A stretch of DNA of 64,000 nucleotides from positions 68,616 through 132,615 of the forward strand of contig JACPQY010000071.1 of NCBI GenBank assembly GCA_016190245.1, written 5' to 3'. This document shows, one piece after another, positions 1 through 64,000 of the stretch. The notes under the pieces were generated by a model. The model searched no databases. It was not told the DNA's origin and saw only the letters and a program-made list of their open reading frames with translations. Positions within the stretch are counted from its first letter, which is position 1. Each line of letters opens with the position of its first letter. The stretch comes from Nitrospirota bacterium (lineage in GTDB: Bacteria; JACPQY01). The translations under genes were made by a program, and so were the position numbers.

Positions 1-690
1 GGCCTTCCACTTCACTTCGCCGTCAACGGTGAAGGAGTTTGTCATCCTTATCGACTTGGGTGGGGTCTTCGTCGATGCCATCGACTGTCCCCCCGAGGAA
101 AAGGTGCGGTCGAAGGCAATGTTGAAGCTCCGGTAGGTCACTCGAGCATCCACGTTTCCGCCGGCCTCGTCGAGTGTGCCCTCCACGACGGATTCTCCGT
201 GCACCGTGAAGCCGTTTCCGCTTCTGTCTCGCCCCTCGCAATCCCCTTTCACCAAGTTCTTGAACGTGTTGCCGGAGGAACTGCACTCCACGATCGGGCA
301 GGTAAGGGCACTCTTCGCGAGAGCGGCTTGCAAGTCCGTGCAGTTCTCGGCAATCGTTTTCTCCGCCTCCGCATCGAGGTCTTCGCCGGCAGGGGATTCG
401 TCCTCCATCAGCAGGTCGGTGAACTCCATTCCCAGGAAGGCCATCTCCATCATCTCGTTCTGCCCGAACGATGCTTCTCCGGGATCCAGGAGGGTCGAGA
501 ATCCCCCCTGGTCTCCGAGGGCGGCCAGGGCAGCCTTGGCTTTCTCTGAAGTGGAGAGATCTGCATCCGGCATTCCATCCAACTTCGACGCCACAGCCTG
601 CTCTCCGTCAAGGGTGCCGGTGTCAGCGGGACAGCCCGCGATGAACGACGTGGCGACAAGGAACGCCCCCCGGAGAATTCTCGCTCGCAT
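1..690 (-). CDS. Putative secreted lipoprotein, 3' end beyond window
   Basis: From the ATG at 690 the minus-strand frame stays open to base 1, giving 230 residues with no stop, so the C-terminus lies outside the window. The first 20 residues are a short lipoprotein signal peptide (MRARILRG, hydrophobic core, lipobox FIAGC, acylated Cys at 20). The mature part is acidic and Ala/Glu-rich, then has several Cys (NCTDL, TCPIVEC, DCEG) that could form disulfides in the periplasm. I recognise no family. It ends a transcription unit facing the same way as the dcw cluster but is separated from ftsZ by a palindromic element. The lipobox and the long open frame make a real gene likely; the function is unknown. 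Confidence 0.7.
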   Translation of the reverse strand, partial: MRARILRGAFLVATSFIAGCPADTGTLDGEQAVASKLDGMPDADLSTSEKAKAALAALGDQGGFSTLLDPGEASFGQNEMMEMAFLGMEFTDLLMEDESPAGEDLDAEAEKTIAENCTDLQAALAKSALTCPIVECSSSGNTFKNLVKGDCEGRDRSGNGFTVHGESVVEGTLDEAGGNVDARVTYRSFNIAFDRTFSSGGQSMASTKTPPKSIRMTNSFTVDGEVKWKA

Positions 691-743
691 GCTGGGAATC
701 ATACCCGCTCACCGAACTAGGGCAACACTTTTCCGCGTTTTCA

Positions 744-840
744 GGGGACAGCATACTAATTTCCGCCCTGACACAGAAGGCCGGACGGCCAAGCGTGCCC
801 TCCTCCTTCCGGAAACGAAGAAAATGAGTATGCTGTCCCC
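744..840. repeat. Palindromic element with 14-bp perfect inverted repeats
   Basis: GGGGACAGCATACT at 744-757 is matched by its exact reverse complement at 827-840. The interior has a smaller GGCC..GGCC stem near 780-790. CTAG occurs just outside both arms (717-720 and 850-853). The element fills the gap between ftsZ and the lipoprotein gene to its left. GGGGACAG-type ends resemble REP/MITE elements mobilised by Y1-type (REP-associated) transposases, but no transposase is visible here. Confidence 0.7.
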
Positions 841-918
841 GGAATAACACTAGTCCGCACTCGCGCTGCTTCGGCTCACCTTCCTTGGCTCGCCCGGTGG
901 CGCGAGTACTGGATCTTC

Positions 919-2193
919 CTAGTCCGCCTGTTTCCTCAGGAAGGTCGGGATGTCGTATTCGCTCTCGACCTCGAAGGGGAAGCTCTGGTGGACAGTCACG
1001 CCGCCGTAGCCGCTGGCCGCCCTTCCCGCGTTCGGCGCCGGTCGGGCCGGCGCAGGGGGAGCCTCCTTCTCCACCGGCTCTGTGTGCTCCCGCTCCTTGC
1101 GTCTCAGCCACGTGGGGCGCTCGTAGTTGAGCGCATCCCTGGGGCCGGCCGGCGTCGCGTGGGCGTGGGCCTCCTCTCTCCGGCTCGCGCCGAAGCCCGT
1201 GGCGATGACGGTGACGCGGATGTACCCCTTGAACTTCTTGTTCTTGTTGTACACCGCGCCCCAGATAAGGTGGGCCTGTTCCCCTGCCTGCTGGCGGATG
1301 TACTCCATGGCCGCCTTGACCTCGTTGAGCGTCATCGCGTCGGACGTGAAGTTCACAAGGATGGCCTTGGCACCCTGGATCGAGACGTCCTCCAGAAGCG
1401 GGCTTGAGATGGCGAACTCGGCCGCCTCGCGGGCGCGGTTGTCGCCCTGGGCCTGTCCGATCCCCATCATGGCCATGCCCATCTCGTGCATGACGCTTTT
1501 CACGTCCGCGAAGTCCCGGTTGACCAGCCCCGGAAGGGTGATGATGTCCGAGATGCCCCGCACGGCGTTGATCAGCACATCGTCCGCCCGCTGAAACGCC
1601 TCTCGCAGGTCCCGGTCGCCCGCGACTGCGAGAAGCCGCTGGTTGGGGATGACGATGATCGTGTCCGTGTAGTTGCGCATCTCGGCCAAGCCCGCTTCCG
1701 CGTGCTTGAGGCGTTTGGGCCCTTCATCGTTGAACGGGCGGGTCACCACGCCGACGGTCAGGATCCCCATCTCTTTGGCAACGGACGCGACGACAGGCGC
1801 CGCGCCCGTGCCCGTGCCGCCTCCCATGCCGGCGGTCACGAACACCATGTCCGCACCTTCCAGCACCTTGCGGATTTCCTCCCGGCTCTCCTGAGCCGCG
1901 GTGCGGCCCCGCTCCGGATCTCCGCCCGCGCCCAGGCCGCGCGTGGAGGTCGGGCCGAGCTGAATCTTCTTGTGGGCCGACGTCCGCTTCTCGAGGTGTT
2001 GCGCGTCCGTGTTGGCCGCGATCAACTCCACGCCCCGGACCCGTGAGCGGGACATGTTCTTCACGGCGTTGCAGCCGCAGCCGCCCACGCCCACCACCTT
2101 GATTCGCGCGGCGAACCCTTCCTCTTCAGCGATCTTGAACATCGCCTCCTTGGTTTCCGTGGTCTCCGCGGGCCGATCCTGTTGCTCGTCCAT
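919..2193 (-). CDS. ftsZ: Cell division GTPase FtsZ
   Basis: FtsZ is the tubulin-like GTPase that polymerises at midcell into the Z ring. The 424-residue protein has the N-terminal GVGGCGCNAV nucleotide-binding loop (residues 35-44), the tubulin signature GGGTGTG (124-130), the T7 loop NRDFADV (225-231) that completes the neighbour's GTPase site, a Pro/Arg-rich linker and a C-terminal tail DIPTFLRKQ (414-422) that binds FtsA. The start at 2193 is fixed by AGGAGG 8 bases upstream; the frame runs open further upstream only as an antisense shadow of ftsA. It is the last gene of the cluster and is separated from ftsA by 419 bases, unlike the tightly packed genes before it. All expected catalytic motifs are present. 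Confidence 0.98.
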   Translation of the reverse strand: MDEQQDRPAETTETKEAMFKIAEEEGFAARIKVVGVGGCGCNAVKNMSRSRVRGVELIAANTDAQHLEKRTSAHKKIQLGPTSTRGLGAGGDPERGRTAAQESREEIRKVLEGADMVFVTAGMGGGTGTGAAPVVASVAKEMGILTVGVVTRPFNDEGPKRLKHAEAGLAEMRNYTDTIIVIPNQRLLAVAGDRDLREAFQRADDVLINAVRGISDIITLPGLVNRDFADVKSVMHEMGMAMMGIGQAQGDNRAREAAEFAISSPLLEDVSIQGAKAILVNFTSDAMTLNEVKAAMEYIRQQAGEQAHLIWGAVYNKNKKFKGYIRVTVIATGFGASRREEAHAHATPAGPRDALNYERPTWLRRKEREHTEPVEKEAPPAPARPAPNAGRAASGYGGVTVHQSFPFEVESEYDIPTFLRKQAD

Positions 2194-2612
2194 TGAAGGC
2201 CTCCTTTCCCGATTGTCGGAGGGTTCGGCCCGGGCCGGTTCTTCGCCGGCCGGCGGGCCTGCTCCGCTTTCTTGGCGCATGGCGGCCGCGGTCGTGCCCG
2301 CGGCCCCTCCCGTGTTTGGCCCTCCTGGATGCAACTGAGTCGGGCCCTGCCCCAGGGCCCCTGCTGCTGATTTCTCGGATATCGCGTCCTGTGGACCGCC
2401 CACCACTGGGGGCCCGTCCACTCCCACTTCTTCCCCTTCCCCCGGCGGATGGACGCATGAGAATGCGTCCCTACATTCCTCATCGTCTGGGGCGGAATAA
2501 TCTCTTTCCGCCAACGATGCCGTCACGCCCGATGATCCAAACAGATCCTGCTGCTGCGGTCCCGATCCGCCTTCCCCGCCATCCTGGCCGCGGCGGATTT
2601 CGGCCTCCTGCC
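2194..2612. other. ftsA-ftsZ intergenic region with hairpins
   Basis: These 419 bases hold no convincing gene; short frames here have biased composition and no ribosome site. There is a perfect 8-bp hairpin at 2451-2470 (GGACGCAT, loop GAGA, ATGCGTCC) and a 6-bp stem at 2491-2512 (GGCGGA/TCCGCC). The first looks like a dispersed palindromic repeat. In other bacteria the ftsA-ftsZ boundary often carries promoters for ftsZ. I could not identify a clear one here, so separate ftsZ transcription is only a possibility. Confidence 0.5.
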
Positions 2613-3845
2613 TCAAAAGTAGTCGCGGATCCCCTTGTACCATTCGCGCATCCTTGCCTTGACCTTCTCGAAAATCTCCTCGTCGCGGATTCGGAACTGG
2701 TTCCTCTTGTTGGACTTGCCGCCCATCAGCACCAGACCCACACCGGTCGCGTACTTCGGGTGTTTCACCGCATCCGAAAGGCCGCCCACCCCTTGCGGGA
2801 CGCCGCGGCGCGCAGGCATGTTGAAGACCTTCTCCGCCAACTCCACGCAGCCGTCGAGCAGCGCCCCCCCCCCGGTGACGGAGATGCCGGCCGTCATCGT
2901 CTCGAGGTAGCCCGCTTTCTCCAAGTCCCGGTATGCCAACTCCAGGATCTCTTCCATCCTGAGCTCGATGATCTCGGTGAGGAATTTGCGGCTCTCCTGA
3001 CGAGACTTCCGGCCACCCACGCCGGGCACTTCGAACTGTTCGTCCTTGGTCACCATCGTGGTGAGGCCGCACCCGAACTTCTCCTTAATCTTCTCCGCCT
3101 CGTGCATCGGCGTGCGCAGGCCCACGACGATGTCGTTGGTGACGTGGTCTCCGCCGAGGCTCAGCACGCTCGTGTACTTGAGGGTCCCGTCCGAAAACAC
3201 GGCCATGTCGGTCGTCCCCCCCCCGATGTCCAGCAGGCCCACGCCCATATCCTTCTCGTCCTGTGTCAGCGTCGCCTCCGAGCTGCCGAGTTGCTGAAGG
3301 ATGATGTCCGCCACATCCAGCCCGGCCTTGTTCGCGCAGCGGATGATATTCTGGGCGGACGCCACGGCCGCCGTGATGATGTGAACGCGCGATTCGAGGC
3401 GGACGCCGGACATCCCGACCGGGTCTTTGATCCCGCCTTGCCCATCCAGGATGAACTCCTGCGGGAGGATGTGGATGACCTCCTGATCCATCGGGATGGC
3501 CACGGCCTTAGCGGCCTCGATGACCCGCTCCACGTCCTGCGGTTTGACCTCGCGGTCCTTGATGGCGATCACACCCGTGGAGTTGAAACTGCGGATGTGT
3601 CCGCCGGCAATCCCGATATACACCGTGTTGATTTCGCAGCCCGCCATGAACTCGGCCTCGGCCACGGCCTTCTTGATGGACTCAACGGTGCTGTCGATGT
3701 TCACCACCACGCCTCTGCGGAGTCCGCGCGAGGGGTGGTCACCCACGCCGATCACGTCCGTGCCCGTCTCGGCGGCCTCGCCCACCACCACGCAGATCTT
3801 GGTGGTGCCGATGTCCAGGCCGACGACGATTTCGCCTTGAGGCAC
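2613..3845 (-). CDS. ftsA: Cell division protein FtsA
   Basis: FtsA is an actin-like ATPase that tethers FtsZ filaments to the inner membrane. The 410-residue sequence opens with the actin phosphate-1 motif VGLDIGTTKICVVV, has the second phosphate loop LLDIGGGTTDMAVF and the adenosine motif VTGGGALLDGCVEL, and ends with an amphipathic membrane-targeting helix (FEKVKARMREWYKGIRDYF). The start is GTG at 3845, two bases after the ftsQ stop, which indicates translational coupling. Runs of 10 and 9 consecutive C on the plus strand (2864-2873, 3216-3224) encode conserved Gly-rich motifs. Confidence 0.97.
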   Translation of the reverse strand: MPQGEIVVGLDIGTTKICVVVGEAAETGTDVIGVGDHPSRGLRRGVVVNIDSTVESIKKAVAEAEFMAGCEINTVYIGIAGGHIRSFNSTGVIAIKDREVKPQDVERVIEAAKAVAIPMDQEVIHILPQEFILDGQGGIKDPVGMSGVRLESRVHIITAAVASAQNIIRCANKAGLDVADIILQQLGSSEATLTQDEKDMGVGLLDIGGGTTDMAVFSDGTLKYTSVLSLGGDHVTNDIVVGLRTPMHEAEKIKEKFGCGLTTMVTKDEQFEVPGVGGRKSRQESRKFLTEIIELRMEEILELAYRDLEKAGYLETMTAGISVTGGGALLDGCVELAEKVFNMPARRGVPQGVGGLSDAVKHPKYATGVGLVLMGGKSNKRNQFRIRDEEIFEKVKARMREWYKGIRDYF

Positions 3846-3847
3846 GC

Positions 3848-4666
3848 CTACCGCTCTCCCGTGGAAATCATGGTTGAGCCGACCTGCGGCTGCGCGCGTC
3901 GCCGCGCCATCACTCGGCGGCCCGACAGGATCGTGAGCTCATCGTAGGCATCCAGCCCGCGGGCCCTGCGGGCCTGATACAACGCCTCGAAGGTGTCGAA
4001 GGCTTCGCGGGCGCCTTCCAAGGGGAATCGGATCGCGTTTGAAGAGCCGACGAACGAAATCTCTCGTGTTCCCACGTGGATTTCCCTCGGCTCTCCCGGC
4101 TCGACGCCGACGGTCTCGCGGTAGCGTTCCAGCAGGAGCCCCACCTCGGGCCAGGCCTCGCCGCTCACGCGATCCCCCGCTCCCACGGACACGCCGTACA
4201 CGAACGGTCCCGCCGGGTTCTCCATCTTGCCCAGCACATCACCCCCGCGATCCACGGCCACCCACTCAGCCCGATGCGGGACAAAAGCGAAGGGTTGGGC
4301 TCGGGTTACAACGATCCGGAGCGTACTTGGCCACACCTTCCATATGCGCACGTTCGCAATCCATCGCTGCGCCTCAAGCTTTCTTACCACATCCTGTAGA
4401 TTAAGCAAAAGCATATTCTCCCCGCCCCTGAGACCGCCCCAGGCCATGACTTGGACGGGGGAGAACCCCGGGTGACCCTCCAAGGCGACTTGGCGGAGGA
4501 CGAACACCTGTCCGGCGAGGACGGTGAGGATCCCCGCCACGAAGGCGCCAAGCACGAGGGGTCCGATGTGCGGGAGGCGGCTGACGCCGCCGAGCAGACC
4601 ACTGAAGGCCTCGAGCCAGCGCGCGGGGTGGAGCGAACCTCGGCGCCGTTTGCGATTGGCTTTCAT
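3848..4666 (-). CDS. ftsQ: Cell division protein FtsQ (POTRA domain)
   Basis: FtsQ is a bitopic inner-membrane divisome protein that links early and late division proteins (FtsQLB). From the ATG at 4666 it has 272 residues: a basic cytoplasmic tail (MKANRKRRRG), one membrane helix at about residues 36-56, a POTRA-like domain (VALEGHPGFSPVQVMAW, then LLNLQDVVRKLEAQRWIANVRI) and a beta domain with WPSTLRIVV. A GTG at 4690 would add eight residues; I prefer the ATG because the basic tail then leads directly to the helix. Position between ddl and ftsA is the classic location. Sequence conservation is low, as usual for FtsQ. Confidence 0.92.
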   Translation of the reverse strand: MKANRKRRRGSLHPARWLEAFSGLLGGVSRLPHIGPLVLGAFVAGILTVLAGQVFVLRQVALEGHPGFSPVQVMAWGGLRGGENMLLLNLQDVVRKLEAQRWIANVRIWKVWPSTLRIVVTRAQPFAFVPHRAEWVAVDRGGDVLGKMENPAGPFVYGVSVGAGDRVSGEAWPEVGLLLERYRETVGVEPGEPREIHVGTREISFVGSSNAIRFPLEGAREAFDTFEALYQARRARGLDAYDELTILSGRRVMARRRAQPQVGSTMISTGER

Positions 4667-4753
4667 GGGCGCGCGTGCCCCCGGCAGCACTGCGGAGCCG
4701 CCTGCGCGTCCAACCCCATGGATGTCCGGCGCGAGAGGCCCGCAGGCTCAAAG

Positions 4754-4782
4754 CCCCTTGCCAGCGAGGGCATGGGGCCATG
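4754..4782. repeat. Interspersed repeat, copy 1 (ddl-ftsQ gap)
   Basis: The 29-base stretch beginning CCCCTTGCCAGCGAGGGCAT and ending GGGGCCATG recurs with a few changes at 31717-31745 (same strand) and at 61361-61389 (opposite strand). All three copies are intergenic and surrounded by short inverted repeats. This copy occupies the only sizeable gap (about 170 bases) between ddl and ftsQ. Confidence 0.6.
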
Positions 4783-4834
4783 TGTGGATGCTCGTCGGCT
4801 CCGCGGACCAGTTCCGCCCGAGATGCCGGCCATT

Positions 4835-5770
4835 TCACTGCACCTTCAAGGAGGCCGACTGGAGGATCAATCGGGCCAGGCCCCGGTACGAAATCCCCGC
4901 GCGCTCGGCAATCTTGGGAAGCCAGCTCGTGGGCGTGAGCCCTGGCAGGGTGTTGATCTCGAGGATGAAGGGCCGTCCGTCCTCCGTCACGCGCAGGTCC
5001 ACGCGACTGTAGTAGCTCGCTCCAACCGCGCGGTGCGCGGCCCAGCCGACCTCCAGCGCTCTCTGGAGCACACGGCCGGACAACCGTGGCGGCACGTGGA
5101 ACTCCTCCTCACCCGGCGTGTACTTCGTGTGGAACGTCGCAAACGGACCTCGCTGCACCACCTCGACCGCGCCGATCGGGATGTCGCTCACAATCCCCAC
5201 TGACACCTCGCGGCCGGGGACGAACTTCTCGACGAGGACCGTGGATCCGTAGGCAAACGCGTCGCGGAGCGCCTCGTGCGCCTGCGGCCGCGAATTCGCC
5301 ACCCCCACGCCCAGGCTGGAGCCTTCGGCGTTCGGCTTCACCACCCAGGGGTAGGCGAAGGGCGGATCCGCAGGCGGGACTCCCCGGGAGGTGCCGTTGA
5401 GATAGAACCACCTCGGCGTCGGCAGGCCGGCCTTCTCGAAGAGGAGCCGCGAGCGCATCTTGTTCATGCCGAGGGCGCTGGCAAGAACGCCCGAGCCCGT
5501 GTACGGGATCCGCTCGTATTCGAGCAGGGCCTGTACTGTGCCGTCCTCGCCGAACTTGCCGTGGAGCGCGAGGAAGGCGACGTCGATCCGCTTCGCTCTC
5601 AGCTCGCGGACCAGGTCATCGGTGTCCACAATGCGGACCACCTTGAAGCCTTCCGTCTCCAAGGCATCCGCAACCGCGCGGCCGGTGCGAAGCGAGATCT
5701 CCCGCTCCGCGCTCCGACCGCCCATGATGACTCCAACTCGTTTCCCCCAAAACTTATGATGGCTTCCCAC
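4835..5770 (-). CDS. ddl: D-alanine--D-alanine ligase
   Basis: This ATP-grasp enzyme joins two D-alanines for the end of the peptidoglycan stem peptide in the cytoplasm. The 311-residue protein shows the N-terminal GGRSAEREISL motif, LALHGKFGEDGTVQALLE, the ATP-grasp lid with YPWVVKPNAEGSSLGVG, and the C-terminal metal/ligand motif EINTLPGLTPTSWLPK. The length fits a short DdlB-type enzyme. Its start at 5770 overlaps the murB stop by 17 bases, so the two are probably co-translated. Function is secure. Confidence 0.96.
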   Translation of the reverse strand: MGSHHKFWGKRVGVIMGGRSAEREISLRTGRAVADALETEGFKVVRIVDTDDLVRELRAKRIDVAFLALHGKFGEDGTVQALLEYERIPYTGSGVLASALGMNKMRSRLLFEKAGLPTPRWFYLNGTSRGVPPADPPFAYPWVVKPNAEGSSLGVGVANSRPQAHEALRDAFAYGSTVLVEKFVPGREVSVGIVSDIPIGAVEVVQRGPFATFHTKYTPGEEEFHVPPRLSGRVLQRALEVGWAAHRAVGASYYSRVDLRVTEDGRPFILEINTLPGLTPTSWLPKIAERAGISYRGLARLILQSASLKVQ

Positions 5771-6722
5771 TGTTCAGTTCCTCCATGAATGCTGCGAGTT
5801 CGGGCCGTTCGGGGCGGCCCACGATTTGGACCTCCGGTTCGAGGAGGACCCCGAATTGCTTGTTCACTTCCGTGCGAACAAGCCGAATCAGCGCGAGGAC
5901 ATCGTCGCCGCTCGCGCCGGATTCATTGACGATGAAATTTGCGTGATCGGGGGAGACCACCGCCCCCCCCACGCGCGCGCCCTTCAGGCCGGCGGCCTCG
6001 ATGAGACGGCCGGCAAAATCGCCCGTCGGGTTCTTGAAGATGGACCCCGCGCTGGGCGTGCCCTTCGGCTCCCTCTTGCGCCGCCGCTCGACGAGCGTCC
6101 GGATGGCCTCGCGGACCTCCGCCGGATCCCCGGGACGGAGCGCAAAGGTGGCGGCCAGGACGACGGTGCCCGCGGCCAGACCGGATCGGCGATAGCGAAA
6201 CTCGATCTGCGCCCGGGCGCGCTTCTCGACGCGGCCCGTGCCGTTCACCAGTTCGATCTCCTCCAGCACGTCCTTCACCTCGCCCCCGTGCGCCCCGGCG
6301 TTCATGAACACGGCGCCGCCCACGGAGCCCGGCGTGCCCGTCAGGAACTCCATCCCCGCCAGCCCTTCCTTCGCGCAGAAGTTGAGAAGGGTCATGATCG
6401 CCACGCCGCTCTCGGCGCAGACGCGGTTTCCTTCCAACCTCCGCAGCCCGAGCAGACCCTGCGTCAGATCCACTACGAGCCCTTCCAGTCCACCGGAGAG
6501 CACGAGGAGATTCGATCCCCTGCCCTTCACCACGTAGGGGATGCGATGAACGCGGGCGAGGTCCAGCAGCGCACGCACTTCATCAATCGAGCGCGGGGAG
6601 GCGAAGGCCTCGACCGGCCCGCCCACGCGCAACGTGGTGTAGCGCGCCATGGGGACGCGAAACTCGATACGATCCCCGAGGAGACGGCTCATGGCCTCTT
6701 GCGCGGACGTTTCAAGCGGCAT
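5754..6722 (-). CDS. murB: UDP-N-acetylenolpyruvoylglucosamine reductase MurB
   Basis: MurB is the FAD/NADPH enzyme that reduces UDP-GlcNAc-enolpyruvate to UDP-MurNAc. The 322-residue protein has the FAD domain motif VKGRGSNLLV, GTPGSVGGAVFMNAGAHGGE, a YRRSGL segment, and the C-terminal GTPSAGSIFKNP containing the proton-donating Ser. The AGSIFKNP form and length match type II MurB. It begins 11 bases inside the end of murC. A run of eight C (5963-5970) lies in the coding region for a Gly-rich turn. Confidence 0.96.
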   Translation of the reverse strand: MPLETSAQEAMSRLLGDRIEFRVPMARYTTLRVGGPVEAFASPRSIDEVRALLDLARVHRIPYVVKGRGSNLLVLSGGLEGLVVDLTQGLLGLRRLEGNRVCAESGVAIMTLLNFCAKEGLAGMEFLTGTPGSVGGAVFMNAGAHGGEVKDVLEEIELVNGTGRVEKRARAQIEFRYRRSGLAAGTVVLAATFALRPGDPAEVREAIRTLVERRRKREPKGTPSAGSIFKNPTGDFAGRLIEAAGLKGARVGGAVVSPDHANFIVNESGASGDDVLALIRLVRTEVNKQFGVLLEPEVQIVGRPERPELAAFMEELNSGKPS

Positions 6723-8118
6723 GGGCTTCTTTCCCGCCTTCCTGCAGCCGCCGGAGGATTTCCTCCGCCGCCTGCCAGATGTCGCCGGCGCCGAGGGTCA
6801 GAACCAAGTCCCCCGGCTTGAGTGCTTGGAGGATCTCAGAGACGAGCGGACCCCGGCCGGACACGTAGCGCGCCTTCGCGCCGCCCGCGGCGTTCATGGC
6901 GTCCACCAACTGCGACGCGTGCAGATTCTCGATCGCCGGCTCACCGGCAGCATAGATGTCCGTCACGAAGAGGCGGTCGCAATCCTCGAAACAGGCCACA
7001 AACTCGTCGAAGAGGTCCTGCGTGCGGCTGTACCGGTGGGGCTGGAAGGCGACGACGATCCGCCGATCGGGAAAGCCGTCCCTCGCGGCGCGCAGCGTGG
7101 CGCGGATCTCCTGGGGGTGGTGGCCGTAGTCGTCCACGATCATCACCTCGCCGGCAACCCCCTTCACCTCGAATCGGCGGTGCACGCCGGGGAACGTCCG
7201 CATCGCCCCGGCCACGGCCTCCGGCGCCACGCCCAACTCCATGGCGGCCCCGAGACTCGCCAGCGCATTCAGGACGTTGTGGCGGCCGTGGATCGGAAGC
7301 TGGATTTCCGCGAGAACCTGCTTGCCGGAGCACGCCTTGAACCGGGCGCCCGAACCGGTGAAAGTCAGGTCCCTAGCCCAGAGGTCCCCCTTGGGGCGGC
7401 AGCCGTAGGTGAGCACCCTTCGTTGGATGCGACCTCGCAGGCGTCGCAGCGCAGGGTTTTCGGCGCAGATCACGCACAACCCGAAGAACGGCACCTTGTT
7501 CATGAATTCGAGAAAGGCTGTTTGGAGCCGCTTCATCGTGCCGTAGTGGTTCATGTGCTCCCGATCAACATTCGTGACGATGGCGATCGTCGGGGAAAGC
7601 TTGAGGAACGATCCGTCGCTTTCGTCCGCTTCGGCGACGACGAATGGGCCCTGGCCGAGCTTCGCGCCCCCCCCCCAGGAGAGGAAGCGGCCGCCGATCA
7701 CCACCGTTGGATCCAGCCCGGCTTGTGAGAGCACGTGGGCGAGGAGTGAGGTGGTGGTGGTCTTCCCGTGGGCGCCGGCCACCAGCACGCCGTACTTCAT
7801 CCGCATCACCTCGGCCAGCATTTCCGCCCTCGGGATCACGGGGATCCCGCGGCGCGCCGCCTCGGCCACCTCGGGGTTCTCGGGCCGCACCGCGGATGAA
7901 TACACGACCACGTCCACGTCCTTGATGTTTTCCGCCTGGTGCCCGACCGAGACGGCCGCCCCGAGTTTTTCCAGTCGCTCCGTCACGGAGGTCCATTTGG
8001 CGTCCGATCCGCTCACGGTGTAGCCGAGGTTCATCAGGACTTCGGCAATGCCGCTCATGCCGCTGCCGCCGATCCCGATCATGTGGACTTTCTTGACCCG
8101 CGGATACGTGGGGCTCAT
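6712..8118 (-). CDS. murC: UDP-N-acetylmuramate--L-alanine ligase MurC
   Basis: MurC adds L-alanine to UDP-MurNAc with ATP in the cytoplasm, the first stem-peptide step. The 468-residue protein has the N-terminal Rossmann motif GIGGSGMSGIA (15-25), the ATP loop GAHGKTTTT (115-123), EADESDGSF, and the C-terminal Mur ligase domain with DDYGHHPQEI and FQPHRYSRT. Its ATG overlaps the murG stop by four bases. A 10-C run (7667-7676) codes for a Gly-rich segment after RFLSW. Confidence 0.97.
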   Translation of the reverse strand: MSPTYPRVKKVHMIGIGGSGMSGIAEVLMNLGYTVSGSDAKWTSVTERLEKLGAAVSVGHQAENIKDVDVVVYSSAVRPENPEVAEAARRGIPVIPRAEMLAEVMRMKYGVLVAGAHGKTTTTSLLAHVLSQAGLDPTVVIGGRFLSWGGGAKLGQGPFVVAEADESDGSFLKLSPTIAIVTNVDREHMNHYGTMKRLQTAFLEFMNKVPFFGLCVICAENPALRRLRGRIQRRVLTYGCRPKGDLWARDLTFTGSGARFKACSGKQVLAEIQLPIHGRHNVLNALASLGAAMELGVAPEAVAGAMRTFPGVHRRFEVKGVAGEVMIVDDYGHHPQEIRATLRAARDGFPDRRIVVAFQPHRYSRTQDLFDEFVACFEDCDRLFVTDIYAAGEPAIENLHASQLVDAMNAAGGAKARYVSGRGPLVSEILQALKPGDLVLTLGAGDIWQAAEEILRRLQEGGKEAHAA

Positions 8119-9224
8119 GCCGTCCCCCCCCCCGCGATCCGTTCAAGCTCTTCGCAAACGCGAGCCGCGGCGTCGGGCTGCGAGAGCCGTTGAGCTTTCC
8201 GCCCCATTTCGCGCGTCTTGTCCGGGCTCGCGATCAACCCGTGGATCAGGCTCGCCAGCCGATTCGACTGAATCTCCTCCTGGCGGAAGACAAACGCGGC
8301 GCCCTCGGCCTGAAACGCCATCGCGTTCGCATATTGGTGATCCTTCACGGCGAAGGGGTACGGCACGAGGACCGCCCCGCGCCCCACGGCTGCCAGCTCG
8401 GCGAGCGAGGACGCGCCCGCCCGCGAGACGACCAAGTCCGCGCGCCGCAGGACCCGATGGACGTCGTGGAAGAACGGCCGGACCTCGGCGCGAAAGCCCC
8501 CGCGGCGGTATGCTTCATCCACCCACGGGTGATCCCCCTCGCCGGTCTGATGCGCGAATCTCAGGCGGTCCCTCACGGATTCCAAGGCGGACAGCGTGTC
8601 CACGACGAGCCGATTCAGGAAATAGGCGCCCTGACTTCCGCCGAGGACGAGCACGTTGAATCCCGCGTGATCCTCCTCGGCCGATGACGAGAAGAACTGG
8701 CTGCGAACCGGGAGACCCGTCCACACCGCCTTGCCCGAAGGAAACTGATCCGTCGAGCGCTCGGCCGACACGAGGACGCGCTGAACCACTCGGGCCAGCA
8801 CGAGGTTGGCGCGCCCGGCAATCGCGTTCTGCTCGTGCAGCGCGGAGGGAATCCCCGCCACCCGGGCCGCCAGGAGGGCCGGCACCTGGGTGTAGCCCCC
8901 CATCCCGAGCACGGCATCCGGCGCAAATGACCTCAACACGCCACGCGCCTCGCTGAGTCCACGCACCATCCGGATGAGGCCGCGAACACGACCGCCCCAC
9001 CCGGAGCCGTGAAGGGCGCCGGACGAAATGACGGCGTGCCGGTGGCCCAGTCGCTCCAGGGTGGACTGAAAGACCCGGTCACCGACGCCGACAAAGAGCA
9101 GCTCACGGCCGGACGACGACTCGTGCGCGCTCCCAGGACGTCTTCCCAGGAAGTGCTCCGCGATGGCCAGGGCCGGGAACAGATGCCCGCCCGTGCCCCC
9201 GCACGCGATCAGCAGCCGTTTCAT
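8115..9224 (-). CDS. murG: UDP-GlcNAc:lipid I transferase MurG
   Basis: MurG is a GT-B glycosyltransferase at the inner face of the membrane that makes lipid II from lipid I. The 369-residue protein begins with the diagnostic GGTGGHLFPALAIAE (residues 9-23), and has HEQNAIAGRANL, VLGGSQGAYFLN, and the C-terminal donor site VVSRAGASSLAELAAVGRGA with PYPFAVKDHQYANA. Its start lies 122 bases inside the annotated end of ftsW, far more than the 4-17 base overlaps elsewhere in the cluster. A 10-C run (8124-8133) lies at the very 3' end. Confidence 0.97.
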   Translation of the reverse strand: MKRLLIACGGTGGHLFPALAIAEHFLGRRPGSAHESSSGRELLFVGVGDRVFQSTLERLGHRHAVISSGALHGSGWGGRVRGLIRMVRGLSEARGVLRSFAPDAVLGMGGYTQVPALLAARVAGIPSALHEQNAIAGRANLVLARVVQRVLVSAERSTDQFPSGKAVWTGLPVRSQFFSSSAEEDHAGFNVLVLGGSQGAYFLNRLVVDTLSALESVRDRLRFAHQTGEGDHPWVDEAYRRGGFRAEVRPFFHDVHRVLRRADLVVSRAGASSLAELAAVGRGAVLVPYPFAVKDHQYANAMAFQAEGAAFVFRQEEIQSNRLASLIHGLIASPDKTREMGRKAQRLSQPDAAARVCEELERIAGGGTA

Positions 9225-10332
9225 TCAACCTCTTTCGTATGCTTAGGAGAATGCCCACTGCGGTCAAGTGGAACCACAGCGAGGAGCCGCCGTGGCTCAG
9301 GAACGGAAGCGGCATCCCCTTGGTCGGAAGCAGTCCGACAGACACGCCCGCGTTCAGGCACGCCTGAAAAGCGATCAGGAGCGTCACACCAATCGCCAGG
9401 AACGATCCGAACGGATCCGGCGCGCGCAGGCTGATCTCCGCGCCGCGAACGAGAAGGATCACGAAGAGCGTCAGGATTATCGCCACCCCCACGAAACCGA
9501 GTTCCTCGCCCACGACCGACAGCAGGAAGTCCGTGTGCGCCTCCGGAAGAAAGAACAGCTTCTGGCGCCCCGAGCCGAGTCCGACGCCAGTGGCACCCCC
9601 CGAGATGAAAGACAGGAGCGATTGAACGAGTTGGAACCCGCCGGTGTCATACGAGTCCCAGGGGTTGAGAAAGGCGGTGATCCGGCGCAGGCGATAGGGA
9701 TACTTGACGACCATGAGCACCGCGAGCGGCACCGCGGCCGCCACGCTGAACAAGACGTAGCGCACGCGCATGCCCGCCACAAAGAGCATCAGGAGCAACA
9801 GCCCCATGATCGTCATCCCCATGCCGAAGTCCGGCTCCACCATCACCAATCCCGTTACGGCTGCGCCCACCAAGAGGTAAGGGAAAACGCCCCGCATGAA
9901 GCTACGCACGGCCTCCCCTTTTCGTTCCAGCGAGGCCGCCAGATATAGGACGAGGCTGAACTTGGCGAGCTCGGACGGCTGGAAACTGAGCCCGGCGAGG
10001 CGCAACCACCGCCGACTGCCGCCGACCTCGGTGCCAAGGCCCGTCATCACCAGCCCCAGCAGGACGAGGCTGACGAGCAGCATCGGCCCCGCCGCGCGAA
10101 TCCAGACGCGGTAGTGAATGCGGGACGCTCCAAAAAGCCAGATCAACCCCCACGCCAACCAGATGACCCGCCGCTTGAGAAAATAGGCCGGATCGTCGAA
10201 CCGCTTCATGGCGTAGAAGTAGCTCGAGCTGTACACCATGAAGGTGCCCAGCACACAGAGGGCCAGAACCGACAGGAGCAGAACCCAGTCCAGCCGGCCG
10301 GGGACCGCGTCGTGACGCTTGAGGCTCAGCAC
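9103..10332 (-). CDS. ftsW: Septal peptidoglycan polymerase FtsW (SEDS family)
   Basis: FtsW is the polytopic SEDS glycosyltransferase that polymerises lipid II at the septum together with FtsI. The 409-residue protein shows about ten membrane helices, the GVGLGSGRQKLFFLPEAHTD loop with the family's PEAHTDF motif, and the GLLPTKGMPLPFLSHGGSS signature. The family core ends near LLSIRKRLNE. The last roughly 40 residues are read from DNA that also encodes the MurG N-terminus in another frame, so the tail is probably unconstrained or the gene recently lost an earlier stop. The ATG overlaps the murD stop by seven bases. Confidence 0.96.
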   Translation of the reverse strand: MLSLKRHDAVPGRLDWVLLLSVLALCVLGTFMVYSSSYFYAMKRFDDPAYFLKRRVIWLAWGLIWLFGASRIHYRVWIRAAGPMLLVSLVLLGLVMTGLGTEVGGSRRWLRLAGLSFQPSELAKFSLVLYLAASLERKGEAVRSFMRGVFPYLLVGAAVTGLVMVEPDFGMGMTIMGLLLLMLFVAGMRVRYVLFSVAAAVPLAVLMVVKYPYRLRRITAFLNPWDSYDTGGFQLVQSLLSFISGGATGVGLGSGRQKLFFLPEAHTDFLLSVVGEELGFVGVAIILTLFVILLVRGAEISLRAPDPFGSFLAIGVTLLIAFQACLNAGVSVGLLPTKGMPLPFLSHGGSSLWFHLTAVGILLSIRKRLNETAADRVRGHGRASVPGPGHRGALPGKTSWERARVVVRP

Positions 10333-11822
10333 ATACGGGCCTCATGTTCCCCCTTGTGAATAGCGCCGAATCTACCTCCACCGATCGCCGCCCTCGGCCG
10401 CGCCTTCCCCGCGCGGCGGGCGGTCTTCCCCTGTGACCGGCCACGGCGCGCGGCCAGCCTGGCCGCCGCCTGCCGGAACTTTTCCCCTCGATGGGCGTAA
10501 CTTTCAAACATGTCGAAGCTCGCGCACCCGGGCGAGAGCAGGATGACGTCTCCCGGACGCGACGCGCGCCACGCCTGCCGCACCGCGCCTTCCATGCTCG
10601 ATGCGATCGACGTGGGGATCCAGCCCTTGATGCTGTTGTAGATCCTCTCCCGAGCCTGACCGATGAGGACGGCGTGCCGCACCTTCCGATACCGGGAGGT
10701 GAGTTGACCGAAATCGCCGCCCTTGTCCAGCCCGCCCAGAATGAGCACGGTGCGGCCGGGCACGGAATCGAGGGCGCGGGCAACGGCGGCCACGTTGGTC
10801 GCCTTCGAGTCGTCCACGAACCGCACGCCATCGACGCGCCCGATCTCCTCGAGCCGGTGGGGCAGCCCTCGGAACGACTTCAGCGCCTTGCGCACTGCGG
10901 GCGCAGGGCATCCGGCCAACCGAGCCGCCGTGGCGGCCGCCAGGATGTTCTCCAGGTTTTGAGTTTCGTTGATGCGCAGGTTCGCCAGCGGAAAAGCTTC
11001 GCGTTTCCGTCCATCCGCGAACAGAGCCCCGCGGCCGCCGCCCCAGGCCCCGCGCACCTGCCGCCGGGTCCGGCTGAAACCATACACGCGCGCCCGGCTC
11101 TCCGCCGCCCACGATCTCAGAACCGGATCGTCCGCATTGACCACCAGCACGTCCTCACGCCTCTGCGCGCGGAAGAGGTTTCTCTTGGCCTCCAGATACT
11201 CGGCAAAGTCCTTGTGGCGGTCCAGATGGTTGTCCGAAACGTTCAGGACCACACCGATGCTTGGGCGGAAGGTCTCCACTGCCTCGCCTTGGAAACTGCT
11301 CAGCTCGCACACAATCCGGTCCCACTTTCCGCCGACTGCCTCGATCAACGGTTGCCCGAGGTTCCCCCCCACGAACGTGCGGTAGCCGGCCCTCTTGAGC
11401 ATGCACCCGAGGAGGACGACGGTCGTGCTCTTCCCGTTCGTTCCTGTCACGCCGATGAGGGGTGCGTCGAGGAAGCGGTATGCCAACTCCACCTCGCCCC
11501 AGATCGGAACGCGGCCGCGGACGGTCTCCAGAGCCGGGTGATGCACGCTCACGCCGGGACTGATGATGATAAGGTCGGCGCCCTCGAACGCGTCCGGGGT
11601 GAGAGGCCCGAGCCGTACTTCCATCCCCCGGCGCGCCAGGGGCTGCACCTGCGCCCGCATCCGTGCGTCCGTGCGCTCATCCAGACCGCTGACAGCGGCA
11701 CCGCGCTTGAGGAGGAAACGGGCCACCGACTGACCCGTCACCGCCAGTCCGACCACGCACACCTTTCGCCCGGTCAAGTCCGGCGGGTGCGCCCGGGATC
11801 CGTTGGTGCCGTTGCCGCTCAT
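10326..11822 (-). CDS. murD: UDP-MurNAc-L-Ala--D-glutamate ligase MurD
   Basis: MurD adds D-glutamate to UDP-MurNAc-L-Ala using ATP. The 498-residue protein has an N-terminal Rossmann region (VCVVGLAVTGQSVARFL), IISPGVSVHHP, the ATP loop GTNGKST (127-133), VLNVSDNHLDRH, and the C-terminal DDSKATN motif followed by ILGGLDKGGDF. An Arg-rich tail of about 40 residues (around QAAARLAARRGRSQGKTARR) extends past the usual end and is typical of high-GC out-of-frame extension. It starts with an ATGA overlap with mraY. Confidence 0.96.
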   Translation of the reverse strand: MSGNGTNGSRAHPPDLTGRKVCVVGLAVTGQSVARFLLKRGAAVSGLDERTDARMRAQVQPLARRGMEVRLGPLTPDAFEGADLIIISPGVSVHHPALETVRGRVPIWGEVELAYRFLDAPLIGVTGTNGKSTTVVLLGCMLKRAGYRTFVGGNLGQPLIEAVGGKWDRIVCELSSFQGEAVETFRPSIGVVLNVSDNHLDRHKDFAEYLEAKRNLFRAQRREDVLVVNADDPVLRSWAAESRARVYGFSRTRRQVRGAWGGGRGALFADGRKREAFPLANLRINETQNLENILAAATAARLAGCPAPAVRKALKSFRGLPHRLEEIGRVDGVRFVDDSKATNVAAVARALDSVPGRTVLILGGLDKGGDFGQLTSRYRKVRHAVLIGQARERIYNSIKGWIPTSIASSMEGAVRQAWRASRPGDVILLSPGCASFDMFESYAHRGEKFRQAAARLAARRGRSQGKTARRAGKARPRAAIGGGRFGAIHKGEHEARMC

Positions 11823-12895
11823 CGCGTCTTAAGGGTGCTCATCGCGAAAACCGCCAAGAGAATGGAAATGATCCAGAAGCGGACCACGATTTTCGGCTCG
11901 CTCCACCCCTTGAGCTCCAGGTGGTGGTGGAACGGCGCCATCTTGAAAATTCGTTTTCGGCGAAGGCGGTAGGAGCCCACCTGGAGAATGACCGAAAGGG
12001 TTTCGGCCACGAAGATGCCACCCACGATGGGAAGCAGCAACTCCTGTTTGCTGATCACGGCCACCGTGCCGAGCGCACCTCCCAAGGCCAACGAGCCGAC
12101 ATCTCCCATGAAGATCTGCGCCGGGTAGCTGTTGTACCACAGAAAGGCAAAGCTCGCGCCGAGGAGCGCCCCGCAGAAGACGGCCACCTCGCCTCCACCC
12201 CGCACGAACCGGATCTGGAGATAGTCCGCGATCCCGCTGTGCCCGGCCACGTACGCGAACACGCCGTACGTCAGCGCGGCCACCAGAATCGGCCCGAGCG
12301 CCAGGCCGTCCAAGCCGTCCGTCAGGTTCACCGCATTGGCCGAGCCGACGATCACAAACACCATCAGGGGGATGTACCACGCGCCGATGTCGGGGTGGAC
12401 CCTCTTGAAGAACGGGATCCAAAGCTCGGTCGAGAAGTCCGGGACCTGCAGCACGAGGCTTGCCGCCGCGGTCGCCACCACGCATTGAAGGAGAAACTTC
12501 TGCCGCGCCGAGAGCCCCTTGCCCCCCCCCCGGCGGAGCTTGAGCCAATCGTCGAGAAAGCCCACCAGTCCCATCCCAACCAGCACAAGCAACAGGATCC
12601 AGACGTACGCGTTCTTCACGTTGGCCCAGAGGACCACCGAAAGCGTCGCCGTGAGCAGGATGAGCGCCCCGCCCATCGTCGGCGTGCCGGCCTTGGCCTG
12701 GTGAGATTCGGGGCCGTCGGACCGGATCGTCTGACCCACGCGCAGGGCGGAGAGTTTCCGGATGAGATAGGGACCGACCACGAAGCCCAGCACCAGCGCG
12801 GTCATGAACGCCCAGAACGATCTGAACGTGATGTACTTGAAGACGTTGAAGACGGTATGGAAGTCGTGGAACGGGTACAGCAGATAGTAGAGCAT
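11819..12895 (-). CDS. mraY: Phospho-MurNAc-pentapeptide transferase MraY
   Basis: MraY transfers phospho-MurNAc-pentapeptide to undecaprenyl phosphate, making lipid I in the inner membrane. The 358-residue protein has about ten membrane helices, the TPTMGGALIL motif, FLDDWLKL with the catalytic Asp pair, NAVNLTDGLDGLA, and the late cytoplasmic loop MAPFHHHLELKGW. I start it at the ATG 12895, eight bases after the murF stop with GAGG just upstream; the open frame upstream of that is an antisense-like extension. A 10-C run (12522-12531) encodes glycines next to LRRGGGKG. Confidence 0.97.
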   Translation of the reverse strand: MLYYLLYPFHDFHTVFNVFKYITFRSFWAFMTALVLGFVVGPYLIRKLSALRVGQTIRSDGPESHQAKAGTPTMGGALILLTATLSVVLWANVKNAYVWILLLVLVGMGLVGFLDDWLKLRRGGGKGLSARQKFLLQCVVATAAASLVLQVPDFSTELWIPFFKRVHPDIGAWYIPLMVFVIVGSANAVNLTDGLDGLALGPILVAALTYGVFAYVAGHSGIADYLQIRFVRGGGEVAVFCGALLGASFAFLWYNSYPAQIFMGDVGSLALGGALGTVAVISKQELLLPIVGGIFVAETLSVILQVGSYRLRRKRIFKMAPFHHHLELKGWSEPKIVVRFWIISILLAVFAMSTLKTR

Positions 12896-12903
12896 CGCCA
12901 GCC

Positions 12904-14490
12904 TCAGCCCTTGGGCCCACCACGGAATCCCTCCGTTTGGAGCAGCGCCTGGACAATCCGCTCCATCGCCATCGCGCGCGATCCCTTGACCAGCAATGTG
13001 GCGCCCGGCTCTAGGATCCGGCGCAGGACGGCGACGGCCTCGTCCGTGTCCCGGCACACCACGACCCGATTGGGAGAAAGGCGGCCTTCCTTGGCCCCCT
13101 CAGCAACCCGCGGGGCCAGTTGTCCAACAGCCAGGATCCAACTGTACCCCAGGGCCGCTGCCTCGCGACCGACGGCGGTGTGCCACCGGTCTGCAGCCAT
13201 CCCTAGCTCGAGCATGTCTCCCAAACAACACACGGCGGGTTCACCGCCCAATTCCTCCCGCGCGAAGCGGAGCGCCGCCACCATTGAGGTGGGGTTGGCG
13301 TTGTAGGTGTCGTCCACAATCGTCCACGCGCCCCGCCAGACGTTCAGCCGACCCCCGATGGGAGCGAAGGCCCGCACCGCCTCGATGGCCGTGGCGAGAT
13401 CGCAACCCGTCGTCCCCGCCGCGGCGACGGCCGCCAGGGCGTTGAGCAGCACCGGCCGCGACCCGCCCGGGATCGCCATCTCGTCGCGTTCGCGACCCAC
13501 ACGAACATCCGCCCGCAGAATGCCGTCCGCGTCCCGCCGAATCCCCTGCGCCGAAACATCGGCAGCGGGATCCATCCCATAGGTCACCACCCGCCCGTCG
13601 AAGGACCCGAGACACTCCGTGAGGAGCGGGTGCCCGTGCGGCACCACCGCGGTGCCCTTCTCGTTCATCTGAGCAAACAATCGTCCTTTCTCCGCTGCCA
13701 CACCGGATTCGCTCTCCAGCCCTTGCAGATGAGCCGGGGAAAGATCGGTGATGACGCCGACGTCCGGTCGCGCCACGGCCGCCAGCCGATCCATCTCGCC
13801 CTTCTCGCTGATCCCCAGTTCGAGAACCCACGCGTCCTCCCGGCCGGTGAATCCGAGAATACATCGCGGCAGGCCGATGCGGTTGTTGAAGTTCCCCTGC
13901 GTGCGGCCCACCGCGAGCCTCCGCCCAAGGATGAGGCCCAGGAGTTCCTTCGTGGTCGTCTTTCCGTTGCTGCCCGTGATTCCGAAGACAGGCCCTTTGA
14001 ACCGGCCCCGCGCAAACGCCGCCAAGGCACCCAGGGCATCGAGAGGGTCGGCCGCTTCAAGCATGACGGCGGCGCATACGCTGTCTCCCCGGCCCGCCAG
14101 GAATCCCGCCGCGAAGCCGGGCCGCACCACAGCTCCCGCCGCGCCCGCCGCGATGGCTGCGGAGACGTAATCGTGACCGTCAAACCGCGGGCCGCCGAGC
14201 GCAAAGAAGAGAGCGCCCTTTGACACCTCGCGGGAATCGGTGCACACGCCCGTGAAAACTGACTCCTCGGAGCCGCCGCAGAGGCGACCCCCCGTCGCCC
14301 GGGCCAGTTCCCGTGCGGTGAACCTCAGGCCCCCCTCTTGTCGGGACGTCGGGTCCGGCGTCACGTCGCTCTCCGAGGCCCCGCCGCGACCTCGAAAACC
14401 CGCCCCACGACCAGTCCCCCGCCCGCCCGCGAGGCGCACGGCCGGGGCAAGCTCCGCCGCATGGTCAACCCCGCCGTCAAAGGCTCGCAT
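12904..14490 (-). CDS. murF: UDP-MurNAc-tripeptide--D-Ala-D-Ala ligase MurF
   Basis: MurF adds D-Ala-D-Ala to UDP-MurNAc-tripeptide, completing the cytoplasmic precursor. Motifs are DSREVSKGALFFAL, the ATP loop GSNGKTT (173-179), LELGISEKGEMDRL and VDDTYNANPTSM. From the ATG at 14490 (14 bases inside murE) the protein has 528 residues, of which about 50 precede the family's normal beginning (LRFTARELARATGG); that part is Gly/Ala/Arg-rich. A GTG at 14364 would give a family-typical length, so the start is uncertain while the identity is not. Confidence 0.94.
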   Translation of the reverse strand: MRAFDGGVDHAAELAPAVRLAGGRGTGRGAGFRGRGGASESDVTPDPTSRQEGGLRFTARELARATGGRLCGGSEESVFTGVCTDSREVSKGALFFALGGPRFDGHDYVSAAIAAGAAGAVVRPGFAAGFLAGRGDSVCAAVMLEAADPLDALGALAAFARGRFKGPVFGITGSNGKTTTKELLGLILGRRLAVGRTQGNFNNRIGLPRCILGFTGREDAWVLELGISEKGEMDRLAAVARPDVGVITDLSPAHLQGLESESGVAAEKGRLFAQMNEKGTAVVPHGHPLLTECLGSFDGRVVTYGMDPAADVSAQGIRRDADGILRADVRVGRERDEMAIPGGSRPVLLNALAAVAAAGTTGCDLATAIEAVRAFAPIGGRLNVWRGAWTIVDDTYNANPTSMVAALRFAREELGGEPAVCCLGDMLELGMAADRWHTAVGREAAALGYSWILAVGQLAPRVAEGAKEGRLSPNRVVVCRDTDEAVAVLRRILEPGATLLVKGSRAMAMERIVQALLQTEGFRGGPKG

Positions 14491-15958
14491 GGGCCCTGAG
14501 CACCTCCTTGGCGACGGCCACATCGCTGAAAGACATCCTTTTCTCTCCCATGATCTGATAGTCCTCGTGCCCCTTCCCCGCCAACAGCACGGCGTCGCCG
14601 GCCCGGCAGCCGCGCACGGCCTCCACGAGGGCCTGTCGGCGATCCGCGATCGCAATCACCTCGATTCGGCAGTCCTGGCCGATACCCTTGCGGATTTCAT
14701 CGATGATCTTCAGCGGGTCCTCCGACCTCGCGTTGTCCGACGTCAGCACGAGCCGGTCGGAAAGGAGGGACGCGATGCGCCCCATCAGTGGACGTTTCAA
14801 TCGGTCGCGATCTCCACCACATCCGAACACGCAGGTCACCTGCCCGGGCGTCACCGACTGGGCGACGAGGAGCGCATGCCGGAGGGCCTCGGGTGTGTGC
14901 GCGTAGTCCACCCACACCGTGCGGTCGCGATGCTCCACGCGCTCCATTCGGCCCGGCACGAGGCGCAGGCGCGCCACGCCCTTCCGGATTTCTTCCTTGC
15001 CCACGCCGAGCACGCACGCCGTCGCCACGGCGGCAAGGATATTATACACGTTGTGCCGACCCACAAGGGGGGAGTGAACTTCGAGCGGCCCGAGCGGCGT
15101 CCCAAGCAGAAGTTCAAGCCCTGCCCCCTCGCTGCGCGCCTGGCGCACGTGGACGTCGCCCACCTCCCAACCGTAGCCCGTCACGGGGGTGCTGACCTCC
15201 GCGGCGATCTCCCGGCCCAGTGGCGTGTCGGTGTTGAGGACCGCCGTCTTCCGCTTCTTCCGGCTCGAAGGGAGAACTTCGGTGAAGAACCGCTTCTTGG
15301 CCAGGCCGTAGGAGCGCAAGTCGGAGTGATAGTCGAGGTGGTCCTGGGTGAGGTTCGTGAATACGGCCGCGTCGAAATCCAGGCCGTCCACCCGACGCTG
15401 GTCCAGCGCGTGAGAGGAAACTTCCATGACGGCGTCGCGCGCGCCCGCCTCGGCAAACTCCGAGAGCAAGCGCTGGAGATCCACGATCCCGGGTGTCGTG
15501 TTCCGCGCCGGCACAACCTTGCGCCGGACCCTGTAGTTCACGGTGCCGATCACGCCCGCCGGCCGGCCCGCAGTTTCGAGGATGCTCTCCACGAGATACG
15601 TGAACGTCGTCTTCCCGTTCGTTCCGGTCACGCCAACAAGCGCCAGTCGAGAGGAAGGATCACCGAAAAATATCCGGGCCGCCTGGTGGAGCGCAGCTTG
15701 CGTATCAGGCACCCGAATCCAGGGCATCCCGTTCGAGAACGCCCCCTCCGGCGGACGCTCAACGACACACGCCGCTGCGCCGGCGAGTTGCGCCTGCGAC
15801 AGAAACGCGTGCCCGTCGGCCTTCGCGCCCTTCACGGCGAAAAAGGCCGCGCCACGGCGGACCTCCCTCGAATCGCCCGTGATCCGCGTCACGTCCAATC
15901 CCTTGTGGCCGTTCCACTCGACGTCCGGCAAGCCCTTGAGAATCGTGCCCAGCCTCAT
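14477..15958 (-). CDS. murE: UDP-MurNAc-L-Ala-D-Glu--meso-diaminopimelate ligase MurE
   Basis: MurE adds the third stem residue. The 493-residue protein has the N-terminal DSREVRRGAAFFAV motif, the ATP loop GTNGKTT (112-118), EVSSHALDQRRV, NLTQDHLDYH and the amino-acid specificity box DNARSEDP (408-415). The Arg in that box binds the second carboxylate of meso-diaminopimelate in studied enzymes, so the wall is inferred to be DAP-type. It overlaps the ftsI end by four bases. Confidence 0.96.
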   Translation of the reverse strand: MRLGTILKGLPDVEWNGHKGLDVTRITGDSREVRRGAAFFAVKGAKADGHAFLSQAQLAGAAACVVERPPEGAFSNGMPWIRVPDTQAALHQAARIFFGDPSSRLALVGVTGTNGKTTFTYLVESILETAGRPAGVIGTVNYRVRRKVVPARNTTPGIVDLQRLLSEFAEAGARDAVMEVSSHALDQRRVDGLDFDAAVFTNLTQDHLDYHSDLRSYGLAKKRFFTEVLPSSRKKRKTAVLNTDTPLGREIAAEVSTPVTGYGWEVGDVHVRQARSEGAGLELLLGTPLGPLEVHSPLVGRHNVYNILAAVATACVLGVGKEEIRKGVARLRLVPGRMERVEHRDRTVWVDYAHTPEALRHALLVAQSVTPGQVTCVFGCGGDRDRLKRPLMGRIASLLSDRLVLTSDNARSEDPLKIIDEIRKGIGQDCRIEVIAIADRRQALVEAVRGCRAGDAVLLAGKGHEDYQIMGEKRMSFSDVAVAKEVLRAHASL

Positions 15959-17676
15959 GACAGCCGCACCCCCGGCATCTCCGGATAGGCGCCGAGGTAG
16001 GGCAGCAGCTCGCTCATGATGTCCCTGAACAATGGCGCCGCCACAACCCCTCCGTAGATGCTCTTCTGCGGCTCGTCCAGCATGACGAGCACGACCGCCC
16101 GCGGCGCGTCCACGGGGCCGAAGCCCACGAACGAGGCGACGTAGTCATCTTTCGAATACAGACCCGTCTCGGGGTCGAACTTCTGGGCCGTTCCGGTCTT
16201 GCCGGCGAGCCGATAGCCCTCCAGCACGGCCATGCGCCCGGTGCCCTCCGGCGTGATCACGGTCTCGAGGATGCGGTTGACTCGCGCGATCAGCTCGGCG
16301 GGAAGCACCCGGCGCGGCGCGGGGAACTCGATCTCGCGCAGGAGCCTGTCGCGGCCGTCGGTCACTCTCTTGCCCACGTGCGGCTGCACCGAGAGTCCGC
16401 CGTTGGCGAACACGGCGAATGCCGCCACCATCTGGATCGGAGTGACGGCGAGGCCCTGCCCGTAGGAAATGTTCGCCAGATCCACCGGCGTCCACGATCG
16501 GTAGCTCGATACCAGGCCACGGATCTCGCCGGGGAGATCAATTCCCGTCCGCTCGCCGAGTCCGAACTTGTGTATGAACTCGTACAGGGTCTTCGCCCCA
16601 ACCTTGAGGCCGATCTTCGCGGCGCAGATGTTGCTCGAGAGCTGGAACACCTGCGGGAAAGACAGTTCGCCGTACTTCTTGAAGTCGTGGATCACGCGGT
16701 CGTAGAACTTGTACTCGCCGTTCTCGCAGAAGAGGCGCGCCCGCTCGTTGAACGTGCCCGTCTCGAGCGCGGCGGTGAGAAGCACCGCCTTGAGGGTGGA
16801 GCCGGGATCGAGGGCATCCGTGATCGGGTGGTTCTTCCACCGCTCCGCGGGGAGTTGGCGGAAGGCGTTGGGATCGAACGCGGGCTGGACGGACCACGCC
16901 AGGATCTCGCCCGTCGCGGGATCCATCGCCATCGCCCACCCCCGGCGCGCACCCGAGGACTTGATCCCCTCGTTGAGCTTCTGGTCCAGCAGGCTCTGGA
17001 CGTTGAGATCGATCGAGAGCACCAACCCCTCCCCCTCGCTCTCGTAGGCGTCGGAGACGTGGTCGTAGATCACGTTGCCCACGCCATCGCGCGTGATGAC
17101 GAGGGTGGAGGGCTTGCCGCGGAGCATGGCGTCGTACGAAAGCTCGATCCCCTCGAGCCCGACCCCATCGAGCCCGACGAAGCCGAGGGCCTGCGAGGCC
17201 ATGGAGCCCTGGGGATAGAATCGCTTGTACTCACTGACGACGGCCACGCCTTCGATCGGATGGGCATCGAGGGCGTCGCGCACCGAGGGCGGCACTTGGC
17301 GGGCAATCCAGACGAAGCTTTTTTCCTTTCGGAGTTCGCGCAGGACCTCGGCGGGGGATTGCCCCACGAGGGGCGCCAGAAACCGCGCCGTCCCCACCTT
17401 GTCCACCACCTTGCGGGGATGGGCGGAGACCGAGACCATCCGGCGGCTGAGCGCGAGGAGCGTGCCGTTGCGGTCCAGGATTTTTCCGCGCCGCGGGGCG
17501 AGCTCGATCACGTCCCCCTGCTGGCGGCGAACGCGGTCCACCAGCCCCGTATCCGTCAGGAAGGCGAGCGTGAACGCGCGGCCGGCCACCACGACGAAGC
17601 AGGCCGCCACAATCGCCGTCACCAGACGAAGCCGGCGGCGCACGCTCTCGGCCATGGAGGTGGACCAGCCTGTCAT
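15955..17676 (-). CDS. ftsI: Septal transpeptidase FtsI (class B penicillin-binding protein)
   Basis: FtsI cross-links septal peptidoglycan and works with FtsW. The 573-residue protein has one N-terminal membrane helix (about residues 17-35), a pedestal domain with LAPRRGKILDRNG, and a transpeptidase domain with all three active-site motifs: STLK (293-296), SSN (347-349) and KTGT (493-496). There is no PASTA repeat at the C-terminus, as in Gram-negative FtsI. It starts with a four-base overlap with the ftsL stop. Confidence 0.96.
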   Translation of the reverse strand: MTGWSTSMAESVRRRLRLVTAIVAACFVVVAGRAFTLAFLTDTGLVDRVRRQQGDVIELAPRRGKILDRNGTLLALSRRMVSVSAHPRKVVDKVGTARFLAPLVGQSPAEVLRELRKEKSFVWIARQVPPSVRDALDAHPIEGVAVVSEYKRFYPQGSMASQALGFVGLDGVGLEGIELSYDAMLRGKPSTLVITRDGVGNVIYDHVSDAYESEGEGLVLSIDLNVQSLLDQKLNEGIKSSGARRGWAMAMDPATGEILAWSVQPAFDPNAFRQLPAERWKNHPITDALDPGSTLKAVLLTAALETGTFNERARLFCENGEYKFYDRVIHDFKKYGELSFPQVFQLSSNICAAKIGLKVGAKTLYEFIHKFGLGERTGIDLPGEIRGLVSSYRSWTPVDLANISYGQGLAVTPIQMVAAFAVFANGGLSVQPHVGKRVTDGRDRLLREIEFPAPRRVLPAELIARVNRILETVITPEGTGRMAVLEGYRLAGKTGTAQKFDPETGLYSKDDYVASFVGFGPVDAPRAVVLVMLDEPQKSIYGGVVAAPLFRDIMSELLPYLGAYPEMPGVRLS

Positions 17677-17945
17677 TTCGGGGGCGGGACTTCGACGATC
17701 ACGCGCTGCGACGGCGCGAGGGGAACCAGCCCGAGGCGCTCCTCCGCAACCTGCCGGAGGCGCTGGGGTGAGGTCAAAGAAGTGTGTTCCAGTTTGAGCC
17801 GGGCATTCATCTCCTGTGCACGATCGAGCGATTCGAGCGTGCGGCTGATGTCGTAGCCGATGTCATAGGTCTGGAGCCGACACCAGACGTAGCCCAGCAG
17901 GAGAAGGGCGTTCACGAGAATCAGGCCGGCGAGCCGCGTCCTCAC
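17673..17945 (-). CDS. ftsL: Cell division protein FtsL-like
   Basis: This 90-residue bitopic protein has a short basic N-terminus, one membrane helix at residues 5-21 (LAGLILVNALLLLGYVW), then a coiled-coil-like segment (ISRTLESLDRAQEMNARLKLE) and the common end RLRQVAEERLGLVPL. It sits between rsmH and ftsI with four-base overlaps at both ends, the standard ftsL position. FtsL bridges FtsQ and FtsB in the divisome. Sequence identity in this family is always low, so position and topology carry the call. Confidence 0.88.
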   Translation of the reverse strand: MRTRLAGLILVNALLLLGYVWCRLQTYDIGYDISRTLESLDRAQEMNARLKLEHTSLTSPQRLRQVAEERLGLVPLAPSQRVIVEVPPPK

Positions 17946-18859
17946 GCCCGGGCCTCCAGTGCGCGCAACTTGGCGCTGCGTGAGCGCGGGTTCTCCCGGC
18001 GCTCTCTCACGGTCGGCGTCAGCGGCTTCTTGAGGACGGCGGCGAAGCGCGACCCCTCGGCCTTGGCGAGATCGCGGAAGAAATACTTGACGCGCCGATC
18101 TTCACCGGAGTGGTAGGTGAGCACCACAAGCCGGCCGCGAGCCCGGAGCAAGTTTGCCGCCTCTTGGAGCCCGGCGTCGAGCGCCGCCGCCTCGTCGTTC
18201 ACGCTCATGCGAAGGGCCATGAACGCGCGCGTGGCCGGGTGCAGCCGCCCCCGACGCCCGCCCAGCGCGGACGCGATGCAATCGGACAGTTCGGTCGTCG
18301 TCCGGAAGGGGCGTTTGGAACCCGCCTCGACGATCCGCCGCGCGACGCGACGAGCACCCCGAACGTCAGCGTTCTCCCTGAACAGTCGCTCCAGTTCTTC
18401 GACCGAAGCGCCCGCCACCAGATCGGCCGCGGTCGGCGAGGCGGCGCGATCCATCCGCATGTCCAGCGGGCCCTCACGCTGGAAACTGAAGCCGCGCTCC
18501 GGATCCATGAGTTGGCGCGTGCTCACGCCGAGGTCCAGCAGGATCCCATCCGCGCTCGGCTCCGACCCGCCGAAGCACGCGGCCTGGCGCACCACCGCGC
18601 GCAGTCGCCGAAAATTCCCCTGCACCGCCTCGAACCTCGTTCCAAACCGGCGGAGGCGCTCCCGGGCCGTCTCGATCGCGTCGTTATCGGCATCCACGCC
18701 GACCACGACGCCATCCGGAGATGAGGCCTCGAGGATCGCCTCCGAGTGTCCGCCGTCGCCCAGCGTCCCATCGACGAAAACCTTGCTCGCCGATACCCCG
18801 AGACACCGAACGACCTCGTCCACCATGACCGGTTTGTGCTCCCACACCTGACCCGTCAA
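17942..18859 (-). CDS. rsmH: 16S rRNA (cytosine-1402-N4)-methyltransferase RsmH
   Basis: RsmH methylates N4 of C1402 in the 16S rRNA P site with S-adenosylmethionine. Family motifs are EHKPVMVDEV at the N-terminus, FVDGTLGDGGHSEAIL (AdoMet site), GILLDLGVSTRQLMDPERGFSF, HPATRAFMALRM and LTYHSGEDRRVK. The start is unclear: a TTG at 18859, just after the mraZ stop, gives a typical length (305 residues), while an ATG at 18922 would add 21 residues overlapping mraZ. I prefer the TTG because homology begins about seven residues later. Confidence 0.94.
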   Translation of the reverse strand: MTGQVWEHKPVMVDEVVRCLGVSASKVFVDGTLGDGGHSEAILEASSPDGVVVGVDADNDAIETARERLRRFGTRFEAVQGNFRRLRAVVRQAACFGGSEPSADGILLDLGVSTRQLMDPERGFSFQREGPLDMRMDRAASPTAADLVAGASVEELERLFRENADVRGARRVARRIVEAGSKRPFRTTTELSDCIASALGGRRGRLHPATRAFMALRMSVNDEAAALDAGLQEAANLLRARGRLVVLTYHSGEDRRVKYFFRDLAKAEGSRFAAVLKKPLTPTVRERRENPRSRSAKLRALEARA

Positions 18860-18863
18860 ACAA

Positions 18864-19286
18864 CTACCCTTGCGCTTCGCCCTGAGCGGCGGATTCGATC
18901 CGCCCTCGGTCCCAGATGGCAAAGTGGCTGACCATGCCCACGATCACGACATCGCTCGTGAGTCCCGCCCGGTCCCTCAGGTCTTTCGACACGAGAATGC
19001 GTCCGAGCCGGTCCACCTCGCACTCCTGCGCGTGGAAGTTGTGGCGCATGATCACGCGAGAGGCCTCCGCATCTCCGAGCGGGGCCTGTCGCATTCGCTC
19101 GTCCATGCGGTCCTCCTTGTCTTCCCAGACGGCCAGCGGGTAGGCCTCGATGCACGCGCCGTTGCACGTGAGAAAAAGCTTCTCACTGCCGTGACCGTCA
19201 GAGAGGACAGCCCTGAACTTCGCAGGGATACTGAGCCTCCCTTTGGAGTCGATCGCGTGCGTGAAGCTTCCCCTGAACCGTCCCAT
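18864..19286 (-). CDS. mraZ: Transcriptional regulator MraZ
   Basis: MraZ is an AbrB-fold DNA-binding protein that represses its own dcw promoter in several bacteria. Starting at the ATG 19286 it has 140 residues and two copies of the SpoVT-AbrB-like module: GSFTHAIDSKGRLSIPAKFR near the N-terminus and a second repeat around HAQECEVDRLGRILVSKDLR. A GTG at 19313 would add nine residues; the ATG fits the family start better. It is the first gene of the cluster, directly behind a near-consensus promoter. One TGGGA motif (19369-19373, minus strand) lies just upstream of the -35 box; known MraZ sites are repeats of such motifs, so control by MraZ is possible but only one repeat is seen. Confidence 0.95.
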   Translation of the reverse strand: MGRFRGSFTHAIDSKGRLSIPAKFRAVLSDGHGSEKLFLTCNGACIEAYPLAVWEDKEDRMDERMRQAPLGDAEASRVIMRHNFHAQECEVDRLGRILVSKDLRDRAGLTSDVVIVGMVSHFAIWDRGRIESAAQGEAQG

Positions 19287-19333
19287 TTGTGAGGCGAGTG
19301 CCTGCCATGGCACTTAATACCACTAGATGGGTA

Positions 19334-19362
19334 AGTATACAACTCCATGCCTTTCTTGTCAA
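19334..19362 (-). promoter_or_regulatory. Sigma-70 promoter of the dcw cluster
   Basis: On the minus strand a perfect -35 box TTGACA (19357-19362) is followed, after exactly 17 bases, by the -10 box TATACT (19334-19339). The predicted start would be about 40 bases before mraZ. This is the strongest promoter I see in the window and would drive the whole 18-kb cluster. A TGGGA motif abuts the -35 box upstream. Confidence 0.85.
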
Positions 19363-19665
19363 GTTTTTTCCCACCTACAAAGAAGTCGTGGCCACTCAAT
19401 GGTGCGTCTAACGCATCCCGACGCCACCGCCCGAGCGTGTTTAGGAACCTCCGGGGCCTGAACTGCGTGGTTTCCAGGTCTTGGGTGCACCAGGCGTTCC
19501 CGTCCAGCTTACTTTGAGAAACCCCTCGAATATTCCTCGAAGTTCCGGGGCGAGGGATCCTGCGATCCCTCAGCCGCCGACACGCATGTCATCGGAGGTT
19601 CGCGCCGGCTCCGAGGCTGATCGCTGATGGCTGAGCGCCGAACGCCTACGAGTGTTCGCTTTCCT
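19363..19665. other. Gap between dcw promoter and secretion block, with hairpin
   Basis: No gene is visible. A perfect 8-bp stem with a CTGC loop lies at 19552-19571 (GAGGGATC/GATCCCTC), about 95 bases after the stop of the preceding minus-strand lipoprotein gene. It could terminate or stabilise that transcript, but no T-run follows, so an intrinsic terminator is not established. Confidence 0.4.
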
Positions 19666-20361
19666 TCAGCGCAGGGAGGCAAGCCCCGAGCTCTCCCGAC
19701 TCCCCTGGAGTAGCCCGCCATGACCGCCCTTCATCTCTTCCGCAGGCGGTGAGGCCGGCGCTTCGATGGCGGAGGTCTCGAACACAAGAAAGGCCACGGC
19801 AAAGTCCGCCAACTCTCCTTGGGGGTCGTGGAAACCGGCCGGCCCGAGCCACCGGGCCGTCACGTGGATCGCCACGAGGCCCGGTTCGCGGAACCAGCCC
19901 GGCTCGACCTCGGCGAACCCGCCATGACTTTCCAAGCCCTCGGCGAAACCTACGAATTTCTCCCCCGCGTACCGGCGCAGGCGCCTTCGTTCGATGTCCG
20001 GCCGGAACGGCACCCCGCGCGTCTCGCTGATTTCCTCCCGCGTGTATCCCTCGGGTGCTCGATTCAAGTACATCCCCTCGATCAGGCGAAGGATGGGCTC
20101 CCGGGCCTCGGTCACCTCGGGCGGCACCGCAGTGAACGGCTCGGCGTGGACCAGGTAGGGATCCCCCATGAATTGAACCAGCAACCGCTCCTCGCCCAGC
20201 ATCAACACGACGTCGTTCGGGGGAATCGGGATCACGAAAGGGCGGGGCTTCGCGGTTTCGGCGGGCCGGGGGCAGAGGGCGACGCAACCCGCGAGGAGAC
20301 AGGCCACAAGGGAGGCGAACAAAAGGCGGCGCGCGGTGAGCCGCACTGCTTTCCTGTTCAC
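19666..20361 (-). CDS. Lipoprotein at end of the type IV secretion block
   Basis: The 231-residue protein starts at a GTG preceded by GGAGGA. Residues 1-26 form a lipoprotein signal peptide (basic start, LLFASLVACLLAGC lipobox), so the mature protein is probably anchored in the outer membrane. The mature region has a Pro-rich start (VIPIPPNDVVLML) and a mixed alpha/beta pattern with no motif I recognise. It is the last gene after TraV, 31 bases downstream on the same strand, which suggests a role with the TraB/TraK/TraV core. Confidence 0.7.
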   Translation of the reverse strand: MNRKAVRLTARRLLFASLVACLLAGCVALCPRPAETAKPRPFVIPIPPNDVVLMLGEERLLVQFMGDPYLVHAEPFTAVPPEVTEAREPILRLIEGMYLNRAPEGYTREEISETRGVPFRPDIERRRLRRYAGEKFVGFAEGLESHGGFAEVEPGWFREPGLVAIHVTARWLGPAGFHDPQGELADFAVAFLVFETSAIEAPASPPAEEMKGGHGGLLQGSRESSGLASLR

Positions 20362-20392
20362 TCTCCTCCCCTCGCCCTTTGCCCTTTCCCGT

Positions 20393-20848
20393 TCACTTTC
20401 CCTCCGGCGGCTTGGACTCGGGATGCAGGGGCAGGAGCGTTTCGACTGCGGAGGGTTGTGCGTCTCCGGGCATCAGCTCGATCTCCGGGTTCCAGTCCCA
20501 GTCGCGGACGACCACGGTGAGCCAGTGGCCGTGCACGAAGATGCGGCGGTCTATCCGGTGGGAGGGGATCCATACGAGGATCGTTCGCGGGGGCATCATG
20601 ATCGGCACGACCGGTTCTTCGTAGCCGAGCGGCTGCTGCACCTCGAAATTCTCCTTCAGAGGCTCGACCACCTCCTTCGCGCCCTCTCCCAAGGCCTCCG
20701 CGTAGATCTGAGCCGTGGACTTACCCTTCATCGGGCCGCCGCAGGCCGGGAGCGAGAACAAGGAACAGAGAACGGTGAACAGCAAGGCGGGGAGCCGGGG
20801 AACCAGGGAGCCTGAGAGCCGGACGATGGCGTGCCGAAACCCGCTCAT
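20393..20848 (-). CDS. traV: TraV-like outer-membrane lipoprotein of an F-type secretion core
   Basis: The 151-residue protein has a signal peptide ending in the lipobox SLPAC (Cys at 36). The C-terminal half has PPRTILVWIPSHRID followed by FVHGHWLTVVVRDWDWN, which resembles the TraV pattern of an aromatic-rich WIAP-type strand then a YV.V..W strand. TraV lipoproteins (VirB7 counterparts) join TraK and TraB into the outer-membrane core complex. Its ATG overlaps the TraK stop by four bases and TraB lies one gene further upstream, which supports the call. Similarity is judged by eye from motifs, so family membership is probable rather than proven. Confidence 0.7.
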   Translation of the reverse strand: MSGFRHAIVRLSGSLVPRLPALLFTVLCSLFSLPACGGPMKGKSTAQIYAEALGEGAKEVVEPLKENFEVQQPLGYEEPVVPIMMPPRTILVWIPSHRIDRRIFVHGHWLTVVVRDWDWNPEIELMPGDAQPSAVETLLPLHPESKPPEGK

Positions 20849-21825
20849 GGAGAGGTCTTCCTACCCGAGGTGTTTCCGGCGGCGCCGCGGTCGTCCCAGA
20901 GGCCGGTCCGCGAACCACCCGTGAAGGCCGCACGGTTCACCACGACGTACGCTTTCGTGCGCTTGGGGTAACCCTTGAACGCCTCCACCGAGTCGGCCGG
21001 TTCGTGCGGCGCGAGGCGCTGATCCGTGATCGTCGCGCCCCGCAGGCCCTTCACGCGGAGCTGCTGGGGATCGAGCCGAATCGCCTCGTTCGAGACGTTC
21101 TCCACGTCCACCACAAGCCCCAGCATCTCGACCCCTTCGTAGACCCTGGCCAGTCGCCACTGGGTGAGTTTGACCTCCTCGAGGAACAGCTCCCCCCCCG
21201 CGTCATGGATCTGGTAGCCGGGGACCGGCTTCTCCTCCGTCATCGCCACGATGAGCCGGATCACCTGCGGCGTGGGACCGACATACATAGGGCCGGGGGC
21301 CTCCTCCGGAGCGGCCACGCTGATCTCCACGCTGTCATCCTGACGGTCCGGTGGCTCCACCTGCTGGATCTCGAAGACATACGTCCGACCGGCCTCGTCC
21401 TTCCCATAGAGGTTCATTGTGGGGAGGGGCTGGCGGGGATAGAGGTATGCGCGCTCCTCCACCTCTTGGACCGTCATCGCCTCTTCACTGGGGTGGGTGA
21501 GGTAGACGAGGGGTGCCGGGAAAACGATCTCGGTCAACTGGCCGAGAGCCGTCTTGATGATGATCACCTGCTTGCCGCCGGGGAGCCAAGGCACGGCTCG
21601 GATCGCCCAAGCCTCGGAGCCGCCGAGAACGGCGGCCACAAGGGCGCTGAGCAGAAAAACAGTGAACCGTGAGCGGAGATTGGGTTTCAGCAAGCGATCA
21701 CCCCCACTCGCACCCTCCCCCGTCGAGGGGGAGGGGAAAAGAGGGCGAGGCGCGCTCTTTCTTGTCCCTTCCCCCCTTGAGGGGGAAGGTGAGGATGGGG
21801 GGTGCTGAACGGTTGCGTGTTTCAT
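20845..21825 (-). CDS. traK: TraK-like secretin-type protein of an F-type secretion core
   Basis: TraK (VirB9 counterpart) forms the periplasmic/outer-membrane ring of F-type conjugation systems. Mature features are WLPGGKQVIIIKTALGQLTE at the start, then beta-rich repeats and a C-terminal DVENVSNEAIRLDPQQLRVK strand typical of VirB9-like folds. The ATG at 21825 overlaps the TraB stop (ATGA), but the first 45 codons are a translated palindromic repeat (PPSSPSPSRGEGT, FPSPSTGEGAS). A genuine signal peptide (FTVFLLSALVAAVLGGSEAWA) begins only after it. A TTG at 21693 would give a normal 282-residue precursor. The repeat therefore seems to have inserted between the coupled start and the secretion signal. 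Confidence 0.75.
   Translation of the reverse strand: MKHATVQHPPSSPSPSRGEGTRKSAPRPLFPSPSTGEGASGGDRLLKPNLRSRFTVFLLSALVAAVLGGSEAWAIRAVPWLPGGKQVIIIKTALGQLTEIVFPAPLVYLTHPSEEAMTVQEVEERAYLYPRQPLPTMNLYGKDEAGRTYVFEIQQVEPPDRQDDSVEISVAAPEEAPGPMYVGPTPQVIRLIVAMTEEKPVPGYQIHDAGGELFLEEVKLTQWRLARVYEGVEMLGLVVDVENVSNEAIRLDPQQLRVKGLRGATITDQRLAPHEPADSVEAFKGYPKRTKAYVVVNRAAFTGGSRTGLWDDRGAAGNTSGRKTSP
21698..21803. repeat. Double-hairpin palindromic element at the 5' end of traK
   Basis: Two strong stems lie at 21713-21735 (CCCTCCCC/GGGGAGGG) and 21767-21789 (CCTTCCCCC/GGGGGAAGG), enclosed by CACCCCC and GGGGGTG ends. It resembles the element at 24295-24365 in the same block (CCTCACCC...GGGTGAGG ends, two C-rich/G-rich stems). 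It occupies DNA that is open in the traK frame. Confidence 0.7.
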
Positions 21826-23048
21826 TGAACCTCCTCTCGAAACAGATTGGCGATTTCCGGAATATCAATCCCTTCCTCGGTCACCAGCGTCCCATCAATC
21901 CCACCGGGGATGTCCACCGTGGGCAGGAGCCGGGCGGCTTCCTCGCGCATGAACTTCGCGATGTCCGCCATGGCCTGGGACAGGGCGGAGGTCGAGGCAT
22001 GTGTGAGAGCATCCCCCGTGACGATTTGCCTTTCCGTACCGTCCGCCGCCACCACCCGCGTCACTTCCTGCACCGAAAAGGCCTGGCCCAGCCCCGCCGC
22101 AAAGCCCGCGATGAAACTTGCGCCCAGCCTCCGGCCGCGGCGGTCGGTCACCTTGCCCGCGATCCCCAGACCGCCGTCAGGCCCGGTGACGAACGCCGTG
22201 AGCTCCCGGTCCAACGTCCGGCCGCCCGGGAAGACGCAACTGAACAGCCGCGCCGTGATCCTGACCCTCTCGGAAGAAAGATCTCCATCGGCCCTTCCGA
22301 GAACGGTGCAACCCTTCATCGGGATCGAGTAGGCGTTGGGGGAGACCCAGTTGTCCATCACGACCATCGCAACCGGGAATGTGGTACTCCCGCTCGTGCC
22401 GGAGGGATACGCCGAGACCCCGTTGAGCGTGCGCACGCGCACGAGGCTGCCGGGGGGCAGGTAGTAGGGAGACGCGACCACCCCCCGTGTACCCCGCCCC
22501 GCTTCCGCCCTGGGCTTTTCCTGCTTCTTGGGCACCACGATCTTGGGCGGAGGCAGGGGTTCCACTTCCGCCTTCTTGGCCCCCGCCATGCCTCCCCCCG
22601 CCCGAATCGCGTCGAGCTGGTCCTGGACGTTCTTGCCGACCGCTTGAACCGACAAACGCAGTTCTTCCAGCTTGGTTGCCGTCCCCCCGCGCTCCTCCTG
22701 TTCCTCCTTACGGGCGTTCTCCATCTCCGCGCGCCAGAGGCGCAACTCCCTCTGCCCCTGCTTGAGTTCCTCAAGTTCCATGTTGATCCGTTGACGCACC
22801 ACCGACTCGTCCACGTGCCCGAAATCGATCGCACCCCCGCGGGGCCTGGCCTGGGGAACCATCTCGCCCATCGGACGGGATGTGCCGGCCTGTCGCATGG
22901 GGGTGAAGCCGGCCTCTTCATCTTCGCTTCTCAGGACGACCCAGCCGATCCCCACCATGAGCACGACCGCGCCGACGCCCAGCGCCATGTAGGCCTTTCG
23001 CCCTTCGAGCCCGTACCGCTCCAGCCAAGCCTTCAATCGTTCACCCAC
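21822..23048 (-). CDS. traB: TraB-like inner-membrane/core protein (VirB10 family)
   Basis: TraB spans the envelope in F-type systems, linking the inner membrane to the TraK/TraV outer ring. The 408-residue protein starts at a GTG with GGAGGTG upstream. It has a cytoplasmic tail, one membrane helix (about 22-40), a coiled-coil linker (about 80-150), a Pro-rich stretch and a VirB10-type barrel domain. In the barrel, LPPGSLVRVRTLNGVSAYPSG, GDLSSERVRITARLFSC, GGRTLDRELTAFV and RRGRRLGASFIAGFAAGLGQ align well with the F TraB motifs (DVSSER, SC, GK.LG..W.AGF..G). This is the clearest type IV secretion marker in the window. Confidence 0.88.
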   Translation of the reverse strand: MGERLKAWLERYGLEGRKAYMALGVGAVVLMVGIGWVVLRSEDEEAGFTPMRQAGTSRPMGEMVPQARPRGGAIDFGHVDESVVRQRINMELEELKQGQRELRLWRAEMENARKEEQEERGGTATKLEELRLSVQAVGKNVQDQLDAIRAGGGMAGAKKAEVEPLPPPKIVVPKKQEKPRAEAGRGTRGVVASPYYLPPGSLVRVRTLNGVSAYPSGTSGSTTFPVAMVVMDNWVSPNAYSIPMKGCTVLGRADGDLSSERVRITARLFSCVFPGGRTLDRELTAFVTGPDGGLGIAGKVTDRRGRRLGASFIAGFAAGLGQAFSVQEVTRVVAADGTERQIVTGDALTHASTSALSQAMADIAKFMREEAARLLPTVDIPGGIDGTLVTEEGIDIPEIANLFREEVQ

Positions 23049-23087
23049 TGCGCTTCACCTCCATTCCACCCTGACTCCTCTTTCCCA

Positions 23088-24260
23088 TCACCATCCCAGT
23101 GCCTCGCGGACCTTCGCCCCCACCGGCAAGAGCACCTTCCACACGAGCAATGCCGCCAGGGCGCCGCCCAGCACGATCGTGATTCCCGCCTCGACGTACA
23201 GGTAGCGGTTGTGCATGCCGAGGTACGGGCCCAGGTGCGTGCCCGTTCGGAACACCGATTCCTGGATGATGTGCAAGAGGTCCGAATCCGAGAAGGCCGC
23301 CGGGGGGTGGGCTGCTGCGTAGCGATCGACGAGATGCAAGACATAGAGCGGGAAGACGGCCAACTGGAAGAGCCACAGTGCGGCCAGGGAATACAGCACG
23401 TTCGTCACGCCACCGGGCAGGAAGACCAGCATGAAATGGAGGGGAACCGCATAGATCCAAACCTTGACGAGCCAGCCCATGACCGTGCCCCAGAATTCCG
23501 CGTCGGCAACCCGCAAGCACCATTCGCAGAGACCGGTTTCGGGTGGGGCCGCCTGCACCGAGGCCGCGGCCGTGGTCACCCCGTCAGAGGCCCGTTGCGA
23601 TGCGACCTCGTAGAGCGCCCGCCGGCCGGCGAAAAAAACGGCGTTGTTGGACTGCGTTCCCTTCCAGGCGTCAAGATCCGCCTGGGCGGCCAGATACAGG
23701 CTGAGACAGGTCTTCATCTCCGTGCCCACAGGCGCATGGGCGGCGGCGAGTGCGATGGCGGCCTGGCCCCAGTCTCCGTTCCGGATGGCTGTCTTGACCG
23801 TGGTGGGAAAACATTCGTAGCGGAGGAAGGTGTCGAGCGATTCCTCCGTGTCGAAATCCAGGCGGGCCGAAGTGTCCAGATCCGCCGAGCGACGGAACGG
23901 AAGGACCTGCGCGGAATCGTAGAACCCAGTGACCGCGGCATCGTCCACAAGTTTGATGATCCCGTGCGAAACCGAATTCGTGAATTTCACCGCACCCGAG
24001 ATGAGAAGCGATGCACGATCCTTGCTCTCCGTGCCCGGCTGTGGCGCGACCAGCGCCAGCGCAAGGAGCCCCACGAGGAGGTGGCTCAAGGCGCGGGACC
24101 ACCCCGCCGTGCCGAAACTCAGAGCCAGCCGAACGAGGAGCGTCGCCGCGCCCGCCCCGGCAATAAGCGGCGCCCAGGGCTGCATCTGCGTCAGCACCGT
24201 GCCGACCTCGATGAGACCATCGCTCACCAAGTCCGCTTCCGTGGCAGTCAGGTGGAACAT
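23088..24260 (-). CDS. Multi-spanning membrane protein of the secretion block (TraG-N/VirB6-like)
   Basis: The 390-residue protein has two N-terminal membrane helices (WAPLIAGAGAATLLVRLAL, LLVGLLALALVAP), a large periplasmic segment of about 170 residues with paired Cys, then at least three helices near the C-terminus (FWGTVMGWLVKVWIYAVPL, YSLAALWLFQLAVFPLYVL, YVEAGITIVLGGALAALL). Such topology and its place between TraU-like and TraB genes recall the TraG N-terminal or VirB6 inner-membrane channel proteins, but I see no diagnostic motif. Its C-terminus is 40 bases from traB. Confidence 0.6.
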   Translation of the reverse strand: MFHLTATEADLVSDGLIEVGTVLTQMQPWAPLIAGAGAATLLVRLALSFGTAGWSRALSHLLVGLLALALVAPQPGTESKDRASLLISGAVKFTNSVSHGIIKLVDDAAVTGFYDSAQVLPFRRSADLDTSARLDFDTEESLDTFLRYECFPTTVKTAIRNGDWGQAAIALAAAHAPVGTEMKTCLSLYLAAQADLDAWKGTQSNNAVFFAGRRALYEVASQRASDGVTTAAASVQAAPPETGLCEWCLRVADAEFWGTVMGWLVKVWIYAVPLHFMLVFLPGGVTNVLYSLAALWLFQLAVFPLYVLHLVDRYAAAHPPAAFSDSDLLHIIQESVFRTGTHLGPYLGMHNRYLYVEAGITIVLGGALAALLVWKVLLPVGAKVREALGW

Positions 24261-24294
24261 CTTGCCGTATCCGTTCAGCGCCCTCGATATGAAT

Positions 24295-24365
24295 CCTCAC
24301 CCTTTCCCTCTCCTTTCCAAGGAGAGGGGACTCCCTCTCCCTGAAAGGGAGAGGGAGGGGTGAGG
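24295..24365. repeat. Double-hairpin palindromic element
   Basis: The element starts CCTCACCC and ends GGGTGAGG, with two inner stems: CCCTCTCC/GGAGAGGG and CCCTCTCCCT/AGGGAGAGGG. It lies in the gap between the membrane-protein gene and the preceding secreted-protein gene and is related in design to the copy at 21698-21803. Transcribed, it would form two adjacent hairpins that could set relative expression along the operon. Confidence 0.75.
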
Positions 24366-24399
24366 GTTTTCCCAATGGGCCTCAACGCATACATCTTGC

Positions 24400-25518
24400 C
24401 TACCTCCGATCGCCCCAGTGGGACACGAGGCTCGCGAGCACGAACCGCCCGAAATCGCTCTCCTCGCGTGCGATCTGTTCGTCGAGCTTGCGAAAGTATT
24501 CCGCGTCGCCCAGCCGGATCCGAATCCGTTCCCGCAGGTCTTCGAGCTGCTCGATCAGCGCCTCTTTCTCGCGCGGCGGCACGCCGATCTGCGAGGCCGC
24601 GGAACTCAGGAGAGCCGCCGCAAGGCGAGCTTCCTGGTGCCAAGCCAGGGTGGCCAGCGCCTTTTTGTACCCCGCACATTCGGTCGTCTTCGGGTAGGCC
24701 TTGGCGTAATGCTCGGGCTCGATTTGGAAGGCCAAGCTGCTCAGGTCGGTGTCCGTCCACGTAATCTGAGTGGGGATGGTGGACTTGTCACAATCCACGC
24801 CCAGCGCAAGCTCGATGACCGAAGTCTGGAGAGATGAAATGCGCGTGGCTGATTCCGGCGGATCGACCCGCTCGAAGCCCCAAGACGTGTACTTCATGTC
24901 CCGCGCGTAGCCGCGCACGAGCGCCGGCCCGCCCTGGTCGAAGTACTTGTCGATCAGGAAAACATCCTTGTCCCAGGCGGGGGAGTAGTCGGAAACGAAC
25001 TTGGCTTGATCCGTCTTCAGCTCGTTGAGGCAGTCTTGGCGGCCGTTGGGCGAATTGGCGTTCTGGTGAATACATTGTTGCAACGCCGTGTAGACGTCCG
25101 GGTCAACCGACATCCACACCGTGTCGCCGCCGCCGTAGAGGCTCTGACTCTGGGCCTGGTAGTCGCGCTGGAACATCTCCGTGGCGTCCACCAAGGCGCT
25201 GGCGGCCGCCTGCTCTCCTTTGTGAGCGCCGTAGAGGCTGTTGTACGTCTGGGTTAGGGCGACTTGGTTCAAGAGCTGGGACAGACGCGAGTCCGCGTTC
25301 GTCGCGTAGTCGGTGAGAGTCAGAGCCACCATGACTTTGAACGGGCTGTCGGCGGCTGGGGCCTTGACCCAGCCGCTCGGGACCTCCACCGGCGGCAATC
25401 TGTCCAAGATGGACGGCATTTCGACTTGGGATTGCGCCATGGATGCCATGAGCACGACGGCCGGCATCGCCAACCCCAGCCACCGGCTATTCCACACTCG
25501 TACCCGCCGTGTTCGCAT
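24400..25518 (-). CDS. Secreted protein of the secretion block, family unknown
   Basis: From the ATG at 25518 the protein has 372 residues with a Sec signal peptide (MRTRRVRVWNSRW, hydrophobic core, cleavage near MAQSQ). The mature part is helical and Gln/Ala-rich (TYNSLYGAHKGEQAAASALV), has conserved-looking Cys (QQCIHQN, RQDCLNE, GVDCDK, ECAGYKK) and a C-terminal coiled coil (EKEALIEQLEDLRERIRIRL). Upstream alternative starts exist because the frame is open to 25650. In integrative elements a protein of similar size lies between TraU and TraG, so a periplasmic assembly role is inferred from position only. Confidence 0.6.
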   Translation of the reverse strand: MRTRRVRVWNSRWLGLAMPAVVLMASMAQSQVEMPSILDRLPPVEVPSGWVKAPAADSPFKVMVALTLTDYATNADSRLSQLLNQVALTQTYNSLYGAHKGEQAAASALVDATEMFQRDYQAQSQSLYGGGDTVWMSVDPDVYTALQQCIHQNANSPNGRQDCLNELKTDQAKFVSDYSPAWDKDVFLIDKYFDQGGPALVRGYARDMKYTSWGFERVDPPESATRISSLQTSVIELALGVDCDKSTIPTQITWTDTDLSSLAFQIEPEHYAKAYPKTTECAGYKKALATLAWHQEARLAAALLSSAASQIGVPPREKEALIEQLEDLRERIRIRLGDAEYFRKLDEQIAREESDFGRFVLASLVSHWGDRR

Positions 25519-25586
25519 CGCGCGATCCGTGAACACCCCTTGCTTGCCGTCTTGCCGCTCACTGTTCACTGCTTGCTTTGTCGGCT

Positions 25587-28500
25587 TCACCGACACTCCT
25601 CCGGCGGCGGCTCGCCGCGCCCCTCCGCGAGGCGGCGCTGCAGCTCGCACCGTGACTTGATGAACTCGGGATCGTTGCGGGTGTCTTTCTTCAGGCTCTC
25701 GCGCAACCGCCGTGTCGGCGAATCCAATTCGTCGTCCTGGATCTCCCGCTGCGTCAGCCCCGTCGCCGGATGGGGCTTGTCGAGATCCTTGCTCTCGAAC
25801 GGGCGGACCGAGTCCCGGCTGCGTTTGAACTCCCCCGCCGCTGCGTCCTCGATGTTTTGATCCGTTTCGCCCTCCTTCCGGGACGGGTTCAGCGTCTCCC
25901 GAACCGCCCGGCCGAACGCCTCTTCCTGCGACATCCCCGCATAGGCGCCCGAGGCAATCTTCCGCGCCGCCGCCAGCATCAGGTTGGGTTGACTCTGAAG
26001 CTTGGCAAACATGCCGATGGAAGCGATCACGCGGGCGAGGGTGATCTCGTTGGGATCGTCGTCCTGCACACCCTTCCCGCCGAACAATCCATCCGTCTGC
26101 TTGGCCATTTCCCCTCCGCCCGGGCCCCCCAGGACGCCGAGCGACTGCGCCAACTCCATAAGCCGGTCGAACAGGTCGGCCAGCTTCGTCCCGAGATCTT
26201 CGATCTGCCCGGCCACCGTGTTCAGGGGACTCCGGAGCGGCGCCATCACGGGGCCGAGCGAGGCCGAGGTCAGCGTGACCTGTGGCAGCGATTCAAGTTG
26301 CGTCGCCAGCTTCCCCGCCGCACGGCCGAACTCGATGGCGGGCGCGTGGCCTTTCGCCCCAAGCGTGCGCCCCTCGGACTCCACCGCGCGCAGGTCGGCC
26401 GCAATCGTCGCAATCTGCGCCGTGGGCAGGATCTGGAACGACGACTCGATCTGCCGCGCGTAGGCGTCGGGAATGTCCCGAATGTGGTCGGCCAAGTCCT
26501 TGGCTAGGGGTTGAAGGTTGTTCCGGATGCGGTCCACGGCCTGCTGGACGCGCGTTTCGAGGCTCGCCGAGTTGGCGGCCAGTTCGTCCGAGAAGGCTTG
26601 GAGCTCGGACGAGAATGTGGCGAGCGCAATGATCCCCTCGAACACCTCCTCCTTGCCCGCGGAGTCCAGGTTTGCCATCAACTTGAAAAACCGCTTGGCC
26701 GAGCGCATGACGCCCTTGCCGCTCGACTGGAGCTGGTTCAACTCCTTGTCCGGGAAGCCCACATCTTTCAACTGATCGACGAACTGCTTGAGTTCCGTCT
26801 CCACGTGCTTGCCCAGATCGGTCAGGAAATCCGCGCTCCCCATCCGGGCCACCGCCTTGCGGACATCGCCCACGTGGGAGAAATTGAGGGCGCGGAGATC
26901 TTGCTGAAGCTTCTCCACGGCCCGAGCAAAAGCCTGCGCGTCCGATGCGGGCAGGGTCGTCTGCTCGCGGGCGGAGCGGAGCATCGTCTCGAGGTCGCGC
27001 GTGTGGCGCAGGGTCTCGATCGTGCCCAGAACGTCCTGCACCCGCTTGAGGTCGGGATGGTTGGGCGTGGGAACTTGCACGAACGCGCCCGCCAGATCGG
27101 AGAAGTTGCGAGGCGGGTTCTTGATGAGCTTGACGCCCGTGCAGGCGAGGTCGAGTCCCGCCCTGACGTCGGCCAGGAGTTGGGCCTTCTGGTGTATGTA
27201 GGCCACGGAGGGCAATTGGGGCTTGGATGGCGTGCCCTTGCCGTGGTGGATCTCTCGAATAGTGGAATGGACGGCCTCCTTGCCGCACGCGTCGGGCAGC
27301 GCACTCCTGAGCGGCTCATCCTCCAAGAAGCTCTTGACCTCGTTGCGCGCCTGAGTCATGGCGCTGACCGTGCCCGCGATCGCCTTCACATCCGAGAGCC
27401 CCTTCCCGCAGGCCTCGAACGACCCGAGCGTCGCGATCGTATCGAGCGCCTTGTAGCCCGTGTCCAGCGCGCACTCGGCGGTGTACACGTACCCCGCCGC
27501 CTCGGGAATCTCCAGGGCTATGGCCACAGCCTGAATCGCCCCGTTCACAAGCGCGCCGCTGAACTGGTCCTTCGCCAAGGTCATCGCCTCTGACAACGCT
27601 TCCTGAAGCTCCTGGATGGTCTTGGCCAACGCCTTGATGCGCTCGACCAGATTGAAGATCTGACGGACGGCGGTCTGGATCTTCTCGATGAAGTCGAGCA
27701 CATCCTGGGCAATGTCGGCCACCTGCTTCGCCCGGAGCGCGGCCTCCGTGGCGCCACCCGAAAAAACCGACCCCGCTAGTGCAATCCCCTCCTCCAAGCC
27801 CCGGGCGACGATATCCACCGTGGCTTGCATGGTTTCCCCTGCGAGGCAGTCCTTCTGCTCCTTCCAGATGAGGAACGCAAAATGGTCCGTGCCGGCGGGC
27901 GCCTGGGGCTCGTCTTTCCAGTCGGTCGGCCGCCACCCGATGAGCCTGGGACGACCCCACCTCTCCGGGTAGACCATCTGGATGGCCAAGTTGCGGGTGA
28001 ACTGAACGTCGCCGGGCTTGGAGAGCGCGAAGGAATAGGGCGGGCGGTTCTCCCAAGCCTTCGACAGCTCTTGCTTGTGCGCGGCAATCTGATCATCAGT
28101 TGGTGCAAGCATTTCAGCGGCTTTCTGTAGGATGGAATCCAGATCGATCGCCTTGACCTCGTGATCGGCCAGATCTAGGAGATCCTCGTCGGCGTCCTCG
28201 CCGAGCTGCTCGAGCTGCTCGTCGGTCATCCCAAATCCCCCCTGCGGAGGCTGCGTCGAAAGAATCGCCTTCAATCGGTCCCCCGCCGTTGTCCCCGGAA
28301 CGGCATCGAAAGCGAAGATGTCCTCGGCATCACTCCCACGGCACAAGCTCCCCAGCCCCCCGCGCGTGGCATAGAAAGCCGCGCGCAACGCGGCGATCTC
28401 GGCCGCCACGATGGGATTGGAGTGGACCACGTGGCCCGAGATCGCATTCATCGGCCCGATCGACAGCCACTGGTCCCGCAAGGGAGCGTCTTTCTCGGCT

Positions 28501-29300
28501 TCCCCCGACTTGAGCCCCTCCCAGATCCGATAGGTCTTCGCCAACTCCTCCTCCGTCGGTGGCCAAGGGACTCCGAACCGCCACCGCAAGGGATCGAGCT
28601 CCGAAAAATAGCACGGCTTGACCTTCACCTCCGCCATCATCGCCGTGGCCCACTGCTCCGGATGGGCGGCATTCTCGAAAATGGGGTCATAGGGGTTGAA
28701 CTCGAACTGGAAAACGTGGGCCTCGTAGTAGCTGCCGCGGCGGCTCGGCCCGCCCTCGGCCCCGGCCATGCGCTTCAACACCTCGCGCCGGAGGTTGGCG
28801 GGCACAACCTCCTCGTTCCGGGTGGCGGCATCGAAGAGGGGCACAATGAGCCATTCGTCCATCTTCTTGAAGAGGCATCCGACGAACTGATCGACAAAGG
28901 GCAGGAGGGCCGACTGCCCTTGCCGGGGCACCAGTTCCACAAAGTAGACAGGGCGCTGGATGTAAATCTTGGGGAAGACGAGCTTGCAACTGCCACCATC
29001 ACGCCTCAGCCGGGCCTCGAAACCCCTACCGGCCGGGTCAAATGCCGCCTTGAGCTCCGCCTCGAGAGCCCCACGCAGGGTCCCGATCAGGATGGCCGCG
29101 AACTCCCCGATGTCCTGCGGGTTGGGCCATGACAGCGAGCACCCCTCGTATTCCGCCGTCGTATCCTTGAGCGGGTTGGGCGGCTTGCGGGGCGGACCGG
29201 GCCCCCCGGCAATCGCGCCTGCGGTTTCCGGCGACGCCGCCAGAGAGACCAAGACGGCTATCGCGGCGAGCCAATTGCTCCCGCGCGCCTGAACACCCAT
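25587..29300 (-). CDS. Giant TraU-like secreted protein with long coiled-coil extension
   Basis: The 1237-residue protein starts with an ATGA overlap with the preceding lipoprotein gene. A signal peptide (LAAIAVLVSLAASPETAGA) is followed by a region (about 50-340) that recalls TraU: GCSLSWPNPQDIGEF, FPKIYIQRPVYFVELVP, KPCYFSELDPLRWR, then HSNPIVAAEIAALRAAF and GSLCRGSD, matching the TraU pattern of a SELDP box followed by an NP.A box and Cys. TraU is a periplasmic protein needed for DNA transfer. The remaining 900 residues are not part of TraU: long Ala/Leu/Gln helices and coiled coils (for example VERIKALAKTIQELQEALSE). The TraU match is by eye and moderate; the extension has no family I recognise. 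Confidence 0.65.
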   Translation of the reverse strand: MGVQARGSNWLAAIAVLVSLAASPETAGAIAGGPGPPRKPPNPLKDTTAEYEGCSLSWPNPQDIGEFAAILIGTLRGALEAELKAAFDPAGRGFEARLRRDGGSCKLVFPKIYIQRPVYFVELVPRQGQSALLPFVDQFVGCLFKKMDEWLIVPLFDAATRNEEVVPANLRREVLKRMAGAEGGPSRRGSYYEAHVFQFEFNPYDPIFENAAHPEQWATAMMAEVKVKPCYFSELDPLRWRFGVPWPPTEEELAKTYRIWEGLKSGEAEKDAPLRDQWLSIGPMNAISGHVVHSNPIVAAEIAALRAAFYATRGGLGSLCRGSDAEDIFAFDAVPGTTAGDRLKAILSTQPPQGGFGMTDEQLEQLGEDADEDLLDLADHEVKAIDLDSILQKAAEMLAPTDDQIAAHKQELSKAWENRPPYSFALSKPGDVQFTRNLAIQMVYPERWGRPRLIGWRPTDWKDEPQAPAGTDHFAFLIWKEQKDCLAGETMQATVDIVARGLEEGIALAGSVFSGGATEAALRAKQVADIAQDVLDFIEKIQTAVRQIFNLVERIKALAKTIQELQEALSEAMTLAKDQFSGALVNGAIQAVAIALEIPEAAGYVYTAECALDTGYKALDTIATLGSFEACGKGLSDVKAIAGTVSAMTQARNEVKSFLEDEPLRSALPDACGKEAVHSTIREIHHGKGTPSKPQLPSVAYIHQKAQLLADVRAGLDLACTGVKLIKNPPRNFSDLAGAFVQVPTPNHPDLKRVQDVLGTIETLRHTRDLETMLRSAREQTTLPASDAQAFARAVEKLQQDLRALNFSHVGDVRKAVARMGSADFLTDLGKHVETELKQFVDQLKDVGFPDKELNQLQSSGKGVMRSAKRFFKLMANLDSAGKEEVFEGIIALATFSSELQAFSDELAANSASLETRVQQAVDRIRNNLQPLAKDLADHIRDIPDAYARQIESSFQILPTAQIATIAADLRAVESEGRTLGAKGHAPAIEFGRAAGKLATQLESLPQVTLTSASLGPVMAPLRSPLNTVAGQIEDLGTKLADLFDRLMELAQSLGVLGGPGGGEMAKQTDGLFGGKGVQDDDPNEITLARVIASIGMFAKLQSQPNLMLAAARKIASGAYAGMSQEEAFGRAVRETLNPSRKEGETDQNIEDAAAGEFKRSRDSVRPFESKDLDKPHPATGLTQREIQDDELDSPTRRLRESLKKDTRNDPEFIKSRCELQRRLAEGRGEPPPEECR

Positions 29301-29914
29301 CAGAGGTCAACCTCCTCGAACTCGCCCGCACACTGGAACGAGCCTTCGATGGTTTTCACCTCGCCAATGTCACCGGCCTTTTCGGGCGTGCAGCTCGATG
29401 TGCATGTGCACTGAAACGTGCCCGACCGCTCGTCTTGGCCAATCGTCAGACTGCACTGCAGCGATGTCTCGAACGCACGCATGCCTAGTGCCCAATTGGC
29501 GCCTCCCGGGTATGTGCCTGGTCCGGCGTACTCATAAGGTGTCAACAAGATTACCCCCAGGAGACCGCGCTGAGATCCATCACTCGCGTAGAACCCGTAG
29601 CTTTTCGCCGTTATGCCTGAGTCGAGCTCACAAGCCCCTCCTGCCTCGAGTCCTCGGTCCCCCGGCGCTCGAAAATGGTTCTTGTCATACCGAAACACCT
29701 TCCCCTTGACGTCGGCCGCCCCGTCCGTCACCGTGATCGTGACCGAGCCGCCGTAGGCAACCTTCCTAGTCGGCTTCCTGTTCGATCCACCATCCTGAAC
29801 CGCGGAATCGCCCTTGTCGTCCCCGCCACAGCCCGCCAGGCTGCCGGTTAGTAGCAAGACCGTGAGCAGCCAGACGGTGATGCGGGACGAGAAATGGATC
29901 AGGACAATGTTCAT
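29300..29914 (-). CDS. Small lipoprotein B of a related pair
   Basis: The 204-residue lipoprotein has lipobox SLAGC followed by GGDD, where Asp after Cys+2 does not act as an inner-membrane signal, so outer-membrane location is likely. AGGAGG precedes the ATG by seven bases. The mature domain is beta-rich (VAYGGSVTITVTDGAADVKGKV) with several Cys near the end (QCTCTSSCTPEKAGD, SFQCAGEF). Its signal peptide is nearly the same as that of the gene upstream (HxSSRxTVWLLT..LLTGxLAGCGGDD) although the mature parts differ. It overlaps the TraU-like start. Confidence 0.7.
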   Translation of the reverse strand: MNIVLIHFSSRITVWLLTVLLLTGSLAGCGGDDKGDSAVQDGGSNRKPTRKVAYGGSVTITVTDGAADVKGKVFRYDKNHFRAPGDRGLEAGGACELDSGITAKSYGFYASDGSQRGLLGVILLTPYEYAGPGTYPGGANWALGMRAFETSLQCSLTIGQDERSGTFQCTCTSSCTPEKAGDIGEVKTIEGSFQCAGEFEEVDL

Positions 29915-29935
29915 GCTATGCCTCCTGTTCTCTCT

Positions 29936-30442
29936 CTAGAATTCCACGTCGCATTCGCGCGAGACCTTGCGCGTCAAAGCCTGCTCCTTCGTGGATGCCT
30001 CCTTGCATGGCTCACTCAGGCTCTTCAGCTCCGAGAGCATGATGATCTCTTCCGGATCTTCCTCCACATACCTGCACAGCGAGGACGACTCCCTCGCCTC
30101 CAAGTCGGCGGCACACGTTTCCAAGGCCGCCCGGTATTCCTTCGTATCCGGCCAGTCGGTGTAGTCGCTTTCGCACGAGTCGCCGAGGGTGGAGGCGACA
30201 TCCTCTGAAACCGAGTCCACATACGAGGTACAGGCTCCGACACGATCCGAATCAAATTCGTCCTCGAAAAAATCCTTTTCGCACGCCAGCAGCGCCCGAC
30301 AGGACACCTCATTGAATCGCCTCTCCCCAGCCGAAATTGATGCATCGTCGCCCCCGCAGCCCGCCAGTCCGCCGGTGAGCAGCACGGCCGTCAGCAGCCA
30401 GACGGTGAGGCGGGATGAGTGATACGTGATGCGAACGTTCAT
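29936..30442 (-). CDS. Small lipoprotein A of a related pair
   Basis: The 168-residue lipoprotein starts at the ATG 30442 with GAGGAGG upstream. Its signal peptide ends in GGLAGC and is followed by GGDD. The mature part is acidic and Cys-rich (SCRALLACEKDF, VGACTSYV, DSCESDY, ETCAADL, SLCRYVEE, EPCKEAS, RECDVEF), suggesting a disulfide-bonded periplasmic domain. It is the first gene of the apparent secretion operon. I recognise no family. Confidence 0.7.
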   Translation of the reverse strand: MNVRITYHSSRLTVWLLTAVLLTGGLAGCGGDDASISAGERRFNEVSCRALLACEKDFFEDEFDSDRVGACTSYVDSVSEDVASTLGDSCESDYTDWPDTKEYRAALETCAADLEARESSSLCRYVEEDPEEIIMLSELKSLSEPCKEASTKEQALTRKVSRECDVEF

Positions 30443-30469
30443 GCTGTGCCTCCTCATCTTGAGATGCAT

Positions 30470-30497
30470 ACCATAACATCACTTATGCCTATGTCCA
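30470..30497 (-). promoter_or_regulatory. Possible promoter for the lipoprotein/secretion operon
   Basis: On the minus strand TGGACA (30492-30497) and TATGGT (30470-30475) are separated by 16 bases, 28 bases before the first lipoprotein start codon. Both boxes are imperfect, so this is a candidate only. Confidence 0.35.
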
Positions 30498-30663
30498 TCT
30501 TTGAAACGTGGGCCGTTGCCGGTTCGCCGGCGTCTGCTGCACCCTAGCCCAAGCGGGTCAGCACCAGCAGCCAGACGCGGGATCCCCGGCCCCCCACAGG
30601 GTCGCTTACCTTGCCCCATCCCCTCCCTCACGGTCACGTCAAAGTCATGCGAGACCACACTTC

Positions 30664-30793
30664 CCGTCGTTCCCGCCCCGCATGAAGCTGCGGGGTAAAC
30701 TCCAGCGGGAACCCGGAATTCTCTGGATGCCGGATCAAGTCCGGCATGACGCAGGCGGCTGCCCCGTACCCCGATACGGGGTGGGAATGACGG
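30664..30793. repeat. REP-like palindromic element
   Basis: CGTCGTTCCCGCCCC near 30665 is complemented by GGGGTGGGAATGACGG ending at 30793. The interior holds further stems, including GCCGGA/TCCGGC around 30731-30746 and CCCCGTA/TACGGGG around 30763-30779. The sequence matches the common bacterial pattern of a GTCATTCCCGC end with an inner GGATCAAGTCCGGCATGAC hairpin. Between 30498 and 30664 I see no gene. Confidence 0.65.
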
Positions 30794-31016
30794 AATCCAA
30801 GACCTTCCGGCCCGCCTTTTCAAACTCTTGCGCACGACTCTGCCGCTCTTCTGCCTCCCCCTTGGACCCTTTTCATGGTTCATGGTCTTGTGCCTCCATT
30901 AAGTATTAGACTCCTGAGGCACGCGTTTTGTTCCAAAACCGTCCCGAAAATCCGTCCGCGACACAGCGAGTCCCCATTCCGCCATCCCAAACACGCCGTT
31001 TTGGCGCGGAATGGCC

Positions 31017-31303
31017 TCGCGCGCGGAGCGGTGCATCGTCTCGAAGTCGCGCGTACCGCTCGAAACTTCGCCTCACCTTCCTGGTCCGCCGCGGCAGACT
31101 GGCTCGGCCAGTACTCGCAGTACTGGGCCTTCCTGGCCGTGTTCCGCAGCGTCTCGATCGTGCCCAGAACGTCCTGCACCCGCTTGAGGTCGGGATGGTT
31201 GGGCGTGGGAACTTGCACGAACGCGCCGGCCAGATCGGCGAAGTTGCGAGGCGGGTTCTTGATGAGCTTGACCCCCGTGCAGGCGAGGTCGAGCGCGTCG
31301 CCG
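31017..31303 (-). pseudogene. Duplicated fragment of the TraU-like gene, interrupted by an insertion
   Basis: Bases 31139-31303 are almost identical to 27001-27164 inside the giant gene (encoding GVKLIKNPPRNF, VPTPNHPDLKRVQDVLGTIE), and 31017-31054 match 26965-27002. Between these two blocks the copy has about 85 extra bases containing a perfect 8-bp hairpin (CCAGTACT/AGTACTGG, 31108-31126). There is no start, signal peptide or further homology, so this is a dead duplicate. It marks the upstream edge of the secretion block. Confidence 0.75.
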
Positions 31304-31347
31304 GCCTTCTCCGGACGGGACGTCAATGCGTATCAGCGACAGTAGGT

Positions 31348-31695
31348 CGAGGTCGTCTCCGAAAACGTCTGCGCCGGCGTGGTCGCTACCAAGTGGACTT
31401 CTTCTGCCCTGACCGGCGGATGGTGATCGAGGCGGATGGGGATGTGCATGCCTCCCCGGACCGCATTCGGAGGGACGAGAGGCGGGAGGAGTATCTCAGG
31501 GGTTTGGGGATCGTGATCGTCCACTACACCAACGATGAGATTCTCCAGAATCTTGAGAGGGTGATCGAAGATCTGTGGAGCCGGTTGCAGGGCCTCTCTA
31601 CCTCCCGCCAACCCCTCCTCACAAAGGAGGGGGGTCTGAACTCTCCCCGAAAGAATCCCATTAACTCCAGGACGGACCAAGTGGAGTTACCGTAG
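31348..31695 (+). pseudogene. Truncated DUF559-type endonuclease-like remnant
   Basis: The frame encodes RRRGRYQVDFFCPDRRMVIE, ADGDVHASPDRIRRDERREE, LGIVIVHYTNDEILQNLERV and a final helix, the typical core of DUF559 domain proteins (PD-(D/E)XK-like fold related to very-short-patch repair nucleases). The usual N-terminal part before the VDFFC strand is missing and no start codon is available; upstream in the same frame lies only the antisense of the TraU fragment. Plausible remnant of a small mobile gene. Confidence 0.6.
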
Positions 31696-31716
31696 TTTTG
31701 CGGCACCCCCTCCGCA

Positions 31717-31911
31717 CCCCTTGCCAAGGACGGGATGGGGCCATGCAATGCCGTGCTTGATCGCGGGCCATCCTGGCCTGCTTTCTTCTCACGGCACCAG
31801 GACTCCTTGCCCATGTGTCGCAGCGCCAAGGATGGCGCAGCATGGACCATGGCCTTCCCCCGCCACGCCCCGTGCATGGTCCCGAACCGTGTTCGGGACT
31901 GCATACGGGGC
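31717..31911. repeat. Palindrome-rich element including interspersed repeat copy 2
   Basis: 31717-31745 is the second copy of the 29-base repeat seen at 4754-4782. A long imperfect hairpin at 31867-31911 pairs GCCCCGT..GGTCCCGAAC with GTTCGGGACT..ACGGGGC. The rest, to 32093, holds no gene I can support; antisense frames across it lack ribosome sites and family motifs. Confidence 0.55.
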
Positions 31912-32093
31912 ATGGGGGGAGGGTTGGCTGGGGGCGAAATGCCCCGCCACGTAAGAGGGAGATTCAGTAAGTTCCAGCCGAGCCCCAGTTGACTGTGGGC
32001 AGAAAACTGGGATAATCGGCGCCGCGTTGCTTGGCCGCAGGGGGGTGGTATGGGCCCCCCGCCCCGGGCGGGTCGTCCCGGCAAATCACCACA

Positions 32094-32639
32094 ATGAAAA
32101 TCAAGGTGGACAGGATTCCGGAGGAAGGCATGTCGGTGGAAATCGAGAAGGACGTGACGTGGCTCAAAGAGCACCAAGACACGACCGTGCTGAACGGCGT
32201 TCGATTCCTCTCGCCTCTGGCCTCGAAGGTCTTCCTTCAGCGCCGCGGCCGGGACGTCCTCGTTCGCGGCAACCTTGCGGTGAACATCAGGGCCACCTGC
32301 GTGCGCTGTCTGGACGAATTCCCCAGCCGTCTCAGCGCGAAATTCGACCTCCTGTGCGTGCCCCGTGGCGCCACACAGATCACGGAGGAGGACGACGAGC
32401 CGCCTCGCGGAGGACGGTCACACGACACGGAACTCAGGTCGGATGACCCGGGGGTCGAGACCTACTCGGGCGGCCAACTGGATCTCGACCCGATCCTCGA
32501 CGAGCACCTGAACTTGGCCGTCCCCATGCGGTTTCTCTGCCGGGAAGATTGCTCCGGGCTCTGCCCGCGATGCGGTGCGAGCCTCAACACCGGCGCGTGC
32601 CCCTGCCGCACCGGCGTCCGGAACACGGCCGCCGTCTGA
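32094..32639 (+). CDS. yceD: YceD/DUF177 family protein
   Basis: The 181-residue protein carries the DUF177 pattern: N-terminal MKIKVDRIPEEG, a central VNIRATCVRCLDEF strand with a CxxC pair, an acidic middle, and a Cys-rich C-terminus (CREDCSGLCPRCGASLN). In many bacteria this gene precedes rpmF and the fatty-acid genes, and its products have been linked to 23S rRNA accumulation. It is 24 bases upstream of rpmF here. I start at the ATG 32094; 21 extra upstream codons are open but Gly/Pro-rich and non-homologous. Confidence 0.88.
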   Translation: MKIKVDRIPEEGMSVEIEKDVTWLKEHQDTTVLNGVRFLSPLASKVFLQRRGRDVLVRGNLAVNIRATCVRCLDEFPSRLSAKFDLLCVPRGATQITEEDDEPPRGGRSHDTELRSDDPGVETYSGGQLDLDPILDEHLNLAVPMRFLCREDCSGLCPRCGASLNTGACPCRTGVRNTAAV

Positions 32640-32663
32640 GCAACAAACGAACCGAGGTTACCG

Positions 32664-32843
32664 ATGCCAAATCCAAAAAAGAAACATTCCTACTCGCGAA
32701 CGCACAAGAAACGGAACCACCAACACCCCGCGAGGTGGGGGCGCTCGCGATGTCCGAACTGCGGGAACATCAAGGTCCCGCATCTCGTCTGCCCCACCTG
32801 CGGGACCTACCGGGACCGGGAAGTCATTCCCGTCGAGTCCTGA
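32664..32843 (+). CDS. rpmF: 50S ribosomal protein L32
   Basis: This 59-residue gene is easily missed because of its size. It reads [19 protein letters not shown] and ends with a zinc ribbon: CPNC (30-33) and CPTC (43-46). GAGG lies seven bases before the ATG. L32 is a small Zn-binding protein of the large ribosomal subunit. The yceD-rpmF-plsX-fab order is widespread in bacteria, which supports the call. Confidence 0.97.
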
Positions 32844-32903
32844 TCCCTCGTCGGCCGAATTCGTGGCCGGTGGATTGACCCACATGATGACCGCTCTGGT
32901 CCG

Positions 32904-33926
32904 ATGAGCCACGCGACGCTCCCCGTAGCGTTGGATGCGATGGGCGGCGATCACGCCCCCGGCGCGGTGGTCGAGGGGGCCGTTCAGGCGGCCCGGGATC
33001 TGAAGATCCCCGTGCTCCTCGTCGGCCGAAAACCGGAGATCGAGGCCGAGTTGCGACGGCACGGTGCGGAGGAGAGCCTGCTGCGCATCGAGCACGCGCC
33101 GGACATCATCGCAATGGACGAAAGCCCGGCCCGCGCCATCCGTCGGAAAGAATCCTCCATCGGGATCGGCCTCGATCGCGTCCGCGATGGGAAAGCCTGC
33201 GCCTTCGTGAGCGCCGGGAATTCGGGCGCCGTCATGGCGTGCGCCCTCTTCGTCCTGCGTCGAATCGCCGACATCGAGCGGCCTGCGATCGCGATCACCG
33301 TCCCCACATCCAACTCGAACTGCCTTCTGATCGACGCCGGCGCCAACGTGGATTGCAAGCCACAGCATCTGCGGGATTTCGCGATCATGGGTGCGACCTA
33401 TGTCCATGCATTGGACGGCACGTCGGCCCCATCCGTGGGTCTCCTCGCCAACGGCGAGGAGGAAAGCAAAGGCAACGATCTGACCCAGAAGACGCACGAA
33501 CTGCTCAAGGCCACGCACCTGAAGTACGCGGGCTACGTGGAGGGTCGGGATCTCTACCGCGGAAAGACCGACGTGGTGGTGTGCGACGGGTTCGTCGGGA
33601 ACGCGGTTCTCAAGGCCAGCGAGGGGTTGGCAGAGATGATTTTCAAGGCGGTCAAGGAGGAGCTCACCAAGTCCATGCTGCGCAAGGCGCTCGCGGCGCT
33701 TCCGGCCGTCTTCCTTCGCACTCTCTTCAAGAGGCTGGACTACGCCGAGTATGGCGGGGCGCCGCTCCTGGGTGTGAAGGGCGTGACCATCATCGCGCAT
33801 GGCGCGTCCAACGCCAAGGCGATCCGGAACGCAGTGAAGACCGCGTGGGAACTCCACCGCAAGGGCCTCATGACGCAGATGGAGCGGGCCCTCCACACCG
33901 CCGCGCCTCATGCTCCGCGGGCGTAG
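32904..33926 (+). CDS. plsX: Phosphate acyltransferase PlsX
   Basis: PlsX makes acyl-phosphate from acyl-ACP, the first step towards phosphatidic acid in the PlsX/PlsY pathway. The 340-residue protein has the family start LPVALDAMGGDHAPG, SAGNSGAVMACAL, IDAGANVDCKPQHL, VGLLANGEEESKGND and the C-terminal YGGAPLLGVKG. The length is normal. It lies 60 bases after rpmF and is followed by a repeat-filled gap instead of the usual close junction with fabH. Confidence 0.96.
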   Translation: MSHATLPVALDAMGGDHAPGAVVEGAVQAARDLKIPVLLVGRKPEIEAELRRHGAEESLLRIEHAPDIIAMDESPARAIRRKESSIGIGLDRVRDGKACAFVSAGNSGAVMACALFVLRRIADIERPAIAITVPTSNSNCLLIDAGANVDCKPQHLRDFAIMGATYVHALDGTSAPSVGLLANGEEESKGNDLTQKTHELLKATHLKYAGYVEGRDLYRGKTDVVVCDGFVGNAVLKASEGLAEMIFKAVKEELTKSMLRKALAALPAVFLRTLFKRLDYAEYGGAPLLGVKGVTIIAHGASNAKAIRNAVKTAWELHRKGLMTQMERALHTAAPHAPRA

Positions 33927-33966
33927 CGGCCTGCAGGGCAAGTCGTGACCGGGTCTCCGGGAATGA

Positions 33967-34079
33967 GATTGCTTCGCCGGCCCGCTTCGCCATCGCTCGC
34001 GGCTCCGGCTCGCCATGACAAAGGGGGGGTGTCATGGCGAAGGAGTCCCCGCCACCCGGCGGGGACGACTGAAGCAATC
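33967..34079. repeat. REP-like inverted repeat element (plsX-fabH gap)
   Basis: GATTGCTTC at 33967-33975 pairs with GAAGCAATC at 34071-34079. Inside are TCGCCATGACA/TGTCATGGCGA (34010-34020 and 34030-34040) and a GTCCCCGCC/GGCGGGGAC stem near 34045-34066. This GAGATTGCTTCG...CATGACA type is a common dispersed repeat in bacterial genomes. It sits just after plsX. Confidence 0.7.
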
Positions 34080-34103
34080 CCGGCCAGACCCCGTTCTGCC
34101 GAG

Positions 34104-34248
34104 CACTAGTACCATGTTGACTAATTCTTGGAACAGATCGGTGCCTCCAACATGGTACTTTCGGAACGATGTTTGCTTCCGCAAACATCGTTCCGATGGT
34201 CCCGCGTCGGTGACAATCCGCTCCAAGAATTCCTCAACGCGGGACTAG
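34104..34248. repeat. Nested palindromic element abutting fabH
   Basis: Three levels of inverted repeats are visible: AGTACCATGTTG/CAACATGGTACT (34108-34119 with 34148-34159), a perfect 15-bp hairpin CGGAACGATGTTTGC/GCAAACATCGTTCCG with a TTCC loop (34162-34195), and an outer pair AATTCTTGG/CCAAGAATT (34123-34131 with 34223-34231) inside CTAGT/ACTAG ends. The 3' end (GAATTCCTCAACGC...ACTAG) is shared with the element at 54592-54756. It stops six bases before the fabH ATG, so the fabH ribosome site must come from the element. Confidence 0.8.
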
Positions 34249-34253
34249 CCACG

Positions 34254-35225
34254 ATGGGCACGGTCATCGTCGGATTGGGCGCCGGGCTGCCGGAGCGGGT
34301 GATGACCAACCGCGACCTCGAGCACCAAGTGGAGACCAGCCACGAATGGATCGTCGAGCGGACGGGCATAGAGGAACGCCGACTCTCCGCGCCGGGTGAT
34401 TCGGCCTCCGTTCTCGGCACGGCCGCGGCCCGCCGAGCCCTGGCCCAAGCCGGCCTCGCCCCCGAGGCCGTGGACGGAATCATCGTCGCCACCACCACGC
34501 CGGATCAGTTCACCCCCAGCACGGCCTGCCTCGTGCAACGAAATCTCGGCGCGGCGCGCGCGTTCGCCTTCGACATCTCCGCGGCTTGTACGGGATTTCT
34601 CTACGCCCTCACCGTCGCCGATGGACTCCTCCTCGCCGGACGGGCGAAGACCTGCCTCGTGCTCGGCGTTGACCTCCTGACACGCGCCCTCGATTGGGGC
34701 GACCGCTCCACCTGCATTCTCTTCGGAGACGGCGCGGGCGCCGCGGTCGTGAGCCGAAGCGACTCCGATCGCGGACTCCTCTCCGCCCAGCTCTTTGCCG
34801 ACGGCTCCGGATATTCCATGATCGAAATCCCGGGCGGAGCGTTCCCCGCCCAGGCCGACGGCACCCCCGCCGCCCCCCGCCTCATCCGCATGAAAGGGAA
34901 GGAAGTTTTCCGTTGGGCCGTGCAGGTCACCGAACGGGCCGTGCGCAAAGAGCTTGAGGCACACGCTCTGCGTCCCCAGGACGTCCGCGCACTCGTGTTG
35001 CATCAGGCCAACATCCGGATCGTCCGCGCCGTTCAAGAGCGGCTCGGCTTCTCCGATGCGCAGACCTTCGTGAACGTGCAGAAGTATGGCAACACTTCCG
35101 CCGCCTCCATCCCGATCGCCCTCGAGGAGGCACGGAGAACCCTCCCGCTGCAACCGGGGGACTTGGTCGTCATGGCGGCCATGGGCGCCGGCCTCACGTG
35201 GGGCACGGCCACGATGCGATGGTAG
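34254..35225 (+). CDS. fabH: Beta-ketoacyl-ACP synthase III FabH
   Basis: FabH condenses acetyl-CoA (or another primer) with malonyl-ACP to start fatty-acid synthesis. From the ATG at 34254 it has 323 residues: MGTVIVGLGAGLPERVMTN, the active-site Cys in FDISAACTGFLYAL, His in VLHQANIRI, and Asn in KYGNTSAASIP. The frame is open 42 codons upstream, but that part is the palindromic element. No clear Shine-Dalgarno sequence is seen. Confidence 0.96.
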   Translation: MGTVIVGLGAGLPERVMTNRDLEHQVETSHEWIVERTGIEERRLSAPGDSASVLGTAAARRALAQAGLAPEAVDGIIVATTTPDQFTPSTACLVQRNLGAARAFAFDISAACTGFLYALTVADGLLLAGRAKTCLVLGVDLLTRALDWGDRSTCILFGDGAGAAVVSRSDSDRGLLSAQLFADGSGYSMIEIPGGAFPAQADGTPAAPRLIRMKGKEVFRWAVQVTERAVRKELEAHALRPQDVRALVLHQANIRIVRAVQERLGFSDAQTFVNVQKYGNTSAASIPIALEEARRTLPLQPGDLVVMAAMGAGLTWGTATMRW

Positions 35226-35269
35226 CCGGCTTTGGAATCTGAAATCCAAGATCTCAGACGGGTGGCGGG

Positions 35270-36226
35270 GTGACCGCCGCCTTCCTCTTCCCCGGCCAGG
35301 GGAGCCAGTACGTGGGCATGGGCAAGGCCCTCGCCGAGGCTGAGCCGGAGGCTCGCGAGGTTTTCAGCGAAGCGGACAGGGTACTCGATGCCCCCCTCAC
35401 CCGCCTGATGTTCGCGGGGCCCGAGGCGGAGTTGACGCTCACGCACAACGCCCAACCGGCCATCCTGACCGTGAGCGTGGCCGCGGCCCGAATTCTGGCG
35501 AAGCGTGGCGCGCCCCGACCGGCCTTTTGTGCCGGCCACAGCCTCGGCGAGTATTCGGCGCTGGTCTTTGCGGGAGCGATGTCTCTCCCAGATGCCCTCC
35601 GCGCTGTGCGCCAGCGCGGCCGCCTCATGCAGGAGGCGGTGCCCCAGGGGCGCGGTGCCATGGCGGCCGTCCTCGGCCTCGAACGGGCCGCGGTGGACGA
35701 GGTCTGTGCCGATGTCGCTCGCCGCGTCGGCCTCGTGGCCGCGGCCAACTACAACGGCGCCGGTCAGATCGTCATCTCGGGCGAAGCGCCTGCCGTGCGC
35801 GAGGCCGGCGAAGCCCTCAAGGCTCGCGGGGCCAAACGTGTTCTGCCCCTGGCCGTTAGCGCGCCCTTCCATTGCCCCCTCATGCAGCCGGCGGCCGACC
35901 GCATGCGCCCCGTTCTCGACGCCATCGCGGTCCGCCGTCCGGAGGTGCCGCTCGTCTGCAACGTCACCGGCCGGCCGTACGAGGCGCAGGACGACGCCGC
36001 ATTCGCTGCCGAGGCCCGCGCAAAGCTGACTCAACAAATCGTTTCCCCTGTGCTATGGGAAGAGACCATGGAAACGATGAGACACCACGCCGTCAGCGTC
36101 TTCGTGGAGGTCGGCCCCGGCAACGTCCTCTCGGGGCTCGCCCGTCGCGCCGTGCCCGGGGCGCGGTGCGTGGCCACGGAGGCTCCGCCGACGTTCGACA
36201 AGGCCCTGGAGGCATTGCGTGGCTGA
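35270..36226 (+). CDS. fabD: Malonyl-CoA:ACP transacylase FabD
   Basis: FabD moves malonyl groups from CoA to acyl carrier protein. The 318-residue protein starts at GTG and has FLFPGQGSQYVGMG, the active Ser in GHSLGEYSAL, ANYNGAGQIVISG and VSAPFHCPLMQPAA with the catalytic His. A copy of the AT-rich AATCTGAAATC-type repeat (35232-35256) lies in the 44-base gap after fabH. Its end overlaps the fabG GTG start. Confidence 0.96.
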   Translation: MTAAFLFPGQGSQYVGMGKALAEAEPEAREVFSEADRVLDAPLTRLMFAGPEAELTLTHNAQPAILTVSVAAARILAKRGAPRPAFCAGHSLGEYSALVFAGAMSLPDALRAVRQRGRLMQEAVPQGRGAMAAVLGLERAAVDEVCADVARRVGLVAAANYNGAGQIVISGEAPAVREAGEALKARGAKRVLPLAVSAPFHCPLMQPAADRMRPVLDAIAVRRPEVPLVCNVTGRPYEAQDDAAFAAEARAKLTQQIVSPVLWEETMETMRHHAVSVFVEVGPGNVLSGLARRAVPGARCVATEAPPTFDKALEALRG

Positions 36227-37079
36227 AACCTCACCCCCCCCGAGAAAGATCTCAAATTTGAAATTTGAAATTTCAGAGGAGCCCCTTCCAAGAATCTCCA
36301 ATCTCAAATCTGAAATCTCAGAGGAGCGCCCCGCGCGCGAGCTCGAGGGCCGCGTCGCCCTCGTCACGGGCGCCAGCCGCGGCATAGGCCGCGAGACGGC
36401 CCTCGCGCTGGGTTTACGCGGCGCGCGCGTTGCGATAACATACCGCGAGAAACGTGATGCCGCTGAAAACGTCCTCCAAGATCTGAAAAGCCGCGCTGTA
36501 GAGGCCATGGCCCTCCAGTTCGACGTGGCGGACACGGCCGGCGCGAAGTCCGCCTGCGAGCGCATCGAGGAGGCCTGGTCGGCCCTCGACATCCTGGTCA
36601 ACAACGCCGGCGTCACGCGCGACAACCTGTTCATCCGTATGAGCGACGAGGAGTGGGACGACGTGATCCGCACCAACCTGCGCGGCGCCTTCGCCCTTTC
36701 GCGGGCCGTCGCGCGGGGCATGATGAAACGCCGCCGCGGGCGCATCATCAACATCGCCTCCGTCTCCGGGCTCCTCGGCAACGTCGGCCAGGCCAACTAC
36801 GCGGCGTCCAAGATGGGCCTCATCGGCCTGACCAGGTCGCTCGCCCGCGAGCTGGCCGGGCGGGGGATCACGGTGAACGCCGTGGCCCCGGGATTCATCG
36901 AGACCGACATGACCGCCCGCCTCCCCGAGCGGGCCCGTACCGAACTCCTCCAACAAATTCCCCTCGGGCGGTTCGGCCGCGCTGAAGAAGTGGCCGAAAC
37001 CGTCTGTTTCCTCGCTTCAGAAAAGGCCGCCTATATCACCGGACAGGTGGTCTCGGTGAACGGTGGCCTGCATATGTGA
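36219..37079 (+). CDS. fabG: 3-oxoacyl-ACP reductase FabG with repeat-derived N-terminus
   Basis: FabG is the NADPH-dependent ketoreductase of the elongation cycle (short-chain dehydrogenase). The core has VALVTGASRGIGRETA, NNAGVTRDN, the catalytic Ser in INIASVSGLLG and YAASKMGL (YxxxK), and ends TGQVVSVNGGLHM. The only start that reaches it is the GTG at 36219, overlapping fabD. This adds about 42 residues made of two copies of ISNLK(F/S)EISEE, the translation of an AT-rich intergenic-type repeat. The extension is odd because FabG normally begins a few residues before VALVTG. Confidence 0.94.
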   Translation: MAETSPPPRKISNLKFEISEEPLPRISNLKSEISEERPARELEGRVALVTGASRGIGRETALALGLRGARVAITYREKRDAAENVLQDLKSRAVEAMALQFDVADTAGAKSACERIEEAWSALDILVNNAGVTRDNLFIRMSDEEWDDVIRTNLRGAFALSRAVARGMMKRRRGRIINIASVSGLLGNVGQANYAASKMGLIGLTRSLARELAGRGITVNAVAPGFIETDMTARLPERARTELLQQIPLGRFGRAEEVAETVCFLASEKAAYITGQVVSVNGGLHM

Positions 37080-37097
37080 GCAAAAGGAAGGTGAGCC

Positions 37098-37340
37098 ATG
37101 GCAGCGAATACCGAACAACGCGTGCGCGAAATCATCGCGGAACAACTCGGGATGGACGTGGATGAGGTGAAGCTGGACGGCTCCATCGTGGACGATCTCG
37201 GAGCCGACTCTCTCGACATCGTGGAGATGATGATGGCCCTCGAAGAGGAATTCGGCATCGAGATTCCGGAGGACCAGGCAGAGAAGATCCAGACGGTCAA
37301 AGACGCCATCGGCTACATCAAGGAGCACCAGTCCCAATAG
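37098..37340 (+). CDS. acpP: Acyl carrier protein
   Basis: The 80-residue acidic protein carries growing acyl chains on 4'-phosphopantetheine attached to the Ser in [18 protein letters not shown]. Length, charge and the [16 protein letters not shown] helix are typical. AAGGAAGGTGAG precedes the ATG. It lies between fabG and fabF, and its TAG stop overlaps the apparent ATA start of fabF. Confidence 0.97.
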
Positions 37341-38599
37341 CCCCCCGGCCCCTCCCCCCCCCCCGGCGCGTCGTCGCCACCGGGCTGGGGGTCATCTCCC
37401 CCCTCGGGATCGGCGTCGAGAAGAACTGGAACGCCCTGATGGCCGGCGCCTCCGGCATCGGCCCCATCACCCACTTCGATACCGCCAAGTTCGACGCGCG
37501 GATCGCGGGCGAGGTGCGCGATTTCTCCCCGGAGAACTACATGGAGAAGAAGGAGACGCGCCGCATGGAGCGCTTCGCACATTTCGCCGTCGCCTCGGCC
37601 CGGATAGCCTTGGAGGACGGCGCCTACACCATCCCGCCGGAGGAGGCCGCCCGTGTGGGCGTGGTGATCGGCGTCGGGATGGGCGGACTGCCGGCCATCG
37701 AGCGGACGCGCGATACGCTCGTGCAGCAAGGGCCTTCCCGCGTCACGCCCTTCTTCATCCCCCTCGTCATTCCGAACATGGCCGCGGGTCACGTCTCCAT
37801 CCAGTTCGGGGCGAAGGGCCCCAACTTGTGCACGACTACGGCCTGCGCGGCCGGGGCCCATGCCATCGGCGAGGCCTCGCGCCTCATCCAACAGGACCAC
37901 GTGGACGTCATTCTCGCGGGCGGCGCCGAAGCGACGGTGAGCCCCCTGGCCGTGGCGGGCTTCGACTCAATGAAGGCCCTCAGCCGCCGGAACGGCGAGC
38001 CGCAGAAAGCCAGCCGCCCGTTCGAACGCGACCGCGACGGTTTCGTTCTCGCCGAAGGCGGGGCGGTCCTTCTCCTCGAAGAACTGGAGCATGCCCGGAG
38101 GCGCGGGGCGAGGATCTACGCCGAGCTCATCGGCTATGGCCTCAATGGGGACGCGCATCACATCACGACGCCTGCGCCCAACGGCGAGGGCGCGGCGCGA
38201 TGCATGCGCCTCACGCTGGACGATGCCGGGATCGCGCCGGTGCAGGTGGACTACATCAACGCCCACGGCACTTCGACAAAGTACAACGATGCGAACGAGA
38301 CGGCGGCGATCAAGACGGTCTTCGGACCGCACGCATCATCCGTCGCGATCAGCTCCACCAAATCCATGACCGGCCATCTCTTGGGCGCCGCCGGGGCGGT
38401 GGAGGCCGTCTACTCCATCCTCACGATTGTGAGGGGCACGATCCCGCCCACGGTGAACTACGAGAACCCCGACCCCGAGTGCGATCTGGACTACGTCCCC
38501 AACACCCCACGGCAGAAGGATGTTCGCTGCGTGCTCTCCAACTCCTTCGGCTTCGGCGGCACCAACGCGTGCCTGCTCTTCAAGGCCTTCGAGGACTGA
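37337..38599 (+). CDS. fabF: Beta-ketoacyl-ACP synthase II FabF, start codon unusual
   Basis: FabF elongates acyl-ACP. Catalytic residues are present: Cys in [12 protein letters not shown], His in [12 protein letters not shown] and His in [15 protein letters not shown]; the C-terminus [14 protein letters not shown] is complete. Homology begins with [15 protein letters not shown] at about 37364, well upstream of the first ATG (37439), but no ATG, GTG or TTG lies in frame before it. The only in-frame candidate is ATA at 37337, overlapping the acpP stop. A run of 11 C (37354-37364) sits in between, so an indel or assembly error could hide the true start. The enzyme call is secure; the start is not. 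Confidence 0.93.
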
Positions 38600-38602
38600 G
38601 AA

Positions 38603-38701
38603 CCTATCCGAAAACCCCCGCACTCGTAGGGGAGCATCTTCAGATGCTCCCTCCTCATGGGCGGGTCTGAAGACCCGCCCCTACAGGGGCTCTCGGATAG
38701 G
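38603..38701. repeat. Nested three-arm palindromic element after fabF
   Basis: Outer arms CCTATCCGA (38603-38611) and TCGGATAGG (38693-38701) enclose GTAGGGG/CCCCTAC (38626-38632 with 38678-38684). Inside these are two hairpins: GGAGCATCT/AGATGCTCC (38631-38650) and GGGCGGGTCT/AGACCCGCCC (38659-38680). The RNA would fold as a three-way junction. Lying four bases after the fabF stop it may also end or protect the fatty-acid operon transcript. Confidence 0.8.
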
Positions 38702-38778
38702 CTGTAAGAGCGGCGAACCTCGGGCTGCTCCGCGCCGACGTTGCCAAGCCGGCTCGCGGGCGATAGAATACAGCAGGG

Positions 38779-39588
38779 ATGAGCAAACCGATTCTGAGGG
38801 TGCGGATCACGACGATGCGGAGCAAGACTGCGGCTCTTCCGGCCCTTTTTGACACCGGATCTTTCTTCTCCATCATCCGGGAAAACCAGCTGCCCACAGG
38901 AACGCCCATCCTGCCGTATCCTGAGCGCCGGGCGTTGCGCACGGCGGGCCGACGGGGACAACTCAGGGTGACCGGGGTCACCGAACTTGTCGTTGACATC
39001 GGGAGAAGACGAGTGCAGACGTCGGTGCTGGTCTCCCCCGATCTCGGGCGCGAGTTCCTGATCGGAGCGGGAACGATGCAGATGTGGGACATCTCGGTAC
39101 GCAACCGAAACGGGTCCACCAAGGTCGTCGTCGGCCGCGACGTTCGGAATCCCGAGATCACCGAGGTCGCGGCACTCCAAGAGGGTCAGCATGGGACCCC
39201 GAGTGATCCGACGCCTTCGCAGACCTCCGCTCCGGCCCCGATCCGCCCGCTCCTTTCGGTCACCGAGAAGGCCGCCCGGAGAATCCTCGACCTGTGCAAG
39301 CGGCAGGCGCCAACCGATGGGGCCAACGCCTACGGCATACGCCTCAAGGTGATCGGCGGCGGCTGCAACGGGATGCAGTACAAGATGAACCCCGACACTC
39401 AGGCGCGGCCCGGCGACCGCGTGTTCGACGCCCCGCTCGGGCTCAAAGTCTTCGTGGATCTCAAGAGCCTGATCTACCTCAAGGGAACCGAGATCGACCT
39501 GAATGCCAACCCGCTCGCCGGAACCTTCGAGTTCAAGAACCCCAACGTCAAGAGCACCTGCGGCTGCGGCCTCTCCTTCTCGACCTGA
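38779..39588 (+). CDS. Retropepsin-like aspartic protease domain fused to an A-type iron-sulfur carrier
   Basis: This 269-residue single open frame has two domains. Residues 1-125 resemble clan AA retropepsin-like proteases: the catalytic motif ALFDTGSFFSII (Asp25-Thr-Gly) and a later LIGAGTMQMWDI flap/strand. A Pro/Thr-rich linker (about 131-158) follows. Residues 159-269 are a complete HesB/IscA domain with the three cluster-binding Cys: Cys196 in GGGCNGMQY, and Cys261 and Cys263 in STCGCGLSF. A-type carriers pass Fe-S clusters to client enzymes. I know of no standard family with this pairing. There is no signal peptide, so it should be cytoplasmic. Next gene is lipoate ligase-like, 21 bases away. 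Confidence 0.85.
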   Translation: MSKPILRVRITTMRSKTAALPALFDTGSFFSIIRENQLPTGTPILPYPERRALRTAGRRGQLRVTGVTELVVDIGRRRVQTSVLVSPDLGREFLIGAGTMQMWDISVRNRNGSTKVVVGRDVRNPEITEVAALQEGQHGTPSDPTPSQTSAPAPIRPLLSVTEKAARRILDLCKRQAPTDGANAYGIRLKVIGGGCNGMQYKMNPDTQARPGDRVFDAPLGLKVFVDLKSLIYLKGTEIDLNANPLAGTFEFKNPNVKSTCGCGLSFST

Positions 39589-39609
39589 GCCTGGCCGCCA
39601 CCGTCGCGT

Positions 39610-40656
39610 ATGAAACCGGCTTCGGGCGCGGGGAGGACCCTCCACTGCACCGTCTTCCCGCCTTCATCTGCCGCCACCCTCCTGAATCGCGAAACGCGCC
39701 TGCTCCGTGCCCTCGATGAGGGCTCCGTCGAGCGCGCCGCGTGGTGCCTCTTTTCGACTTTCGACTCTGAATCCATCGCCCTGGGACGCTACGAGCATCC
39801 TGCCTCTGCTATAAAGACCGATCTCTGTCGCGAGCGAGAGGTACCGGTGGTCCGCCGCCCCACCGGCGGAATCCCCGTTCGGTTCGGTCCAGGCACGCTG
39901 CACGTGGCCCTTCTCCTACCCCACGCCTCCGTCTGGCTCGACACTCCCCCGCCCAAGATTCTCAACCGATATTCCCGCGGCCTCCTCGCCGCGCTTCAGG
40001 GGCTCGGCTTGGACGCCGCCTACACCGGCCGGGAGTTCCTTTCCGCGAACGGCTCGCACGTGGGCTACCTCTCGTTCGAGATCGCACAGGGCGGCGCCGT
40101 GCTGGTGGAAATCGTGCTCGGCCTCGAAGCCCCCTGGACCGTGGCTGACGATCTCATCGCCCACCCCGCCCCCGCGGGCTTCGCGACCGGCGGCAAACCC
40201 AGCCGGTCCCTCCAAGATCTTCTCAGCCGCACCGTCACGACCGAGGAAATGATCCAACACGTCCTGGACGGCCTCCGGCGCCGCTACGGAATCGAGCCGT
40301 CGCCAGCCGACCCTCTCCCCCTGCTTTCACCAAGCCGGAACGAAACCCCGATCGAGGACGAGCCCCTCGACGGCTTCCGCCATGCCCGCCTCCCCGTCAG
40401 CATCGGCTTCGTCGAAGCCTTCGTCGAGCTTCGTGAGCGGACCCTCACGCGCGCACACTTTCGGGGGGACTTCCTCGCGGACTCGCCGGGCATCGGTGAG
40501 CTCGAAGCTCGTCTCGCGGGCGCACCCTGCACCGCCGAAACGATCGAAGCCTCCATGCGCTCCGTGTACGATGGCGCGCGTCACGTCCTCCTCGGCGCCC
40601 GCCCCGACGACCTCGCTCGCGTCCTCGGCGCCGCGACCGGGGCTATGCCATCTTGA
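39610..40656 (+). CDS. Lipoate-protein ligase A-like protein, catalytic Lys not seen
   Basis: The 348-residue protein follows the LplA plan: SIALGRYEHP, VVRRPTGGIPVRFGPGTLHV (equivalent to RRxxGGGAVxHD), a catalytic domain, then an LplA-type C-terminal accessory domain with HFRGDFLADSPGIGELE. LplA attaches lipoate to E2 and GcvH proteins. The usual RKISGSA-type segment with the active Lys is replaced by GREFLSANGSHVGYLSFE, so activity or substrate may differ. It directly follows the protease-IscA fusion, and lipoate synthesis needs Fe-S carriers, which hints at a shared task. Confidence 0.75.
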   Translation: MKPASGAGRTLHCTVFPPSSAATLLNRETRLLRALDEGSVERAAWCLFSTFDSESIALGRYEHPASAIKTDLCREREVPVVRRPTGGIPVRFGPGTLHVALLLPHASVWLDTPPPKILNRYSRGLLAALQGLGLDAAYTGREFLSANGSHVGYLSFEIAQGGAVLVEIVLGLEAPWTVADDLIAHPAPAGFATGGKPSRSLQDLLSRTVTTEEMIQHVLDGLRRRYGIEPSPADPLPLLSPSRNETPIEDEPLDGFRHARLPVSIGFVEAFVELRERTLTRAHFRGDFLADSPGIGELEARLAGAPCTAETIEASMRSVYDGARHVLLGARPDDLARVLGAATGAMPS

Positions 40657-40805
40657 CCCGCACGTGCGCGATGCCGTTGGCGATCAAGCCCCTGGGTCTC
40701 GACCCTGCAGAAGGGCCGCGGCTCCTTGACCCAGTGCAGACTGCGTTAGGGAAGGACGGGGCTCACCTCGGCTGAGTGATGCCGCGCGCGGGTGAGACGG
40801 CGCGA

Positions 40806-41552
40806 TCAGCTCTTAGCGGGCTTGGCCTTCACGTGAAGGCCGCATTCCTTCAGGTCGGGTCGCTCCCACCACCACCGGCCCGCACGCTCGTCCTCTCCAG
40901 GCTGAACGGCGCGCGTGCAGGGCGCGCATCCGATCGAGGGGTACCCGCGGTCGTGCAGGGCATTGTAGGGGATCTTGTTCGACTTGATGTGGTCCCAGAC
41001 CTCGTCGCGTGTCCACCGGATAATGGGGTTGACTTTCACGATGCCGCCGTGATCCGCGTCGAATTCCACCGCGGCCACGTCGCCCCGCGTCACGGACTGC
41101 TCGCGGCGCAGCCCCGTGATCCACCCGCGCAAGCTGCCCAGCGCCCGGCCCAACGGCTCGACTTTGCGGATGCCGCAGCACATCTTGCGCGCCTCGATGC
41201 TGTGATAAAAAAGGTTGAGGCCGTGCTCGCGCACCATGTTCTCCACGGCGCCTGAGTTGGGGAAGTACACCTCGATCGGGATCCGGTATCGCTCGCGGAT
41301 CCACTCCATCACATCGTAGGTCTCCTGGTGGAGCCGGCCCGTGTCCAGCGTGAATACGCGCGGCTTCTCGACCACCTTTGCCATGAGATCGATCACCACC
41401 ACGTCCTCCGCGCCAAAGCTGGAGGCCAGCGCGATCTGCGGGTGATAGCGGTCGAGCGTCCATCGGAGGATCTCGAGGGCGGATTTCGAATCGAATTCCC
41501 GTCCGAGTTGGCGAACCTCTTCGGCGGAAAGCTTCGCCTGGGGATTAATCAT
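40806..41552 (-). CDS. cysH: Adenylyl-sulfate reductase type CysH
   Basis: The enzyme reduces activated sulfate (APS or PAPS) to sulfite for cysteine synthesis. The 248-residue protein has the PP-loop SSFGAED (44-50), ARKMCCGIRKVEPL with Cys125-Cys126, YPSIGCAPCTRAV with Cys209/Cys212, and the C-terminal ECGLH nucleophile. The CC...CxxC set binds a [4Fe-4S] cluster and marks the thioredoxin-dependent APS reductase type. It overlaps the universal stress gene upstream by eight bases. Confidence 0.95.
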   Translation of the reverse strand: MINPQAKLSAEEVRQLGREFDSKSALEILRWTLDRYHPQIALASSFGAEDVVVIDLMAKVVEKPRVFTLDTGRLHQETYDVMEWIRERYRIPIEVYFPNSGAVENMVREHGLNLFYHSIEARKMCCGIRKVEPLGRALGSLRGWITGLRREQSVTRGDVAAVEFDADHGGIVKVNPIIRWTRDEVWDHIKSNKIPYNALHDRGYPSIGCAPCTRAVQPGEDERAGRWWWERPDLKECGLHVKAKPAKS

Positions 41553-42009
41553 AGACCACCCTTATAGGACACGGGGCCTTCTCTTGCAAGTCCGCCTCCG
41601 CGCAGCCAAAGAGAATCCGCCCGAGCGCCGAGCGCCGCACGCCTTTGACGACGACAAGGCTCGCTTTCTCGGTCTTGGCCAGGCGGTTGACGGTCCCCAC
41701 GAATTCACCGGATTCCACGAGCGTCCTGCACGCCACCTCCTCCTGCTTCGCCTTCTTCTGAAGCTCGTCGAGGATCTGGTAGCCCTTCTGGCGATACTCC
41801 TTCACAAGAGCAGCCTCGAGCTGGCGGCCCGGTTTTTCGCCCACGATCCCGGAATCGCCAAGACGGTTGAAGGCGTTGCTGAGGACGTCCGTTTCCAGGA
41901 TGAACGCCGCCAAGAGAGGCTGCTGAGACGACTTGGCCTCCTCGATCGCGGCATCCAGGACCTTTGTGGATTGCCGCGAGAGGCTGAGGGCGACGAGAAT
42001 GGGCTCCAT
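41545..42009 (-). CDS. Universal stress protein family
   Basis: The 154-residue protein has the UspA layout: MEPILVALSLSRQSTKVLDAA at the start, a middle VACRTLVESGEFVGTV strand, and ASLVVVKGVRRSALGRILFG followed by ADLQEKAPCPIRVV. The Gly-rich ATP loop is only partly kept (VRRSALGRILFGCAEAD). It is translated with cysH and starts nine bases after the bioD stop, so bioD-usp-cysH form one unit. The role is not predictable. Confidence 0.8.
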   Translation of the reverse strand: MEPILVALSLSRQSTKVLDAAIEEAKSSQQPLLAAFILETDVLSNAFNRLGDSGIVGEKPGRQLEAALVKEYRQKGYQILDELQKKAKQEEVACRTLVESGEFVGTVNRLAKTEKASLVVVKGVRRSALGRILFGCAEADLQEKAPCPIRVVYD

Positions 42010-42017
42010 TCACCCTA

Positions 42018-42749
42018 TTATAGCGAATGGAGGATGCGCGGGACATCGACGGGGAAGCGCCGCGGAGACACCCATGGCCTCCCCGCCGGACGCCGCTGAT
42101 GTGGCACCACACCCAAGAGGGGCACGCCGGCGAGGCGGCGGAGGGCGTCAGGGTTTGTCCTCCCCGCGAGGCCGGCGCGACCGTCGGTATCGTTGAGGAT
42201 GACACCATGGACTCTCAGCCCGGCGCTACGGGCGACAGAGAGCGTGAGCAGGGTCTGGTTGAGCGTGCCGAGCCCGAGCCGGGCCACGACAACGAGCCCC
42301 ACGTCCAAGCGTCCTGTCAGATCGGCATACGACGCGCTCGCGGTGAGCGGAACGAGGAGACCGCCGGCGGTTTCGATCAGGGTGACGTCATGCTCCCGGA
42401 TGAGTCGTCTCGCCAGACCGAGGATCCTGCGAGGATCAACCCTGCGCCCCTCCCGCCCTGCCGCGACCCACGGCGCCAACGGAGCCCGGAACACGTACGG
42501 GCAGATCGCCTCGATCGGAGCCGCGCACCCCGAGGCAGACCGGAGGCACGCGACATCCGAAGCGCGCCGCCGGTCCCCGTTCGCAACGCCCGTCTCCACC
42601 GGTTTCATCACTCCCACCCGAAGGCCCAGAACCTTCAGACGCTCGGCGAGGGCACAGGCTACGAACGTCTTCCCCACACCCGTGTCCGTGCCGGTGATCA
42701 TCAGGGCGCGGCCTCGCACGGGGGGTGAGAAACGAAGGCGCTTGTCCAT
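42018..42749 (-). CDS. bioD: Dethiobiotin synthetase
   Basis: BioD closes the ureido ring of dethiobiotin from diaminopelargonic acid, CO2 and ATP. The 243-residue protein has ITGTDTGVGKTFVACALAE (P-loop), VGVMKPVETG, IETAGGLLVPLT and GVILNDTDG. The other biotin genes are not in this window. Bases before it face the plus-strand S1-like gene, so a divergent promoter region lies at 42750-42831. Confidence 0.93.
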   Translation of the reverse strand: MDKRLRFSPPVRGRALMITGTDTGVGKTFVACALAERLKVLGLRVGVMKPVETGVANGDRRRASDVACLRSASGCAAPIEAICPYVFRAPLAPWVAAGREGRRVDPRRILGLARRLIREHDVTLIETAGGLLVPLTASASYADLTGRLDVGLVVVARLGLGTLNQTLLTLSVARSAGLRVHGVILNDTDGRAGLAGRTNPDALRRLAGVPLLGVVPHQRRPAGRPWVSPRRFPVDVPRILHSL

Positions 42750-42831
42750 GGTGGGGGGTGGCGCCTACAATAGCCCCGAGCATGAAGATGGCAAGTCGGC
42801 AGACGACCGACGGCAAGCTGCAGAATGACAC

Positions 42832-43824
42832 ATGAACAGAGCTGACGCCGTTCGCACCAAGAACGAGCTCTGGAGCCGGCTCACCGCCAAGGATCTCGAT
42901 CCGAAAACTCAGTCGCTGGTGAAGCGGGCACTGGTGGGTGTCGGCGTTGAACCGACCTCCCCAAACGAAGGCGCCATCCTCGTGTGGCTGGGCACGGACG
43001 ACCCCGCCGCCAAGGCGCTGTGCGAGAAGTTCCTCGGCGGCGCCGCCAAACCGAAATACCTCGTGGCGACCGTCCCCACGATCCCCGCGCCCATCCCCGC
43101 CGGCGGTAAGCGCAGCGCGAAACGCTACCACCAACGTCTGCCCATCTTCCCGGGGGTCGCCGTGGGACACCCGGCGGGCCGGACGGCCACGCTCGGTTGC
43201 ATCGTCACCCGCGGAACGGACATTTTCGTCCTGACGAGCGCCACCGGGGCGGTCCCGAAGGGGGCGGCGCCGGACGCCGGGATTCCCCTCTGCCAGCCCG
43301 GTCATATGGAGGGCTGCCACACGGCCGATGCCATCGCCACGCTCGTGCAGTGGGATGTCCTCGATCCCCTCAAGCTCAACGCCAGCGACGCGGCCCTCGC
43401 CCAAATCATCCCCAAGGCCAAACGCCTCATCCGCGACACGATCGACGAACAAATCCCGTTCAACACGATCGGCGAGGCCCGCACGGACACCCCCTTGCAG
43501 AAATACGGCCGCACCACCGGGTGGACGATCGGGAAACTGGTGGACGCGAGTTTCACGGGCATCATCGTGGCCGAGGGGCAGCCGTTCCCGTTCTGTGACC
43601 TGCTCGTGGTCCAAGGCTACAACGAGCGAAAGAAGCCCGTGGATTTCGTGCAGGGCGGGGACGCGGGCGCCGCCCTCATCCACCTCGATGGTGGCCGAGC
43701 CACGCTGGTCGGCCTGATCGTGGCCTCGATGGCCGGTGGCTACGCGCTCGCCACGCCCATCTCCACCGTTTTCCAGAAGTACGCTCTGACCCTCGCGCAT
43801 CTGCCGCCGCCCAGCGCAACGTAG
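42832..43824 (+). CDS. S1-like serine protease homologue with lost catalytic residues
   Basis: The 330-residue protein keeps the framework of Nal-type chymotrypsin-like proteases: ATLGCIVTRGTDIFVLTS, the marker QKYGRTTGWTIGKLVDASF, and the C-terminal DFVQGGDAGAALIHLDGGRA then LATPISTVFQK. However, the nucleophile Ser of GDSG is Ala (GGDAGA, 275-280), and the segment that normally carries the catalytic His (NHV after the LTS strand) reads TSATGA. It is therefore probably a non-catalytic binding protein. There is no signal peptide. The N-terminal 90 residues are unassigned. Confidence 0.75.
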   Translation: MNRADAVRTKNELWSRLTAKDLDPKTQSLVKRALVGVGVEPTSPNEGAILVWLGTDDPAAKALCEKFLGGAAKPKYLVATVPTIPAPIPAGGKRSAKRYHQRLPIFPGVAVGHPAGRTATLGCIVTRGTDIFVLTSATGAVPKGAAPDAGIPLCQPGHMEGCHTADAIATLVQWDVLDPLKLNASDAALAQIIPKAKRLIRDTIDEQIPFNTIGEARTDTPLQKYGRTTGWTIGKLVDASFTGIIVAEGQPFPFCDLLVVQGYNERKKPVDFVQGGDAGAALIHLDGGRATLVGLIVASMAGGYALATPISTVFQKYALTLAHLPPPSAT

Positions 43825-43897
43825 CGGCCGGGAGCTCCGCCAAGCGGTCACGAACGGTTGATCCCGTCGTCCGGCTCGGTGCGCTCGGCGGCCTCGT

Positions 43898-44629
43898 CTA
43901 GCGCGTTTCGGTCTGCTCGTGGGGGACGGCCCGATCGATCGCTTTCCGAGCGGTCCGCGTCACGATCACCACGACGGCCGCGGTCGCGAGCAGGCCCCCC
44001 GCGAACAGAACCGTCCTCGCCGTGCCGCCGCTCGCCCCCCCCCCGGCGGCCAGGCCCGCGAGGTTCCTCGCCGCCGCTCCCAGGTAGACGTACAGGATCG
44101 TCCCCGGCAGCATGCCCATCCACGAGGCCAACACGTAGTCCCTGAAACGCACCGCGGTGATGCCGTAGGCATAGTTTAGGAGGTTGAAAGGAAACACCGG
44201 CGAGAGGCGCGTGAGGAACACGATCTTGAACCCTTCCCGGCGGACGGCGCGATCGATCGCCCCGAACCGCGCCAGATGAGCGACCTTCCTCTCGACCCAC
44301 TCCCGCGCAAGGGTCCGGCCAACCCAAAACGCCGCCGAAGCCCCCAGCGTGCTGCCCACCGAGACCGCCACCACGCCCACGGCCACCCCGAACACGGCCC
44401 CTGCCCCGAGCGTGAGGATGGAACCAGGGAGAAGGAGCACACAAGCCGGTATCCAGATCGCCGCAAGGGCGAGCGGCCCGAGGGCGCCCAACTCCTCCAC
44501 CCCGGCCAAGGCCCGAGTCAGAAGATCCCGTACGGGAAGCAAGACTCCAAGCAGGGCCACGCCGGCCAGCGCCGACACGCCGACGATCAGCTTCACCCGG
44601 CCCGACCTCGCTGGGTCCGACTCGCTCAT
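43898..44629 (-). CDS. TVP38/TMEM64-family membrane protein (VTT domain)
   Basis: From the ATG at 44629 the protein has 243 residues with about six membrane segments and the VTT/SNARE-associated motif pattern: LLLPGSILTLGAGAVFG, SVGSTLGASAAFWVGR, FLTRLSPVFPFNLLNYAYG and ASWMGMLPGTILYVYLG. Proteins of this group are linked to lipid scrambling or transport in the inner membrane. The frame is open upstream to 44812 but that part has no homology. A 10-C run (44035-44044) codes for GGGAS. It lies 49 bases after the cyclase stop, on the same strand. Confidence 0.88.
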   Translation of the reverse strand: MSESDPARSGRVKLIVGVSALAGVALLGVLLPVRDLLTRALAGVEELGALGPLALAAIWIPACVLLLPGSILTLGAGAVFGVAVGVVAVSVGSTLGASAAFWVGRTLAREWVERKVAHLARFGAIDRAVRREGFKIVFLTRLSPVFPFNLLNYAYGITAVRFRDYVLASWMGMLPGTILYVYLGAAARNLAGLAAGGGASGGTARTVLFAGGLLATAAVVVIVTRTARKAIDRAVPHEQTETR

Positions 44630-44678
44630 GGTCTCGATGAGTGATCCCGGAGATCGAATCGTGACGTCCGAGGCTGCG

Positions 44679-45812
44679 TCACACCTTGTCGAACCCTTGG
44701 TCGCGCGCACGGCCCTCGTCCACTGTGTACACGAAACGCAAGATGCGGTCGCGGTCGTGTTCGGACAGTTCCAAGAACCGCACGCGATGGAGGTAACGAT
44801 GGCTCTCCTCAAGTGGATCCAACTCCTGGTGACCCAGAACCGCGGCGCTCACCGAGATCACCTCTCCTGAATCTCCGGGCAGGCACAGTTCGAGAATGAT
44901 CCGATCGCCGGCAGGGATCACCTGGGTCGTGAGGATCGCCGCTCCTCCCGCACTGAGGTTGACCACGCTGTCCTCGGGAAACATGCCCGCCGACTCGGCG
45001 CGGTGCCAGAGGGCCCGCACCGACGTCTCCACTCGGAGGCTGGTGCGGCGTTCGAGCCCCCCACTGGGGTTTCGCTTGCGCACACCCAGCAATTGGTACA
45101 CCCCCTCCTGCTCACCAAACCCTTTCAGCACGGTCGGCCGCCACCGCACGGCCTCCACGAGGTCCCGAAGTTGAAGGTAGGTTGACTCATGCAGCAGGAT
45201 CTGGCCCGCCGGGGCCATCGCCTGGAGACGGCACGCGAGGTTCACGATGCTTCCGAGGACGCTGTAGTTGGCCCGAGATCTCGCACCGAGACCGCCGGCG
45301 ACCAGCATGCCGGTGGACAGGCCCATCCCCATCTCAAGCGTGGGCTGATCCTGCTCCCTCCGGCTGAGGTTGTGCCGGCGCAGCGCCTGCTGGATCGAGA
45401 CCGCAGCTCGGATCGCCCGTTCCGGATCATCGGGATGGGTCTCGGGTGCACCCCAGTACGCAAGGAAACTGTCTCCCGCAAACCTGTCCACGTGCGCCCC
45501 ATCCGAATGAAGAATCTGCACGGCAAACTCGAAGTACCCGTTGAGCATGGCCAGCACGTCCTCCGGCCGCATGATGTCGGCGAGGGTCGTGAAGCTGCGG
45601 AAGTCGGCCGAGAGGACCGTTGAGTTCCGCCTCTCGCCCGTCAAGAGGCTCCCAGCGGGCAGCCCTTGCACACGAAGCCGCACGGCGGGCCCGAGGGCCT
45701 GGGAAAGATGCCCGCGCAGTCTCGCTATGCGCGGCCCGAACCAGAAAAACACCAGAATGCCGCCTACAACCGCCCCACACAGCGTCGCAGCCAGAACCCA
45801 AATCAGTTCCAC
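44679..45812 (-). CDS. Class III nucleotidyl cyclase fused to a PilZ domain
   Basis: The 377-residue protein has an N-terminal membrane helix (about 3-24), a class III cyclase domain (about 62-245) and a PilZ domain (about 254-370). Cyclase features: metal-binding Asp70 (LSADFRSFTTLAD) and Asp114 (DRFAGDSFLAYWG), and the transition-state pair in NLACRL (Asn191/Arg195). The substrate-specifying Lys of DKxxGD enzymes is Arg here, so cAMP versus cGMP is unclear. PilZ features are RRTSLRVE (256-262) and NLSAGG (285-290), the c-di-GMP-binding pattern. Output would be cyclic nucleotide synthesis gated by c-di-GMP, an inference from domain order. Confidence 0.88.
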   Translation of the reverse strand: MELIWVLAATLCGAVVGGILVFFWFGPRIARLRGHLSQALGPAVRLRVQGLPAGSLLTGERRNSTVLSADFRSFTTLADIMRPEDVLAMLNGYFEFAVQILHSDGAHVDRFAGDSFLAYWGAPETHPDDPERAIRAAVSIQQALRRHNLSRREQDQPTLEMGMGLSTGMLVAGGLGARSRANYSVLGSIVNLACRLQAMAPAGQILLHESTYLQLRDLVEAVRWRPTVLKGFGEQEGVYQLLGVRKRNPSGGLERRTSLRVETSVRALWHRAESAGMFPEDSVVNLSAGGAAILTTQVIPAGDRIILELCLPGDSGEVISVSAAVLGHQELDPLEESHRYLHRVRFLELSEHDRDRILRFVYTVDEGRARDQGFDKV

Positions 45813-45923
45813 ACGAGTGCTCTTCTATTCATACGACACGCCGACCCGATTGACCACCTCTTGGCCGGCTGCATGGAACGGTACGCGGGGGGTGGGATGA
45901 CGTGTGGCGCGCATTGTGGTACC

Positions 45924-46589
45924 ATGCGAGTCATCATTCACGTGAGACTGCGGCGTTCGTTCCATCCCTTGCTGACAGCCGTGCTCCTGGCTGGAGCACT
46001 CCCCCTCGCCTCGTGCTCCGACACGGACGAAAGCGAAACCTACACATTCCCGGCGCGGATCGGCGGGGCGGACGCGCATCACTTCCTCGTCGGCGGCTCC
46101 GAGGTCGAGGGTCAATCCCTTCTCGTTACCGAGGTGGGATGGCGACAGATGTATGACGCGATCCTGGCGCTGGACGCCGAGCCGGGCGACAACATCCAGC
46201 CCGGGAGCGACGGGAATTGGCAAGAGGCGCTCAGTGAGGGGAGCGCGTTGGACCTCTCGCTCACGTGGGAGGAGAACGGGACCACCCGTACGATGACGCT
46301 CGACGAGTTTCTAGGCGTGTCTTCCGGCAGCACGGGGGCCGCCCTCCGCTTCACGGGGAACGACAAGGTCGGCCGCTCGGAGAACCCCGGCCATCGGCTC
46401 TGCCTGGTGAGTTGCCCCTATGGTGTCGCGAGCAACGGCGACCTGCCGTTCTCCGCAGCGGAACGAGAGAGCTTTCGCGCGGCCGCTTCCGCACCCCCCG
46501 CCGGCGCCGCTGTCCAAATGACGGCCGGTGTACGCGCCGGCGTGCGTGGGGGCGTCCGAGGGGGAGTGAGAGCGGCACCGACACGGTGA
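45924..46589 (+). CDS. Putative lipoprotein, unknown function
   Basis: Starting at the ATG 45924 the protein has 221 residues with a lipoprotein signal (MRVIIHVRLRRSFHPLLT, lipobox PLASC). The mature part has no recognised domain; features are LTWEENGTTRTMTLDEFLG, a Cys pair (RLCLVSCPYG) and a C-terminal GVR repeat (GVRAGVRGGVRGGVR). It is divergent from the cyclase gene (111-base shared upstream region) and convergent with the thioredoxin-like gene 22 bases away. Confidence 0.6.
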   Translation: MRVIIHVRLRRSFHPLLTAVLLAGALPLASCSDTDESETYTFPARIGGADAHHFLVGGSEVEGQSLLVTEVGWRQMYDAILALDAEPGDNIQPGSDGNWQEALSEGSALDLSLTWEENGTTRTMTLDEFLGVSSGSTGAALRFTGNDKVGRSENPGHRLCLVSCPYGVASNGDLPFSAAERESFRAAASAPPAGAAVQMTAGVRAGVRGGVRGGVRAAPTR

Positions 46590-46611
46590 CACCCAAGCCG
46601 GACCCTTCCGC

Positions 46612-47193
46612 CTACGGGACGTAGTCCGGCTCGTTCCCTCGCTTCCACTTGATACTGCATCCCATGCTCGGTTTCTGATCGGGCGATACCGGCCTGGCCG
46701 CCAGCACCGCATCGAGAGCGGCCCTCAGATCGCGCCCGGTGACGGGCCTTTCGTTCCCGGGGCGACTGTCGTCAATTTGGCCCCGGTAGACGAGCTTTCG
46801 CTCCTTGTCGAAGAGGAAGAAGTCCGGAGTGCACGCCGCCCCATACGCCTTGGCAACGGCCTGCGTCTCGTCGAACAGGTAGGGGAAAGTGTATCCGGCC
46901 GATTGAATCTCTTTCTTCATGTTGGCCGGGCTGTCCTCGGGATAGCTTTCCGCGTCGTTCGAGTTGATTCCGACCATCCCCACCCCCTTCGCGCCGTACT
47001 CCCTGCCCAGTCGGGCCAACTCCTGCCTCACGTGCTTCACGTAGGGACAGTGGTTGCAGATGAACATGACCAGGAGGGCCGGCGCGGAACGATAGTCCTC
47101 CAAGGAGACGATCTTCCCTCCGGGATCGGGGAGCGAAAACTCCGGCGGTTTCGATCCCAGCGCCAATCTCATCGTGGACCGCGTCTCAGCCAT
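46612..47193 (-). CDS. Thioredoxin-like/peroxiredoxin-family protein
   Basis: The 193-residue cytoplasmic protein starts at an ATG with GGAGGAGG upstream. It has the AhpC/TSA-like start LGSKPPEFSLPDPGGKIVSLED, the redox motif FICNHCPYVKHV (CxxC), VGMVGINSNDAESYPEDS and the cis-Pro region ACTPDFFLFD. This is the PRX-like thioredoxin family often found near stress or biosynthetic genes. It follows the radical SAM gene by 54 bases on the same strand and could supply reducing power to that cluster. Confidence 0.88.
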   Translation of the reverse strand: MAETRSTMRLALGSKPPEFSLPDPGGKIVSLEDYRSAPALLVMFICNHCPYVKHVRQELARLGREYGAKGVGMVGINSNDAESYPEDSPANMKKEIQSAGYTFPYLFDETQAVAKAYGAACTPDFFLFDKERKLVYRGQIDDSRPGNERPVTGRDLRAALDAVLAARPVSPDQKPSMGCSIKWKRGNEPDYVP

Positions 47194-47247
47194 CACGCCA
47201 CCTCCTCCCCACCTCTATGTCCCCCCTCGACCCGCCGGGTCCGACAC

Positions 47248-49311
47248 TCAGCCGCCGGCCGCCAACTCCAGTGCGAACATCTCATCCAGTCGCTGCATCA
47301 GGCCCCGGTACTCCGCCCAGCCTGCCAAGCGAACATCGCGGGGGAACATCTTGATGCGCTGCTTGAGCTGCCCCAGCTTCTCGGCGCGCTCGACCTTGAA
47401 CTCGGTCCAGGCTTGGCCGACGCCGCCCACCGATTCGCGCAGAGACGCCCACCGCGTCCGCAGATCCTCTTCCGTGGACCGGATGGACTCGCGCAGGCGC
47501 GCCAATCCGTGCTCGATCACATCCGCCCGCAAGGAGGTTTCGAGACGCCCCGAGAAGGCCGCGATCTCTCCCTTACCTTCGGCTCGATAGTAGGCGGGTA
47601 AGGCCCGGACCTGCTTCGAGGCCTCTTTCAGCGCCGCACGTCGATCACGGTACAAGGCCCTAAGCTTTATCCCCAGCGACCGAAGATCTTCTCCGATGCC
47701 TGCTTTCGCCTCCGCCAGTCTGAGGGCCAACGCTCCCTCGGCTCCCCGGAGGTGATCCTTCAGTCTTGATAGCCCCAGCGCCCCCTGCGTGATCAACCGG
47801 AAGTGATACCCCATCACGCCGAGCCGGACGGCCTCGGCGAATCGGCGAGGATGCCGCCAGAGGCTCCACAGGGTGAACTTCAGGAATTCGGTGCGGCTCG
47901 TGTCCGTGAGAATCCGCCGAAGGGCCCGGAACAACGTCCTCACCTCCGCTCCGCGCGTCGCGCGCACGAACCAGGGGTTCGGCCCCAGCCGATCCAGGAG
48001 CGTCCGGCAACGGTGGTAGTAGTTCCTCAGCGTCCGATCGTAAATCGTCGCAAGGATCCGTTTGTAGCCCTCGGACAGCTTGGCCGTCGCCATCCGGGGC
48101 ACAAAATTGGGTTCGAACGAGTGGGTATTGTTGCCATCCGAATCGCAAAGAAGCCGGCCCTCGCGCTTCATTCGCTCGTAGAGCTCGGTCCCTCGTAAGG
48201 CGGTCAGGATGCCCACCATCGCCATGGGGATTCCCGCCTGCTGGATGAACCGAATCTGGCGCTCGAAGATGTCCTCCGCATCGCTATCGAATCCCACGAT
48301 GAAGCCCGCCGTCACCTCGAGGCCGTGTTTTTGGATCTTTTCCACGCTACCCAGAAGATCTTCCCGAAGGTTCTGCGACTTCTTGGTTTCCTTCAGACCC
48401 TCCAGCGACGGCGTTTCGATGCCCAGGAAGACCATATTGAACCCCGCGTCTCTCATCTGATCCAAAAGGTCTTCGTGATGGGCCAGGTTCACCGAGGCCT
48501 CCGTGAAGAAACGGAAGGGAAACCCCCGCTCGCGTTGCCAGGTTTCCAGGTGAGGCAGGAGGTTTTTGACAAGACGGACATTCCCGATGAAATTGTCGTC
48601 CACGATGAACATCGCGCCACGCCATCCGAGCTCGTAAAGGGCGTCCAGTTCCCTCAGGAGCTGCCCGTGCTCTTTCACCCTCGGCCGACGGCCGTAGATC
48701 TGCCAGATGTCGCAGAACTCGCACATGAACGGACACCCGCGCGAGTACTGGACACACATCGTGCCGTACGCTTCCATCCTGAGCAGGTCGAAACGAGGCA
48801 GGGGAACCGTGCAAACCTCAGGCATGGACGAAGCGCGGTACGAGGCCCGTGCGCGGCCCTGCTCGAAATCCGAAAGAAACTCCCCGAGAACATTCTCCGC
48901 CTCGCCCAGAACCAGGTGCGTCACCCCTTCCATTTCTCCCGTGTCGTGGGAGGTCGTCGGGTGCGGCCCCCCCGCCACCACGGGTACGCCGGCCGCCTTT
49001 GCCCTCTCCACCACCTCCTGGAACGACCGGTTCTGAACGACCATGGTCGAGGTGAAGACGACATCGGCCCACGCGAGGTGCTCGTCGGTGAGCGCCTCGA
49101 TATTCATGTCCACCAGCTTGAGGCGGTACTGGCTCGGGAGCATGGCCGCCACCGTGATCAGCCCGAGCGGAGGCATGCTGGCCTTGCGCCCGATTATCGG
49201 CATGGCATGTCCGAAATTCCAATAGGTATCTTTGGGATACTCGGGATAGACCAGAAGCACATTTCGCGCCCGGTCCTGGGCGCCGTCGCCTGTCGTTTCG
49301 ATATTTCTCAT
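47248..49311 (-). CDS. B12-binding-domain radical SAM protein
   Basis: The 687-residue protein has a cobalamin-binding-like domain at about 18-150 (VLLVYPEYPKDTYWN, VPVVAGGPHPTTS), a radical SAM domain with CPFMCEFC (Cys193, 197, 200), FIVDDNFIGN, FTEASVNLAHH and FLGIETPSLEGLKETKK, and a DUF4070-like region (about 430-520). A further 170 residues at the C-terminus are coiled coil. Such enzymes do methylations or other radical chemistry on lipids and natural products. Substrate unknown. Operon neighbours are a decarboxylase-like and an OYE-like enzyme. Confidence 0.9.
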   Translation of the reverse strand: MRNIETTGDGAQDRARNVLLVYPEYPKDTYWNFGHAMPIIGRKASMPPLGLITVAAMLPSQYRLKLVDMNIEALTDEHLAWADVVFTSTMVVQNRSFQEVVERAKAAGVPVVAGGPHPTTSHDTGEMEGVTHLVLGEAENVLGEFLSDFEQGRARASYRASSMPEVCTVPLPRFDLLRMEAYGTMCVQYSRGCPFMCEFCDIWQIYGRRPRVKEHGQLLRELDALYELGWRGAMFIVDDNFIGNVRLVKNLLPHLETWQRERGFPFRFFTEASVNLAHHEDLLDQMRDAGFNMVFLGIETPSLEGLKETKKSQNLREDLLGSVEKIQKHGLEVTAGFIVGFDSDAEDIFERQIRFIQQAGIPMAMVGILTALRGTELYERMKREGRLLCDSDGNNTHSFEPNFVPRMATAKLSEGYKRILATIYDRTLRNYYHRCRTLLDRLGPNPWFVRATRGAEVRTLFRALRRILTDTSRTEFLKFTLWSLWRHPRRFAEAVRLGVMGYHFRLITQGALGLSRLKDHLRGAEGALALRLAEAKAGIGEDLRSLGIKLRALYRDRRAALKEASKQVRALPAYYRAEGKGEIAAFSGRLETSLRADVIEHGLARLRESIRSTEEDLRTRWASLRESVGGVGQAWTEFKVERAEKLGQLKQRIKMFPRDVRLAGWAEYRGLMQRLDEMFALELAAGG

Positions 49312-49411
49312 TGTGGGCTTCCTGCCTCCTCTTTCCCCTACCCCTACCAGACGCGGAGCGATATGGCAACATGGGGGGCTCCGCCCACGAGACCCGCCCC
49401 GCCTGCCCCCG

Positions 49412-50224
49412 CTACATGGCCGCGCGAAGGCGCCGGACCGGTTCGCCCATTGATCCTCTCAGGTCTTTCACGAAGAATGCCGCGAGGGGTCGCAAAGCCT
49501 CCCCCTCGGGAAACAGGCCCGACTCGACATACTCACCCACGTGGCAGTTGCTCACGGTGAGGAACTCCGCGGACGAGCAGGCTAGTGAATCGAACGACGT
49601 CAAGATGACGTGCCGATCGTCGGGGTAGAACGCCGCGACGGGGACGCCTCTCGCCATGGACGTCATAGCCAACTGGACGGCCGACTTGCGAAAGGGAAGC
49701 ACGTGATTGAGGACGTGCCCCCTCGTCGCGCGAACGTCAAGGACGCTTCGCCCCCCCTTGCGCACCCTCGCCAAGATCTCGGACGACGTGACCTCAAACA
49801 CGAAATCATCGGCGAGCTCCTTGGGGTAACCGAAAAGTTCCCGGCCAAGGATTACGGGCGCCATGGAATCCAGGTACAGCTTGAAGAAGTGAAACGCCTT
49901 GCCCCCCTCGAACGAGACGGGAGTGTAGTAGACGACCTCGAGGTAGGGATCCATCGGGCGGCCCCTCCCGCTGCCACCGACAGAATAGAACCTGTTCACC
50001 TCGACCAAGACCACGTGCCGCCCCAGAACAGACCTTGGGGCGTAGGGAGGCCGAAGCACCTGCGCCACCTGGTCCCGGGAGACTCGAAACACAAGGAACA
50101 TGGCGTCGCCGTGGGCCAAGTAGGGGGCCGGATAGTCGGACACGGAGAGACCGAACTCCTGCGAGGTCGGTATTCGGTCCGACGGACTGACGCGCGCGGC
50201 GCGTGCCTGGGCCACGGGGGTCAT
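49412..50224 (-). CDS. Acetoacetate decarboxylase-superfamily protein
   Basis: From the ATG at 50224 (ATGA overlap with the upstream oxidoreductase) the protein has 270 residues. The family motif LFGYPKELADDFVFE places the Schiff-base Lys at 135; FHFFKLYLDSMAPVILGRE and the N-terminal beta strands also fit. ADC-family members decarboxylate beta-keto acids or catalyse aldol-type cyclisation and dehydration. Tight coupling with the OYE gene suggests the two act in series on the same keto or enone substrate. Confidence 0.85.
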   Translation of the reverse strand: MTPVAQARAARVSPSDRIPTSQEFGLSVSDYPAPYLAHGDAMFLVFRVSRDQVAQVLRPPYAPRSVLGRHVVLVEVNRFYSVGGSGRGRPMDPYLEVVYYTPVSFEGGKAFHFFKLYLDSMAPVILGRELFGYPKELADDFVFEVTSSEILARVRKGGRSVLDVRATRGHVLNHVLPFRKSAVQLAMTSMARGVPVAAFYPDDRHVILTSFDSLACSSAEFLTVSNCHVGEYVESGLFPEGEALRPLAAFFVKDLRGSMGEPVRRLRAAM

Positions 50225-51474
50225 GATCGGATCGCTCCGTCCATGGGCGGTTTCACCCCGCTGTAGTCCGCGCCGTAGTAGCAGGCTGCGGGCTTCCAGC
50301 CGGCCAGAGCGATGCACGTGTTGCAGTAGTGGCACCAGCGGATGTCCGTGCGACCCTCCCGAACCTTGTTGGGGAAATCCGGGTCGGCAATGATCTGCCG
50401 CCCCATCGCGATGATATCCCCCTCCCCTTTCTCCAGCACCGAGACCATCACCTCGGGCGTCTGGAACCCACCCATGCAAATGAGCGGTTGCTTCACCACG
50501 GAGCGGATCCGGCGGATGCCGTCCATGTTGAACCCCTCGCGGTACCTGAACCAGGCGTTGAGGAGGGGATTGATCGTCCGTGCCACGATCTTGACGGGGG
50601 TGGGCAGGTAGCGGCCCAGACCCTCCTTCATGACCACGGGCACCATGGACTCGCCAAGGATCGTTCTGGGATACTCGTACGTCCCGCTACTAAGCTCGAT
50701 CGCATCCACCGCCATCCGACCCACCCGCTCTGCGATCTCAGGGAGCGAGCGCAGGGTCACGCCTTTCGGGAGCCCGTCCATGGAGTTGAGCTTCACCGTG
50801 ACCAGAAAACCCCCGGCCGTCTTCTCGCGCACCGCCTTGACGATTTCGTCGAGGACCCGGAGGCGATTCTCGAGCGACCCGCCGTACTCGTCCGTCCTCT
50901 TGTTCGTCCGCCGCGAGATGAACGAGGAAACAAGATAGCCGTGTGCCGCATGGATCTGGACGCCGTCCAGTCCCGCCTCCTGCGCCCGGCGTGCGGCCTC
51001 GCCGAAACTCACGATCACCTCCTTGATCTCGTCTCGGGTCAGTTCCCGCGGCTTGATCAGCGACACGAGGTGACGCACGGGCGACGGCCCCACGACTTCG
51101 GTCGGGCCCTCATGCCCCACCCCCGGCACGGGGATCATCTGCCTGCCGGGATGCTGGAGCTGCGCCAGAATCAGCGCCCCGTGGCGATGAACCGTATCGG
51201 CCACGCTCCGCCACCCGGGAATCTTGTCGTCCTTGTCCAAGCCCGGCACGTGCGGCCCCATTTTCCCCTTGAGAAGGGTATAGACAACCCCCGTGTGGAT
51301 GAGTCCCACTCCCCCGCGCGCGATCCGGTCATACCAATCCACATACTCTTGCGTGATGAACCCGTCCGCGCTGGCCCTCGTCTCGCCCGTGGCGGTCTTC
51401 GCTAATCGGTTCTTCACCGTCCGCTCGCCGACTCGGAGCGGCTGAAACAACGCTGAGTGATTAGGCTGGTCCAT
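50221..51474 (-). CDS. Old-yellow-enzyme-type flavin oxidoreductase
   Basis: The 417-residue protein starts at the ATG 51474 with AGGAGG eight bases upstream. It is a TIM-barrel FMN enzyme: LFQPLRVGERTVKNRLAKTA, LILAQLQHPGR, DGVQIHAAHGYLVSSF (the HxxH-type substrate site), TDEYGGSLENR and IIAMGRQIIADPDF. The C-terminus has RWCHYCNTC, as in the 2,4-dienoyl-CoA reductase branch whose Cys bind a 4Fe-4S cluster, but the further FAD/NADH domain is absent. Reduction of an activated C=C bond is likely. Confidence 0.9.
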   Translation of the reverse strand: MDQPNHSALFQPLRVGERTVKNRLAKTATGETRASADGFITQEYVDWYDRIARGGVGLIHTGVVYTLLKGKMGPHVPGLDKDDKIPGWRSVADTVHRHGALILAQLQHPGRQMIPVPGVGHEGPTEVVGPSPVRHLVSLIKPRELTRDEIKEVIVSFGEAARRAQEAGLDGVQIHAAHGYLVSSFISRRTNKRTDEYGGSLENRLRVLDEIVKAVREKTAGGFLVTVKLNSMDGLPKGVTLRSLPEIAERVGRMAVDAIELSSGTYEYPRTILGESMVPVVMKEGLGRYLPTPVKIVARTINPLLNAWFRYREGFNMDGIRRIRSVVKQPLICMGGFQTPEVMVSVLEKGEGDIIAMGRQIIADPDFPNKVREGRTDIRWCHYCNTCIALAGWKPAACYYGADYSGVKPPMDGAIRS

Positions 51475-51499
51475 CGTGTCCTGCCTCCTTTGCCCTCTC

Positions 51500-52195
51500 C
51501 TACCCAGGTGCCGTGCCCTTGGGCACTCCACCCGCTCCCACCCACTGGAGAAGCCACTGTTTGAAATCCTCGAATCCCTGCTCCGCCCTCGCCGGACGCC
51601 CCATAATCAGGGCGCTCGTCCACAAGCCGAGCACCATCGCCAGGATCAGGTCAGCCAGTCTTTCGTCCGCCGACTTGGGTCGATTCGCGCGAGGCCCCAT
51701 CACAACGCCGATGCCCTCGATGAGCATCCGCCTCAGTTGCTCGTACACCGGCCTGACCCTCTTTCCGATGCGCTTCTTCGTCACGGACTGCGCCACCAAG
51801 TCCAGGACCAGCGGCATGAGTGGCCAGGACGCCCGCATGCGCGACCACAGCCGGTCCAGGGCCCACGCCGCCTGCCCCAGCGAGGGGCCCGTCGCCGCCG
51901 CCGCAGAGAGCACCTCTTCCGAGACCCTCGTGTAGAGTTGACGAACCACCTCGACGAGCAGCTTTTCCTTCGATGAGAAATGGTACAAGACGAGTCCCTT
52001 CGACACACCCGCAGTCGCCGCCACCTCCTCCATCGAGGTCGTCTGAAATCCGTTTCGATTGAAGCACTCGATCGCCGCGGCAAGGATCGCCTGTGTAGAG
52101 GCAGCGGTCCGCTCCGCCTGCGTCCGCCCTGCCCTTCCGGCGGCCGCGGCGTCCGCGCGTCGCTCCCCGCCGATTCCGTTCAGAGGCAATGCCAT
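51500..52195 (-). CDS. TetR-family transcriptional regulator
   Basis: The 231-residue protein has the TetR helix-turn-helix at about 30-75 (QAILAAAIECFNRNGFQTTS, EEVAATAGVSKGLVLYHF, SKEKLL) and a divergent helical ligand domain. It lies 25 bases upstream of the OYE gene, in the same direction, so it probably controls the OYE/decarboxylase/radical SAM genes together with itself. A 26-bp imperfect palindrome touches its start codon. The ligand is unknown. Confidence 0.92.
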   Translation of the reverse strand: MALPLNGIGGERRADAAAAGRAGRTQAERTAASTQAILAAAIECFNRNGFQTTSMEEVAATAGVSKGLVLYHFSSKEKLLVEVVRQLYTRVSEEVLSAAAATGPSLGQAAWALDRLWSRMRASWPLMPLVLDLVAQSVTKKRIGKRVRPVYEQLRRMLIEGIGVVMGPRANRPKSADERLADLILAMVLGLWTSALIMGRPARAEQGFEDFKQWLLQWVGAGGVPKGTAPG

Positions 52196-52221
52196 ATACT
52201 TACTGTCCAGATAGTCAGTAT
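52196..52221. promoter_or_regulatory. Likely operator of the TetR regulator
   Basis: The 26 bases starting ATACTTACTGTCC read outward as an imperfect palindrome: the two 13-base half-sites agree at 10 positions (ATACTTACTGTCC versus ATACTGACTATCT). It directly adjoins the TetR start codon, the typical place for autoregulation. The remaining bases up to 52340 hold no gene. Confidence 0.55.
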
Positions 52222-52340
52222 CTACACACCCTGGGAATCATGTCAAGCCCCCCCCTGGTTCCTGGGTCGGGGATCAGGAAGTCGGCGGTGCTCCGCGACT
52301 GATACTCAGCCGGCCGCCTCCGGAACCTGGGAGACTCGGT

Positions 52341-54317
52341 TCACTCCATCTCGCAGCCGTCCGCCGGATCGTCCGCCTCGTCACGACCGAAAACCTGGAT
52401 GCCGTAGGAGCCCTCCGGCTCGTACGGCGGCTCAGCGTCAGCGGGATCGGCGAGGTCGGGGCTGCACGACATGCTGTAAAGGTATCGCTCATGGGCGCCG
52501 TCGTAAACGGCGTTGTTGCAGGAAATCGAGCGCACCCGGGCACGATCCACAAGCGTGACGCGGGCGGCAGGCTGCTCCTGGAGAATGGCCAGGATGTCGA
52601 AGACTCCGAAGAAGAGCTTTCCGCTCCGAAGCGAGTCCAGGAATGCCGCCCCGGAAAACATGAGGCCGTCCTCGTTGACGTACAGGTTCGAAAGCAGGAC
52701 TGCATCCCTGGAAATGCTCCCCCGGTAGACATGGGTCAACGTGTGTGTCTCCGCATCGAAACGGAAGACCTGAGGGGTGTTGAGCTTCCCGCTGCCGGCG
52801 CCGATCACCACGTAGTCATGGAGGATGCCTCGTTTCGGATCCGCGGGCACGATGGCCGGCGAGGCCACTGTGCGACCCGTCAGGGGGAGGCGGGCAAGAA
52901 GCCCCCCATTCGGGCCGAAGGCCATGAGATCCGTCGGCGCGTCCGCATCCACGGCGTCGGCCACCCCGGAATAGTCACCGAACGCTGTGAACACGATTCC
53001 GTTGACGGGGTGAATCGTCGGGGAAGCCTCGGACAGCTCCTGGTCCAGCTTCTCCGCCCAGAGAAAACGAAGCTGCCTCGCCGCGGGGTCCCACGTGGCC
53101 GCCGCCATGTATCCGGCTTGGGCCTCCCCCAACTCGAAATTGACGCCGCCGGCCGTGGCGAGCTTCGAGAGGCGACCGTGCGTGAGCGCCAAGTAAAGGT
53201 GGTCGAGCCCGGTCTCCGGGTTCCGCCCCACAGCGATGCTGTTGAGGTTGAGCAGGCTGTCGCGCGTGAGCGCCGCTTCACCCACCAACCCGTACCGCGC
53301 GTTGATCCCTTCGGAGAACCTGAGATGGTCGAGGATCGCACCGGTGAGGCGGTGCAAAACGAGGATCTCCCCGTTGGCGGTCCCCACCACCCAGTTCCCT
53401 TCCGATGTCAGGTTTCCACCGCTGGGCGCCACGGACTGAAGTCGCTCCGCATCCGATGTGCGCCAGACGACAACCACGCCACCGCTCCCGTCGCCCGGCC
53501 CCCAGTAGCCCACCGCGGAGCCGGATTCTCCGCTCATGCTAATGACCGGACGATCGGGCATCGGCCCCTCGAGAGCCATCACAATCTCGCCGGGCTCCAC
53601 CGCGGAATGCTTCGCGGAAATGCCGTCCGGCAGAGGGAAGATCTGCCCCGACACGGCGATTTCATTTTCGGTGAAGTAAATCCATTCATCGGGAGAACCC
53701 TCCAAAGCGGCTGCAACCCCCGGATCAGGTGTTCGCGCCAGGGCTGACCGGAGATCGACCCGGCGGATGCGCCACATCGAGGCGGTATTCGGCACCCCGT
53801 AGGCGGCCAACTGCCCGACGGCCTTCTCCCACAACGGGACCACCCTGCCGTCGCGCACCGTCATGCCGTGGGAGTTGGGCTCGCCGATGGCGTCGGCCCA
53901 CGAGTTCCCAAAGATCCTCTCGCCGTTCCGGCCAAGGGTGACACCGGGCATCAGCCGGCGTGTCTCCAACCCTGAGGCCACCTCACGGATGCATCGAGGC
54001 ATGGAATACGGCACGAAGTCGGAAATGCAGCGATCCCGGTGGATCTGGTACCACCTGTTTCCCTCCGGGGCGTAGGTGTCGTGGCACCAACCGTTCGGGG
54101 CGTCCCATACCGTCGAGGCGATCCCCGTCTGCCCCTCGGTGGATCCCGTTGAACTGCACCCAACCCCCAACAGTAAGGTTATTGAAAGGGCGGAGGCAGC
54201 GGTCCCCGCGGCGCGACGCGCCGCCCACGGCGCGGCCGCGCCATTCCGGGAATCACCCAACCCCGGCGTTTCGACGATGTGAATGCTCTTTCGACCGATG
54301 CTCGATTTATAGTCCAT
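52341..54317 (-). CDS. Large lipoprotein, possibly beta-propeller
   Basis: From the ATG at 54317 the protein has 658 residues. A long n-region leads to a hydrophobic stretch and lipobox LGVGC, then SSTGSTEG. The mature protein has many short beta segments with Gly/Asp turns (VVGTANGEILVLHRLTGAIL, GLDHLYLALTHGRLSKLA, FGPNGGLLARLPLTG, DYVVIGAGSGKL), resembling PQQ- or WD-type propellers, and several Cys pairs (WCHDTY, DRCIS, SMSCSPD). No family is recognised. A 23-bp palindrome lies just upstream. Confidence 0.72.
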   Translation of the reverse strand: MDYKSSIGRKSIHIVETPGLGDSRNGAAAPWAARRAAGTAASALSITLLLGVGCSSTGSTEGQTGIASTVWDAPNGWCHDTYAPEGNRWYQIHRDRCISDFVPYSMPRCIREVASGLETRRLMPGVTLGRNGERIFGNSWADAIGEPNSHGMTVRDGRVVPLWEKAVGQLAAYGVPNTASMWRIRRVDLRSALARTPDPGVAAALEGSPDEWIYFTENEIAVSGQIFPLPDGISAKHSAVEPGEIVMALEGPMPDRPVISMSGESGSAVGYWGPGDGSGGVVVVWRTSDAERLQSVAPSGGNLTSEGNWVVGTANGEILVLHRLTGAILDHLRFSEGINARYGLVGEAALTRDSLLNLNSIAVGRNPETGLDHLYLALTHGRLSKLATAGGVNFELGEAQAGYMAAATWDPAARQLRFLWAEKLDQELSEASPTIHPVNGIVFTAFGDYSGVADAVDADAPTDLMAFGPNGGLLARLPLTGRTVASPAIVPADPKRGILHDYVVIGAGSGKLNTPQVFRFDAETHTLTHVYRGSISRDAVLLSNLYVNEDGLMFSGAAFLDSLRSGKLFFGVFDILAILQEQPAARVTLVDRARVRSISCNNAVYDGAHERYLYSMSCSPDLADPADAEPPYEPEGSYGIQVFGRDEADDPADGCEME

Positions 54318-54324
54318 AGGTCGA

Positions 54325-54347
54325 AGATTAGACCCTTGGTCTAGTCT
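54325..54347. promoter_or_regulatory. 23-bp palindrome upstream of large lipoprotein gene
   Basis: AGATTAGACC and GGTCTAGTCT flank a CTT centre; the half-sites are complementary at 9 of 10 positions. It ends seven bases before the start codon of the lipoprotein gene and is the size of a dimeric repressor site. No regulator for it is identified; the nearby TetR operator has a different sequence. Confidence 0.45.
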
Positions 54348-54479
54348 GTCAAGCGATCGCCGGTGAGCGGGTCCGAAATGCAAGGGGTCTCAATCCCAGG
54401 CCCCCCCATCTGCCGCGCAACCACTCTTGCGCGACATCGCACCGGCGGCAATAATGAACACCGCTGTTCAAACCTCACC

Positions 54480-54553
54480 GTCCCCGTAGCTCAGATGGAT
54501 AGAGCGGCGGATTCCTAATCCGCAGGCCGTGGGTTCAAATCCCGCCGGGGACA
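54480..54553 (+). tRNA. tRNA-Arg (anticodon CCT)
   Basis: The cloverleaf folds completely: acceptor GTCCCCG/CGGGGAC (54480-54486 with 54546-54552), D-stem GCTC/GAGC, anticodon stem GCGGA/TCCGC with loop TTCCTAA (anticodon CCT), and T-arm GTGGG-TTCAAAT-CCCGC. The discriminator base is A at 54553. CCA is not encoded (ATG follows), so it must be added after transcription. The gene lies 40 bases before a palindromic element. Confidence 0.96.
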
Positions 54554-54591
54554 TGCCACCCGAGATGCCGAAGGATCGCCAGTAGCGGAGA

Positions 54592-54756
54592 ACAAGTACC
54601 GTGTTGAACAAGTTTTGCAGCAGATCGAAAAATGGACAGTTCTCGTCAACACGGTACCTACGCCCCGCCCCTATTCGGAAATCCGAACGGAGAGCGGGGC
54701 TACCGCACAGCGAGAATGTCGGAAACTATTTCATGAATTCCTCAACGCCGTACTAG
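54592..54756. repeat. Nested palindromic element before sulfatase gene
   Basis: Arms GTACCGTGTTGA (54596-54607) and TCAACACGGTAC (54646-54657) are perfectly complementary over 12 bases. A second hairpin pairs GCCCCGC with GCGGGGC (54662-54668 with 54694-54700) around an inner TTCGG/CCGAA. The ends match the element before fabH: a left end of the form AGTACC.TGTTGA..AA.T.TTG.A.CAGATCG, and a right end GAATTCCTCAACGC...TACTAG. The two are clearly one family although the inner hairpins differ. Confidence 0.8.
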
Positions 54757-54770
54757 GCTTGACTCAACGT

Positions 54771-56183
54771 GTGAGACGATCGCTTGCCGCGGCAGGCATG
54801 GTTGCGGTCACCTTGGCCTGTAACGCGGATCTCTCCGGGAGGCGAGCCGCCCAGCCCAACATCATCCTGATCCTGACCGACGACCAGGAAGTTGAGAGCC
54901 TCGCGTCTATGCGGCGCGTCGGGGAGGAACTGGCACGCGCCGGCACCACCCTCACGCACGCCTTCGTCACCTTCCCGGTCTGCTGCCCCTCCCGCGCCTC
55001 AACCCTTCGCGGCCAGTACGTCCACAACCACCAAGTCCTGGGGAACTCGCCCCCGACCGGGAGTTTCACCCGTTTCGAGGAGCAAGGGCTCGAAGGCTCC
55101 ACCGTGGCCGTCTGGCTGAAATCTGCCGGCTATCAAACGGCCTTCTTCGGCAAGTACCTCAATGGATATCCCGGAGACCTCGGCTCGTCCTACGTGCCCC
55201 CCGGATGGACCGATTGGTATGGTTCCCTCGGTCACTACTATGACTATCGCCTGAACGAAAACGGCCGCGTGGTGAAGTACGGCTCGGAGCCGGAGGACTA
55301 CGAGACGGACGTGCTGGCGCGCCGGGCGGCCGATTTCATCAAGCTCGCCGCGCCGCTCGGCCCGATATTCATGTACATCGCGCCCTATGCGCCCCACGCC
55401 CCCGCCACGCCCGCGCCCCGCCACGCCTCCCTCTTCCCGGAGGCTGCCGCTCCCCGCCAGCCCTCCTTCAACGAGGAGGACGTATCAGACAAGCCCGAGT
55501 GGGTGCAGCGCGGGGAACCGCTCGACGCCGACGCGATCGGCTCCATTGACGAGCACTACCGCGATCGCCTCCGATCGGTTCAAGCGGTGGATGATCTGGT
55601 CGGCTCCGTGCTGGACGCACTGCGCTCCGCGGGGCAACTCGACCGAACCTACATCTTCTACACATCCGACAACGGCTTTCACCTCGGGCAACACCGCCTT
55701 CCGCCCGGCAAGCGAACGGCCTACGAGGAAGATATCCGGGTTCCGCTCATTGTGCGGGGGCCCGGCGTGCCCGCCGGACGCGAACTGGATCTGCTCGTCA
55801 GCAACGTGGACCTCGCCCCGACTTTTTCCGACCTCGGCGGGGCACAGACCCCCTCTTTCGTGGACGGCCGGTCGCTCCTGCCGTTTCTGACCGGGACCCC
55901 GCCTCCGGCGGAAACTTGGCGCAAGCGGCTGCTCGTCGAGCAGTGGATGGAACCGGAAGAGAGCCGGAACCGGGCGCCCGACTTCGGTCTGCTCCGCACA
56001 GAGAACCTCGTCTACGTCGAGTACTCCACCGGCGAACGCGAACTCTATGACCTTGGCGCCGATCCCTTCGAACTCAACAGCGCTCATGCCTCAGCCGACC
56101 CGACACTCATTCAAGATCTCGGCAAGCGGCTTGCGGCGCTCCGGGCGTGCACCGGCTCCTCGTGCCGGGACGCGGACCGATAA
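54771..56183 (+). CDS. Sulfatase lipoprotein
   Basis: The protein hydrolyses sulfate esters, probably of a glycan. I start at GTG 54771, giving 470 residues with a lipoprotein signal (VRRSLAAAGMVAVTLAC); a TTG at 54759 is also possible. Upstream open frame is the palindromic element. Family motifs: PNIILILTDDQEVES (metal Asp pair), CCPSRAS with Cys71 as the formylglycine site (CxPSR), FFGKYLNGYPGD, SDNGFHLGQH and RTAYEEDIRVPLIVRGPG. The closest type is the N-acetylglucosamine-6-sulfatase-like group. A maturation factor for formylglycine is not in the window. Confidence 0.92.
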   Translation: MRRSLAAAGMVAVTLACNADLSGRRAAQPNIILILTDDQEVESLASMRRVGEELARAGTTLTHAFVTFPVCCPSRASTLRGQYVHNHQVLGNSPPTGSFTRFEEQGLEGSTVAVWLKSAGYQTAFFGKYLNGYPGDLGSSYVPPGWTDWYGSLGHYYDYRLNENGRVVKYGSEPEDYETDVLARRAADFIKLAAPLGPIFMYIAPYAPHAPATPAPRHASLFPEAAAPRQPSFNEEDVSDKPEWVQRGEPLDADAIGSIDEHYRDRLRSVQAVDDLVGSVLDALRSAGQLDRTYIFYTSDNGFHLGQHRLPPGKRTAYEEDIRVPLIVRGPGVPAGRELDLLVSNVDLAPTFSDLGGAQTPSFVDGRSLLPFLTGTPPPAETWRKRLLVEQWMEPEESRNRAPDFGLLRTENLVYVEYSTGERELYDLGADPFELNSAHASADPTLIQDLGKRLAALRACTGSSCRDADR

Positions 56184-56343
56184 CCGGTCCCACCCCTGTC
56201 GCAGCGAGACGAGGGAGGGCTGCTTCCAACGACAGCTCCCCCACCGGCGCAAGCCGCGGCACTGTTTGACAACGGCACGGTGTCCGGTACGATGGCCGAC
56301 CATAGCGGGCTGTGGTTGGCACCGCCTGACCAGGAGGAGTTCC

Positions 56344-57996
56344 ATGCGCACTGTTCCGGGCCACCGGCTCGCTCTCATCTCGATACTTGCCCTTGCCACG
56401 GCCCACTGCTCCGATTCCGAAACGCTGACCGGAGCCCCCTGGGACTCCTTCACAGTTCGCATCGTTGCGGACCGCACGCAGGTCGTCCCCGAGGAACTGA
56501 ATCCCCTCAACCCTGATGAGGGCGTGTGCTGCTCTCTTTCCGAACCCACGAAGCGGGCTCAGATCTATAGGGTCCATGCAGACGGCTCCGTGCTTGACTG
56601 CCTGACCTGCAATCACTCTGATTCCGCTTTCAATACCAACTATCAGCCCTTCTACACACCCGATGGAGAACGCATCGTCTTCGCCTCCAGCCGAGACCGC
56701 GCGAAGGATGCGAACCCATTCCTCAATTCCTTCGGAGGCGAGATCTACATCATGAACAGCGATGGGAGCGATCCCCAACGCCTCACGTTCTACGAAGGGA
56801 TTGCGCGCGTGCCCCGCGTCAGCCTTGACGGTAAACGCATCTTCTGGTCCCAGGTCACGTCCGACAATCGCTGGCACCTGGTCTTTGCAGACCTCGTCGA
56901 ACGCAACGGCCAATTCGGTTTGGGCGACACCTCGGAAGTCCGCATCCTGGGTCGGCCGAACGACCCTCTATCGGATCTTGCACATCAGCTCTCCTTCATC
57001 GAATGGAAATATCCCTCGCCGATCGGCGACTGGTGGTCCTTTTTCTCAGCCTTTGGATCCTCAATGAACGTGGATACCTACGCCGTCTCGCCCGGTGCTC
57101 GGCTCGCACACCGCCTGACCTCGAACCCCGAGAACGAGGAAACGGGTTCATGGGATCCAACCGGCTTGGGAATGGCGGTTCAATCCGGTCGGGACTACTA
57201 TCAGGTTCGACAGCTTGCCCCTCTGCCCCTTCCGACGCTCATCGACTTTGCGTTTGTGGCTTTCGGACTGCTTGTCGGGCAGCAGGGGGGCGCTGTTCCG
57301 TGGGTCTACGATCTCTACTATCTTGACGAAACGGGCGAAAACGGCATGACGAAACTCGTCGATGGAGAACCCGAGCGCCTTTTCACTGTCCCCAAGCCCT
57401 GGCTGAACGGAGGCCTCACACTGCCGTTCGACCAATTTCGGCACGGGCTCGCGAATCCCCCCGGCTCGAGGGACGTTTATCGCTATGGCGTAGTGGATTT
57501 TGAGGGCCGGTCGCGGGCCGTCCATCGCGTCGGCAACAATCCGGCGTTTCTTGAACGGGCCTCGTTGGAATCCTTCCCCGTCGAGATCGTGCCTTTCGAT
57601 CCCAACCATGTTCAACCCTCCTTCGAGACAACGATACCGGGCAAGATTTCCGGGCAGCTTTCCGTCGCGATCAACTCCCGGCTCGATCACCAGGTCATGA
57701 CCGGTACGATTCAGATTCGATTTGACCAATTCAGGAATGGTGAGAAGTTGGACGGAGACTTCACGCTCGATGGCGAGCTCTCGGTTGACTATGAAATCCC
57801 CAAAGACATCACGAAGCTTCGATTGACCCTGAAGGGCGACATCCAGTTCACCGATCCGGAAGGTGTTTCATTCCGACTGAAACACGACTGGAAGGTGGAA
57901 GAACTGACCATCAAAGGAGACATCGATTTCCAGCGTCCGGCCAACACAGAACGTCGGGAAATCCGGTTTCCCCTCGCGACCCTGTTGGGGCTTTGA
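56344..57996 (+). CDS. TolB/PD40-like lipoprotein
   Basis: The 550-residue protein starts at an ATG with AGGAGG six bases upstream. It has a lipoprotein signal ending ATAHC. The N-terminal half has PD40/TolB-type blades: FYTPDGERIVFASSRDRAKD, EIYIMNSDGSDPQRLTF, RVSLDGKRIFWSQV. A Cys cluster (GVCCSLS, DCLTCNHSD) precedes the blades. The C-terminal 130 residues are beta-rich and charged (for example LRLTLKGDIQFTDPEGVSF) and may be a separate sandwich domain. It follows the sulfatase by 160 bases; partner and ligand are unknown. Confidence 0.75.
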   Translation: MRTVPGHRLALISILALATAHCSDSETLTGAPWDSFTVRIVADRTQVVPEELNPLNPDEGVCCSLSEPTKRAQIYRVHADGSVLDCLTCNHSDSAFNTNYQPFYTPDGERIVFASSRDRAKDANPFLNSFGGEIYIMNSDGSDPQRLTFYEGIARVPRVSLDGKRIFWSQVTSDNRWHLVFADLVERNGQFGLGDTSEVRILGRPNDPLSDLAHQLSFIEWKYPSPIGDWWSFFSAFGSSMNVDTYAVSPGARLAHRLTSNPENEETGSWDPTGLGMAVQSGRDYYQVRQLAPLPLPTLIDFAFVAFGLLVGQQGGAVPWVYDLYYLDETGENGMTKLVDGEPERLFTVPKPWLNGGLTLPFDQFRHGLANPPGSRDVYRYGVVDFEGRSRAVHRVGNNPAFLERASLESFPVEIVPFDPNHVQPSFETTIPGKISGQLSVAINSRLDHQVMTGTIQIRFDQFRNGEKLDGDFTLDGELSVDYEIPKDITKLRLTLKGDIQFTDPEGVSFRLKHDWKVEELTIKGDIDFQRPANTERREIRFPLATLLGL

Positions 57997-58109
57997 TCCC
58001 GCTTTCGATTCCCCACCACGAACCGTGACCCCTTTCGGATGGCTCCACAAACGCGGCCACGGTCCCGACGCCGGTGGTCGCGTCGGTGGTGAGAGGGTAG
58101 GGTAGACGA

Positions 58110-59444
58110 ATGCACGACAAGACCGTCATCGTTATAGGAGCGGGCATCGCCGGCCTCACAGCGGCCCACACCCTGGCCAAGCGAGGGATGGGCGTGACGG
58201 TGCTGGAGGCGTCGGATCGAGTGGGCGGGCGAATGAGTACCGACAGGCGCGATGGGTACGTCATAGACCGGGGAGCCCAGTTCCTTACCGACGGCTACAG
58301 TGTCATCCCGGCGCTGCTGAGAGAGCTGGGTCTCGAGGGTCGCTTCAGGCGAACGAGCCGCTGGTCCGCGACCGTCCGATCCCGCCGGGTGCGCCGGGTG
58401 AGCGGGGCGAGACCTTGGACCGTGGTCAGCAGCGGCCTCCTGGGCCCATGGGATGCGCTCCGCCTCCTCACTCGAGCTCTGGCCCTGCGCAAGACCATCT
58501 CGCGTCTGCCGCTTAGCGACTACTCCGAGTGGCAGGCGTTGGACACTCACGATGCGGCCGACTGGATCGCCCATCAGTTCGGCCCCGACGTCCTCGAGTA
58601 CATTTTTGAGCCCATGCTTGAGGGGTTCTATTTCCAAGCCCCCGAGAACACGTCGCTCGCCCTGCCCCTCCAGGTCTGGAGCTACGGCGCGCGCAGGAAA
58701 GCCATCATGGCCCTGGAGGGAGGGATGGGCACGCTCCCCGAAACCCTCGCCGCCCGGCTCACGGTGCATCTAAACACGCCCGCCCAGGCCATCGAGTCGG
58801 ACGAACGCCAGGTGAAGGTGACGACGCCGAACGGTTCGTTCACGGCCGACCATGTGGTTCTGGCCGCGAGAACCTCCAGCGCGCGGTTGCTCCATGCGCC
58901 CGAGACCGAGGTCGAACGCAGGCTACTCGCTACTTCGTACAGCTCCACGATCAACCTCGCGCTTGCAACCGGAAAACCGGTCTCTTCCGCCGTGGTGGCA
59001 CCCGACATCTACGGTCTCCTGATTCCTCGGAAAGAGCGAAGTGTCATCGCGGCCGTCGCGATCGAATCGCGCAAGTGCCCGAGCTACGTTGCCTCCGGTG
59101 ACCTGCTGAACGTGATGCTGTGCGGTGAGGCGGGAAGGGCACTCGTGGACCAGCCCGAGGACCGTGTGCTCGCGCAGGTTCTTCCCGAGTTGGACCCGTT
59201 GTTCCCCGGCATCGAGGCCGATCTTCGATTCACTCATTTCTGCCGGTGGCCCGAAGCCGAGCCACGCTCTCCGGTCGGCCGCAGCCGCGACATACGAGCC
59301 TATCGCGCCGCAGCCCGTCCCGACCTCAAGGTGGTACTGGCGGGTGACTACATGGGTGCGCCCACCACCGAGGGCGCGGCGGAAAGCGGCACGTGGGCGG
59401 CGAATCTGATTGCGGGTGGCGACGGTTCGCCTGCGTACTCCTGA
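58110..59444 (+). CDS. FAD-dependent amine oxidase/protoporphyrinogen oxidase-like protein
   Basis: The 444-residue protein starts with the FAD dinucleotide fold VIVIGAGIAGLTAAHTLAKRG followed by VLEASDRVGGRMSTD and DRGAQFL, as in flavin amine oxidases and HemY-type protoporphyrinogen oxidases. The C-terminus has VVLAGDYMGAPTTEGAAESG, the second FAD contact. Phytoene-desaturase-like relatives are an alternative. Without other haem genes nearby the substrate cannot be named. Confidence 0.85.
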   Translation: MHDKTVIVIGAGIAGLTAAHTLAKRGMGVTVLEASDRVGGRMSTDRRDGYVIDRGAQFLTDGYSVIPALLRELGLEGRFRRTSRWSATVRSRRVRRVSGARPWTVVSSGLLGPWDALRLLTRALALRKTISRLPLSDYSEWQALDTHDAADWIAHQFGPDVLEYIFEPMLEGFYFQAPENTSLALPLQVWSYGARRKAIMALEGGMGTLPETLAARLTVHLNTPAQAIESDERQVKVTTPNGSFTADHVVLAARTSSARLLHAPETEVERRLLATSYSSTINLALATGKPVSSAVVAPDIYGLLIPRKERSVIAAVAIESRKCPSYVASGDLLNVMLCGEAGRALVDQPEDRVLAQVLPELDPLFPGIEADLRFTHFCRWPEAEPRSPVGRSRDIRAYRAAARPDLKVVLAGDYMGAPTTEGAAESGTWAANLIAGGDGSPAYS

Positions 59445-59508
59445 GACCGCACCAGCAACCCGGTCCCACGCGCCGAGCCACGAACCCCGCAGCGCCACGC
59501 CGAGGAGT

Positions 59509-60087
59509 TCACCACGTTCGCCAGAGACCGCGACGGGCCTCCCGGGCCTGACGATGCGCCTCGGCGTAGGTCTCGCGGCGGGCGGTGAAGGGCTTGATCT
59601 CGTAGGGGAGACCGAAACCGCTGCGGAGGATTTTCTCTGAAAGGTCGTCGCCGTCCGGGAGGTAGACCGCGGCGAGAACGCGGTCGTACCGGTCGTAGGC
59701 CTTCTTGTGCGTGCGGATCCGGACCTCCTTCACATGTCGCAGCTCCGCCTCCACAAAAGCCCGCGCAACGCGCCCCATCCGGACGACTTCCTCCTGGCTC
59801 TTCCCGAATTCCTCTGCCTGCTTTCGGCTCCGCGCGTTGGCTTTGCTCTCAGGTGTATCAATGCCGATGAGCCGGATGGACACCTTCTCGCCCTGCACCT
59901 TCACCTTCAACGTGTCTCCATCCACGACGTAGAGGACGCGCGCCGTGTATTCCGTCTCCGGATCGAGCCGGCCTGCAAGCGCAATCCCGGCCTGAACCCA
60001 CACAAGGGCGGCGAGGGCAAGCGCCACGCCGCGACTCCCCGTGCGCCCTGCACGGTGGGGCGTCAACAAGTCCTCGATGTACAACAC
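59509..60087 (-). CDS. Secreted thermonuclease-family nuclease
   Basis: The 192-residue protein has an N-terminal hydrophobic signal or anchor (VALALAALVWVQAGIALAG) and a staphylococcal nuclease fold: VVDGDTLKVKVQGEKVSIRL, IGIDTPES (catalytic region), YDRYDRVLAAVYLPDG (second Arg) and RSGFGLPYEI. Ca-dependent cleavage of DNA or RNA outside the cytoplasm is expected. It is divergent from the glycerophosphodiesterase gene. Confidence 0.9.
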   Translation of the reverse strand: MLYIEDLLTPHRAGRTGSRGVALALAALVWVQAGIALAGRLDPETEYTARVLYVVDGDTLKVKVQGEKVSIRLIGIDTPESKANARSRKQAEEFGKSQEEVVRMGRVARAFVEAELRHVKEVRIRTHKKAYDRYDRVLAAVYLPDGDDLSEKILRSGFGLPYEIKPFTARRETYAEAHRQAREARRGLWRTW

Positions 60088-60147
60088 GTATCCCCCGCCC
60101 CGCTTGCGCCTCGGCGGCAGGCCACTATGATGGCCTCAGCCCAATCC

Positions 60148-61182
60148 ATGACCACGAGAATGAAACGCATCGCCGCTTGCGCACTCCTGTCATCTCTCCT
60201 GATCCTCCCCGCCTGCTCGGCGGAAGACCTGTCGAATCCTTCGCACTTCACACCCGATCTGTACGATTGTACCTCTTCCAAGCGGCTGCCGCAGCCCCGA
60301 TCCCCCGTGCCGCTCGACTGCGTGATCAACTCCGACTGTCACGGTCAGCCGATGGTTGTGGCCCACCGGGGGGCCGGAGGTGAAGGCGCGGTCTTGGCGC
60401 CCGAAAACAGCCTGGCCGCCATCCGCGCGGCCGCCTGGATGGGGGTGGACGGCGTGGAGTTGGACGCACGCGATACAGCCGACGGCAAGCTCATTCTCAT
60501 GCACGACGCCGAGACGCGCCGAACGACAGGTGTGGATGCCCGGGTCGAAGATCTCACGCTGGACGAAATCCACCGCCTGCCGCTCCTCGCGGACCCGGAC
60601 CGCTTTAGCGGCGACTACACCTGCGAAACAGTTCCCACCCTCGACGAAGCCTTCGCGCTGACCCGCGGTCGCCTCTTCGTGGACCTCGACACCAAGACCA
60701 GCCGCGTGGATCTGGTCGTTCTCGCCATCCAGAAGGCGGGGCTCAGAGACCAGGTGTTCGTGAGCGTCTCGGATCCCGGCCGCGCGATCGAGGCCAGGCT
60801 TCTCGATCCGGGGATCCGCATCCAGGTGAGGCCCGACACGCCCGAAGATGTCTCGCGGTATCTGGCTGCCTTTGATCGTCCACCCGAGGTTGTCGAGATT
60901 CCCTGGGCCATCGCGCCTGAGGTGAAAAGCAGGGTCCCCGCGGACTCCAAGCTCTTCTCGGACGTGTTCGCGGAAGACGCGGCCACCGCCCTCCTGGCCT
61001 CCACCGCCAAGGCAGAGACCTCACAGTACCGGGCCGTGCTCGATGCCGGGATCGAGATCATGCAGACGGAGTATCCCGCGGTGGTCCTCCGCTCTCTCGC
61101 CCGATGGACATTCGACGAGAACCCGTGGGGCTGGGTGCCGGGGTCGAAGCTGGCGGGCGGACGAGACGAGGGCACGAGATAG
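60148..61182 (+). CDS. Glycerophosphodiester phosphodiesterase lipoprotein
   Basis: The enzyme hydrolyses glycerophosphodiesters to glycerol-3-phosphate and an alcohol, probably in the periplasm. A lipoprotein signal ends at lipobox LPAC. Catalytic motifs are VVAHRGAGGEG, LAPENSLAAI, VELDARDTADGKLILMHDAE and GRLFVDLDTK. From the ATG at 60148 it has 344 residues; in-frame ATGs at 60127, 60130 and 60160 are also possible. Bases 61183-61441 after it hold only repeats. Confidence 0.9.
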   Translation: MTTRMKRIAACALLSSLLILPACSAEDLSNPSHFTPDLYDCTSSKRLPQPRSPVPLDCVINSDCHGQPMVVAHRGAGGEGAVLAPENSLAAIRAAAWMGVDGVELDARDTADGKLILMHDAETRRTTGVDARVEDLTLDEIHRLPLLADPDRFSGDYTCETVPTLDEAFALTRGRLFVDLDTKTSRVDLVVLAIQKAGLRDQVFVSVSDPGRAIEARLLDPGIRIQVRPDTPEDVSRYLAAFDRPPEVVEIPWAIAPEVKSRVPADSKLFSDVFAEDAATALLASTAKAETSQYRAVLDAGIEIMQTEYPAVVLRSLARWTFDENPWGWVPGSKLAGGRDEGTR

Positions 61183-61360
61183 GCCGCGGGCCCAATCCGA
61201 GCTTCCATCAGGAGGAATTCTCGCATCTCCACGGGAGTCGCGGGCTTCCCGCCTGTCCAGTCCGCCACGGCGGACGGACTTCGGCGGGCAGGCAGCCCGC
61301 GTCCGAAGACGCACCCATGAAGGCCATGTTCCATGCGGCCCTTCCTGGGCCGCAACCTAT

Positions 61361-61389
61361 CATGGCCCCATGCCATCCTCGGCAAGGGG
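61361..61389. repeat. Interspersed repeat, copy 3
   Basis: On the minus strand this is the third copy of the 29-base CCCCTTGCC...GGGGCCATG repeat (others at 4754 and 31717). It lies in a 258-base gap with further stems, such as GTCCGCC/GGCGGAC near 61257-61273. No gene is visible in the gap. Confidence 0.6.
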
Positions 61390-61441
61390 GTGCGACTACC
61401 CAGGGTTGGGAAGACCCAAACTGTAACCGCAACGAACGCAG

Positions 61442-62764
61442 TCAGCGCGCCGGCGGGGGATCGCTGGCACCGCCTCGGAGGGCCTGGGCGGCTTTCGCGC
61501 GTGCCAGCGGGAGAGCGGAGCTTCGGGCGATCTCTTCAAGAATCCGCCGACCTTGGTCGTCACCCAAAGCCTGCAAGGCTTGCGCGATCTCGATCTTTAC
61601 GTAGTCGTCCTTCGTTCGACCGAGCGCTCGCTGGAGGGGGCCGACGGCAGACGACTCGCCCAAGGTCGCCAGCGCGTGCGCCAGATGTTCCGCCACTCGG
61701 TCGGATTGCGTCCGATCGAGCAACTGCCCTAGCGACTCGGCCGCGCCCGGCGCCCGCGTTTCCGCCAGGTGGTGGATCGCTTCGATCTGCGTGACCTCTT
61801 CCGTGCTGAAGAGCGCCTGTTCCAGCCGCTCGGCGTGAGCGCCGTGCAGGGATTCGGGCGACTTCTTCGCCTGGAGCGGGATCGCCACTACAAGGGCAGC
61901 CACGACCGCACCCACCGCAACCCGCAGGGCGGACCGTCTCGGCCGTTCGGAACGGATCACGTACATCACACAGGCTAGTGTCGAGAGCAGAGCGGCAAAG
62001 GCCGCCACCACCGAAGGCCCCGTCGGGAAATCGCCGTGATACGACAGGAACATGCCGGCCGCGCTGCACAGCAAGCCGACGAGCCAGGCCAGCCCCAGTT
62101 GAGCGCCAAGCCTCTCCGAGATGAGCATCGCGCAGACCGCGGGCACCACCAAGTAACAAAACACCAGCAGCACTCCCGCCTTGGACACCGCCGTGGTGAT
62201 CACCACGCCAAAGGTGGCGTAGAAGACAAAATCCCAGAGGCGGATGCGCATCCCGCGCGCCTCCGCCCCTTGGGGGTCCTCCGACAGCAGAAAGAAAGGC
62301 CGTCTCCAGATCCAATGTAACGCGCCAACCCCCGCGTACACGGCCGCCGTCTTCAGCACCTGCGGCCACGTCACCAGGAGGATGTTCCCCACGAGCATGG
62401 ATTTCAGATGTTCGCCCTCGCCGGTCGAGCGCGACAGCAGGAGGATCGCCACGCCCGACGAGGCGGCATACACGATCCCGATAAAGGCTTCCTGAGGGAT
62501 GCGTTCTCGCCTCATCCTCGCCAGCGAGAACAGCGCCGCGCCCAGGAACGTCGCGCCGAGCGAGAACGCGTAGACGAACGCGGCATCCTCCGGTTTCTCC
62601 AGGTCGTACCCCAGATAAACGGCGTAGATCGTGCCCAGCGCGGCGATCTGCGCGAGGGCCAGATCCACGAAAATCACTTTCCTCCTGATGATGTGCAGGC
62701 CGAGGTAGCCTAGAAGCCCGGTCATCACCAGGCAGAGGGTCAGCGGTGCCCAGAGCCAGTGCAT
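61442..62764 (-). CDS. ZnuB-type metal ABC permease fused to C-terminal HEAT repeats
   Basis: Residues 1-280 are an ABC-3 family permease with eight or so helices (WLWAPLTLCLVMTGLLGYLG, FVDLALAQIAALGTIYAVYLG, PQEAFIGIVYAASSGVAIL, AVSKAGVLLVFCYLVVPAVC). After a last helix near 300, residues about 320-440 form HEAT-like repeats (THE pattern EVTQIEAIHHLAETRAPGAA, VAEHLAHALATLGESSAVGP, YVKIEIAQALQALGDD). Such a soluble tail is unusual for this permease family. Start at ATG 62764, five bases after the binding-protein stop. No ATPase gene adjoins. Confidence 0.9.
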   Translation of the reverse strand: MHWLWAPLTLCLVMTGLLGYLGLHIIRRKVIFVDLALAQIAALGTIYAVYLGYDLEKPEDAAFVYAFSLGATFLGAALFSLARMRRERIPQEAFIGIVYAASSGVAILLLSRSTGEGEHLKSMLVGNILLVTWPQVLKTAAVYAGVGALHWIWRRPFFLLSEDPQGAEARGMRIRLWDFVFYATFGVVITTAVSKAGVLLVFCYLVVPAVCAMLISERLGAQLGLAWLVGLLCSAAGMFLSYHGDFPTGPSVVAAFAALLSTLACVMYVIRSERPRRSALRVAVGAVVAALVVAIPLQAKKSPESLHGAHAERLEQALFSTEEVTQIEAIHHLAETRAPGAAESLGQLLDRTQSDRVAEHLAHALATLGESSAVGPLQRALGRTKDDYVKIEIAQALQALGDDQGRRILEEIARSSALPLARAKAAQALRGGASDPPPAR

Positions 62765-62768
62765 GACT

Positions 62769-63824
62769 TCAGGCCCCCACGGCGCCCAGCAGCTTGCTGA
62801 GGACGTGGTCAATCAGATCGAAGTACGTTCGCACACCGGGCTCGCCTTCAACCTGGGAAGGAAGAACGACCACACGCGCGGCGGTCTTGGCGGCGATCCC
62901 CTGCGCGGTCGAAGGCTCGTAGAAATTGTCCACGAGGATCAGATTCACCTTCTGATCCCGGACGAGATCGACAATTCTCTGAATCTGCTGGGGCCCCGGC
63001 GGGATGCCCGGGAACGGCTCGATCACGCCTACCAGGTCAAGTCCGAACGCCTGGGAGAAGTAGGCCCACACCTTGTGGTACTGGATGGCCTTGAACCCCC
63101 TGAGCGGCCGACTCCTCTGGAGCCACCCTCCCGCTGCGGCATCGAGGACCCGGCCGTTCAGTTCCGTCTCTTTCAGGAATCGGTACAGATCGCCGTCCAC
63201 CACGTGACGATCCAACTCCGCCGATCCAGCGAGCTTGACCAACTCCGCGCCGTAGAAAGCCTCGTCAACCCGCATGGCGAAATCGGCCGAGCGGGACGCG
63301 AAATAATCCGCCGAGGCGGGGCGCGCCTGCGAGAGGGCCCTCGCGATGTTGGCAGCAAGCGCCTTCGCACGAACCGGGTCAAGCCAGACGTGCGGATTTC
63401 CCTCCGGATGGACATCGCCCTGGGATCGGCTGATCACCGAGGGAATCTCCAGTTTTGAGATGCCCAGGGCCGTCGAGACCCGACCCGGGCCACCGCGGAA
63501 AAGCCGCGAATTGCCGGACCCGTCCGCCACCTGGTCCGCCCACAGCTCGAGCTGCATCCCGATTTCGAGAAGCAGGTCCGCCTTCCGCACTTTGCTCATC
63601 AGGATCGGGGTAGGGCTGACGAAATGGGGGTCTTGTTCTCCCTTCGCCAGGGCAAAGGCTTCGACTTGGTCGCCCCCGATCTCCCCGGCGATCGCCTTGA
63701 GCACGGGCAGCGTGCAGGCCACGCGGAGCCGGTCGGCGGCGAGAGCTCGGGAAGTCGGGAATCCGGGAATCTCTGAGAACAAGAGTGCCAGCAATCCAGT
63801 TCCGATCGCAAGAAACCTCTTCAT
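62769..63824 (-). CDS. ZnuA-type metal-binding protein of an ABC importer
   Basis: The 351-residue protein starts at ATG 63824 (GGAG nine bases upstream) with a Sec signal peptide ending near SRALA. It has the cluster A-I metal-binding pattern: GEQDPHFVSPTPILMSKVRK, EGNPHVWLDPVRA, QYHKVWAYFSQAFGL and LVDNFYEPSTAQGIAAKTAA, with three His as candidate ligands. The His-rich loop of many ZnuA proteins is absent, so zinc and manganese are both possible. It is translated just before the permease. Confidence 0.9.
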   Translation of the reverse strand: MKRFLAIGTGLLALLFSEIPGFPTSRALAADRLRVACTLPVLKAIAGEIGGDQVEAFALAKGEQDPHFVSPTPILMSKVRKADLLLEIGMQLELWADQVADGSGNSRLFRGGPGRVSTALGISKLEIPSVISRSQGDVHPEGNPHVWLDPVRAKALAANIARALSQARPASADYFASRSADFAMRVDEAFYGAELVKLAGSAELDRHVVDGDLYRFLKETELNGRVLDAAAGGWLQRSRPLRGFKAIQYHKVWAYFSQAFGLDLVGVIEPFPGIPPGPQQIQRIVDLVRDQKVNLILVDNFYEPSTAQGIAAKTAARVVVLPSQVEGEPGVRTYFDLIDHVLSKLLGAVGA

Positions 63825-63924
63825 GGATCCGTCTCCTTCATTTCTTCTCTTCTGTCTGTTCACTGTTCACTGCTCGCTGTTCACTAAGCCCTCTTACCAA
63901 AGTCTTTTAAAGTAAATCGATGGA

Positions 63925-63998
63925 CCTGACGAATGGGATGATGGGGACAACCGGGGGTGAAGGAGCGAAGGCGTGTGAGCCGTCCAAGATTCGTCAGG
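63925..63998. repeat. Inverted repeat at window end
   Basis: CCTGACGAAT (63925-63934) pairs with ATTCGTCAGG (63989-63998). It is incomplete as an element because the window ends here. The 63825-63924 stretch contains a GTTCACTGTTCACTGCTCGC direct repeat tract and no visible gene or clear metal-regulator box. Confidence 0.5.
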
Positions 63999-64000
63999 GA

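Follow-up and report, generated by a model that had tools for sequence, protein, structure and literature searches.

An apparently duplicated, mosaic gene block for an F-type-derived envelope machine beside the cell-division genes of a Nitrospirota bacterium

A block of nine genes in the draft genome of a Nitrospirota bacterium was found to be real and intact, and its sequences point not to a lone relic but to a mosaic copy, specific to the lineage, of a resident envelope machine of F-type origin. The engine, TraC, is encoded elsewhere in this genome, and a role other than DNA transfer appears probable. The window, i.e. the whole stretch of 64,000 nucleotides that was analysed, corresponds to positions 68616-132615 of contig C63, which stops at the window's right edge. 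The draft genome comprises 3.29 Mb in 86 contigs and is 84.77% complete.

The nine open reading frames (19666-30442, minus strand) are laid out like one transcription unit, in which neighbours overlap by a few bases or are separated by gaps of at most about 140 bp. A candidate promoter on the same strand (30470-30497) is predicted from its match to the consensus (9/12, with extended -10). All of the tightly spaced minus-strand genes described by the first-pass annotation could be confirmed as intact, and most of their products carry a lipobox or a signal peptide. The first gene encodes a Cys-rich lipoprotein of 168 aa (29936-30442; lipobox LAGC), for which Pfam and NCBIfam searches gave no match. 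It is followed by the gene of a 204-aa lipoprotein (29300-29914), whose C-terminal part is similar to the lipoprotein encoded upstream of a TraU-like gene on contig C29 (40.5% over 79 aa, tblastn) and whose signal region repeats the DNA of the preceding gene (78%). Next come a TraU-like protein of 1237 aa (25587-29300) and a protein of a family labelled H, with a signal peptide and four conserved Cys (24400-25518; the listed 416-aa frame reaches 25650, with a probable later start near 25518). An inner-membrane protein of a family labelled TM (23088-24260) carries hydrophobic segments at each terminus, and two conserved Cys lie in its loop. Homologues of TraB/VirB10 (21822-23048) and TraK/VirB9 (20845-21825), a TraV/VirB7-like lipoprotein (20393-20848) and a short lipoprotein (19666-20361) complete the block.

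The assignment of four of these proteins to F-type families was based on profile searches and on hhalign comparison of small family alignments (mostly 3-4 sequences) with 19 reference tra families, drawn from plasmid F, four other plasmids and contig C20 of the sister genus G001. TraB was matched by Pfam TrbI (3e-19), NCBIfam TraB (9e-21), the PDB profile of F-type TraB (7spb/7okn, 7e-21) and hhalign (TraB, 99.9%). TraK matched Pfam TraK_C (1.4e-9) and ranked TraK first in hhalign (86%, E 4.7e-6). The TraV-like lipoprotein of the window alone gave no Pfam match; it is 54% identical to a sister-genus protein and 46% to the homologue on contig C79, which is above the Pfam TraV cut-off, and its family profile ranked TraV first (76%, E 2.2e-5). 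The single TraU-like sequence was sub-threshold in Pfam (0.018), though the family profile identified its N-terminal part as TraU (94.5%, E 7.7e-8, spanning 226 columns of TraU). For each of these four families the runner-up unrelated family reached about 3% or less. The four names proposed by the first-pass annotation are thereby upheld. All three proteins that define the outer-membrane core of F-type (MPF_F) secretion systems, TraB/VirB10, TraK/VirB9 and TraV/VirB7, are present in the block, and the F-specific TraU is recognised by its family profile far above the other tra families compared. The homology to TraU lies within about 480 N-terminal residues; the extension of about 750 residues that follows, probably partly coiled coil, gave no tra match.

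For the other five genes, in which the first-pass annotation recognised no family, profiles gave no match to any F tra family except the weak TraK_C similarity of the last gene (0.0012, below cut-off), for which hhalign gave nothing significant. The best probability of H against the tra reference families was 0.4%, and the top match of TM, a TraG-like protein of the sister genus, was insignificant. Neither these two families nor the lipoproteins matched TraG, TraH, TraF, TraN, TraW or TrbC by hhalign, a comparison that highly divergent forms could escape. PDB matches of H with low E-values were helical designed proteins and were read as composition matches; structures predicted for H and TM (pLDDT 40 and 42) were too poor for fold comparison. 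By its layout, TM may be a TraG/VirB6-like protein. A lipoprotein gene precedes the TraU-like gene in the window, on C79, on C29 and also in the sister genus, and these lipoproteins are candidate structural parts or substrates.

The block is located between cell-division genes and lipid-synthesis genes. On one side it is bounded by the mraZ promoter (TTGACA-17-TATACT, 19362-19334), and on the far side by debris reaching to about 32000, which includes a 156-bp partial copy (31138-31293, minus strand) of the window's own TraU-like gene (source 27000-27155, 96% identical). The placement of the block between the dcw promoter and pseudogene debris, as first annotated, was thus borne out. In G001, mraZ and yceD lie side by side in divergent orientation, with about 0.3 kb between them. 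In the window the two genes flank the block, which indicates an insertion of about 12.7 kb that spared the mraZ promoter and a promoter-like site (31989-32016) in front of yceD. The empty site in G001, together with the mosaic make-up of the block, suggests insertion here rather than loss in the sister genus. Recently acquired foreign DNA was considered and rejected, as the GC content of the block matches that of its surroundings. A dispersed repeat (31712-31837) is found near several of these loci; as copies also turn up in other places, with a frequency of about one per 20 kb, it was not taken as a mobilisation signal.

A second cluster is present on contig C79 of the same genome. It encodes on one strand a lipoprotein, U, H, TM, TraK, TraB, TraV, a secretin-like lipoprotein, TraC (NCBIfam TraC, 4.7e-92) and two small single-span proteins. 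This TraC, beside the second TraB, is the only TraC/VirB4 detected in the 84.8%-complete draft. The core genes are ordered K-B-V on C79 versus B-K-V in the window, and neither the secretin-like protein nor the two small TraC-adjacent proteins have a duplicate in the window. The best PDB profile match of the secretin-like lipoprotein, in C79 and the sister genome, is BfpB (0.037); this and its matches to HofQ (1.4e-4) and PilQ (0.009) are all below cut-offs. The two small proteins, which the sister genome also has after TraC, resemble PilO and PilP on visual inspection; profiles gave no match. Further paralogues were found on C29 (a lone TraU-like gene with its lipoprotein in front) and on C31 (H, a short TraK_C-like protein resembling the last gene of the block, a lipoprotein and the first part of a TraU-like gene that runs off the contig), and no TraB or TraC was detected at either locus. 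The earlier description of the block as an orphan therefore holds for its contig but not for the genome, since C79 holds a paralogous cluster with TraC.

Among 60 genomes picked as relatives, G001 alone belongs to the same family, the rest agreeing with the present genome at domain level only. Its contig C1 repeats the C79 order (lipoprotein-U-H-TM-K-B-V-secretin) and ends past the secretin gene. The site of the window block is empty in G001. G001 contig C65 encodes, following a series of large lipoproteins, a TraC with 75% identity to the C79 protein. A further, separate set, on C20, includes TraL-, TraH-, TraU- and TraD-like proteins, the TraL-like one scoring below cut-off, and its own TraC. 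A K-B-V set lies on C25, on a different contig from this TraC-TraU-TraD set, so core and engine may separate repeatedly. The TraCs of both genomes, C20 copy included, form one clade (100/100) that excludes the five plasmid TraCs in the comparison. Of 386 genomes searched, only these two contained the TraU-like family, leaving aside two weak matches to its extension. Scans of further contigs by tblastn with the TraB alignment gave no relative; the patterns were short, so this carries little weight.

The trees of TraB and TraU conflict. TraB of the window groups with that of C79 (100/100), whereas in the TraU tree C79 groups with the sister genus (100/100) and the window with C29 (86/89), which indicates that the block is a mosaic of pieces with different histories. 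The TraU of C79 is 45% identical to that of G001, and the window TraU 22-27% to all others; the window TraV is closest to G001, as given above. Overall, the TraB proteins of window and C79 are 55% identical. In the C-terminal half, identity between the two copies reaches 82-88% in most 40-column windows, against 30-78% for either copy versus the sister genus in the same stretch. Recent gene conversion of TraB was rejected, as 46 of 75 four-fold sites differ; any homogenisation must be old. For six families, comparison of window and C79 by NG86 gave dN of 0.42-1.01 and dS of 1.31-1.55, with dN below dS in all six; with dS near saturation, this speaks for past constraint and says nothing of present use.

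Profile scans of the nine block proteins gave no TraC, TraD, relaxase, TraL, TraE or pilin. The first-pass annotation had reported these as missing from the window; this stands for the nine proteins scanned and, by the genome searches, for TraC and TraD in the whole window. No TraD was found in the draft by PF12696, which does detect one in the sister genome of the same family, and PF10412 gave only a sub-threshold match of 34 residues. Relaxase profiles for MOBF and MOBH, the two classes that the search covered, found none in the draft, nor in the 97%-complete sister genome. TraL/VirB3 and TraE/VirB8 were not recognised among the window-block or C79 proteins, and the same applies to TraA, TraW, TrbC, TraF, TraN and TraH. 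A full conjugation gene set was also sought next to the block, and tblastn with all the families gave no match in the 40 kb of C63 that come before the window. With TraD, MOBF and MOBH not found in the 84.8%-complete draft, DNA transfer looks unlikely. When the lack of pilin and accessory genes is added, conjugation by the window block is judged unlikely, within the limits of an incomplete draft from which an ATPase, a coupling protein or a relaxase may be missing.

The explanation that we favour, to which we would give an even chance, is that the block supplies a spare F-type-derived core and its own surface module, working in trans with the C79 ATPase in a non-conjugative trans-envelope machine. 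TraV, TraK and TraB would form the outer-membrane core ring, with the N-terminal helix of TraB tying the ring to the inner membrane. The TraU-like, H and TM proteins and the two lipoproteins would be a module of their own, which probably determines the contacts of the machine or what goes through it; for H, TM and the lipoproteins, such roles are guesses, given that they match no tra family. Having no ATPase of its own, the block may borrow the only TraC of the genome, so that the machine would exist in a second or a chimeric form. Work on F systems has shown that plasmids can exchange outer-membrane core subunits and that defective F plasmids sharing a cell assemble chimeric machines, whereas inner-membrane parts cannot be swapped (PMC10939261); the proposed partnership of the window core with the C79 ATPase builds on this exchangeability of core subunits. 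The machine might export or display proteins or lipoproteins, or anchor a surface structure in the envelope, rather than transfer DNA. The two options raised by the first-pass annotation, a core for non-DNA use or a split system with its engine elsewhere, would then combine: TraC is indeed encoded elsewhere in the genome, and the non-DNA use is suggested by the genes not found.

It is rather unlikely that the block is a domesticated, ATPase-independent surface or cell-contact complex, in which a K-B-V ring with TraU, H and lipoproteins leaves TraC unused. The block has no ATPase, most of its products carry the export signals mentioned above, and the C29 and C31 paralogues indicate that U and H can exist apart from a full machine; the retained inner-membrane TM protein and TraB membrane segment argue against it, and the closeness of the TraB C-terminal half to the C79 copy suggests shared partners. 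A conjugative or mobilisable element, with coupling protein and relaxase in the unassembled part of the genome, is quite unlikely. Incompleteness of the draft, the classical conjugation homologues K, B and V and the TraD-like protein beside another TraC-TraU set in the sister genome fit such an element, but the search results for TraD, MOBF and MOBH in the two genomes, the lack of transfer genes adjoining the window or C79 block and the unremarkable GC content do not. We consider it very unlikely that the block is a decaying, non-functional remnant of a duplicated cluster: its nine frames are intact, dN is below dS throughout and it has a plausible promoter of its own, against which stand the adjoining debris with the partial TraU-like copy and the absence from the block of the ATPase and secretin genes of the C79 cluster. 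Least likely of all is a pilus-type machine of F core and type IVb-pilus-like parts that assembles or retracts a filament. The secretin-like lipoprotein and the PilO/PilP-like proteins after TraC would suit it; however, the secretin match is weak, PilO and PilP have no profile match, none of these parts is in the window, and no pilin or pilus motor was identified.

Beyond the favoured in-trans reading, a wider picture can be offered tentatively, and we regard it as doubtful: a non-conjugative machine native to this lineage, combining F-type core, TraC and type IVb-pilus-like secretin, with exchangeable TraU/H/TM/lipoprotein surface modules at scattered loci that plug into a shared core and motor. 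F-type machines have been described almost exclusively in the transfer of DNA by plasmids and integrative elements. Were a relaxase-free form indeed maintained in two genera of this deeply isolated lineage, its duplicated cores and variable surface modules around a single motor would show how conjugation machinery is repurposed, and natural systems would offer a test of core-motor sharing among paralogues. An architecture with the secretin-like partner, should that prove real, would be unusual. A literature search of partial coverage found no described system of such composition.

Among known systems, the type IV secretion system of the gonococcal genetic island is likewise chromosomal, F-like and used for something other than cell-to-cell conjugation, as is proposed here. 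Its pilin gene traA is dispensable for DNA secretion, and it requires TraI, TraD, TraL, TraE, TraW, TrbC, TraN, TraF and TraH (PMC4207684), none of which was recognised in the window or C79 clusters. The similarity of the C79 and sister-genus lipoprotein to type IVb pilus secretins (BfpB/PilN) is too weak for membership; unlike these, it sits in an F-core/TraC cluster, and the window block has none. From the F-type (MPF_F) conjugative systems of plasmids F and pED208, the present system differs in the roughly 750-residue extension of TraU, in a core locus lying apart from TraC and in that no TraD or MOBF/MOBH was found. It shares with them the TraK, TraB and TraV core, TraU, the adjacency of the core genes and, in the C79 cluster, TraC.

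A partial copy of the TraU-like gene was found in the window at 31138-31293, where 156 bp match window positions 27000-27155, inside the gene, at 96%; this is a recent partial duplication. The debris surrounding the copy also includes a DUF559-like fragment, recognized by eye. A dispersed repeat is located at 31712-31837, with relatives at 72-86% on the same contig (C63), on three other contigs of the assembly (C79, C29 and C31) and in the sister genome, and its density is roughly 1 per 20 kb in the stretches read.

On C79, as well as in the sister genome, four-helix 23S rRNA intervening-sequence proteins are encoded beside the secretin-like gene (L018:3142-5507 and L029:10267-10854, respectively). 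One such gene on C79 shares the reading frame of the secretin ORF.

The sister genome carries an additional F-type-like set, with TraL-, TraH-, TraU- and TraD-like genes and TraC (L042:3869-16101; L043:733-2514), on a different contig from a TraK, TraB and TraV set (L030). MOBF and MOBH relaxases were sought in this genome and none were found. On its contig C65, an array of large lipoproteins of about 690-930 aa immediately precedes TraC (L040:114-14821). Four of them are mutually paralogous, carry THG...NGSC motifs and, judged by eye from their sequences, appear to contain a caspase/gingipain-type (clan CD) domain; others resemble, on the same inspection, vWA and NHL-repeat proteins.
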